Assembly (NCBI GenBank): GCA_020350445.1
Contig: CP070717.1
Location: 4,997,354-5,030,740 of the forward strand
DNA length: 33,387 bases
Origin: Acidobacteriota bacterium
Lineage (GTDB): Bacteria; Acidobacteriota; UBA6911; RPQK01; JAPXNP01
Reading direction: 5' to 3'
Shown: piece by piece, positions 1 through 33,387 of the stretch
Layout of the letters: each line of letters begins with the position of its first letter
Position numbering within the stretch: the stretch's first letter is position 1
Notes under the pieces: generated by a model
Told to the model about the DNA's origin: nothing
Seen by the model: the letters and a program-made list of their open reading frames with translations, nothing else
The model's database searches: none
Translations under genes and position numbers: made by a program

Positions 1-77
1 CCGACCGGAGCATTCGCCATCGCCTGGCGCATTGCGGGAGTCGGACAGGTTACAGTATCGCTTCTCAGATCGATCAT
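1..77 (-). CDS. Low-specificity L-threonine aldolase, N-terminal fragment (cut by window edge)
   Basis: Reading leftwards from an ATG at 75-77, the first 25 residues begin MIDLRSDTVTCPTPAMRQAM and continue ANAPVG to the edge. The RSDTVT...PT..M..AM...VG pattern is the conserved N-terminus of PLP-dependent threonine aldolases (LtaE/GLY1 type, fold-type I), which cleave L-threonine or allo-threonine to glycine and acetaldehyde in the cytoplasm. A GGAGAG-like ribosome site lies about 5 bases before the ATG. The gene follows the PfkB kinase on the same strand after 101 bases, in which I see no clear promoter or terminator. Only the N-terminus is visible, so the PLP lysine cannot be checked. The family call rests on about 25 residues. 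Confidence 0.75.
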   Translation of the reverse strand, partial: MIDLRSDTVTCPTPAMRQAMANAPV

Positions 78-178
78 CGTTCTCTCCGATGGGGATTCTC
101 TCCGATCCATTGGCCGGATTCAATTGCCCTCAGGCGAATTCGGACCTGGGCATCGCCGTGAACCCATCAGGCATACGA

Positions 179-1129
179 TCAGCGGCTGGATTCGAGCTGC
201 AGCACCTCGGGCAGAGTCGGAATTCCCGCCCGGGCTCCAAGGTGGGTACACGCCAAACCACCGGCGGCATTGGAAAACCGCATGCAGCGTCCGACCGGCC
301 ACCCACTCAGGACCCCGTAGATGAAGGCACCATGGAAGACATCGCCTGCCCCGGTGGAGTCAACCGGCTCAATCGGGAATGCTGGAAACTGGAAGACTTC
401 GCCATCGACAAGAGCCGCTGAACCCTCTTCTCCCAGAGTGACTGCCACGAAGCCGGGGCAATACTTCGCCACCTCAATGAGGCCGCTTCTCCAGTCCTCG
501 GTCTGCGCAAACTGGGTAACAAAAGAGAGACTCGCGATCAGTAAGTCGACGTTCTTTATCAGGTGTTCAACCCCATAGGGGACCTTGTCGATATCGAGGC
601 AGACAGCCATCCCGGCTTCCTGCGCCCAGGCCGCAGCCTGCGTGGAGGCTGGCAAATCGTTTCCATCAACGTGGAGGATCTGTCCTTCGATCAACTGGGT
701 TCGATTCAGTTCGCCTTCATCGTAGCGAAGCCTGGCATCCTGGTCCCAAATGATTGTGCGACACCCTGTCTCACGGTCAACAATGATGAGTGAATGGTGG
801 CTGGTCGCACCCGAGACCACTTCAAGCACAACATCCATCGACTCACGGCCCAGGTCCCGCTGGACAAAGTCACCCAGATCATCACTTCCGACACGGCCCA
901 CATACCGGGTCTTCAGGCCATAGCGGGCACAGACCGAACAGGCAGTCGCAATCTGTCCACCGCCCATGCGCAACATCTTTTCCATCCGAACTTTGGTGTC
1001 ATGCTGCGGATATTCAGGCACACGGCAGACCCAGTCGACGGCATTCTCACCAAACCCAATGACCTGAAACGGACGGCCAGCCGGCAGGTCCAGCTCCAAG
1101 TAGACGTCATCCAAGAGTTTAATGTCCAT
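179..1129 (-). CDS. PfkB-family carbohydrate kinase (ribokinase-like)
   Basis: A 316-residue cytoplasmic sugar or nucleoside kinase of the ribokinase/PfkB fold. The N-terminal region has the GGGQIATAC substrate-lid segment (about 56-64), and the C-terminal PfkB signature DSTGAGDVFHGAF lies at 257-269, with D263 the expected catalytic base and the GAG anion hole before it. Length is normal for the family. The substrate cannot be read from sequence: ribokinase, fructokinase, adenosine-kinase-like and KDG-kinase-like members all look like this. It starts 24 bases after radC ends, so the two are probably co-transcribed. The start is the ATG at 1127-1129; its ribosome site is weak. Confidence 0.88.
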   Translation of the reverse strand: MDIKLLDDVYLELDLPAGRPFQVIGFGENAVDWVCRVPEYPQHDTKVRMEKMLRMGGGQIATACSVCARYGLKTRYVGRVGSDDLGDFVQRDLGRESMDVVLEVVSGATSHHSLIIVDRETGCRTIIWDQDARLRYDEGELNRTQLIEGQILHVDGNDLPASTQAAAWAQEAGMAVCLDIDKVPYGVEHLIKNVDLLIASLSFVTQFAQTEDWRSGLIEVAKYCPGFVAVTLGEEGSAALVDGEVFQFPAFPIEPVDSTGAGDVFHGAFIYGVLSGWPVGRCMRFSNAAGGLACTHLGARAGIPTLPEVLQLESSR

Positions 1130-1153
1130 CAGGTGCTCTTTCTTTGGACCCCT

Positions 1154-1801
1154 TCAGAGTTCCCCTTCATCAGCGAAGCTGAAGTAGCGATAGCGGCCAA
1201 TAATAACATGGTCCAAAACCTGGATCCCGATCACCTTCCCCGTTTCGACGAGCCTTTGGGTAATCTGCCGGTCCTCCTTGCTGGGCCGGGGTTCTCCGCT
1301 CGGGTGGTTGTGAACGAACAGCACCGAGGCGGCCCCTTCTCGAATGGCCGGACGAAACACTTCCCTGGGATGAACTATAGCCCGCGTCAGAGACCCTTCA
1401 GATACACGCTCAATTCGCAGAACCCGGTTCTTCCCATCAAGAAGCAGTACCCAGAAGCACTCTTTACCCAGATCGATTGCAAGGGGCCGAAAATAGGAGA
1501 AGACTTCCGCACTCGAGTGGAAGGAGTGGTTCGGTCTCAGTTCAACTCGCCGCCCTCGACGGGTCATCTGGATGGCAGCGGCCAGCGCCAGGGCACGCTT
1601 CTTTCCGAGGCCTGCCTGACAGAGTTGATGGAAGCCGGCTTCCTGCAAACGCCGCAGTGATCCAAGCGCCTCCAGAAGACGACCTGCCAAACTTCGCGCA
1701 GCAGACTCCGACATCCCCGGTGAGATAACCAGGCTCAACAGCTCCCTGTCACTTAAACCATCCCATCCCAACTCAACAAGATTCGTACGTACACAGCTCA
1801 T
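1154..1801 (-). CDS. radC: RadC/JAB-domain family protein
   Basis: A 215-residue protein with the usual RadC layout: an N-terminal helix-hairpin-helix-like region (about 10-75) and a C-terminal JAB/MPN metalloprotease-like domain. The metal motif HNHPSG lies at 164-169, with the downstream Asp at D177. The usual E. coli-type HNHPSGD reads HNHPSGE here, with the acidic residue retained further on. The family was once called a DNA repair protein, but its biochemical role is unsettled. The start ATG (1799-1801) is supported by AAAGGAG five bases upstream. It lies 69 bases after the YheT-like gene and 24 before the PfkB kinase, all on one strand. Confidence 0.92.
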   Translation of the reverse strand: MSCVRTNLVELGWDGLSDRELLSLVISPGMSESAARSLAGRLLEALGSLRRLQEAGFHQLCQAGLGKKRALALAAAIQMTRRGRRVELRPNHSFHSSAEVFSYFRPLAIDLGKECFWVLLLDGKNRVLRIERVSEGSLTRAIVHPREVFRPAIREGAASVLFVHNHPSGEPRPSKEDRQITQRLVETGKVIGIQVLDHVIIGRYRYFSFADEGEL

Positions 1802-1870
1802 GGAAACTCCTTTCTTTCACCTCTCCATATACGTCTGAGTTGGGAAAACTGCGAACCCGGTCGAAGCAGG

Positions 1871-2884
1871 TCAGGTTCCGAGTGTTTCGAAAAAATCGAT
1901 CACCCGGTTCTCGGCCCAGGAGCGGTCCCGGTCGATCCCCCGGCGTTCTACGAACGCGACATGCCCTCCCCGCGGGGTCAAATGAAGGCAGAGGTTCGGG
2001 TTTCCAGAAGCCTTTTCGACGAGCGGGCGGGACGGTAATAGCGGATCATCCTGGGAGTGAATGATCAGCGTGGGGACTGCAATCCTGTCCAGCAGCGGAG
2101 CTGAACTGGCCTTGCGATAGTATTCATCAACCGTTGAGAAGCCCCCGAGCGGCACGGTAACGACTTCATCGAACTCCCGGATCGTCCGAACCCGTGCCAG
2201 ATGGTCCAGATCGACCCAGTTTTCAACAGAACCCGGATTCTGCAGGGTCAGTCTTCGCAGACGACCGAGATAGTAGTTCTTGTAGAGCCAGTTCGACCAA
2301 TGGTCAAACACGGGCCAACTCTCTGTCAGGTCCACCAGAGGAGAGATTACAGCGCCCCCCACGATTCGACCGGCAGCTTCGGCACCCAGTTCGCCGAGGA
2401 GTTTCAGCAGGATGTTCCCCCCCATCCATAAACCGACGAGAAAGAAGCTCTGCAACGTGTACCTGTTGCTCACCAGTTCGAGGATCTCCGCTACTTCATC
2501 ACTGCATCCAGCATGAAAGACCTTAGGCCGGACTCGATCGGGATTATGATTGTAGAGATCGAGAAGAATACTGTTCCAGCCTCGAACATAGGCCTTCTTC
2601 GAAAGGCCGAGCATGTAAGCGGACTCACTCGAACCCGCCATCCCATGAATGACAACCACCGTTGGTGCCGATGTCTTAACCGCGGCATACTTTACCTGCA
2701 CGGTAGAGTCGTCTCGAAGCTTCAGATTCTCCTGACGAATCGACTTCCAGCCCCAGTCGAAGGTCCTGCGCTGTCGGGCGCCAATCACGGTCTGAAGATG
2801 CCCCGTCGGTAGAAGGCGATGTGGCCGGAATGGCTTCTGCTCGAGAACCGTCTGGATCAGCTTGAAGTGATGCCCGTCGCTCAT
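1871..2884 (-). CDS. YheT-type alpha/beta hydrolase with the nucleophile serine replaced by tryptophan
   Basis: A 337-residue alpha/beta-hydrolase of the YheT/COG0429 group, recognised by the N-terminal FRPHRLLPTGHLQT segment, the oxyanion region VVIHGMAGSSES, and a C-terminal acid and histidine in HSQDDPLLPS and PRGGHVAFVE. The nucleophile elbow, normally G-x-S-x-G-G, reads VGLWMGGN: codon 153 (2426-2428) is TGG where TCG would restore serine. If this base is right, the protein has kept the Asp and His of the triad but lost the nucleophile. The start is the ATG at 2884, whose first bases form an ATGA overlap with the VanZ-like stop. Starting upstream at 3049 would overlap most of the VanZ gene and is not credible. 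The physiological substrate of this family is not settled. Confidence 0.85.
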   Translation of the reverse strand: MSDGHHFKLIQTVLEQKPFRPHRLLPTGHLQTVIGARQRRTFDWGWKSIRQENLKLRDDSTVQVKYAAVKTSAPTVVVIHGMAGSSESAYMLGLSKKAYVRGWNSILLDLYNHNPDRVRPKVFHAGCSDEVAEILELVSNRYTLQSFFLVGLWMGGNILLKLLGELGAEAAGRIVGGAVISPLVDLTESWPVFDHWSNWLYKNYYLGRLRRLTLQNPGSVENWVDLDHLARVRTIREFDEVVTVPLGGFSTVDEYYRKASSAPLLDRIAVPTLIIHSQDDPLLPSRPLVEKASGNPNLCLHLTPRGGHVAFVERRGIDRDRSWAENRVIDFFETLGT

Positions 2885-3255
2885 GCTTCTGGCCGGTTCT
2901 TCCAGACCCTGAGAATCCAATAGGATCCTAGAACCGCGACCAGCGCGCCAACCGAGTCCGCCAGCACGTCCTGGAAACTCGGATGCCGATTCGGCACAAA
3001 GGCCTGGTGGACTTCGTCGAGGACACCATACAGGGTCGCTGCGACCCACAGCCAGGGGACCACTCTGAGTTCCAGTTGCCCCTTCAAACCCTTTGTCCAG
3101 CCCCAGACCAGGGTCAGAGCGAACAGCCCGTATGCCAGAAAATGAGCGACGTAATCCGGGGCCAGATCGGCTCCAGGGGGATTACTCTTATGCGAAACAG
3201 TAAAGATCGCGACAGCCAGAACGAGCGTCGGAATCCAGTGAAGAAAATCCCTCAT
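2881..3255 (-). CDS. VanZ-like family membrane protein
   Basis: A 124-residue integral membrane protein with about four hydrophobic segments. The family motif sits in YGVLDEVHQAFVPNRHPS followed by QDVLADSVGA, which is the conserved D-E-x-x-Q-x-F-x-x-x-R ... D-x-x-x-N/D-x-x-G pattern of VanZ-like proteins. Vancomycin-cluster VanZ gives its name to the family, but most members are unrelated to resistance and have no known job. It sits in a tightly overlapped chain: its ATG shares bases with the TAA of the 55-aa gene upstream (TAATG) and its TGA with the ATG of the YheT-like gene downstream (ATGA). Confidence 0.85.
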   Translation of the reverse strand: MRDFLHWIPTLVLAVAIFTVSHKSNPPGADLAPDYVAHFLAYGLFALTLVWGWTKGLKGQLELRVVPWLWVAATLYGVLDEVHQAFVPNRHPSFQDVLADSVGALVAVLGSYWILRVWKNRPEA

Positions 3256-3422
3256 TACGCCAGCAGGTACATCAACCAGGCGAACAGCAAAGACCCCACC
3301 ACCATATAGCCCATAAGGGTGAGGAAGTACTTGATTCGCTCGGTCGTTTCAGACCGATTCACCAGTGAGAATACTGTCGCAATGCAGAGGGAGAGGATCA
3401 GAAGACCCAGGAAATGATTCAC
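3255..3422 (-). CDS. Small two-helix membrane protein (55 aa), hypothetical
   Basis: A GTG-started frame of 55 codons (MNHFLGLLILSLCIATVFSL at the N-terminus) between two real genes on the same strand. It has two hydrophobic helices, about residues 3-20 and 36-54, separated by a charged stretch NRSETTERIK that is probably the loop. Its GTG overlaps the TGA of the upstream DUF6677-like gene (GTGA at 3419-3422), and its TAA overlaps the VanZ-like ATG (TAATG at 3253-3257). Exact overlaps at both ends, together with the hydrophobic pattern, are the case for a real translated gene. I do not recognise a family. A role together with the neighbouring membrane proteins is inference. Confidence 0.7.
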   Translation of the reverse strand: MNHFLGLLILSLCIATVFSLVNRSETTERIKYFLTLMGYMVVGSLLFAWLMYLLA

Positions 3423-3781
3423 TGTTTCCTCCCCTGCGCGATATCGAAAGCATCCAGGACCAGGAGCATGTTGATCAGTCCGGCGGTATAGATAAAGGTG
3501 TTCCCGTATTCATAACCCAGCGACCGGATATCTCCCTGTCCCCAGCCAAGAACCTTTCCAATGATGTACGGAAGCCCGATCGCCGCATCTGCAAAGAAAC
3601 GCAGGAAACCGAAGAAACCGCTTTCGAGGCTGAACAGTTTCCCCTCCATGTAAAGCCCTAGAGCAAACAGTAGCAAGACGCCGACAAAGAAGACGGCAGC
3701 CCGCTTCCACTTATTGAGGAACAAGTGCCCTGCCCCGGGGACCAGCCAGGCAAAAACACAGGCTATAGCAGTCTTGGTCAT
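3419..3781 (-). CDS. DUF6677-like polytopic membrane protein
   Basis: A 120-residue protein with an N-terminal AWLVPGAGHLFLNKW segment, as in TM2/DUF6677-type small membrane proteins that carry a P-G-x-G-x-x-Y/F motif. Further hydrophobic segments lie at about 28-42 and 56-75 and near the C-terminus (YTAGLINMLLVLDAFDIA). The family name is from memory and its function is unknown. The start ATG at 3779-3781 is preferred: the longer frame from 3820 begins with a TTG that also forms the -35 box of a good promoter. A GGAG lies a few bases before the ATG. This is the first gene of the overlapped membrane-protein chain running left. Confidence 0.7.
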   Translation of the reverse strand: MTKTAIACVFAWLVPGAGHLFLNKWKRAAVFFVGVLLLFALGLYMEGKLFSLESGFFGFLRFFADAAIGLPYIIGKVLGWGQGDIRSLGYEYGNTFIYTAGLINMLLVLDAFDIAQGRKQ

Positions 3782-3790
3782 AAGCTCCAA

Positions 3791-3820
3791 ATGATATGGA
3801 GAATGTCCGATCCGGGTCAA
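3791..3820 (-). promoter_or_regulatory. Sigma-70-type promoter for the DUF6677-like/VanZ/YheT chain
   Basis: On the minus strand there is a TTGACC -35 (3815-3820), an 18-base spacer and a TATCAT -10 (3791-3796). The start of transcription would fall near 3784, only a few bases before the ATG at 3781, so the message would be nearly leaderless and the GGAG before the ATG would lie outside it. Either the promoter is real and the gene is read leaderless, or the true promoter is elsewhere. Confidence 0.45.
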
Positions 3821-3846
3821 GTTTACACTCTCCGCGACACCGGTCT

Positions 3847-3881
3847 GCCCCTGACTTTAGAGATCTCTTCAGGGGCTTTTT
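3847..3881 (+). terminator. Intrinsic terminator with no gene in front of it
   Basis: A perfect 8-base stem, GCCCCTGA (3847-3854) with TCAGGGGC (3869-3876), is followed directly by five T (3877-3881). The loop can fold further through AGA/TCT. It points towards serA, but the only gene to its left is on the other strand. It could end a short RNA, act as an attenuator in a serA leader, or block antisense read-through into serA. Confidence 0.65.
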
Positions 3882-4081
3882 CGAAGCCAGGTTGAATGAG
3901 GTTTCCGAGGATGCCAAACCCGGGGAATTTTTCCGACGTCCGTGTTATGATTCCGGAGAATGGATTAGGCTCAATTCAAGGGGTTCGGGGGGCCTTCGGA
4001 ACCGGGGACCAGGGCACTTCGTTTTAATCATTTTGGGGGTGATGGGGCTCATGCACTCCTGAAGAAAGCAGGCAGACAATC

Positions 4082-5668
4082 ATGAAGATACTCGTCAGTG
4101 ACAAGATGTCAGCGGAAGGCATTGAATTTCTGGAAAGCCAGCCTGGATTCACCGTCGTGAACCGGCCGGGGATGGATCCCGACGAACTCCTCAAAGAGGT
4201 TGCCGACGCTCACGCTCTGATTGTCAGAAGCAAGACCAAAGTCAAGCCCGAAGTGATTGCCGCGGCCAAGAACCTTCGTGTAGTGGGAAGAGCTGGAGCC
4301 GGAGTTGACAATATTGATTTGGAAGCAGCGACCCGCCGCGGAATCGTTGTCATGAATACCCCGGGGGGTAACAGCGTCAGCGCCGGAGAACATGCGTTCG
4401 CCCTGTTGATCTCCCTGGCTCGCAAGATCCCCTTCGCACACGCTTCACTGAAGTCGGGCCAGTGGAACAAGGCGGCCTTCATGGGTTCTGAACTCCAGGG
4501 AAAGACACTGGGAATCGTTGGCGCCGGCAAGATCGGATCCGTTCTGGCGAAACGGGCCCTGGGCTTTGAAATGAGTGTCCTCGTCTATGATCCCTTCATT
4601 TCGGAATCCTATGCGGCCGACCTGGGAGTCGAACTGTGTGACCTCGACGAACTGTACGCCCAGTCTGACTTCATCAGCCTGCATTCTCCGATGAACGAGA
4701 AGACGAAGCATATGATCAACCGGGAAACACTGGCAAAGATGAAGGGTGGGGCAATTCTCGTGAATGCCGCTCGCGGTGGATTGATCAACGAGGCCGATCT
4801 GATCGAGGCGCTCGAAAGCGGCCAGCTGGCCGGAGCTGCCCTGGATGTCTTTGAGAATGAACCCAATGTCAGCGAAGCTCTCCGGAACACGGACAACGTC
4901 ATCTTCACACCCCATATCGCTGGATCCACCCTCGAGGCACAGGCAAAGGTCGGTTTCGCCATCGCCGTCCAGATCACGAACTACCTCAAGGAAGATGTAA
5001 TCGTCAATGCCGTTAACTTCCCGTCGATGTCCACGACTGAGATGGCAAGCCTCGAACCCTACATCCGCCTTGGAGAGAAACTGGGTTCCCTGGTCGGCCA
5101 GATCTGTCGGACCCGTGTCTCCGAGATCGGGCTCCGCTACTATGGCGACCTGCCCCAGATGAGCTACAAACCCCTGGGCAACTACATTCTGAAGTCGATT
5201 CTGGCTCCGGTGCTGTCGGAGGAAGTCAATGCGGTGAATGCGCGCAAGATGGCTGAAGATCGTGGCATCTCAATAATCGAGACCGTCAGCAACCGGGAAC
5301 GGGCCTATTCGAACCTGATCAGTATTCAACTCCGGGGACAGGATTCGATGGAGTGGGTCGAAGGGGCCATTCTGCGCGAGGGAAATCTCCGCCTCGTCTC
5401 CGTCGATGGAATCTCGGCAGAAACCCAGTTGGGAGACCATATCCTCTTTATCCGCAATGACGACACTCCCGGTGTCATTGGCCAGCTGGGGACAGTTTTG
5501 GGTAACGCCAATATCAACGTCGCGTCCTTCGTGCTCGGTCGATCCGACAGCCATGACCATGCTGTCGGTGTGGTCAACACCGATTCAGGAATTTCTGAAG
5601 AGGTCCTCGAGCAGATCGGAGAGATCGACGCGGTTCAGTTCGCACGAATCGTCCGACTCAGCGAATAG
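4082..5668 (+). CDS. serA: D-3-phosphoglycerate dehydrogenase
   Basis: A 528-residue enzyme catalysing the NAD-dependent oxidation of 3-phosphoglycerate to 3-phosphohydroxypyruvate, the first step of serine synthesis. The catalytic domain is interrupted by the Rossmann domain, with GIVGAGKIG at 144-152. The catalytic set is R231 (NAARGG), E260 (VFENEP) and H278 (TPHIAGST). After about residue 310 comes the intervening ASB-type domain of the long form, and then a C-terminal ACT domain (about 453-525, FIRNDDTPGVIGQLG), where serine feedback usually acts. Length matches the long Mycobacterium/Bacillus type. The start ATG follows an AGG about 9 bases upstream. The rhomboid gene follows after 47 bases. 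Confidence 0.97.
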   Translation: MKILVSDKMSAEGIEFLESQPGFTVVNRPGMDPDELLKEVADAHALIVRSKTKVKPEVIAAAKNLRVVGRAGAGVDNIDLEAATRRGIVVMNTPGGNSVSAGEHAFALLISLARKIPFAHASLKSGQWNKAAFMGSELQGKTLGIVGAGKIGSVLAKRALGFEMSVLVYDPFISESYAADLGVELCDLDELYAQSDFISLHSPMNEKTKHMINRETLAKMKGGAILVNAARGGLINEADLIEALESGQLAGAALDVFENEPNVSEALRNTDNVIFTPHIAGSTLEAQAKVGFAIAVQITNYLKEDVIVNAVNFPSMSTTEMASLEPYIRLGEKLGSLVGQICRTRVSEIGLRYYGDLPQMSYKPLGNYILKSILAPVLSEEVNAVNARKMAEDRGISIIETVSNRERAYSNLISIQLRGQDSMEWVEGAILREGNLRLVSVDGISAETQLGDHILFIRNDDTPGVIGQLGTVLGNANINVASFVLGRSDSHDHAVGVVNTDSGISEEVLEQIGEIDAVQFARIVRLSE

Positions 5669-5715
5669 GGGCAGGATGTCGAAGAAGGTCAGAGGGACAT
5701 TTGAGTGAATAGCCA

Positions 5716-6420
5716 ATGATCCCCTTTCGTGATGATGTACCGGCCAAGCAGTTCCCGGTTATCACTGTCTTGATCATCCTGGCCAACCTCGGGGCCTTTC
5801 TCTATCAACTGACGCTGCCGCCGCCGGAGCTCGAGCGCTTCATCTTTCAGTTCGGCGTGGTTCCGGCCGAATTGCTCAGTGTCGGCCAGTCGCTGACCGC
5901 CCATCCGGTCAGCGTCCCCTTGAGCATCGTGACCTCGATGTTTCTCCACGGTGGCTGGCTCCACTTGATCGGAAATATGTGGTACCTCTGGGTCTTTGGT
6001 GACAACGTTGAAGACCGGATGGGGCATAGCCGTTTTCTGTTCTTCTACCTGATCAGCGGCGTGGTCGCCGGCAGCGTGCACGTCTTCTTCAACCCTGACA
6101 GCCTCCTTCCGACCATCGGGGCAAGTGGGGCGGTTGCCGGTGTCCTGGGCGCCTATCTGCTTAGCTACCCCTTCGCTCGGATCCTGACAATTATCCCCTT
6201 ATTCCTTTTCTGGCCAGTCGTTGAGCTCCCCGCCCTTCTCGTCCTCGGATTCTGGTTCCTGCTTCAGCTGATCAATGGAGCGGTCGCGGCTGCAGTCGAT
6301 ACGGGAGAGGTCGGGGGAGTCGCCTGGTGGGCCCATATCGGTGGCTTCGTCGCCGGTATGATCCTGATCGGAATCTTTGCGAAGCGCCCCGTACAGCGCT
6401 ATTCCTGGGGTGGACGTTAG
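5716..6420 (+). CDS. Rhomboid-family intramembrane serine protease
   Basis: A 234-residue polytopic membrane protein. The catalytic dyad is visible as S137 in GASGAVAGVLG and H207 in WWAHIGGF. The conserved HGGWLHLIGNMWYLW segment (78-92) supplies the His and Asn (H83, N87) that stabilise the oxyanion. The N-terminal PFRDDVP motif is typical of the bacterial subfamily with six or seven helices. It cleaves transmembrane substrates within the inner membrane; the substrate here is unknown. It lies 47 bases downstream of serA on the same strand and converges on ftsY across a 23-base gap with no obvious terminator. Confidence 0.95.
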   Translation: MIPFRDDVPAKQFPVITVLIILANLGAFLYQLTLPPPELERFIFQFGVVPAELLSVGQSLTAHPVSVPLSIVTSMFLHGGWLHLIGNMWYLWVFGDNVEDRMGHSRFLFFYLISGVVAGSVHVFFNPDSLLPTIGASGAVAGVLGAYLLSYPFARILTIIPLFLFWPVVELPALLVLGFWFLLQLINGAVAAAVDTGEVGGVAWWAHIGGFVAGMILIGIFAKRPVQRYSWGGR

Positions 6421-6443
6421 CCGCGACACCTCCGGGCTAGAAT

Positions 6444-7403
6444 CTACCTGCTTTTGTCAGACCCCAGCAGCGAATCGATATAGGCCTGCGGATCGAAAGG
6501 CAGGAGATCGTCGGCTTTCTCTCCGACCCCTACAAAGCGGATCGGGATTCCCAACTCCTTCGCGATCGCCACGACAATTCCACCCTTTGCCGTCCCATCC
6601 AGTTTCGTGACCAACAACCCGGTGACACCAGCACTCTTGTGGAACTCCCGAGCCTGAACAAGACCGTTCTGCCCAGTAGTCGCGTCCAGGACCAGGAGGA
6701 CTTCGTGGGGGGCCGAATCGACCTCACGAGCAGCCACCCGGTTCATCTTTTCGAGTTCCTGCATCAAGTTGCTCTTCGTATGCAGTCGTCCGGCAGTGTC
6801 GACAATGAGAACGTCGACGGCCCTGGACTTAGCGGACTGGATAGCATCGAAAAGGACAGCCGCAGGATCGGCACCAGGAGACTGTTTGACCAGGGAGGCA
6901 CCTGTTCTCTCGGCCCAGATTGTCAATTGCTCGATCGCGGCAGCTCGAAACGTATCGGACGCCGAAAACAAAACACTCGATCCCTCAGACCGATACAAGC
7001 TTGCCAGTTTCCCAATCGTCGTGGTCTTTCCAACGCCATTGACACCCACCACGAACATAACGAAGGGGCCCCCATCGGATACCTTCAGGTCTGGGGCTCC
7101 CGAATCCTGAAGAATTGTGGCCAGTTCCTCACGGATAAGTCTCTTCACCTGAAAGCTCGTTACGAACCGGTTCCCTCGCGTCTCATCCTGGATCTTCTCG
7201 ATAATCTCGAGGGTCGTCTGAACCCCTATGTCAGCGGCCAGAAGGACTTCTTCCAGGTTCTCCAACTGCTCCGGTGTAACCGGACTCTCCCCACTGCCGG
7301 TGAGTTCACCGATCTTCTGAGAGATATCCTCCTTGGTCGACTCCAGGGCCTTCTTGAGACGGCTGAAGTAGCCCGGTTTCTCTTTGTAATTGAAAATACT
7401 CAT
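6444..7403 (-). CDS. ftsY: Signal recognition particle receptor FtsY
   Basis: A 319-residue SRP-receptor GTPase that docks ribosome-nascent chain-SRP complexes at the membrane. The helical N domain covers about 10-95 and the G domain carries GVNGVGKTT (120-128, P-loop), ASDTFRAAA (148-156), DTAGR (202-206) and TKLDG (266-270). The long acidic A domain of E. coli FtsY is absent; the protein begins with a short basic segment, as in many other phyla. Its ATG overlaps the birA stop as ATGA (7400-7403), so translation is probably coupled to birA. Confidence 0.97.
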   Translation of the reverse strand: MSIFNYKEKPGYFSRLKKALESTKEDISQKIGELTGSGESPVTPEQLENLEEVLLAADIGVQTTLEIIEKIQDETRGNRFVTSFQVKRLIREELATILQDSGAPDLKVSDGGPFVMFVVGVNGVGKTTTIGKLASLYRSEGSSVLFSASDTFRAAAIEQLTIWAERTGASLVKQSPGADPAAVLFDAIQSAKSRAVDVLIVDTAGRLHTKSNLMQELEKMNRVAAREVDSAPHEVLLVLDATTGQNGLVQAREFHKSAGVTGLLVTKLDGTAKGGIVVAIAKELGIPIRFVGVGEKADDLLPFDPQAYIDSLLGSDKSR

Positions 7404-7987
7404 AGCAAGCTGCGCCTGTATTCCTTTTCAAGCTTTTCCCACTGGCCGGCCCTGAGGGATTCCAGCAACCTTTCCAGCCGGGTCACGATATCCTCAGCCA
7501 ATAAGAGGATATCCGAAATCTCGATCCCTTCCAGTTTCAGGGAGGTCGCTTTCTGATCCAGGTCCGGTGGAAACTGCGACTGATAAACATTCACTCCGAT
7601 TCCGATCACCGCCCAGGTGATCCGGTCACCTTGTGAACCCAGTTCGGTCAGAATCCCACAAACCTTTTTCCCGTTGAGATAGACATCATTCGGATGCTTG
7701 ACGGCAACAACCGGGGCTGAATCGCTGACGGCCCTGATAGCGTGGGCAACGGAGAGACTCGATATGACATTGAGAAACTCCGTATTCGCCATCTTCCAGT
7801 CCGGGTAGAAGAGAAATGACAGGTACAGTCCTTCACCGGCCGGGGAGTTCCACACCCGTCCAAAACGCCCTTTTCCGGCGGTCTGCTCACGAGCCACCAC
7901 GATCCGAGGTTCCAGTTCCTCCACGAACTGTTTCAGGTAGTCATTCGTGGACTCAACCGAATCGAGTAGTTCCATCTGTCCAAACAC
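7400..7987 (-). CDS. birA: Biotin-[acetyl-CoA-carboxylase] ligase
   Basis: A biotin protein ligase that makes biotinyl-AMP and transfers biotin to the carboxyl-carrier domain of acetyl-CoA carboxylase. The ligase domain is visible as STNDYLK, the biotin/AMP loop GKGRFGRVW, the KHPNDVYLNGKKVCGILTE segment and the GIGVNV motif. In the fourth motif the usual KWPND reads KHPND. There is no N-terminal helix-turn-helix, so this is a class I ligase without repressor function. I place the start at a GTG (7985-7987) because AGGAG stands six bases before it, giving 195 residues. An upstream in-frame GTG at 8008 has no such site. Confidence 0.93.
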   Translation of the reverse strand: MFGQMELLDSVESTNDYLKQFVEELEPRIVVAREQTAGKGRFGRVWNSPAGEGLYLSFLFYPDWKMANTEFLNVISSLSVAHAIRAVSDSAPVVAVKHPNDVYLNGKKVCGILTELGSQGDRITWAVIGIGVNVYQSQFPPDLDQKATSLKLEGIEISDILLLAEDIVTRLERLLESLRAGQWEKLEKEYRRSLL

Positions 7988-8033
7988 AGGAGACTCCTGC
8001 TGCGTCACGACAAGCCGCGGTCCACCTGGGCCC

Positions 8034-10700
8034 CTATCCCTTTGCGCTGACCAGGACCTTCAGCTGATCCTCGATCTTCTCGAGCTTCTGCAGGACCTCC
8101 CGGTGACGGTTCCTGGTCTTCTCAACAACAGCATCCGGCGCCTTACTCAGGAAACTCTCGTTCGAGAGCTTGCGCTGCAGATTCTCGATTTCTCCGAGGG
8201 TCCGCTTCTTCTCCTTTTCGAGCCGGCTCATCTCAGCATCGACATCAATCACATCATCGAGCAAAAGGCCGAATTCCGTGTCTCCCGCAACACCTTGGAG
8301 CAGGATCTTTCCAGAAGGCCATTCCGTGACGAAATCGACCGCACGAGTCTTGACGAGATTCTGCACATGGTGCAACTGCGACTCGACAAACTGCCTTCCC
8401 TCGCTGGAACAGCGGAATACGACATCCAGTGCGTGCCGCGGATCGATGTTGTTTTCGGCACGAGCTGTCCGCATCGCTGTAATCAGCCCCTGCAACCGGG
8501 CCAGATCTCGATCGGCCTTCTCATCAATCCAGGCCTCACGGACAACTGGAAAGGCAGCCCGCATGATCGTTTCACCTTCATGCGGCAGCTTCTGCCAGAG
8601 TTCCTCCGTGATAAAGGGGATGAACGGATGCAGCAAGCGGAATGACGTATCCAGAACATAAACAGCGACACGCTGGGCTCTGCGCCGATCTGGGGAGTCC
8701 TCGCCGGTAAAGGCTGCCTTGATCAACTCGATGTACCAGTCACAGACTTCATGCCAGAAGAAGTGGTAGAGGGTATTGCTCGCTTCGTGGACAAAGAATC
8801 GATCAAGGTCCTTTTCGACCGATGCGATCGTCTGATGCAGACGGGACAGAATCCACCGCTCCTCGAGCTTCAGTTGCCCGGACTCGAGCAGTTCTTCGAC
8901 TTCCTCGGCTCCAACCGGTTTGGTCTCATCGAGATTCATGAGCAGGAATCGGGCGGCGTTCCAGATCTTGTTACAGAAGGCCCGATAGCCCGCCATCCGG
9001 TTAACCGAAAACGGGATGTCTGCGCCGGGAACCGCCATCACCGAGAGAGTAAACCGGACAGCGTCGGTCCCGTAGTCATCGATGATGCCCAGGGGATCGA
9101 TAATGTTGCCTCGCGATTTCGACATCTTCTGCCCGTCTTCATCCCGTACGAGTCCGTTGATGAAGACTTTTTCGAAAGGCACCTGATCCATGAACCGGAG
9201 CCCCATCATCATCATTCGGGCGACCCAGAAAAAGATGATATCGAAACCTGTCACCATCGTTGATGTGGGGTAATAGAGCTCGAGTTCCCGGGTCTTTTCA
9301 GGCCAGCCAAGGGTTGAAAACGGCCAGAGCCCCGAACTGAACCAGGTATCCAGAACATCAGTTTCCTGTACCAGCAGTGTCGAACCGCAGCTGGAACACT
9401 CCTTTGGGTCTTCAAGGGAAACGGTCAGATGTCCGCAGCCGCCACAGGTCCAGGCGGGCACTCGGTGTCCCCACCAGAGCTGACGGCTGATACACCAGTC
9501 ATGGATATTCCGCATCCACTCGAAATAGATCTTCTCGTAGTTCTGTGGGACGAAGACCGTGCGTTTCTCTTCCACGGCACGGTTCGCCTGATCTGCCAGC
9601 GGCTTAACCTTGACGAACCACTGGCGGCTGACGAGCGGTTCAACCACCGTCTGACAGCGCTGGCACTGTCCCACATTGTGGTTGTGCTTTTCGACCTTCT
9701 CCAGCAGACCCAGTTTCTCCAGGTCCTGAACCACGCGCTGTCTTGCCTCATCCCGGTCAAGACCGGCGTAAACTCCCGCTTCTTCTGTCATCGCCCCGTC
9801 ATCGCCGATAACCTTAATGATCGGTAAGTCGTGCCGGCGTCCGGCTTCGAAGTCAGCCGGATCATGGCCAGGAGTCACTTTGACGACTCCGGTTCCGAAC
9901 TCGGTCTCGACAAAATCGTCGAAAATGACGGGGATCTCCCGATTCATCAAGGGCAGCAGGATCGTCTTCCCCTTGAGATCGGAATATCGTTCGTCATTTG
10001 GATGGACGGCCACAGCGGTGTCTCCGAGCATCGTTTCAGGCCGCGTCGTGGCGACAGTGACGAATCGATCGGAACCGGCGACCGGATAACGGATGTGCCA
10101 AAGATGCCCGTTGGCCGGCTCGTATTCAACTTCGAGATCGGAGATTGCTGTCACGCAACGGGGACACCAATTCACCAGGTACTCACCGCGATAAACGAGT
10201 CCCTGTTCATAAAGCTGAACGAAGACTTCTCGAACCGCTCGAGAAAGGCCTTCATCCAACGTAAAGCGTTTCCGGCTCCAGTCACAGGAACAGCCCAGCC
10301 GCCGAATCTGTTTCAGAATGTTCGCCTCGGCGATCGCTTTCCAATCCCAGACGATCTGCTCGAACTCCTCACGGCTGAAATCGGTGCGTTTCTTCCCTTC
10401 ATCCGCCAGTCTGCGCTCAACGACGTTCTGGGTTGCGATTCCAGCGTGATCCGTTCCCGGGACCCAGAGAACATTCAATCCTCTCATCCGGTTCCATCGG
10501 GCGAGGATATCCTGGAGGGTAATATTGAGCGCGTGCCCCATGTGCAGGGAACCGGTCACGTTGGGAGGAGGGAGCACCATCGTAAAGGGTTCTCCTCCAG
10601 CGTCGGGATCTCCTTCAAAGAAACCCTGCGATTCCCACCAGTTGTAGAGCTTCTCTTCCGTTTCAGTCGGTTCGTACGTCTTTGAAATCTCAATCGCCAC
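8034..10700 (-). CDS. valS: Valyl-tRNA synthetase
   Basis: An 888-residue class I synthetase that charges tRNA-Val. The HIGH box is HMGH (53-56) and the KMSKS box lies at 525-529. The large CP1 editing domain lies between them and includes the [17 protein letters not shown] editing-pocket signature. Cys pairs in the editing and zinc-binding inserts are visible (CPRC, CQRC, CGGC, CSSC). The C-terminal 70 residues form the ValRS-specific coiled coil ([20 protein letters not shown]). The start is GTG (10698-10700), not ATG, with GGAG six bases before it. It is the first gene of valS > birA > ftsY. Confidence 0.97.
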
Positions 10701-10739
10701 AAGGAACTCCTGTCAAGGTTGTCGTAAACGAAGCCCCGA

Positions 10740-10766
10740 ATTATATCGCACAGAGGGGCAGGCCAA
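10740..10766 (-). promoter_or_regulatory. Promoter of valS-birA-ftsY
   Basis: On the minus strand there is a perfect TATAAT -10 (10740-10745) with a TTGGCC -35 (10761-10766) at a short 15-base spacing. It lies between the response-regulator stop and the valS GTG, giving a leader of about 33 bases. A GCCCC/GGGGC inverted repeat encloses the -10 and may weakly terminate the upstream operon. No T-box features were seen. Confidence 0.6.
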
Positions 10767-10787
10767 GGGTCGAGGTACGTAAAGGCG

Positions 10788-11444
10788 CTATTCCTTGATT
10801 ACCTTATGGGCAACTTCAGGAAGGAGTTCGCGCAATGCGAGAGGGAGCCGGCGGGAAACTTCACCGATCAAAACACTGAACTGCTCCGGTGAAAGCCCTT
10901 CCGCCCAAGCCGGACCTGAGACCACCGACTTCCGGTTAAGACTGGAAATCTCAGGGCGACACTCTTCCAGGGTCAAATCGAAAAGAAGCTCCGCATCGGT
11001 GTCCGGTAATGGCAGATCGAGGAAGTTCTCATCAACCTGCTCCCAGGGTGGCCGGGCAGCCTCTTCCCGTTCTTCTTCAGCTCGTCGAACCGCGTTCTGG
11101 ACGAACTCCACCAGATGCGACGTTTCGAAGGGCTTGGTGAGACAGCCTTCGTAGGGGATGCCAGCCGCCCGCTGCTCGTCAAAAGGCTCAAAGGCGCTGG
11201 CCAGAAATATCACCGGCAAAGAAGATGTTCGGGGATCTTCCTTCAGTTCGCGACACAGTTCATAGCCATCGAGAACGGGAAGGGAAAGATCGAGAAGAAC
11301 GACATCGGCGCCTCGACGCCGGATATGTTCGAGGGCACTGGCCCCATTCTCGAAACAGAACAATTCACAATCCTCACCGGCAAATGAGAGTTCTACAACC
11401 TTCTGAATCGTCTTGCTGTCGTCGGCCAGTACTAGGTGGTACAT
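10788..11444 (-). CDS. Response regulator with receiver domain and short non-DNA-binding tail
   Basis: A 218-residue protein with an N-terminal CheY-like receiver domain. It has acidic DD near residues 8-9, the phospho-accepting Asp in VVLLDLSLP, the switch residue region FLASAF and Lys in CLTKPF. The C-terminal 95 residues have no recognisable helix-turn-helix or enzymatic domain and end in LRELLPEVAHKVIKE, a tail resembling that of receiver proteins in delta-proteobacteria and acidobacteria. No histidine kinase lies in the window. It is the last gene of the def-to-bamD run, 10 bases after bamD, with a weak ribosome site. The output mechanism is unknown. Confidence 0.85.
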   Translation of the reverse strand: MYHLVLADDSKTIQKVVELSFAGEDCELFCFENGASALEHIRRRGADVVLLDLSLPVLDGYELCRELKEDPRTSSLPVIFLASAFEPFDEQRAAGIPYEGCLTKPFETSHLVEFVQNAVRRAEEEREEAARPPWEQVDENFLDLPLPDTDAELLFDLTLEECRPEISSLNRKSVVSGPAWAEGLSPEQFSVLIGEVSRRLPLALRELLPEVAHKVIKE

Positions 11445-11454
11445 CTTCGGTTGA

Positions 11455-12426
11455 TTAAGGATTTCCCTCCGAATCAGAAGGCAATCCTTCTCCTGCTAGT
11501 TCACGTTGTTCAGCCCGCTTCCGCGCTACCTCGTAGATATCGGGACGCCCCGTAAAGATCTGCATCACACTCTTGAAAGGATCCCATACCGAGAAGTTCT
11601 TCTCAATCCTATTCGAAGCATGTATGGCCGCCGCCTGTTCATCCACAACCGGGACATCCTTTTCCAGAAGAATCAGCCGTTCCTTCGCAGTGTCAAAATA
11701 TTCGCTGAAGGGGTACTCGGCTGCGATTCGCGCATAGTAGACCGAAGCTTCGGTCACGCGGCCAGACTCCTCCAGTGATCTGCCCAGCTTGAACAGCGTA
11801 TCGTCCATCATACTGAAGTTCGGATACTTGTCGAGAACGTTCTTGAACCTCATTTCAGCAGCGGTGTAAGAATTCCGTTTGTAGTAGAAACTCCCGATTG
11901 TGTGGTCATGTCGAGCCAGGCTCTCTTCGACTTCGCGAAGCGCTTCAGTGGCTGTTGGTGAGAGCTCACTGTCGGGGTAGTTCTGCAGAAAGCGTTTGAA
12001 CTCGGTCTCGGCCTTTCTGGCATTCGTGGGATCCCGATCGTAGGGCCTCATCAATCGGTAGTTGATCGCCGCAATCTTCAACTGAGCGTCATCCGCCATT
12101 TCATGGGTGGGATAGAAGATCAGGAAGTCCTTGTACTGGGCTTCGGCCTGAAGCAGATTCTCCGTTCCAGCTTCTGAATAATAGGAATCAGCGATCGCAA
12201 GAAAGGATGCTGGAGTGTACTCGCTGTCCGGGTAAGTGTTGATCAATGTCTGAAACGACAGACGTGCCTTGATGTACTGCCCTTTCTCCAAATACTCCAT
12301 CCCGTTTTCAAACAACTGGGTATCCGGGGCTGCTGCACCCTCCTGGAGGCCAGCACTCTTCTGTCCACAACCAGACAGCAACAGCGCCGCAAAAACCAGG
12401 ATCAGAATACTCCTCATCCACCTCAT
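11455..12426 (-). CDS. bamD: Outer-membrane assembly lipoprotein BamD-like
   Basis: A lipoprotein with TPR repeats resembling BamD/ComL, part of the machine that folds beta-barrel proteins in the outer membrane. The start at 12426 gives a signal peptide ending in the lipobox LLSGC, with the lipidated Cys at about residue 20. It is followed by repeated TPR units such as FENGMEYLEKGQYIKARLSF and YPDSEYTPASFLAIADSYYS, each with the NTYPDSEY-type loop of BamD. The 323-residue length exceeds E. coli BamD (about 245), through an extended C-terminus (after about 265) of unknown role. The 12426 ATG has GAGG seven bases upstream; the longer frame starts with a TTG. A YbgF/CpoB-type TPR protein is the alternative. 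Confidence 0.85.
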   Translation of the reverse strand: MRWMRSILILVFAALLLSGCGQKSAGLQEGAAAPDTQLFENGMEYLEKGQYIKARLSFQTLINTYPDSEYTPASFLAIADSYYSEAGTENLLQAEAQYKDFLIFYPTHEMADDAQLKIAAINYRLMRPYDRDPTNARKAETEFKRFLQNYPDSELSPTATEALREVEESLARHDHTIGSFYYKRNSYTAAEMRFKNVLDKYPNFSMMDDTLFKLGRSLEESGRVTEASVYYARIAAEYPFSEYFDTAKERLILLEKDVPVVDEQAAAIHASNRIEKNFSVWDPFKSVMQIFTGRPDIYEVARKRAEQRELAGEGLPSDSEGNP

Positions 12427-12458
12427 AAGAAAACCTCGATCTATCTTGTTCAAATTCT

Positions 12459-13127
12459 TTAAATAGCGGCCCTGGATGCAGTGTCCTGCATCTGCCTAAA
12501 ACTGACCGCTGGATCTTTCGTTCCAAAGACGGCCGTCCCTGCCACAACAATATCTACGCCCGCCTGAACTGCGTCGGCGACATTACTCAAATCGATACCG
12601 CCATCTATCTCAATCTCAACCTGAATGTCCTGCGAGCGAATAAGATCCCTCAATTTTCGCACTTTTTCGAAACTAGTTGAAATGAATTCCTGTCCACCAA
12701 ACCCGGGGTTGACTGACATCAGTAGGACAAAATCAGATTTTCGCAGGATTTCGTCCAGGACTCCAACCGGTGTATGCGGATTCAGAACCACCCCGGCGCG
12801 AACCCCACGGGACCTGATCTTCGTCAACATCAGATCCAGGTGACGGGAGGCTTCGTAGTGCACACTCAAGTAGTCGGCACCTGCATCCAGGAAATCATCA
12901 ATCATAGCTTCCGGATCAGACACCATCAGGTGAACATCGAGAGGAAGTGACGTCACCCGCCGGACCGCCCGGACAACCGGAGGTCCAATCGTCAAGTTCG
13001 GTACGAAATGACCATCCATCACGTCGACATGCAGCAACTGGGCACCGGCCCGCTCCACGAGCGTGATATCCCTTTCCAGGTTGGCAAAATCTGCAGCCAG
13101 AATTGACGGAGCAATCCGCGGCTTCAT
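12459..13127 (-). CDS. rpe: Ribulose-phosphate 3-epimerase
   Basis: A 222-residue TIM-barrel enzyme interconverting ribulose 5-phosphate and xylulose 5-phosphate in the pentose phosphate pathway. Family signatures are visible: IAPSILAADF at the N-terminus, HVDVMDGHFVPN (metal-binding His/Asp), DVHLMV, VLLMSVNPGFGGQ (Asp replaced by Ser in the usual VLLMTVNPG run), EIDGGI and VAGTAVF. Its ATG overlaps the TGA of the PASTA gene as ATGA (13124-13127). Placement next to rsmB and a PASTA protein matches a widespread gene order. Confidence 0.97.
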   Translation of the reverse strand: MKPRIAPSILAADFANLERDITLVERAGAQLLHVDVMDGHFVPNLTIGPPVVRAVRRVTSLPLDVHLMVSDPEAMIDDFLDAGADYLSVHYEASRHLDLMLTKIRSRGVRAGVVLNPHTPVGVLDEILRKSDFVLLMSVNPGFGGQEFISTSFEKVRKLRDLIRSQDIQVEIEIDGGIDLSNVADAVQAGVDIVVAGTAVFGTKDPAVSFRQMQDTASRAAI

Positions 13128-13861
13128 CGAGCGACCTCCAGGTTGATCGATTCATCCTCTCTCAACATATATCCCGGTTCGGGAAACTGGCGAACAACGG
13201 TGCCCCGCCGAACATCTCCATGAGAACGATAAAAAATCCGGGCTTCAAAGCCGTGCTCCTTGAGGAACATCAGAACCCGGTTGAAATTCAACCCCGTAAT
13301 ATCGGGCATTACATAGGACATTCGTTTTTGTTTCTGAACCAGAAGATCGATCTGATCACTCAGAGTTCCCGTTGAGGCAGGTGAAGGCACCTGATCAAGG
13401 ACCATCTCATCTTCACCCACACCTGAAATCTCGGTAACGACACCTATACCAAATCCATTCTGTTCCGCCAGTAAACGCCCGGCCCGAACCGATGTTCCCT
13501 TCAAATCGGGCACGGCGGTCACCCGCCTTCCCAGACTGACCACAACCCGAACATCGCGTTCCGCCTTGATACCCACTCCCGGTTCCGGCGACTGCGAAAT
13601 GATCGTATCTGCCGGGGCATAAGAATCGTAGCGACGGCCATCGACCACGAGTTTCAGTTCCAGCCTGTCAAAGAGTCCGCGCGCATCCTCCAGCGACATC
13701 CCGACCAGCGTCGGGGCCTCGAGGACCTTGCCTCTGACGGCAAATCGCATCCCGATAATCACACTGAACACAAAAACGACGAGCAGGATCCCGGCAAGCA
13801 ATACTCCCTTCCCAAACGTGACAAACCGGAACTGCAAACCGCTTTTCTGTTGCCCTCGCAT
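13124..13861 (-). CDS. Membrane-anchored triple-PASTA-domain protein without kinase domain
   Basis: A 245-residue protein with a short basic cytoplasmic N-terminus, one transmembrane helix (about 22-42, VLLAGILLVVFVFSVIIG) and three PASTA domains (about 48-115, 116-183 and 184-245). Each has the V/P-D-hx-G-h-s-h-x-x-A...h-x-x-x-x-F/L pattern and a Q-x-P-x-P-G-type end. PASTA domains bind muropeptides or peptidoglycan in PBPs and Ser/Thr kinases; here they should face the periplasm. There is no kinase or transpeptidase domain. The start at 13861 has GAAGGG five bases upstream and is preferred to a TTG at 13888. It lies between rsmB and rpe, the position held by the PASTA kinase PrkC in Firmicutes. 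Confidence 0.88.
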   Translation of the reverse strand: MRGQQKSGLQFRFVTFGKGVLLAGILLVVFVFSVIIGMRFAVRGKVLEAPTLVGMSLEDARGLFDRLELKLVVDGRRYDSYAPADTIISQSPEPGVGIKAERDVRVVVSLGRRVTAVPDLKGTSVRAGRLLAEQNGFGIGVVTEISGVGEDEMVLDQVPSPASTGTLSDQIDLLVQKQKRMSYVMPDITGLNFNRVLMFLKEHGFEARIFYRSHGDVRRGTVVRQFPEPGYMLREDESINLEVAR

Positions 13862-13912
13862 CTGAACCCTTCTCATCCTTCGAACCAATTTGCCTAAAGT
13901 AACATAGGCGGC

Positions 13913-15211
13913 TCAGAGCCGTCGAATTCGGGCGGCAAAGAAACCATCCCCCGACGCTTCCTCTGCAAAGGTCCGGATGAAGTCACCAAAGACCGCTGCA
14001 TTCTTCTGCGACTGCAGGAATGCATTGACCACCTCTTCGTTCTCCTCCACTTCTGTCGAACAGGTCGAATAAACCATCTCTCCACCCGGCTTCAGGCCGG
14101 CGAAGGCGTTTCGGAGGATCTGAAGCTGTCGGATATGGTAGCGATCCAACTCCGCAGGATGGACCGACCAACGAACGTCTGGATTGCTCCGAATCGTTCC
14201 CAGCCCCGAACAGGGGACATCGGCAAGAACAAAGTCAAACTGTGCCCGCCAGGGGGCTTGCCCCGTCAGATCGGCAAGCGCCAGACTGACCCCACGGACC
14301 CCATGATGTTCGAACCGCTTCTTCATTTGGTCCAACCGTCGCCAACTGGAATCCGCACAGATCAGCCGAGCCTCAGGCCTCAACTGCGAAGCGAGAATCA
14401 TGGCCTTGCCTCCCGGGGCCGAACAGACATCCGCAACCCACTCGCACCGGGACAGATCTACCAGGTTGGCGATTCTCTGGCTCGAGGGATCCATGAAAAA
14501 GCAACTGCCCTCTCGGTAGAGCGGATGCTCATGGAAGCGGGGAGCCTTGATCACGGCTGCCGCTGGCAACTGCCCCAAAGGCGCCGCCTCGATGCCTTCC
14601 GCCCGAAGTCTCTCGAGGAAAAGCTCCCTCGTCGTCTTGAACGGGTTGACCCAAACCACAGGTTCGGGAACCGTGTTGTTTCTCGAAAGCAGCCGCTTCG
14701 CTTTTGCGAGTCCAAAGCGATTGACATAACGTTCGACTAACCAGGAAGGATGGCTGAAGCGGATAGCCAGACTCTCGACCGAGTGGTCCTCTGGGATCTC
14801 GGGCCGCCCTCGCAGGAAAGATCGTAACAGTCCATTCACAAACCCGGCGGCAGACCGCTTCCGAAAGTGCCGGCACAGACTGACCGCTTCGTTGACGGCA
14901 GCATGGTTGGGTACGCGCAGAAAGACGATCTGATAAATGGCGGTCCTCAGAATCCAGAGCACCTCTTTGTCGAGTCGGGAAAGAGGCTTGCGGGACAAGG
15001 CCGAAATGAAGAAGTCAATTGTCCCCCTCCAGCGGCAGGTCCCATTGATCAACTCCTTGACCAGCACCTGGTCACGGGGTTCGAGCCCCAGAAACGCCTC
15101 CGAAGCAAGCTGGGCATCAAACCCGCTCGAACGGTCAAACCGGTTGATCAAGATCCGAACGGCAAACGCACGAGGCGACCCGCTGGTGACACCGTCATTG
15201 GTTGAAGACAT
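13913..15211 (-). CDS. rsmB: 16S rRNA (cytosine-967 C5)-methyltransferase RsmB
   Basis: A 432-residue protein with an N-terminal NusB-like RNA-binding domain (about 10-135) followed by a Rossmann-type methyltransferase. SAM-binding motif CSAPGGK lies at 263-269, motif IV DVPCSGLGT at 331-339 with C334, and motif VI YSTCS at 381-385 with the catalytic Cys C384. It uses SAM to methylate C967 of 16S rRNA (E. coli numbering). The full-length form fits RsmB rather than RsmF or NSUN types. It starts 10 bases after the fmt stop, so the two are probably co-translated, and it is followed after 51 bases by the PASTA gene. Confidence 0.96.
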   Translation of the reverse strand: MSSTNDGVTSGSPRAFAVRILINRFDRSSGFDAQLASEAFLGLEPRDQVLVKELINGTCRWRGTIDFFISALSRKPLSRLDKEVLWILRTAIYQIVFLRVPNHAAVNEAVSLCRHFRKRSAAGFVNGLLRSFLRGRPEIPEDHSVESLAIRFSHPSWLVERYVNRFGLAKAKRLLSRNNTVPEPVVWVNPFKTTRELFLERLRAEGIEAAPLGQLPAAAVIKAPRFHEHPLYREGSCFFMDPSSQRIANLVDLSRCEWVADVCSAPGGKAMILASQLRPEARLICADSSWRRLDQMKKRFEHHGVRGVSLALADLTGQAPWRAQFDFVLADVPCSGLGTIRSNPDVRWSVHPAELDRYHIRQLQILRNAFAGLKPGGEMVYSTCSTEVEENEEVVNAFLQSQKNAAVFGDFIRTFAEEASGDGFFAARIRRL

Positions 15212-15221
15212 CGTGCTTTGC

Positions 15222-16166
15222 TCAGCTAAAGCGGTCGCCCTGTTTCAACTGGGTCCCGTTCAGAAAGTCCTTTGCCGAAACCCGCTTCCGGCTCGGCAAC
15301 TGCAGTTCGAGAGCGCGAAGAACAGATCCCTTCCCGCAGGAAATCAAGAGGTTGTCGCCTTCGGCTGCCACGACCTGTCCAGGATCAACCGAAGAGTCAC
15401 CTGATCCGGCTTCGACAGCACTCTTCCAGAACTTCACCTCAACTTCTTTCCAGGTAAAGAACGAACCCGGCCAGGGGTTCATCGCCCGGACCTGATTGTG
15501 AAGGGAGTCCGCCGTACGCGTCCAGTCAATCCGACCATCGGACTTCTTTATCCTGGGAGCGAGGGTTGCCTTCGAATGATCCTGGGCAACTGGAACTATA
15601 TCTCCCGAGACATACCCGCCCAGTGTCTGCATCAGCAGTTCAGCACCCCGTTGAGCCAACACTACCTCCAATTCCCCGGTACTCATTGAATTGGGAATGG
15701 GAAGGGTTTCCATGTTCAGGATATCTCCGGTGTCCATCCCTTCATCAATCTTCATGATGGTGACACCGGTTTCGGAGTCTCCATTCCAGATCGCATGCGC
15801 GGCGGGTGCGGCACCACGGTAGAACGGCAGGATCGAGGCGTGAACATTAACCGTGCCCTGCCGTGGGATCTCAAAGAACTCCCGAATCAGGATCTGGCCG
15901 AAGGCAACCACGACAGCCACATCCGGAGACAGGCTCCGCATTAATGTCAAGGATTCGGGGCTCTTGCGCAACGACTGGAACTGGTGGCAGGGGATCTCGT
16001 ACCTTTCGGCCACTACCTTGACTGGAGGCGGAGTCAGTCTCTGTCCTCGTCCCGATTTCCGATCGGGCTGAGTAATCACGGCGACAACGTCAACGGAAGG
16101 GTCTTGGATCAGAGTTTCAAGCGACGGAACGGCAAACTCGGGGGTACCCAGGAAGACAACCCGCAT
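15222..16166 (-). CDS. fmt: Methionyl-tRNA formyltransferase
   Basis: A 314-residue enzyme that formylates Met-tRNA-fMet using 10-formyl-THF. The N-terminal MRVVFLGTPEFAVPSLE is the classic family start. The catalytic Asn-His-Asp set appears in VNVHASILPFYRGAAP (Asn and His) and IDEGMDTGDI (Asp). The C-terminal OB-fold region holds AMNPWPGSF. The ATG at 16164-16166 is chosen because GGGGAG stands five bases before it and it overlaps the def stop by one base (TGATG). Tandem GTG codons just upstream are an inferior alternative. Confidence 0.97.
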   Translation of the reverse strand: MRVVFLGTPEFAVPSLETLIQDPSVDVVAVITQPDRKSGRGQRLTPPPVKVVAERYEIPCHQFQSLRKSPESLTLMRSLSPDVAVVVAFGQILIREFFEIPRQGTVNVHASILPFYRGAAPAAHAIWNGDSETGVTIMKIDEGMDTGDILNMETLPIPNSMSTGELEVVLAQRGAELLMQTLGGYVSGDIVPVAQDHSKATLAPRIKKSDGRIDWTRTADSLHNQVRAMNPWPGSFFTWKEVEVKFWKSAVEAGSGDSSVDPGQVVAAEGDNLLISCGKGSVLRALELQLPSRKRVSAKDFLNGTQLKQGDRFS

Positions 16167-16675
16167 CACCACTCCCCATTTCGGATCAGTTTCCGAATCC
16201 TGCGCTTGAGCAAGTCTCGCTTGAGAGCCGAAAGATGCTGCAGATACAGGACTCCATCCAGATGATCGATTTCATGACAGAGCAAACGGGCCATCAGGTT
16301 GGCCCCTTCAACCTCAACCGGATTGCCGTCCAGGTCCTGGGCTTTAACCCGAACCGAGAAGGGGCGCTCCACGACCGCTGTAAGCCCTGGAAGGCTCAGA
16401 CACCCTTCCTCTTCCTTCTGACGCCCAGTAACCTCGACAACCTCAGGATTGACCAGAACCATCTGATGTCCGTTCTCATCACCCGCAGTCGGATCGAGCA
16501 CGATCAGACGGATGTTTACCCCAACCTGTGGAGCAGCTAATCCGATACCGGGAGCAGCATACATCGTCTCGAGCATGTCGCGGGCGAGGTTCTTCAATTC
16601 CTCATCGAAGACCTCGACGGGAACACACTTCTCCTCGAGGCTGGGCTCGGGATACTTCACAATCGGTCTGATCAT
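16166..16675 (-). CDS. def: Peptide deformylase
   Basis: A 169-residue Fe/Zn hydrolase that removes the N-formyl group from new proteins. All three motifs are intact: GIGLAAPQVG (about 44-53), EGCLSLPG with the metal Cys, and HEIDHLDG with the two metal His and catalytic Glu. The start ATG (16673-16675) has AAGGA about six bases before it. It is the first gene of def > fmt > rsmB > PASTA > rpe > bamD > response regulator, pairing formylation and deformylation. Confidence 0.97.
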   Translation of the reverse strand: MIRPIVKYPEPSLEEKCVPVEVFDEELKNLARDMLETMYAAPGIGLAAPQVGVNIRLIVLDPTAGDENGHQMVLVNPEVVEVTGRQKEEEGCLSLPGLTAVVERPFSVRVKAQDLDGNPVEVEGANLMARLLCHEIDHLDGVLYLQHLSALKRDLLKRRIRKLIRNGEW

Positions 16676-17002
16676 TCTCTGTCCTTAAGTCTATCCAGCC
16701 GCAGAAAGCGGCGTCTCAGTTCTGAAACGGTATTGTAACACCGGGTTTTGAAGACCTCTCCCACCAACTCCATTTACAAGGATGACGAATTTGACAAACT
16801 GGTTTCTTTGAAGGCTAAGTTCTCTTCGAACCCCAAGGTCACACAGGTTCTTCCCCCGATATCGGGCCTTAATGCTGCTAATTTCTTGCGCCGCCCTTAG
16901 GAGAATCCCTGTTCTCTGATAAAATCCTGCAGAGTTCAAGAATTCGAGCAGTCCTCTTGCGGAAACGTTCCACTGTCTCGACGTAGTTTCGGAAACGAAC
17001 TA
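16676..17002. other. Divergent intergenic region between def and the MCE operon
   Basis: These 327 bases lie between two divergent operons. On the minus strand a TACAAT -10-like box (16732-16737) could serve def, but I find no good -35. On the plus strand a promoter candidate is listed separately. A perfect 12-base palindrome CCCGATATCGGG lies at 16855-16866 and could be an operator. A minus-strand frame at 16691-16939 resembles no family and is not called. Confidence 0.5.
16897..16925 (+). promoter_or_regulatory. Candidate promoter of the MCE transporter operon
   Basis: TTAGGA (16897-16902), a 17-base spacer and TAAAAT (16920-16925) lie about 75 bases before the mlaE start. The -10 is good and the -35 weak. 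It lies 30 bases downstream of the CCCGATATCGGG palindrome. Confidence 0.4.
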
Positions 17003-17761
17003 ATGCAACCTCTTTATCGCGCACTTCAGGAGATTCAGGATTTTACGCTGCTGGCGGTGAAGTCGATCTCCAACCTGTTCAAGACTCCAAGGTATTTCCA
17101 GGATACCTTTCAGCAGATGGATGCGATCGGTGTGAGTTCCCTTTCGATCATCATCCTGACGGGATTCTTCACAGGTGGAGTACTGGCCCTCCAGTCTTCG
17201 AAGTCACTCCAGTCATTCGGAGCAGTCAACCTGACGGGGCAATTGGTGGCCCTGTCCCTGATTCGGGAGCTGGGTCCCGTCTTGACAGCACTGATGATCG
17301 CTGGCCGGGTTGGATCGGGTATCGCTTCAGAGCTGGGCTCCATGATCGTCACCGAACAAATCGATGCAATGCGCGCTCTGGGTACGGATCCGACCAAGAA
17401 GCTGGTAACTCCTAGAATGGTAGCTTGTACGACGATGGTACCCCTCCTGACTGTGATGGCGGACCTTTTTGGCCTGATCGGAGGCTGGATCGTCGCGTTC
17501 TACACTCTCCGGCTGAATACGAACCTGTATTGGAGTACGGCCTTGCGCTCAATCGAGTACATCGATGCACTCGAAGGACTGCTCAAACCGATCGTCTTCG
17601 GTTTTATCGTCGGAATGATTGGCTGCTACTTCGGCCTCCGAACGACAGGTGGCACCCGAGGAGTGGGTGAATCGACGACGCAGGCTGTTGTCTTCGCCTC
17701 GATCACCGTGATTGTCTGTGACTTCTTCCTCAGCAAGATCATCCTGGAGCTACGGTTTTGA
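17003..17761 (+). CDS. mlaE: MCE/Mla-type ABC transporter permease
   Basis: A 252-residue inner-membrane permease of the MlaE/YrbE/TGD1 family, which moves phospholipids between inner and outer membranes together with an MCE protein and an ATPase. The family hallmark is clear: LIRELGPVLTALMIAGRVGSG followed by ASELGSM, TEQIDAMRALG and a proline-containing coupling segment TDPTKKLVTPR. Five to six hydrophobic stretches follow an amphipathic N-terminal helix. Its TGA overlaps the TTG start of the ATPase (TTGA, 17758-17761). It is the first gene of a four-gene plus-strand run. Substrate direction cannot be read from sequence. Confidence 0.95.
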   Translation: MQPLYRALQEIQDFTLLAVKSISNLFKTPRYFQDTFQQMDAIGVSSLSIIILTGFFTGGVLALQSSKSLQSFGAVNLTGQLVALSLIRELGPVLTALMIAGRVGSGIASELGSMIVTEQIDAMRALGTDPTKKLVTPRMVACTTMVPLLTVMADLFGLIGGWIVAFYTLRLNTNLYWSTALRSIEYIDALEGLLKPIVFGFIVGMIGCYFGLRTTGGTRGVGESTTQAVVFASITVIVCDFFLSKIILELRF

Positions 17762-18552
17762 ACGGGATTCGATTCGAGACAGTCAGCAAATCGTACGATG
17801 ACCAGGTCGTATTGGACAGGTTTTCGATGTCGGTGGAAACAGCCGAGATGAAGATCATCCTGGGCGGAAGTGGCTCGGGGAAGTCAACGATCCTGAAGAT
17901 GGTCCTCGGACTGATTCGACCCGACAGTGGATCGATAACGGTAAGTGACCAGTCGATCAATGAACTGGATGAAGAAGAGCTGATGCCCTTGCGGTCGAAG
18001 ATTGGCATGGTGTTTCAGGAAGGCGCGCTTTTTGACTCCTTGACGGTGGCGGAGAATGTCTCTTACCGGCTGAGGGAACAGAAGTCCGGGAGTGAGGAAG
18101 AGATCCGGGCGATTACTGAGGAGGTACTCGGTTTTGTCGGCCTGGGGGATGCGATCGACAGGATGCCTTCGGAGTTGTCCGGAGGGATGAAGCGACGTGT
18201 AGCCATCGCTCGTGCCCTGGTGGGCAACCCTTCGATCATGTTGTACGATGAGCCCACTGCGGGGCTCGATCCGATCACGAGCCGGACGATCTGTGAATTG
18301 GTCATGCGACTTCGAGATCTCGAGCAAGTCACGACGATATTTGTGACTCATGACTTAAAATCAGCGATGACGATGGCCTCGGAGAAAGCGTTCCGGGAGG
18401 AAAACGGTGAAGTGCAGTTTCGGAGAACACCGAACGGATCAAATGGCAACACGGGTTTTATCATATTGGAGAGTGGTCGGACCCTGCTCGAAGGTCAACG
18501 AATCGACCTTGAGCGGACCGATGATACATATATCAGGGAATTTCTAGATTGA
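17758..18552 (+). CDS. mlaF: MCE/Mla-type ABC transporter ATP-binding protein
   Basis: A 264-residue ATPase with Walker A GGSGSGKST (36-44), Q-loop FQEGALFDSLT, signature LSGGMKRR (140-147), Walker B IMLYDE (160-165) and H-loop H198 in FVTHDLKSA. The GALFDSLTVAENV and LSGGMKRRVAIARAL wording is typical of MlaF rather than importers. After the H-loop, an extra stretch of about 25 residues (about 212-235, rich in E, R, N and G) separates the core from the last strand and FLD end. The start is TTG, overlapping the mlaE stop as TTGA, which suggests translation by re-initiation. Confidence 0.93.
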   Translation: MNGIRFETVSKSYDDQVVLDRFSMSVETAEMKIILGGSGSGKSTILKMVLGLIRPDSGSITVSDQSINELDEEELMPLRSKIGMVFQEGALFDSLTVAENVSYRLREQKSGSEEEIRAITEEVLGFVGLGDAIDRMPSELSGGMKRRVAIARALVGNPSIMLYDEPTAGLDPITSRTICELVMRLRDLEQVTTIFVTHDLKSAMTMASEKAFREENGEVQFRRTPNGSNGNTGFIILESGRTLLEGQRIDLERTDDTYIREFLD

Positions 18553-18562
18553 GGACTAGCGA

Positions 18563-19969
18563 ATGAGTGCCAGAAAAGGCCCCAGCTTAGCTGAACTCCG
18601 GGTTGGCATATTCGTGGTGGTGGCATGTGCGATTCTCGCACTGGCTATTTTCGCGATCGGCTCACAGGTCGGCCTGTTCGAACACCAGTTTCGAGCGATC
18701 ACATATCTCAACAACATCTCAGGCCTCAAGCCGGGGGACGTCGTTCTTCTGGGTGGTGTCGAGGTGGGAAATGTTGACCAGGTCCGGATCACACTTTCGG
18801 ATGAAATCCCCAGTACGGCCCGGAATGACCAGATTCTGCGTCGTGTTCAACAGTATCGATCCGAAATTGACATCCTTCAGACCGCGTTAGCCGAGACAGG
18901 GTCACGCCTCGAAGAGGCACGGACAGAACTCCAGCAACGACTGCAGCAGGTGCCGGATACCGCACCGGAGCTCGTTCCAATCCGAAGTCGCATTACGGAC
19001 CTGGAAAGGAAGACACGTCAACAGGAAGATGACATATCCGAGTTCGAGAGAGACATCGATAACGAGATGTCGAATCTCCAGAACATTGAAGTCCTGATGC
19101 GCATCAACTCCGAGTATCGCAGCTGGATACGGGCCGACAGCAGTATTTCGCTGGGTTCCATCGGCCTGCTCGGTGACAAGTACATTGAGATCTCGATGGG
19201 ACGCACCGATGAGCCGTCCCCAGAGACCACCATCCTGGTCGAGAGCTGGCTGGGAGACTCCGACGTCAGCGTGATTGTGGTGACCGGTACCCAGCAGGCA
19301 TCTTTCGCAGAGTTGATCACCGGGGCAAATGACATCCTGGCTAATTTTGAAACACTTTCCGACCAGTTCCAGGACATTATGCGCAGTTTTGAACTCGGCC
19401 AGGGAACGGTAGGTAAATTCATCACCGACCCCTCTTTCTACAACAACCTGAACAAGACGGTGGAGAACGCCAACAAGACGATGGAGAGCATCCGCTCGCT
19501 GACCAGTAACATCGGTGACGGCGGTGGAACCCTGGGCCGACTCATAAACGATGAAGAGCTCTATCAGGACATCTCCTCGGCGGTGGCCAATCTCGAAGGT
19601 ACCCTCGCAAAGATCAACGCGGGGGAGGGGACCTTGGGAAAGTTGATCAACGAGCCCTCTATCTATGACAATGCCAACCAGGTGATTGCCGATGTCAGCG
19701 AGGTCACCCGGCGTATCAAATCGGGTGAAGGCACCCTCGGGCAGCTCTCGACCGATGATCGCCTTTACGTGTCATTGCGTGAATCGACAGAAGAGTTGTC
19801 GGCAATTCTGAAAGATGTGCAAGACGGGAAAGGAACGCTCGGGAAGCTGGCCAAGGATGAAAAACTCTACGGCAGTATCAACGATGCTTCGGCCGAGATT
19901 GTTAAACTACTCTACGATTTTCGACAGGATCCCAAGAAATTCCTGACGATCAAGTTTGAACTCTTCTAG
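18563..19969 (+). CDS. MlaD-like MCE protein with helical insertion and C-terminal repeats
   Basis: A 468-residue periplasmic lipid-binding protein with one N-terminal transmembrane helix (about 14-36). The MCE domain appears in two halves: FRAITYLNNISGLKPGDVVL with GGVEVGNVDQV (about 43-76), then IEVLMRI...ADSSISLGSIGLLGDKYIEIS (about 175-211). Between them lies an inserted stretch of about 95 residues (80-174) that looks like a helical hairpin: heptad-like E/L/Q/R segments (88-128 and 141-172) joined by a proline-rich turn. After residue 240 come five repeats beginning at 279, 320, 354, 388 and 422, each led by a GEGTLGKLI.D..LY-type motif. MCE proteins form hexameric rings or tubes carrying lipids to the outer membrane. 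It starts 10 bases after mlaF. Confidence 0.93.
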   Translation: MSARKGPSLAELRVGIFVVVACAILALAIFAIGSQVGLFEHQFRAITYLNNISGLKPGDVVLLGGVEVGNVDQVRITLSDEIPSTARNDQILRRVQQYRSEIDILQTALAETGSRLEEARTELQQRLQQVPDTAPELVPIRSRITDLERKTRQQEDDISEFERDIDNEMSNLQNIEVLMRINSEYRSWIRADSSISLGSIGLLGDKYIEISMGRTDEPSPETTILVESWLGDSDVSVIVVTGTQQASFAELITGANDILANFETLSDQFQDIMRSFELGQGTVGKFITDPSFYNNLNKTVENANKTMESIRSLTSNIGDGGGTLGRLINDEELYQDISSAVANLEGTLAKINAGEGTLGKLINEPSIYDNANQVIADVSEVTRRIKSGEGTLGQLSTDDRLYVSLRESTEELSAILKDVQDGKGTLGKLAKDEKLYGSINDASAEIVKLLYDFRQDPKKFLTIKFELF

Positions 19970-19980
19970 GACAGATAAGC

Positions 19981-20592
19981 ATGATATCGGAAAAAATTGG
20001 TGATGGTGCTCAAGTTCTCCTTCGAAAGATCATCTCCTTTTTGATCTTTCTTCATATCCGCCCCAACCACCTGACGTTTATAGGTTTCTTGATGAGCATC
20101 GTGGTGGCCTACATCTTCGCGACGGGCCAGTTCAAGCTGGCCGGAGTCATGCTAATCGTTGCGGGACTGTTTGACATGGTGGATGGCATGGTGGCTCGCA
20201 AGCTCGGGGAAGTCACTCCTTTTGGAGCCTTCTTTGACTCCATCATGGATCGTTACTCCGATCTCGTGATGTACCTTGGTCTGGTGATCTACTACGGTCA
20301 GGCCGGGCGGAACAACTATGTTGTCCTCGTGGGGATCGTCATGATGGGTTCGGTTCTGACCAGTTATGCCCGGGCTCGGGCTGAATGCCTGATCCCGAAG
20401 TGCAAGGTGGGCTTTCTGGAACGACCGGAACGGATCGTCCTGCTTCTCATCGGCTCCTTCTATTTCATGGACCCGATTCTCTGGGTGATTGCTGTAATCT
20501 CCAACTGGACCGTCGTTCACCGCATCCTCTATACGCGGGCCGAGTTGAAAGGGAAGAGATCGGTGGTGAACTGGGTGGAAAACGAAGGCTAG
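19981..20592 (+). CDS. CDP-alcohol phosphatidyltransferase family protein
   Basis: A 203-residue integral membrane enzyme. The eight-residue CDP-alcohol motif is complete: D65, D68, G69, A72, R73, G82, D86 and D90. It binds two metal ions and joins a CDP-linked lipid to an alcohol acceptor. The SYARARAE segment and GFLERPERI near residues 122-145 are typical of the phosphatidylinositol-phosphate/archaetidyl-type and related PgsA-like subgroup; the acceptor cannot be fixed. About six hydrophobic segments are visible. It follows the MCE gene after 11 bases, tying lipid head-group synthesis to lipid transport. It converges on the LolA-like gene. Confidence 0.9.
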   Translation: MISEKIGDGAQVLLRKIISFLIFLHIRPNHLTFIGFLMSIVVAYIFATGQFKLAGVMLIVAGLFDMVDGMVARKLGEVTPFGAFFDSIMDRYSDLVMYLGLVIYYGQAGRNNYVVLVGIVMMGSVLTSYARARAECLIPKCKVGFLERPERIVLLLIGSFYFMDPILWVIAVISNWTVVHRILYTRAELKGKRSVVNWVENEG

Positions 20593-20616
20593 CCGGAAGG
20601 GGTTCTCCGAGCCAGA

Positions 20617-21300
20617 TCAGCCTCCGATGATCTTGGTGTCTTTGTCCAACTTCACCTTGAAAGAGCCCTTCGAGATCTTCGCATTGAGCTCGATATTGGA
20701 AAAGCGTATCAACAGGTGATCTTCGGTTGGCTCAACCAGCTTCTGCTGAACAGGCACCCAGATACCGGGGTCAATCCAGAGCTCGATTCGAGTGAAGAAA
20801 GCCCCGACCTTGTCAGACTTCGGTTTCAGCTGCAGGCGATGGCAGTTCGTCCCCTCGACCGCTTCATCACCCAGGTATTCGATGTCGTAAGTCTCTTTGA
20901 GCATCGCGGAATCCGATCCAAATCCGAGCAGCAGGAATTCCGCTTTATCACCATGCTTACCCAGTTGATAGCGCTGGGCCTGTTTGATGGCGGGTTCATA
21001 GAATGTGACTTCGCCTTCACGAATGACCAGTGAATTATTGGTGGGTCGGGTGATATCCTTCCGCAAATAGACCGTTTCGGCCCGGAGAAAAAGGAGTGTT
21101 CCCTCCTCGCCCGCATCATACTCCTCGATGATATCAGTCCATTTCTTCTGCTGGATATCGGCCTTCATGCTTTTGAGCGTCTTTCCCACGGCCTCCATCT
21201 TGCTGAGGATCTGATCGAGATCAGCGCCGGAGACAGACCCGCAAAACACTACCAGGCACCAAACGAAGATCCAACCGACTCTTACCTTGAAGTTTTGCAT
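20617..21300 (-). CDS. LolA-like periplasmic outer-membrane lipoprotein carrier
   Basis: A 227-residue protein with an N-terminal export signal (hydrophobic 9-24, cleavage near SVSGA) and no lipobox, so probably soluble in the periplasm. The mature part has LolA features: an opening amphipathic helix (DLDQILSKMEAVGKTLKSMK), long beta strands such as FLRAETVYLRKDI, an EGEVTFYEPAIKQAQRYQLG segment and FTRIELWIDPGIWVPVQQKL near the end, comparable to the LolA/DUF4292 fold. LolA accepts lipoproteins from LolCDE and carries them to the outer membrane. It is the last gene of the minus-strand Lol-like set. A GTG three bases upstream is an alternative start. It could carry another lipid. Confidence 0.8.
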   Translation of the reverse strand: MQNFKVRVGWIFVWCLVVFCGSVSGADLDQILSKMEAVGKTLKSMKADIQQKKWTDIIEEYDAGEEGTLLFLRAETVYLRKDITRPTNNSLVIREGEVTFYEPAIKQAQRYQLGKHGDKAEFLLLGFGSDSAMLKETYDIEYLGDEAVEGTNCHRLQLKPKSDKVGAFFTRIELWIDPGIWVPVQQKLVEPTEDHLLIRFSNIELNAKISKGSFKVKLDKDTKIIGG

Positions 21301-21343
21301 CACTAATTCTTTTAGATTGATGATCGAACGAATTGTTGCGGCC

Positions 21344-21625
21344 CTAATCCGGCTTTTGGGGGTTGGAAGCGTCCAGTTGAGCTCTCTGCTTCACCACGTC
21401 ACTGCCCTCAGGATCCTGAGCGACAGCCGTTTCCCCCTTTACAGAACTCTCGAGACGACTCTCCGTTTCGGGCGCTTGTTCGAAGTAGGATCCATCGAAA
21501 ACCGATTTCGGAGTGAGAAATATGAAGGCCAGGATTACAGCACAGGCGATATCGTACTGCCAACTTCCCCGCTGGTATCTCCAGAAAATGACCCTTCCGA
21601 CTGCATGGAGAAAGCCTCTTTGCAT
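21344..21625 (-). CDS. Small membrane protein of the Lol-like set, hypothetical
   Basis: A 93-residue protein with an N-terminal RVIFWRYQRGSWQYDIACAV segment leading into one hydrophobic helix (AVILAFIFLTP, about 27-40), then a charged, probably disordered tail rich in E, D, Q and S. The ATG at 21623-21625 lies one base after the ATPase stop, so the two are likely coupled. It is flanked by the LolD-type ATPase and the LolA-like gene. I recall similar proteins with a QYDh...LAFIFLTP core beside LolA-like genes in acidobacteria, but cannot name a family. Membrane topology, tail outside or inside, is unresolved. Confidence 0.75.
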   Translation of the reverse strand: MQRGFLHAVGRVIFWRYQRGSWQYDIACAVILAFIFLTPKSVFDGSYFEQAPETESRLESSVKGETAVAQDPEGSDVVKQRAQLDASNPQKPD

Positions 21626-21626
21626 A

Positions 21627-22373
21627 TCAGCCCGTGGTCTGCTCGATTGGATAGACAAGATTCTTGACCCGATTCAGCACGCGACCGTCCCGCATCTCCA
21701 TCATCCGAGAGGCGACCGATGCCGCTTCGGGATCATGGGTGATCATCACGATCGACTGCTTATATCTCTGATTCAGGTCCTGTAGCATCTGGAGAACCAT
21801 CTGGGAGTTCTCTGAATCCAGATTACCTGTGGGTTCATCGGCCAACAGAATCGCGGGCCGATTGATCACCGCGCGGGCAATCGCGACCCTCTGCTGTTCA
21901 CCACCCGACAGTTCGGAGGGTCTGTGGTGCAGTTTCCCTTCCAGACCGAGCATCTCCAGGATCTCACGCACGGTGGAATCACTTCCCCGTCCCTGGCCAT
22001 TCCCGTGAATACGCCGGGCAAGCTCGATATTCCCCTCCGCACTCAGCGTAGGAAGAAGATTGAACCGCTGAAAGACAAACCCGATCTTCTTGCGGCGAAC
22101 CTCGGTCCGCTTGGCATCACCGACCTTCGCCAGGTCTACACCTTCGATCTTCACCGATCCGGTTGTCGGAGTTAACAGTCCACCGATGAGATGGAGGAGG
22201 GTTGATTTCCCACATCCGCTGGGTCCCATGACCGCGAAGAATTCCCCTTCCTTGACCGTCATATCGACGCCGCGAAGGGCTGGAACTTCAACCTTGCCCA
22301 CCCGATAAACCATCTGCAGGTTTTCGGTGACTACAATATCTTTTCGCTGGCTCATGCCAATAGTTTTACTCAT
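21627..22373 (-). CDS. LolD/MacB-type ABC transporter ATP-binding protein
   Basis: A 248-residue ATPase of the MacB/LolD/FtsE group. It has Walker [10 protein letters not shown] (50-58), a Q-loop in [19 protein letters not shown], signature [14 protein letters not shown] (155-168), Walker [17 protein letters not shown] (175-190) and a His in MITHD. GFVFQ.FNLLP and DEPTGNLD are the markers that separate this group from importers. It pairs with the FtsX-type permease upstream, whose last eight bases it overlaps. Two starts are possible, at 22373 and six codons later. The window's second such ATPase (mlaF) belongs to a different transporter. Confidence 0.93.
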
Positions 22374-23457
22374 AACCCAGTGCTCTTACCGGATCCAGCT
22401 GTGCGGCCTTTACGGCCGGATACAATGCACCCAACGACCCTCCCGCCAATGCCAGAGCTGCAGCCGCCAAACGCCAGTAGGCGGGTATATAGACCGGCAT
22501 ACTCGGAAAGGTCACCAGAATAAGCTGGATCGCTATGAAAGTCAAAATAAAGCCTAATACAACACCTAAAACACAAATCAGAATCGACTCCTTCAGGATC
22601 GATTGCACGATATACATTTTAGAAGCACCCAGAGATTTCAAGATACCGATCTCCCGGGTCCTCTCCGTAATTGTACTGTACATTGCAAGCAGGACGATCA
22701 GAAAACTGATCACAACAGAAATCGCAACAATCGCCGTCAGGAACTGTTTGAAGACCGGCGTATTCGCCGCCATGATCTCCTGTAATTCCGATGTCTTCGT
22801 GATCTTGTAATGGGGCATCCGTTCATTCAAGCGTTTGAACACTTCCTCGGAGGATTCGCCATCCTTGACCCGAACAAAGAACATCGTCGCCTTATCCGGC
22901 GCACCAATCATCTCCTGGAGCGTCTGCATCGGCATCAAAACACGCGCGGCGGTACCCTGCTCAAACACTCCTGAGATCACAAAATCATTCCCCAGGATTT
23001 CCAGGGTGTCGCCGACGGACACGGCTCGCGAACGAGCATAGATCGTATCCACCACCACCTGCTTCGGCTCAGTAAAGAGTTCACCATCCACAAAGCGCAG
23101 AGTGGTGTTGACGCTCAGAAAGCTCTCCTTCTCGATCCCAAAGACGATATGAAACTTGTCATTGAGGAACTTGACCAGGATGGGCGCCGCAGCCTCCACC
23201 CCATCGACCGTCTCAATCACCTTCTGAATCTTGACGGGAAGCGTTCCGCTATTGAGCGCCAGGATCAATGACGCATCGGGCGGCTGAACCATGAAGTCGC
23301 CACCAACCCGCCTGGTCCGCTCAGCGGTATCGGTCAACTGTCCATAAGTCAGCCCAACACTGACCAGGATGAGTACGACTCCTACCGAGATCGCCAGCAT
23401 ACTGACGATTGTCCGCGTCGGTCGCTGCAAGAGATTCGAATAGATATGTTTAATCAT
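22366..23457 (-). CDS. FtsX/MacB/LolC-E-type ABC transporter permease
   Basis: A 363-residue permease with the four-helix MacB/LolCE topology. TM1 is near the N-terminus (about 16-36), then comes a periplasmic MacB-PCD-like domain of about 200 residues and three helices in the FtsX domain. The latter carries the coupling segment [19 protein letters not shown] and ends [19 protein letters not shown], both diagnostic. The set has only one permease, so it would work as a homodimer, as in LolF-type systems, rather than as a LolC/LolE pair. The start ATG at 23457 is preferred to an upstream TTG. It lies 9 bases after the LolB-like lipoprotein gene and shares an overlap with the ATPase gene. Confidence 0.92.
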
Positions 23458-23466
23458 GACTATCAA

Positions 23467-24363
23467 CTACTTCTTCAATCTATCTTCAACTACGACCAGT
23501 TCAGAACCGGCCGGCTGCTTGACCTGAAATGCATCTGCTCTCAGTTCACGATTCAGGCGAACCCCTTCGGGATCGATCTGAAACGTGATCGTATACCTCT
23601 CGATGGGACGCTCGATGGCGACCGTACTCGCAACCTGCTTCTCTCCGGCAGGGAACGCCGTCCCATATCGGATCTGGCTTGAAACCACTCCGCCGTGATA
23701 GTACTGCTGCCTCCTGATCTCCATACGACTGCGCTCGATCCAGACCTTCCGGACCAGTTCGAGTACCGGAGACCCCTCCTGAAGTCGCAATACACCCAGC
23801 ACGTAATACTTGTACTGGCTGTCCTGCTCTTCTTCAAGGTAATACTTGTAAGAAGCTCCATCCAGAGGAACCGGTTCAATCAGAATACCTTCGAGAATAT
23901 GCGACGGTCGTACGTTGTAGACCGGATTCTCTTCATCCGGTTCGACGTCCGTCCGTCCGGTCACAAACTGGTTCCTCGACGGAATCCAGATCTGAAAACG
24001 TTCATCCCTGGCCGCCATGACCAGTACAGAAGAACTGGTCAAGGGATTCAATATGTTTACGAAGATCGAACCGGGCGCCTCGGCGACCAGATAACCCTTG
24101 GCCTGGCGGTACTTTTCCAGGTACCCATCTTCAATCGAACCACCCGTGAACTCAACCTGGAACTTCGCAACGGTCAAGCTGTCAACCCCGGAATAGCGCT
24201 GGTTAACCAGTTCGACCAGTTCCGGAAGCGTCGCGGTCTGGGCCTCGGTGTAGGCCACAGGGGCCTCGAAGACCCGGCGCTCCTTCACGGCACTGCACGA
24301 GATCCCAGCCAGGATCACCAGCAGAACACCAACTGAATTCAAAGTTCGTTTCACCACCGTCAT
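23467..24363 (-). CDS. LolB/DUF4292-like lipoprotein
   Basis: A 298-residue predicted lipoprotein. The signal peptide runs to GISC, with the lipidated Cys at residue 23 and Ser next, which by the E. coli rule would favour outer-membrane sorting. The mature part resembles LolA/LolB/DUF4292 proteins: a leading helix (TLPELVELVNQRYSGVDSL), long strands such as YRQAKGYLVAEAPGSIFVN, NPLTSSSVLVMAARDERFQI and WIPSRNQFVTG, and the closing EIRRQQYYHGGVVSSQIRYG. Sitting in the same set as a LolD-type ATPase, LolC/E-type permease and LolA-like carrier, it is a candidate outer-membrane receptor. Its ATG lies one base after the DedA stop. Confidence 0.78.
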   Translation of the reverse strand: MTVVKRTLNSVGVLLVILAGISCSAVKERRVFEAPVAYTEAQTATLPELVELVNQRYSGVDSLTVAKFQVEFTGGSIEDGYLEKYRQAKGYLVAEAPGSIFVNILNPLTSSSVLVMAARDERFQIWIPSRNQFVTGRTDVEPDEENPVYNVRPSHILEGILIEPVPLDGASYKYYLEEEQDSQYKYYVLGVLRLQEGSPVLELVRKVWIERSRMEIRRQQYYHGGVVSSQIRYGTAFPAGEKQVASTVAIERPIERYTITFQIDPEGVRLNRELRADAFQVKQPAGSELVVVEDRLKK

Positions 24364-24364
24364 A

Positions 24365-25012
24365 TCACACCGACTCTGGCTCCACGCCTTTGCGGTTCAT
24401 CCGCTTCATCACCATGAACGTGACAACCGAGAGCCCGATGAAACCGACCAGGATCAATCCCACCATGCTCAGATTGTGCTCGATGAACTCCTTCGCCACT
24501 TCTCCATAGAGCACCGCCAGTATTCCCCACATGAGGTAGCGAACCGTCCGGCCGGCAGCAGTCGCCAGCAAAAACTTCTGAAATGGGAGCCGGAACACGC
24601 CCGCCGACAAGACGAAGACCTTGAACGGAGTCGGCGGCGGCAGAATGGAGGGGATCAAGATAGCCCAGATTCCCCATCGAGAGTAGGTCTCCCGCATCTG
24701 TTCGAGTTTTTGCCGCCTCGCCTTCTTCTCCATGAAACGGCCTCCACGCCTGCCTACCCAGTACAGGATTGAACAACCAATCACTGAGCCAATCACGGTC
24801 ATCAAGACGTAATAGCCCATCGTTTCCCAACTCTTCCCCGTTGAAAGGACAACGATCAGGAGATCGTTCCCCTCCGGGACAGAAAGAAACGACGAATCCG
24901 CCAAGGCAATCAACATGAGCCCCGGACCACCCATCGTATCGGCAAGCCCGTACAGGAAGGCTCCCACGGCATGCAACCAGTCCGTCAGGGATTTCCCCAA
25001 TGCGATCAACAT
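24365..25012 (-). CDS. DedA/VTT-domain membrane protein
   Basis: A 215-residue polytopic protein of the DedA/SNARE-associated (VTT) superfamily. The family features are ADSSFLSVPEGNDLLIV (re-entrant segment with the conserved acidic residues), GCSILYWVGRRGG, and SILPPPTPFKVFVLSAGVF with the proline-rich re-entrant loop, followed by AGRTVRYLMWGILA. Members include lipid scramblase or flippase proteins that recycle undecaprenyl phosphate or phosphatidylethanolamine; this sub-branch (YqaA-like) is less well defined. It is the first gene of the minus-strand Lol-like set. Its ATG follows an AGGA about 10 bases upstream. Confidence 0.88.
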   Translation of the reverse strand: MLIALGKSLTDWLHAVGAFLYGLADTMGGPGLMLIALADSSFLSVPEGNDLLIVVLSTGKSWETMGYYVLMTVIGSVIGCSILYWVGRRGGRFMEKKARRQKLEQMRETYSRWGIWAILIPSILPPPTPFKVFVLSAGVFRLPFQKFLLATAAGRTVRYLMWGILAVLYGEVAKEFIEHNLSMVGLILVGFIGLSVVTFMVMKRMNRKGVEPESV

Positions 25013-25600
25013 GAATGCGTTTTCCTGTCCGTGCCATCACACCAGCTACTTAGCAAAATGAGTGCCAAAAAACTGATGTGGGCAAATTTCCTGCGTTTAT
25101 CGATCCAACAGAACGTTGGAATAAGAACCGAAAATATTTATATTCAACAACTTAAGGCAAAATCCCAGCTTGTTCTATTCAAGTATAAAGGATCTCTGTA
25201 CTTGTTACCAAATTGAAGCCAGGCTCCTGGAATAGAGAGTGGAGATCCCGTCGACTGCAGGAAATCAATGCTTCAGACGCAACCTTTCTCACCAGCTTGG
25301 CACTCAAATCCACCGCACAGTTCCGGGACAGATCCATTTGAAATGTATGGAGACCCAGTCTCGCCTACAACAAGTCAACGAGGAAGACGGCAGCAACCTG
25401 CCCGCCCCACCCGATTTCTGATTCAACAGCACGTCTCCAAACACCCGCCCGAAGAGCTGTACACGGATCCGACGAACGATGACCGTTCGCGTCGCCCTGC
25501 TGCGACACATTCAATCAGTGCACAACGAGTAAAATACAGGTCAGAAGCAGACGGTAAAGACGGTTAAAAGTACCATGCAGCATAGGTGACAGTCAACAAA
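25013..25600. other. Gene-poor stretch between the DedA gene and the orphan gene
   Basis: 588 bases with no frame that resembles a family. The left half is A/T-rich and holds an inverted repeat and a promoter candidate (listed separately). A TAAAAT -10-like box at 25530-25535 lacks a -35. Open frames on both strands (24971-25216, 25239-25421, 25268-25567 plus; 25304-25510 minus) show ordinary noise composition. No tRNA-like cloverleaf, terminator or long repeat was seen. It could hold a small RNA or a decayed gene. Confidence 0.55.
25104..25144 (+). promoter_or_regulatory. Promoter candidate overlapped by an inverted repeat
   Basis: The inverted repeat TCCAAC (25104-25109), AGAAC, GTTGGA (25115-25120) overlaps TTGGAA (25116-25121), which with a 17-base spacer and TATATT (25139-25144) makes a plausible plus-strand promoter. 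Binding at the repeat would cover the -35. The nearest plus-strand gene starts 450 bases further on, and the DedA gene begins about 90 bases away in the other direction, so either or an unseen RNA could be the target. Confidence 0.35.
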
Positions 25601-26011
25601 ATGAACCTTGGAATAGAAGCCGAAATCAAAGCATTTACATCAATTTACAGCGAAAAAGTCCTCGCCACGCGGACGCGTCGCATCGAGCTGCTAGGGCGAA
25701 AATGTGACCCCCAGATCATCAAAGGGTTTCTGGGCTATGAACTGAAACTCCAGAGAAGAAGGATTACCTGCCCCGATATGGTGACCGCCCGGTATCTTCG
25801 AGTCTTCGCCAAGCTGGGAGCGGCGGCCATTGAGATTCCCTACAATCCTGCGGAGACGGCAAGTATTGTCCCTGAACTCGAGGACCAGTTACAGCGGATC
25901 GAGCAACTGAACCAGGAAGGAGCGGATTCCCCGGAGATACGGCGAGAGCGGGCCACGCGCTTATTCCGCAGGATACGAGCGCGACTCAAGGCGATTGAAC
26001 TGCAAGACTGA
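25601..26011 (+). CDS. Hypothetical basic helical protein
   Basis: A 136-residue protein that I do not recognise. The N-terminal half is rich in Arg/Lys (VLATRTRRIELLGRKCD, YELKLQRRRITC), with two cysteines spaced about 25 apart. A middle segment PDMVTARYLRVFAKLG is followed by a C-terminal region of acidic then basic helices (VPELEDQLQRIEQLNQEG, RERATRLFRRIRARLK) that look coiled-coil-like. No transmembrane or signal segment is seen. The ATG at 25601 has AGGTGA about 11 bases upstream; a GTG at 25586 would add five residues. The coding pattern is ordinary for the window, so I think the gene is real. It stands alone and converges on dnaK. Nucleic-acid or protein binding would be a guess. Confidence 0.7.
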   Translation: MNLGIEAEIKAFTSIYSEKVLATRTRRIELLGRKCDPQIIKGFLGYELKLQRRRITCPDMVTARYLRVFAKLGAAAIEIPYNPAETASIVPELEDQLQRIEQLNQEGADSPEIRRERATRLFRRIRARLKAIELQD

Positions 26012-26071
26012 AACGGTGGCTGAAAGGGGGCCGGAGTATAGTCCCGGCAGAAGGCAAGGCAGGGGGCAAGC

Positions 26072-26095
26072 GGGGCCCTTCTTACGAAGAGCCCC
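26072..26095. terminator. Strong hairpin between convergent genes
   Basis: GGGGCCCTTC (26072-26081), loop TTAC and GAAGAGCCCC (26086-26095) pair over ten positions with one mismatch-type (G-T) pair. It lies between the stops of the orphan gene and dnaK. No T-run follows on either strand, so it may work as a bidirectional, U-poor terminator or as a 3' stabilising hairpin. Confidence 0.45.
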
Positions 26096-26108
26096 AAGAG
26101 TTGGTGGT

Positions 26109-28031
26109 CTATTTCTTCTCGTCTACATCGACATACTCGGCATCGATGACCTCTTCCTCATCCTGATCCTGCTGGGAATCGGTAGAGCCACCGGTCTGAG
26201 GACCGGCACCACCAGCAGCCTGCCCATCGGCCTGGGCTGACTGGTACATCACCTCCGCCAACTTGTGCGACGCCTGCGTCAAGTCCTCAACCGCCTTATT
26301 GATACGATCCAAACCACCTTCCTGGATCGCCTGCTTGGCTTTCTCGATCGCTTCTTCGATCGACTTTTTGTCGGACTCGCTAATCTTGTCGGCGTTTTCG
26401 CGCAAGAGCTTTTCACTCTGGTAGACCAGATTGTCTGCCCGGTTCCGGGCTTCGATCTCTTCCTTGCGGGCCTTATCCTCTTCAGCATGCGCCTCCGCAG
26501 AGTGCACCATGTCGTCGATTTCGCTGTCGGACAGACCGCTAGAAGCAGTGATCGTGATCTTCTGCTCCTTACCAGTACCCCGGTCCTTGGCATGGACACT
26601 CAAGATGCCGTTCGCATCGATGTCAAACGTCACCTCAATCTGGGGAACTCCCCGCGGAGCAGCCGGCAGACCCACCAGGTGGAACTTGCCCAGCGACTTG
26701 TTATCACTGGCCATGGGACGTTCCCCCTGGACTACGTTGATTTCCACCGACGTCTGATTGTCGGCCGCAGTCGAGAAAACTTCGCTCTTTCGGGTCGGGA
26801 TCGTCGTATTACGCTGAATCAATACCGTGGAAACCCCACCCAGGGTCTCAATACCCAGTGACAGCGGAGTGACATCCAACAGCAGGACATCCTTCACATC
26901 CCCACCGAGAACACCGGCCTGGACTGCCGCCCCGACAGCGACAACTTCGTCAGGATTCACACCCCTGTGGGGCTCCTTGCCAAAGAACTCCTTAACCAGT
27001 TGCTGAACCTTCGGAATCCGGGTCGAACCACCAACCAAGACCACCTCATCGATCTTCGCGGGATCAATATCGGCATCTTTCAAAGCCCGTTGACATGGTT
27101 CGAGCGTCCGCCTCAAGATGTCATCAACCAACTGCTCGAACTTCGAACGAGTCAACTTCATCGTCAGATGTTTCGGACCCGTGGAATCCGCAGTGATGAA
27201 GGGCAGGTTGATATCGGTCTCCTGCGCCGTCGAAAGCTCCATCTTCGCCTTTACAGCCGCTTCCTTGAGGCGCTGAAGTGCCATCTTGTCCTGTGAGAGG
27301 TCGATCCCCTGATCCTTAACGAACTCATCGACAATCCAGTTGATGATCCGCTGATCGAGGTTGTCACCGCCAAGGTGAGTATCTCCATTGGTGGACTTGA
27401 CCTCGACGACCCCTTCACCAACTTCCAGGATCGAAATATCGAAGGTGCCTCCACCAAAATCGAAGACGGCTATCGTCTCGTCACCTTTCTTGTCCAGGCC
27501 GTAGGCCAAGGCGGCAGCAGTGGGCTCATTCACCAATCGCAGCACTTCGAGGCCGGCAATCTTGCCGGCGTCCTTTGTCGCCTGCCGCTGCGAATCATTG
27601 AAGTAAGCAGGGACAGTAATAACCGCCTGCGTCACCTTCTCACCCAGATAATCCTCGGCTGCTTCCTTCAGCTTCTGCAGAATCCGAGCCGAAATCTCGG
27701 GCGGAGAATAGACGTTGCCGGCGATCTCAACCGCTGCATCACCATTGTTTGCTTTGACCACTTTGTACGGGACCATGGTGATTTCTTCAGAGACCTCACC
27801 AAACCGCCGTCCCATGAATCTCTTGATCGAATAGACGGTATTCTCAGGGTTGGTCACAGCCTGTCGCTTCGCAACCTGGCCGACCAAACGCTCGTCACTC
27901 TTGGTTATAGCAACAACCGAAGGTGTGGTCCGGCCACCCTCCGGGTTGGTGATGACAGTAGGGTCACCACCTTCCATGACGGCTACAACCGAGTTGGTGG
28001 TACCCAAGTCAATCCCGATAATCTTTGCCAT
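26109..28031 (-). CDS. dnaK: Chaperone protein DnaK (Hsp70)
   Basis: A 640-residue Hsp70 chaperone that binds unfolded segments under ATP control with DnaJ and GrpE. The ATPase domain carries [13 protein letters not shown] (4-16), [15 protein letters not shown] and [14 protein letters not shown] linker of the [16 protein letters not shown] type leads to the substrate domain, and the lid ends in [16 protein letters not shown]. GrpE and DnaJ are not next to it. The ATG (28029-28031) has an excellent AAGGAGG. Transcription is driven by a strong sigma-70-type promoter with an inverted repeat in the leader (listed separately). I see no CIRCE sequence and no sigma-32-type box. Confidence 0.98.
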
Positions 28032-28069
28032 TAAAAGCCTCCTTCATACACTGCAGAATCTATAAGTCC

Positions 28070-28085
28070 AGAATTTTCAAATTCT
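28070..28085. promoter_or_regulatory. Inverted repeat in the dnaK leader
   Basis: AGAATTT (28070-28076), TC and AAATTCT (28079-28085) form perfect seven-base arms with a two-base centre. They lie about 35-45 bases after the expected transcription start and about 40 before the ATG. Such an AT-rich dyad could be a repressor operator. As an RNA hairpin its two-base loop is too tight to be fully paired. It is not CIRCE. Confidence 0.5.
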
Positions 28086-28123
28086 AAAGCTCAGTATTTC
28101 AACGACTTAATCGCCGCTATGGT

Positions 28124-28152
28124 GATATAAGATCGACTCCAGCACCTGTCAA
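28124..28152 (-). promoter_or_regulatory. dnaK promoter
   Basis: On the minus strand there is a consensus TTGACA (28147-28152), a 17-base spacer and TATATC (28124-28129). The expected start near 28117 gives a leader of about 85 bases that includes the AGAATTT/AAATTCT repeat. This is a housekeeping-type promoter, so any heat response would need the repeat or another element. Confidence 0.7.
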
Positions 28153-28170
28153 GGAAGGAAGGACAAGATT

Positions 28171-28186
28171 TCCGGCTTTCGCCGGA
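28171..28186 (-). terminator. Hairpin after the ccm-VWA operon
   Basis: On the minus strand TCCGGC, a GAAA tetraloop and GCCGGA form a compact stem-loop about 60 bases after the VWA stop, followed by a weak T-containing stretch. A second quasi-palindrome, GCAG/CTGC, is just upstream. It lies before the dnaK promoter, so it would separate the two transcription units. Confidence 0.5.
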
Positions 28187-28245
28187 GAGGCAGCGATCAC
28201 TGCGGTCAAAGGCTGGTGACAAACTCTTCTCGCCGTCCCAGCTGT

Positions 28246-29214
28246 CTAATAGACCAGGAACTTGCGGTGGGTGACTTCGGACTTCTTGCGAGACACCTTG
28301 ATCTCAATCTCGTGTTCCGCTACTTCGTCTTCAGGCTCGACATAGAATCCCACGGTATAACTGTGACCCAATCGCGCCTTCAGATCGGTCATAAACTCGT
28401 CGACGTAAACATATTCCCCCGAGATATAGGCCCAACCGGAGGTTTCTGAAACGAGTCTACGAAAGAAGAAGGTGTTCATTTTTTCTTCAAAGGAATAGGT
28501 CGAGCCCAACGCCGTTCGTGGTGCAAACGAAAGCACGAACAGATCGATGTCGGTATTCCGCAGCATCAGCTGGTATTCTTCGAGGTTCTGATACGACTCA
28601 CGATCGACGGTTGTCGTAAAGAGAACGAGGACTTTACGCCTCTCGGGCCGGTTCCGCAGTAGGTCGACGCCTCTTCCGACTGCCCGTCCCACCTCGATCT
28701 GGTTCATGACAATCCCGGCAAACTCAGGCTGCAAATCGTTCATCGCCATGGTGAGGGAATCATCGTATTCGGTGAAATCCTGCAGCACCTCCACCTCCTC
28801 GAAGAACTGCGCCAGCAGGACCGGCCCCTTCTCGGTCAAAGGCCGAAAAAAGTCGAACAACATGTTGTACCGAATGTGATCGATCGGGTTGATCTGCCCC
28901 ATCCGTGGCCGACTGACCGGATACATGGCGGTCCGGGGGCTATTTTCGAGGATAAACGCAAAGGAGGTCGAGACGCCGCTGGAACCCAGGTAACGGATCT
29001 CAACGGGTTCATCGTCGAGCCGAAGTTCGATCTCCTCGAGTTCGAGGTCGCGGAGATAAAAGTCGTGCTCCCCTTTGACTGAGAAGGAGAGATACCGGGC
29101 TTCTTTTGCCTCAGCGGCCCGCAACAAGGAGGGGACAGTTAACCCGAGGGGAACAAACAGGACGATGAAGAGTGCCCGCATCGGCTTCATTATAGCCCAC
29201 GGGGCTCTCTTCAT
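28246..29214 (-). CDS. VWFA-related secreted protein with a degenerate metal site
   Basis: A 322-residue protein with an N-terminal signal (hydrophobic ALFIVLFVPLGLTVPSLL, about residues 13-30) and a von Willebrand factor A-like domain resembling the VWFA-related domain of acidobacteria. A beta segment FSVKGEHDFYLRDLELEEIE comes first. The MIDAS-type motif, expected as D-x-S-x-S, reads ENSPR (about 90-94) after SFAFIL. KVLVLFTTTVDRES (about 194-207) matches the usual VLVLFTDG strand, and the C-terminus runs YTVGFYVEPEDE to a basic KFLVY end. It is the last gene of the ccm operon, 17 bases after ccmD. The start is uncertain: an in-frame TTG at 29223 and an ATG at 29190 are also possible. Confidence 0.8.
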   Translation of the reverse strand: MKRAPWAIMKPMRALFIVLFVPLGLTVPSLLRAAEAKEARYLSFSVKGEHDFYLRDLELEEIELRLDDEPVEIRYLGSSGVSTSFAFILENSPRTAMYPVSRPRMGQINPIDHIRYNMLFDFFRPLTEKGPVLLAQFFEEVEVLQDFTEYDDSLTMAMNDLQPEFAGIVMNQIEVGRAVGRGVDLLRNRPERRKVLVLFTTTVDRESYQNLEEYQLMLRNTDIDLFVLSFAPRTALGSTYSFEEKMNTFFFRRLVSETSGWAYISGEYVYVDEFMTDLKARLGHSYTVGFYVEPEDEVAEHEIEIKVSRKKSEVTHRKFLVY

Positions 29215-29231
29215 CCGCTTCAAATCGTGGA

Positions 29232-29363
29232 TTAATCCTCGAGTTGATCGGCGAGGACCTGAAGGTCCCTATTCAACTTCGACTGCTTACGGTGGATGTA
29301 AAGAACGTACAGAAAGACCAAACCCCAGAAGACCGCGTATCCGGAAAAGAGGTACCAGTTCAT
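29232..29363 (-). CDS. ccmD: Heme exporter protein D
   Basis: A 43-residue protein with a single hydrophobic helix (SGYAVFWGLVFLYVLYI, about 7-23), then a basic stretch (HRKQSKLNRD) and an acidic end. Size, topology (short N-terminus, helix, charged tail) and place directly after ccmC match CcmD, which helps release holo-CcmE from CcmABC. Its ATG overlaps the ccmC stop as ATGA (29360-29363), and GAGGAG stands six bases before it inside ccmC. It is too short for ordinary gene-length cut-offs. Confidence 0.85.
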   Translation of the reverse strand: MNWYLFSGYAVFWGLVFLYVLYIHRKQSKLNRDLQVLADQLED

Positions 29364-30100
29364 GCCACACTCCTCTTGCTATCAATCACATCTTGCGCCA
29401 TTCGATCGACGACGAGTTGATTCAAACGCATTGCACCCCTCAGCAGGGTCAACACCGCCAGCGACAACATACAGGCGGCAATCGCCATCAACAGCGCCTG
29501 GGACATTCTCGGCTCCAGATTCGCCCCTTCGGAGGTAATCACGACAGGGTGAATCGTTCGCCACCATCGAATCGACATCCAGACGATCGGGACATCTATG
29601 AAGCCGATGATGCCGAACACAGCGCAGAACTTATACTTCTTGTCGCCCTCCGGAAGACTCGACCGCAGGATGAGGTATGCCATGTAGATCAACCACAGTA
29701 CCAGCGTTGTCATCACCCGAGGATCGCCCCAGGGAAACCAGGTATTCCAAACGGGTTTTGCCCAGATCGGACCGGTTGTCAGAACGATGGTTGTGAAGAC
29801 AACACCGACTTCGACCGACGTCGCCGCCAGTTGATCCCAGACGACATTTCGACGCACGAGGTAGAGGATCCCCGCGATGAAGACGATGAAGAATGCAAAA
29901 AACGCTACCGCAGCGGACCCAACATGGAAATAGAAGATCCGCTGAACTTCACCCATGACACGTTCCGTCGGAGCGTAGACAAAGGCGCCCCAAAGGGCAA
30001 CGAGAAAAGCCAGCAGCAGGGGGATCTCCAGCCACCAGGCTGCGCGGAGCCATTTGGCAGCAGTAGCGAGTTCAGGATATTTCGTCGCAGATTGTTGCAT
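29360..30100 (-). CDS. ccmC: Heme exporter protein C
   Basis: A 246-residue polytopic protein of the CcmC/CcsA heme-handling family, which loads heme onto CcmE in the periplasm. Six or so helices are visible. The two axial His are H59 in FYFHVGSA and H184 in RTIHPVV, and the tryptophan-rich periplasmic loop is WAKPVWNTWFPWGDPR (113-128), the family's WWD-type motif. The start at 30100 gives the family's usual length; the frame upstream to a TTG at 30148 overlaps ccmB and is less likely. It lies downstream of ccmB and is coupled to ccmD. Confidence 0.95.
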   Translation of the reverse strand: MQQSATKYPELATAAKWLRAAWWLEIPLLLAFLVALWGAFVYAPTERVMGEVQRIFYFHVGSAAVAFFAFFIVFIAGILYLVRRNVVWDQLAATSVEVGVVFTTIVLTTGPIWAKPVWNTWFPWGDPRVMTTLVLWLIYMAYLILRSSLPEGDKKYKFCAVFGIIGFIDVPIVWMSIRWWRTIHPVVITSEGANLEPRMSQALLMAIAACMLSLAVLTLLRGAMRLNQLVVDRMAQDVIDSKRSVA

Positions 30101-30137
30101 TGGGCAAATTATATGCAGAAATTTAGATTCTTGTCGG

Positions 30138-30815
30138 TCATTCCTCAACGACGTAGTCGAACACGAGGAAGGAACCGGCTATGAAGACAACATCGCTGGC
30201 AACCAGTAGTCTCAACCACTGCCAGAAGAACTCCAGTTCCCCGGTTCCCAGCACTTCACGGGTCGCGTTCACGGCTGCAATGACCACGGGGACGAGGATC
30301 GGAAACAGTAGGATCGGAAGCAGTACATCGCGGGCCCGTACACTACTGACCATTGCGGCAAAGAGCGTGCCGACCGAGGAGAAGACGATTCCGACCAGGA
30401 GCATCAACAGGAACAGCCAGCCCAAACGAGTCGAGAAGGTCAGGTTGTAGAAGATAAAGAACGAACCGAGAACAAACAGGTCCACCAGCGCCAGAAGGAA
30501 GAAGTTCGCCAAGAACTTGCCAAAGAACAGAACACCTCGATCGATCGGCGCCAGGATCAGGCCGTAAAGAGTCCCCTCCTCACGCTCGGACTGAAACGAC
30601 CGATTCAGCTGGATCACACCCGGAAACAGAAGGGAGACCCAGAGGATCCCCGGGGCCGCGTCTTTGATCGACTGGTTCCCCGGATCGAAAGCGAAATTGA
30701 AGATGATCAGGATCAGCAGCGCGAAGAAGAGTGTTGTCAGGAAAGCATGCCTGGACCGGTACTCAATCCGGAGATCTTTCGCGGCCAGAATCCCTATCAG
30801 TCGGAGTGCATTCAT
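30138..30815 (-). CDS. ccmB: Heme exporter protein B
   Basis: A 225-residue six-helix permease of the CcmAB ABC transporter in System I cytochrome c maturation. Family features are the N-terminal KDLRIEYRSRHAF, LFPGVIQLNRSFQSEREEGT and the conserved APIDRGVLFFGKF segment. CcmAB uses ATP to release heme-loaded CcmE. It follows ccmA by 30 bases and is followed by ccmC. The ATG has GGGA five bases upstream. Confidence 0.95.
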   Translation of the reverse strand: MNALRLIGILAAKDLRIEYRSRHAFLTTLFFALLILIIFNFAFDPGNQSIKDAAPGILWVSLLFPGVIQLNRSFQSEREEGTLYGLILAPIDRGVLFFGKFLANFFLLALVDLFVLGSFFIFYNLTFSTRLGWLFLLMLLVGIVFSSVGTLFAAMVSSVRARDVLLPILLFPILVPVVIAAVNATREVLGTGELEFFWQWLRLLVASDVVFIAGSFLVFDYVVEE

Positions 30816-30845
30816 CGTCTTCCCAACCTCGACAGTGTGGTGATC

Positions 30846-31553
30846 TCAACCCTCAACCGTACGGAAATAGAGGCTTTCAAAACCGGTTTCGTCAACGTCA
30901 TCCCGGGCCGCTCGATAGACCACCTGCCCGCGATTCATAATCACAATCCGACTCGAAAGATCGAGGCCTTCACCCAGGTTATGCGTAATCAGAAGAACAG
31001 TCCGCTGCTCTTCCCTGAGCTGCTTGAGAAGTCCCGTCAGGAGGCGACTCCCATGCTGATCCAGGCCAGCGTACGGCTCATCGAGCAGGAGTAGCCGCGG
31101 CTCATGAAGCATTGCCCTGGCGATCTTCAGGCGCTGCTTCATCCCACTCGAGTAGCTGCCGGCGAACTGGTTCCTCGCCTGCTTCAGATTCATCTTCTCA
31201 AGTAATTCATTTGCTCGTTCCACGGGCTTTTCGATCCCATAGAGACGGGCAAAGAAGACCAGGTTCTCGAAACCTGTCAAGTCGTTGTAAAGCAGGCTCA
31301 TGTGGGAAACATAGCCCACCTCTTCCCTGCCGGAATCGGCCGCCTCCGGAAACTCAATGCTCCCTTCACTCGGTTTGGACAGTTGGGCGACCAGTTGCAG
31401 GAGAGTTGATTTCCCGGCCCCATTTGGACCAAAGATCGCCACGAAATCGCCCGGGAGTATCGAGAGGTCCACATTCCAGAGCGCGGTGACAACACCGAAT
31501 CTCTTGGTGAGTCCCGAAATCGACAGGAGAGGTGCCACCTGAGTCGAACTCAT
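30846..31553 (-). CDS. ccmA: Heme exporter ATP-binding protein A
   Basis: A 235-residue ATPase with Walker A GPNGAGKST (42-50), signature SYSSGMKQRLKIARA (133-147), Walker B LLLLDEPYAGLD (154-165) and a His in LLITHN. The DEPYAGLD and SSGMKQR wording and the next-door CcmB permease mark it as the CcmA subunit rather than a general exporter ATPase. It starts 9 bases after the CcmI-like stop with a weak ribosome site, so coupling to that gene is likely. Confidence 0.93.
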   Translation of the reverse strand: MSSTQVAPLLSISGLTKRFGVVTALWNVDLSILPGDFVAIFGPNGAGKSTLLQLVAQLSKPSEGSIEFPEAADSGREEVGYVSHMSLLYNDLTGFENLVFFARLYGIEKPVERANELLEKMNLKQARNQFAGSYSSGMKQRLKIARAMLHEPRLLLLDEPYAGLDQHGSRLLTGLLKQLREEQRTVLLITHNLGEGLDLSSRIVIMNRGQVVYRAARDDVDETGFESLYFRTVEG

Positions 31554-31562
31554 AACGTGAGT

Positions 31563-31853
31563 TTACTTTCGCTTCTTTTTCTTCTGAACCGCTTCGAGCT
31601 TCTGAAGCGCTGCGACAGCCTGTTCCTCGAAGTCTTCCTTCAATTTGGCATAGTCTTCGTCGGAAAGCTTGCCCATCCGATAGTCCATCTCAATATCCTT
31701 GAGATTGGCCAGGGCATTCTCTTTCTCCTCTGTGGCGATCTCCAGCTCGGAAGTCTCGTCCAGTTCCTCAGGCGTTGTCTTGTCCTGTACCAAAGGCCAG
31801 GCTATGAATAGGACCAGACCTATCAGAATTATCGGTGCAACTACGAATTCCAT
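31563..31853 (-). CDS. Short CcmI N-terminal-like membrane protein
   Basis: A 96-residue protein with one N-terminal helix (about 4-22, APIILIGLVLFIAWPLV), an acidic linker, then a coiled segment EKENALANLKDIEMDYRMGK with LSDEDYAKLKEDFEE (about 44-78), and a highly basic end (KKKKRK). The E-x-x-x-x-x-L-K-D-h-E-x-D-Y-x-x-G-K-L-S-x-x-D-Y pattern is that of the first part of CcmI. E. coli-type CcmI also has a TPR domain that binds apocytochromes; this one lacks it. The ATG has GGAG five bases upstream. It lies between ccmF and ccmA, 112 bases after the ccmF stop. Confidence 0.8.
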   Translation of the reverse strand: MEFVVAPIILIGLVLFIAWPLVQDKTTPEELDETSELEIATEEKENALANLKDIEMDYRMGKLSDEDYAKLKEDFEEQAVAALQKLEAVQKKKKRK

Positions 31854-31893
31854 TCCTACTCCACTTATCTCGTACCGAAATGCCTGGCCCCGG

Positions 31894-31933
31894 CCTGAAA
31901 GCTTCCAGGGTGCCGGCCCAGGGGGAATCCCCC
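31894..31933. repeat. Structured intergenic segment between ccmF and the CcmI-like gene
   Basis: Two inverted repeats lie close together: the near-palindrome CCTGAAAGCTTCCAGG (31894-31909, one mismatch) within GGCC-rich flanks, and GGGGG-AAT-CCCCC (31921-31933). No T-run follows on the minus strand, so it is probably not a terminator. It may tune relative expression or stabilise a processed message. Confidence 0.4.
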
Positions 31934-31965
31934 ACCGATTTCGATCACGAGGAAAGGTTCAGTCG

Positions 31966-33387
31966 CTAGGCAGCCTCGTTTCGTGCCGCCGATTCGCGAG
32001 CGCTCTCACGATGGCTCATCACAGGCTTCTTGTCGGGGAACATGACAAACAGTCCACCCAAGCCCATGATCGCGATCCCCAGCCAGATCATCTGGACCAT
32101 CGGATTCACAAAGACGTGAAAGGTCACATTTCCGGCCTCATCCGAACCTGAGAGTACGACGTAGAGGTCTTCATTCAGTCGTGACATGATCGCGACCTCA
32201 GTTGCCGGCTGCTCACTCTTGTGATGGAAATGCTTCTGCGGATAAAGCCGCCCGATCTCCTGCCCGCCTTCGTTTACCACGAGGGTCGCAAAGACCACGT
32301 CCTTTTCAGGGTCCTTCCGTTCCGAAAGCCCATCGAACGTAACCGTGTAGGTTTCGATCTCGAACGAGCTGCCTTTTCGAACGGTAAACATCTGATCCGA
32401 ATTGAAAAAGGAACTGGCGATGATACCGACGAAGACGAGGACCGTCCCCGCATGGATGATAAACCCCCCATAACGGCGTTTATTCATCAGGGTCAGGTCT
32501 TTCATCGCGACAAAGAAATTGGCAGGTCGAATCGTCTGCCGGGCCTTCGCACCTTTGACAAACTCAATGACCACGGTGCCTAACACGAAGGCTGCAGAGG
32601 CAAAGAACGCCACGGCGATCCAATTATGGATCCCCATTGCCACCACACCGATTCCGGTCACGAGCCCAACCACCACCGGGTAAAGAAAGTTCCGGCGAAA
32701 GTTCTTCCAGGAAGCTTTTCTCCAGGCTATTAAAGGACAAATACCGGTCAAGATCAGCAGCGCCAGCCCCAACGGCCAGCTCACCTGGTTGAAGAACGGG
32801 GCTGCAACGGAAATCTTTTCGCCCTGATACCACTCTGAGAGGATCGGGAATACCGTTCCCCAGAAAACAGCAAAGCAGATCGAAATCAGTAGCCAGTTAT
32901 TCAGCAGGAACGTCGCTTCCCTCGAAAGAAAGGACTGCATCCGCAGCTCACTTCGTAAAGAATCCTGACGATAGAAGAGCCAGGCCAGGGCAAAGAAGGA
33001 ACTGACGGACAGGAATCCCACGAAGAAGGGACCGATGTTCGACAGGGCAAAGGAGTGTACCGATGAGATGACTCCGCTTCGAGTGATGAACGTCCCGAAG
33101 ATGGACAACTCGAAAGCAAGGATGATGAGAACGAAATTCCAAAGCTTCAGCATCCCCTTCTTCTCGGTGATCATGATCGAGTGCAGGAATGCCGTCGTCA
33201 CCCGCCAGGGCATAAAGGACGCGTTCTCGACCGGATCCCAGGCCCAGTAACCGCCCCAACCCAGTTCTTCATAGGCCCAGCGTCCACCCAGCGTAATCCC
33301 GACCGTCAAGAAGACCCAACTGATCAGGGTCCAGACTCGGGTAATCCGGGTCCAGGAAGAGTCCATCCTGCCACTCATCAGGGCGGC
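31966..33387 (-). CDS. ccmF: Cytochrome c heme lyase subunit CcmF, C-terminal part (cut by window edge)
   Basis: 473 residues of the CcmF/CycK heme lyase subunit, open at the right edge; the frame continues upstream of the first visible Met (A-A-L-M). Full CcmF is about 650 residues, so roughly the first 180 are missing. The visible part includes the heme-handling tryptophan-rich WWD motif LGWGGYWAWDPVENASFMPW, later transmembrane helices and the C-terminal periplasmic domain with GGFIIHAGTVLVFVGI and a terminal helix followed by MFPDKKP. CcmF reduces and transfers heme from CcmE to apocytochrome c. CcmE, CcmG and CcmH are not in the window. Confidence 0.95.
   Translation of the reverse strand, partial: AALMSGRMDSSWTRITRVWTLISWVFLTVGITLGGRWAYEELGWGGYWAWDPVENASFMPWRVTTAFLHSIMITEKKGMLKLWNFVLIILAFELSIFGTFITRSGVISSVHSFALSNIGPFFVGFLSVSSFFALAWLFYRQDSLRSELRMQSFLSREATFLLNNWLLISICFAVFWGTVFPILSEWYQGEKISVAAPFFNQVSWPLGLALLILTGICPLIAWRKASWKNFRRNFLYPVVVGLVTGIGVVAMGIHNWIAVAFFASAAFVLGTVVIEFVKGAKARQTIRPANFFVAMKDLTLMNKRRYGGFIIHAGTVLVFVGIIASSFFNSDQMFTVRKGSSFEIETYTVTFDGLSERKDPEKDVVFATLVVNEGGQEIGRLYPQKHFHHKSEQPATEVAIMSRLNEDLYVVLSGSDEAGNVTFHVFVNPMVQMIWLGIAIMGLGGLFVMFPDKKPVMSHRESARESAARNEAA

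Follow-up and report, generated by a model that had tools for sequence, protein, structure and literature searches.

A tryptophan codon at the predicted nucleophile position of a YheT-type hydrolase gene in an Acidobacteriota draft genome

The window analysed here is a stretch of 33,387 nucleotides from the genome of an Acidobacteriota bacterium (GenBank assembly GCA_020350445.1, contig CP070717.1, positions 4,997,354 to 5,030,740 of the forward strand). A gene for a YheT-type alpha/beta hydrolase lies at 1871..2884 on the minus strand, which an earlier note on this DNA had left unstated. Its frame is uninterrupted from an ATG at 2884 to a stop at 1871 and encodes 337 amino acids, in keeping with the clean frame that the note described; the start codon was placed by eye, from its ATGA overlap with the VanZ-like gene upstream (2881..3255, minus strand; PF04892, E 1.9e-11), which also adjoins YheT in relatives. 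Downstream lie RadC (1154..1801, minus strand; PF04002), found in the same place in relatives, and a PfkB-family kinase (179..1129, minus strand; PF00294), while a DUF6677 gene (3419..3820, minus strand; PF20382) lies on the other side of the VanZ-like gene; both the kinase and the DUF6677 gene belong to the cluster in relatives. The order DUF6677-VanZ-YheT-RadC-PfkB is common to the window and to three homologous loci, L002, L005 and L011. At two other loci (L004, 39-1463, and L009) the VanZ-like and YheT regions occupy one open frame of 487 amino acids, a possible VanZ-YheT fusion; alternatively, an internal Met could start YheT there.

The protein matches PF00561 with 51.5 bits against a cut-off of 25.8 (E 1.5e-13), which places it in the alpha/beta hydrolase fold, and matches the YheT model NF008218/PRK10985 over its full length (E 1.5e-44, 152.7 bits). 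Since the latter score falls below the NCBIfam equivalog cut-off of 267 bits, we assign the protein on its sequence to the wider YheT family and do not claim strict NF008218 equivalog membership. The earlier assignment to a YheT-type family holds, and sequence and gene order together are our grounds for regarding the gene as a YheT orthologue. A UPF0017 signature pattern is found at residues 239-280; it occurs in 65 of 137 sequences, this protein among them. A search of the same genome for another YheT copy, which might compensate, returned one match, the gene itself.

At the nucleophile elbow the minus strand reads GTC GGT TTA TGG ATG GGG GGG AAC, or V-G-L-W-M-G-G-N. The Ser of the GxSxG motif is replaced by Trp153 (TGG, 2426..2428, minus strand), exactly the codon and coordinates given in the earlier note, and neither Ser, Cys nor Asp stands in place of the nucleophile at this elbow. 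With Trp at the nucleophile position, we make no claim that the sequence as written encodes an active serine hydrolase. The remainder of the predicted catalytic apparatus is intact, as had been noted for the HSQDD and RGGH motifs: the triad acid Asp280 (2045..2047) and the triad base His308 (1961..1963) are both present, each conserved in 135 of 136 homologues with a gap in the other one, and the HG of the oxyanion loop (His80-Gly81, 2642..2647), found in all 136, is kept too; all three lie on the minus strand. The preceding residue, Leu152 (TTA, 2429..2431, minus strand), is also unusual, being Leu in none of the 136 homologues and encoded by a rare codon that accounts for 2.5% of the codons for Leu across 28 genes of the window.

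In a predicted model of the protein (mean pLDDT 68.7), residue 153 sits between a strand (147-152) and a helix (154-172), the position expected of a nucleophile elbow. The top solved-structure matches of this model are alpha/beta hydrolases, the best being an acylaminoacyl peptidase (Z 21.4, rmsd 3.5, 264 aligned); a search for solved structures by sequence gave none at E 0.001. The Ser-bearing protein of L005 was modelled for comparison, at the level of secondary structure.

Homologues were gathered from searches of the order, class and phylum, from a GTDB scan and from fetched stretches. Matches were obtained at 145 loci, and removal of 9 exact duplicates left 136 distinct homologues. This count takes in L017 and L018, whose matches are weak; some 19 of the matches listed by the phylum search, together with unlisted ones, stand outside it. 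Among the duplicates, L009 and L011 from the window's order were dropped as the same proteins as L004 and L005 from Acidobacteriota metagenome-assembled genomes, an identity that also points to Acidobacteriota as the lineage of the window. Every one of the 136 has Ser at the nucleophile column, and a single ATT in the tally of Ser codons probably reflects a shift caused by the gap in the alignment of L018 rather than a non-Ser elbow. Because Ser is universal here even though strict GxSxG is broken in 14 of the 136, at a neighbouring Gly or through a gap, Trp153 is, on this alignment, more than chance variation. The nearest relatives are the YheT orthologues of two same-family genomes, 52% identical to the window protein (L002 and L003); both have TCG at this codon, which bears out the earlier statement that the Trp codon lies one base from Ser. 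A protein search of a plasmid collection yielded no close match, its 18 records all falling below 60% identity.

We compared this departure with the state of the protein as a whole. Sixteen columns reach 95% conservation or more; the window protein keeps 15 of them and breaks only Ser153. When the rate of YheT was compared with that of L002 and L003, using five outgroups and with RadC, PfkB, VanZ and DUF6677 as controls, no acceleration was seen (|z| up to 1.25; in one comparison, 33 window-only and 29 ingroup-only changes in 323 sites). This negative relative-rate result speaks against relaxed selection. At conservation thresholds of 80-85% the protein departs from consensus more than most, its count being reached by 6 and 4 of the 136 others. 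Much of the departure at 80% is typical of the clade, because 7 of the 12 residues concerned (82, 111, 123, 205, 244, 252 and 282) are common to L002 and L003. The intact frame, the kept columns and the normal rate together make a long-standing pseudogene or a drifting pseudoenzyme unlikely from the sequence.

The distribution of the gene is patchy. With the thresholds used, YheT occurs in 9 of the order's 18 genomes and in 164 of 297 in a sample of the phylum, and it is absent from two genomes (G013 and G015) at 97-98% completeness; on this distribution, it is dispensable in the group. Inspection by eye of 16 other abhydrolase frames in the window's genome (PF00561) found Ser or Asp at the elbow of each, and the genome is therefore not generally losing these nucleophiles.

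The quality of the assembly bears directly on how the codon is read. The genome is a draft pseudo-molecule, 86% complete, whose contigs are joined by runs of 100 N; the window is one such contig, starting right after an N run, and codon 153 lies 2.4 kb inside it. The 16S gene is a fragment, truncated at a run of N (L149, 2406-2975), and a search of the genome for 23S found none. In the 530-loop region of the 16S fragment (L149, at about 2918) the sequence reads TAATCC, with an odd A-to-C at the fifth base, where the 16S genes of four relatives have A; this base lies about 60 bases from the contig end, and a consensus error there is possible. A high rate of substitution error on the contig is not supported by two of its proteins, a coarse test in which both stayed within the range of other genomes: ValS breaks 4 of 183 invariant columns (0-5 elsewhere, with one outlier of 65) and DnaK 2 of 295 (0-8 elsewhere). 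We conclude that the contig is not visibly error-prone, as far as its sequence tells; a single error may nevertheless be present in 33 kb. The ValS outlier, L202, is probably of a different ValS type. The ValS of L202 (genome G004) and the match in G003 are 39-41% identical to that of the window, as against 54-79% in others, which suggests that family f2 contains a ValS lineage of its own.

An artefact of the G-rich context was considered and rejected. G/C homopolymers are not in excess, the 9-G run in the 530-loop of the 16S fragment compares with 8-9 G in the 16S genes of relatives, and in the sister orthologue L003 an unaltered Ser codon is likewise followed by a run of seven G, so that the G-rich context of the elbow is native.

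We consider it quite probable that the gene is a normal Acidobacteriota YheT orthologue whose nucleophile Ser codon reads Trp through one recent, isolated base event, which would be an error in the consensus of the draft assembly or else a mutation that recently knocked out a dispensable gene. The retention of Asp280, His308, the HG loop, the frame and the rate, all of which an old loss should in time have let go, argues that the event is recent or not real; a recent null is plausible because YheT is dispensable in the group, and an error about equally so because the assembly is a draft of metagenome type. If made as written, the protein should fold but form no acyl-serine intermediate, and would thus be a dead hydrolase; that the event was recent and that activity is lost are both steps that we infer. 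Three findings sit less easily with a lone event: Leu152, likewise found in none of the 136 homologues and encoded by a rare codon, is easier to explain by a coordinated change than by an isolated error; neither ValS nor DnaK independently points to a poor consensus; and the protein shows more departures at the 80-85% thresholds than most of the phylum set.

The first form of this event, in which the organism has Ser and Trp is purely a consensus error, has somewhat less than an even chance in our estimate. The N-joined draft contigs, the incomplete genome with its broken 16S and no 23S found, the odd 16S base near a contig end and the active look of the rest of the YheT gene all point towards it; the position of the codon well inside the contig, the unremarkable ValS and DnaK, the lack of surplus G/C homopolymers, and the intact Ser codon of L003 in the same G-rich context point away. 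The earlier note had proposed that TCG in relatives would speak for an error. Ser was found in all of them and counts in that direction, but with the nearest only 52% identical the check is not decisive.

The second form, a strain-level missense mutation that killed a dispensable hydrolase and from which decay has not yet spread, is a credible though tentative reading. It accords with the patchy presence of the gene, including its absence from two nearly complete genomes, with the intact remainder and normal rate, and with the lack of any error excess on the contig. It would, however, require the most conserved residue to have changed by a transversion, a rare kind of mutation. Of the possibilities raised in the earlier note, recent inactivation and a single-base error both stand, while that of a pseudoenzyme, taken as an old or drifting one, is disfavoured by the frame, columns and rate described above.

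A functional pseudoenzyme, repurposed for binding or as a scaffold, its old active site filled by Leu152 and Trp153, is unlikely. Because Leu152 is unique and has a rare codon, there is some room for such a coordinated change, and the gene is under normal constraint and kept in its operon; catalytically dead proteins of the alpha/beta hydrolase fold, such as the NDRG proteins and neuroligins, exist elsewhere. Against this, a binding role would not require Asp280, His308 and the HG loop to be kept over large divergence, and none of the 136 homologues has a non-Ser elbow. In a pseudoenzyme, a catalytic residue would be lost across a clade in a gene under selection; the one genome of the genus analysed here has the loss, and the relative rate of its gene is normal. 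The more specific version of this reading, a genus-level YheT pseudoenzyme that binds a ligand or partner, with fold and operon kept and the elbow plugged by Leu152-Trp153, is more doubtful still. That the enzyme still works, through another nucleophile or some other mechanism, as the retained Asp and His might suggest, is very improbable, since the elbow has no Ser, Cys or Asp replacement and Trp is not known to act as a nucleophile in this fold.

In conclusion, Trp153 is real in the sequence and unique among the 136 homologues, and it most likely reflects a one-off event of little consequence; for now it amounts to a single unusual residue in a draft genome. Fixation of Trp in the genus, if it were found, would add a first elbow without Ser to the YheT sequences examined here, and the family would gain a natural control that lacks activity. 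A literature search by title found no paper on the YheT enzyme, its substrates or the UPF0017 esterase, and none on YheT among papers on pseudoenzymes.

The window protein shares with YheT/PRK10985 (NF008218) a full-length match, the HG loop, the catalytic Asp and His, the GxxxGGN frame of the elbow and the UPF0017 signature, and differs in having Trp for the nucleophile Ser and a score below the cut-off. The Acidobacteriota orthologues at L002, L005 and L011, at 46-52% identity and with the same gene order, all have Ser at the elbow where the window has Trp. As in NDRG proteins and neuroligins, the nucleophile is lost and the fold kept; in those proteins, however, the loss is clade-wide and divergence extends beyond the nucleophile, whereas in the window it concerns one residue in one genome.

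Follow-up and report, generated by a model that had tools for sequence, protein, structure and literature searches.

Most bacteria are thought to use a long, envelope-spanning MlaD, and few of these proteins have been studied. The long type is the majority form in bacteria and accounts for 85% of the homologues (PMC10665443). In Mce1, PqiB, Veillonella MlaD, and Brucella MpcD, the helices that follow the MCE domain have been shown or predicted to assemble into a six-helix tunnel (PMC9882608, PMC10665443, PMC12436622). Mce1 forms a needle of kinked helical repeats with a supercoil pitch of ~75 Å, ending in a six-stranded C-terminal barrel to which each chain contributes one strand (PMC9882608). 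Two long MlaD proteins that lack a barrel of their own are predicted to give one C-terminal strand each, in the manner of Mce1 (PMC10665443).

Additions to the MCE domain itself have also been described. Acinetobacter baumannii MlaD carries a helical insert of 45 to 47 residues between strands 4 and 5 (PMC6365058, PMC7677376), which was termed unique to that species and of unknown role (PMC6365058), and Mycobacterium tuberculosis Mce4A has an extra helix in the β4/β5 loop (PMC8420772). Furthermore, the loop equivalent to β6/β7 docks MlaC in Escherichia coli (PMC10245069, PMC11289387).

The mlaE-mlaF-mlaD locus

The open reading frame at positions 18563 to 19969 (forward strand) of the window, by which we mean the whole 33,387-nucleotide stretch of Acidobacteriota DNA that was analyzed, is intact, starts with ATG, and codes for a long MlaD (an MCE protein) of 468 residues; its coordinates had been given correctly in a preliminary description of this DNA. 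Two genes of the same operon and strand lie upstream, i.e., an mlaE permease gene (17003 to 17761; PF02405, E = 9.7e-79; TIGR00056 above its cut-off) and an mlaF-like ABC ATPase gene (17758 to 18552; PF00005, E = 1.2e-34) that overlaps mlaE by 4 bases. Downstream, a CDP-alcohol phosphatidyltransferase resembling phosphatidylinositol-phosphate synthase is encoded at 19981 to 20592 on the forward strand (PF01066, E = 3e-21; NF045883 below its cut-off). Where the loci of class relatives extend far enough, most of them show the same order, mlaE-mlaF-mlaD-phosphatidyltransferase. Among relatives of the order, MlaE is far better conserved than MlaD (about 72 to 86% versus 44 to 58% identity).

Profile searches revealed a single MCE gene and a single MlaE in the genome, and mlaE, mlaF, and mlaD occur together. 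No protein of the MlaA, MlaC, or PqiC family was found by profile search of this genome, which is scored 86% complete, while the E. coli and Caulobacter proteins used as positive controls were detected with the same profiles. This gene content counts for an MlaEFD bridge as set out in PMC10665443. We assign the protein to the MCE/MlaD family and the system to the minimal MlaEFD type with high confidence. Since the window also holds BamD-like and LolA-like proteins, a two-membrane envelope is likely.

Other system types were considered and rejected. An E. coli-type Mla system (MlaFEDB with MlaC and MlaA) was discarded, as neither the MlaC shuttle nor the MlaA lipoprotein was found, and the protein scored 59.3 bits against the MlaD equivalog TIGR04430, whose cut-off is 135. 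The PqiB/LetB type is at odds with the presence of one MCE domain only and with the lack of a PqiC family protein among the profile matches.

A close counterpart is the Veillonella parvula type of long MlaD, with which the protein shares one MCE domain, an N-terminal membrane helix, and long post-MCE helices, encoded beside mlaE and mlaF and without MlaA or MlaC (PMC10665443). However, each chain of Veillonella MlaD ends in a ten-stranded barrel, whereas the protein here would end in a single conserved C-terminal strand, and no β4/β5 hairpin was found described for the Veillonella protein in the accessible part of that source. Brucella abortus MpcD likewise combines one MCE ring with a repetitive helical needle on an MlaEF-type transporter (PMC12436622), but the Brucella Mpc system has a PqiC-like lipoprotein, MpcA, of which no equivalent was found here.

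The helical hairpin within the MCE domain

An AlphaFold2 (AF2) monomer model was built on an alignment of 39 proteins, and its best solved matches in Foldseek were MlaD and Mce1 chains. The model starts with a hydrophobic transmembrane helix (residues 9 to 38; 18587 to 18676), which is followed by an MCE domain in two halves. The first half (residues 42 to 76; 18686 to 18790) runs to β4 and comprises strands 42-49, 60-63, and 66-76, and the second (residues 175 to 213; 19085 to 19201) comprises strands 175-182, 194-200, and 205-210 and includes the motif GLLGDKYIEI of the hydrophobic pore loop. Consistently, the Pfam MlaD profile PF02470 matches the protein in two stretches, at about 47-76 and 171-213 (E = 1.2e-11), with 45.2 bits versus a curated cut-off of 25.1, and it matches all 39 relatives as well. 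These borders agree with the halves of about 43-76 and 175-211 proposed earlier, and we have high confidence in an anatomy of a split barrel, a hairpin, and repeats. Beyond the second half, the β6/β7 region (residues 214 to 239; 19202 to 19279; strands 221-228 and 231-239) is extended in this order, by 11 to 14 residues relative to most of the class, as indicated by segment lengths; this extension occurs although no MlaC was detected in the genome.

The insert interrupts the MCE barrel between strands 4 and 5. It consists of arm 1 (residues 86 to 127; 18818 to 18943), a non-helical tip (residues 128 to 134; 18944 to 18964), and arm 2 (residues 135 to 170; 18965 to 19072), both arms being modeled as helices with a pLDDT of 94 to 98 over residues 90 to 169. 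The preliminary description had proposed a heptad-like helical hairpin at this place and had named two points against which it could be checked, namely, whether the insert is helical and whether the barrel is continuous elsewhere in the protein. On both points the model agrees with the proposal: helices are predicted, and strands flanking the insert on either side complete the barrel. Only the helix start had to be corrected to residue 86, residues 78 to 85 forming a linker with conserved residues. The heptad-like character was borne out by the hydrophobic period, which is exactly 3.5 in both arms (P = 0.01 and 0.0005 against shuffles; family-mean test, P = 0.0004 and <0.0002). Aliphatic or aromatic residues occupy 67% of the a/d positions versus 9% elsewhere, a figure that describes the stripe and is no test, because the a/d positions were assigned from that same stripe. 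As modeled, the insert is an antiparallel coiled-coil hairpin about 5.5 to 6 nm long. Sub-cut-off matches to Pfam coiled-coil families within the insert (Seryl_tRNA_N, Enkurin, and others) and to NCBIfam Rad50/SMC families are scattered among the members and were regarded as coiled-coil background. Given that the insertion site is a loop at the ring rim, six hairpins projecting from a hexamer are a reasonable expectation, and judging from this topology and from relatives, they probably sit on the outer rim of the MCE ring.

Among relatives, the insert is present in each of the 33 class orthologues in which the site could be measured. Its length between positions 78 and 176 falls into two sizes in these orthologues, 54 to 57 and 89 to 99 residues. 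Outside the class, 1 of the 16 other Acidobacteriota proteins sampled has an insert (L022; 91 residues), while the remaining 15, together with one Bdellovibrionota protein, have about 5 to 14 residues at this site, which corresponds to an ordinary turn. In a tree built without the insert columns, a single change (support, 88/92) accounts for which proteins have the insert and which lack it, and the insert probably grew at the ring-rim loop once in the sampled tree. By contrast, the long and short states need at least two changes each, because one family (f3) groups with the long forms yet has a short insert. This family later shortened the hairpin by 42 residues, exactly six heptads, through a single gap at the hairpin tip, and no orthologue of the class has lost the hairpin. 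The short form is still modeled confidently as a hairpin (88-109 and 115-130), with arms of 22 and 16 residues versus 42 and 36 in the long form. A heptad quantization of all insert lengths was rejected: the step from 99 to 57 is 42, or 6 × 7, but lengths of 89, 91, 93, 94, and 54 do not fit. Two class members carry additional MCE paralogues (G029, C11:16356-17066; G034, C205:6674-7234), and the one in G029 is without the hairpin, as the spacing of its matches indicates.

The nearest likeness to this insert is that of A. baumannii MlaD, which is also helical and located at β4/β5, and a profile of the family here aligns through it. However, the A. baumannii insert is half as long and has not been described as an extended coiled-coil hairpin, and the protein that bears it is a short MlaD without needle repeats, encoded in an operon with MlaC. 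What is new here is a long coiled-coil hairpin at β4/β5 in a long MlaD, class-wide and of discrete lengths, for which no description was found in the open-licence literature. The earlier statement that canonical MlaD has neither the hairpin nor the repeats thus holds for E. coli MlaD but not in general, long MlaD being the majority form and the A. baumannii protein having an insert at the same site. A needle and a long shape are unexceptional, since long MlaD predominates in bacteria (PMC10665443).

How the insert diverges bears on its role. Identity in the arms is 24 to 26%, versus about 73% for the MCE halves, and lies between 24 and 30% across the arms and the tip. Despite this fast divergence of the surface, the hydrophobic core positions are kept, and so are residues at the base of the insert (P83, T85, N88, N171, and Q173 to I175), including a P-x-T-x-x-N motif where arm 1 starts and an N-x-Q-N-I motif where arm 2 ends. 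Fast-diverging arms with a kept core, conserved base motifs, and two length classes make up the pattern of a rim-anchored strut with no obvious conserved contact surface. We tentatively suggest that the six hairpins would lie beside or around the needle base and have a bracing or spacing role, in which they pack against that base, neighboring subunits, the membrane, or the cell wall, rather than forming a specific binding surface.

Several other roles have to be weighed against bracing. The hairpin could be a near-neutral decoration that arose when a loop expanded at a turn where the MCE fold tolerates it, its coiled coil being kept because it keeps the insert folded and soluble. The extra helices that this loop carries in MlaD of A. 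baumannii and in Mce4A of M. tuberculosis (PMC7677376, PMC8420772) speak for such growth, as do the fast surface divergence and the changing length. Its presence in 33 of 33 measurable class orthologues, the conservation of core and base residues, and a lineage that cut exactly six heptads while none lost the hairpin speak against a dispensable ornament. We consider this explanation rather unlikely. It is also unlikely, although conceivable, that the hairpins of the hexamer make up a dedicated second layer of structure, surrounding the base of the needle as an outer collar or docking crown and acting together with the ABC transporter or the cell wall; such a layer would be class-defining, with no described counterpart beyond the short insert of A. 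baumannii. Finally, the hairpins could be docking arms for a partner, be it a periplasmic shuttle, an accessory subunit like LucB in Mce1, or an outer-membrane or cell-wall factor, in the way of the hairpins of periplasmic adaptors on TolC. The retention of the hairpin throughout the class would suit this idea, and so would the extension, in this order, of the loop equivalent to the MlaC-docking loop of E. coli (PMC10245069, PMC11289387). Yet the arms and tip are weakly conserved, the tip was cut by 42 residues in one lineage, no MlaC was detected in the genome, and no dedicated partner gene was recognized beside the operon, whose neighbors are a lipid synthase gene and a LolA-like gene. Docking of this kind is quite unlikely, and bracing or spacing remains our preferred, if tentative, role for the hairpins.

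The needle repeats and the C-terminal tail

After the MCE domain, the protein continues as an extended helical region, as is characteristic of minimal long MlaD proteins. AF2 places helices over residues 248 to 455, separated by Gly-rich breaks, at a low pLDDT of about 40 to 60; low model confidence in the helical regions has likewise been stated for the Veillonella and Brucella relatives (PMC10665443, PMC12436622). Five repeats start at residues 279, 320, 354, 388, and 422 with spacings of 41, 34, 34, and 34, exactly as had been read from the sequence before: repeat 1 (residues 279 to 319; 19397 to 19519), repeat 2 (320 to 353; 19520 to 19621), repeat 3 (354 to 387; 19622 to 19723), repeat 4 (388 to 421; 19724 to 19825), and repeat 5 (422 to 455; 19826 to 19927). 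Their mean pairwise identity is 0.33, versus 0.07 in shuffles (maximum of 5,000, 0.12). The needles of relatives likewise contain repeats at a spacing of 34 residues, with 41 at some places, and some individual repeats are too diverged for the search pattern.

The needle is nearly constant in length. The region corresponding to residues 243 to 455 measures 206, 209, 211, 213, or 220 residues in 38 of the 39 proteins and 199 in the other (L045), i.e., it varies by no more than about 7% in the main range, while the insert ranges from 5 to 99 residues in the same proteins. The main length steps (206, 213, and 220) are 7 residues, from which 209 and 211 deviate. Needle and insert lengths are correlated across the sample (Spearman, 0.77, with shared ancestry ignored).

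The dominant hydrophobic period of the needle is 3.4, which equals 34/10, and a 41-residue repeat preserves it (41/12 = 3.42); the hydrophobic stripe runs unbroken through the repeats. With 3.6 residues per turn and a rise of 1.5 Å, a period of 3.4 would give a left-handed supercoil with a pitch of about 90 Å, near the ~75 Å measured for Mce1 (PMC9882608), while the same arithmetic yields about 190 Å for a plain heptad. The best PDB sequence matches of a needle profile (residues 231 to 468; 19253 to 19966) were designed antiparallel coiled-coil barrels (sc-apCC-6, E = 1.5e-7), which likely reflect periodicity and not homology. Residues 335 to 388, with their GTLGKL-type repeat, are matched by the Leptospira Mce family NF047463 (whole-protein E = 6e-21), but a score of 75 bits versus a cut-off of 400 places the protein outside that equivalog. 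No viral relatives of the protein and no plasmid relatives of the needle were found when looked for, and searches of the open-licence literature retrieved nothing on the repeat motif GTLGKL and nothing treating Acidobacteria together with MlaD and MCE.

The C-terminal tail DPKKFLTIKFELF (residues 456 to 468; 19928 to 19966) is the most conserved of the stretches compared in the order, with a mean identity of 79%; P457 is invariant, and L461, I463, and F468 are each conserved in at least 90% of the 39 proteins. The AF2 monomer forms no strand there, and pLDDT is below 50. By analogy with Mce1 and the two barrel-less long MlaD proteins, we infer that the tail would provide one strand per chain of a six-stranded C-terminal barrel. 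Mce1, which was also matched in Foldseek, has kinked helical repeats after the MCE ring and a C-terminal strand per chain (PMC9882608); repeats and a strand-like tail are evident in the sequence here, and they may assemble in a similar way, the monomer model being of low confidence in this part. Mce1 differs in being a heterohexamer with eight repeats per chain, whereas a single gene here encodes five repeats of the 34-residue type (the first of 41), and its ring domain bears a long hairpin.

The preliminary description had left open whether the repeats form a tube or a peptidoglycan-crossing brush, and the tube is far better backed, by the tunnels of relatives and the near-fixed length; a flexible fringe or cell-wall-binding array with no closed tunnel would accord with the low monomer-model confidence and the Gly-rich breaks but is highly improbable in view of the almost invariant total length, the continuous hydrophobic stripe, the tunnels formed by or predicted for the studied relatives with such helices (PMC9882608, PMC10665443, PMC12436622), and the lack of any cell-wall-binding family in profile searches of the protein and its relatives.

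Proposed architecture and neighboring genes

Taken together, we propose a lipid tunnel of six identical chains that spans the envelope and carries six coiled-coil struts around the outer rim of its ring; we give this architecture a probability of roughly 0.7. The gene product would serve as the MCE subunit in a lipid transporter of the minimal MlaEFD type, six copies of it forming an MCE ring above the inner-membrane ABC transporter MlaE2F2. With five kinked repeats from each of the six chains, a hollow needle that conducts lipids and hardly varies in length would cross the periplasm, and the six C-terminal strands would form a small barrel that closes it close to the outer membrane. The gene context, the single MCE gene, the anatomy of hairpin and repeats, and the conservation pattern come directly from this analysis, whereas hexamer, tunnel, barrel, lipid cargo, and the rim position of the hairpins are drawn from relatives; a hexameric tunnel as such is very likely on these grounds.

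The family shows how long MlaD proteins can vary: the needle is near constant, and a loop of the ring rim has grown into a long hairpin. As a class-wide counterpart with natural length variants, the hairpin offers material for testing the role of inserts at the A. baumannii site, and the near-constant needle provides a natural ruler with which to ask whether tunnels of this kind have to match the width of the periplasm.

In most class members with loci that extend that far, the phosphatidyltransferase gene (19981 to 20592) comes immediately after mlaD, and a Terriglobia relative (L034) also has it close to mlaD. This arrangement hints that the making of a particular phospholipid and its transport may be linked. 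The LolA-like gene (20617 to 21303, opposite strand) adjoins the operon in many relatives, usually after the phosphatidyltransferase gene. Beside it, a LolD-like ATPase and a MacB/FtsX-like permease are encoded at 21627 to 23466, possibly constituting, to judge from their sequences, a lipoprotein-sorting system or a MacB-type exporter.
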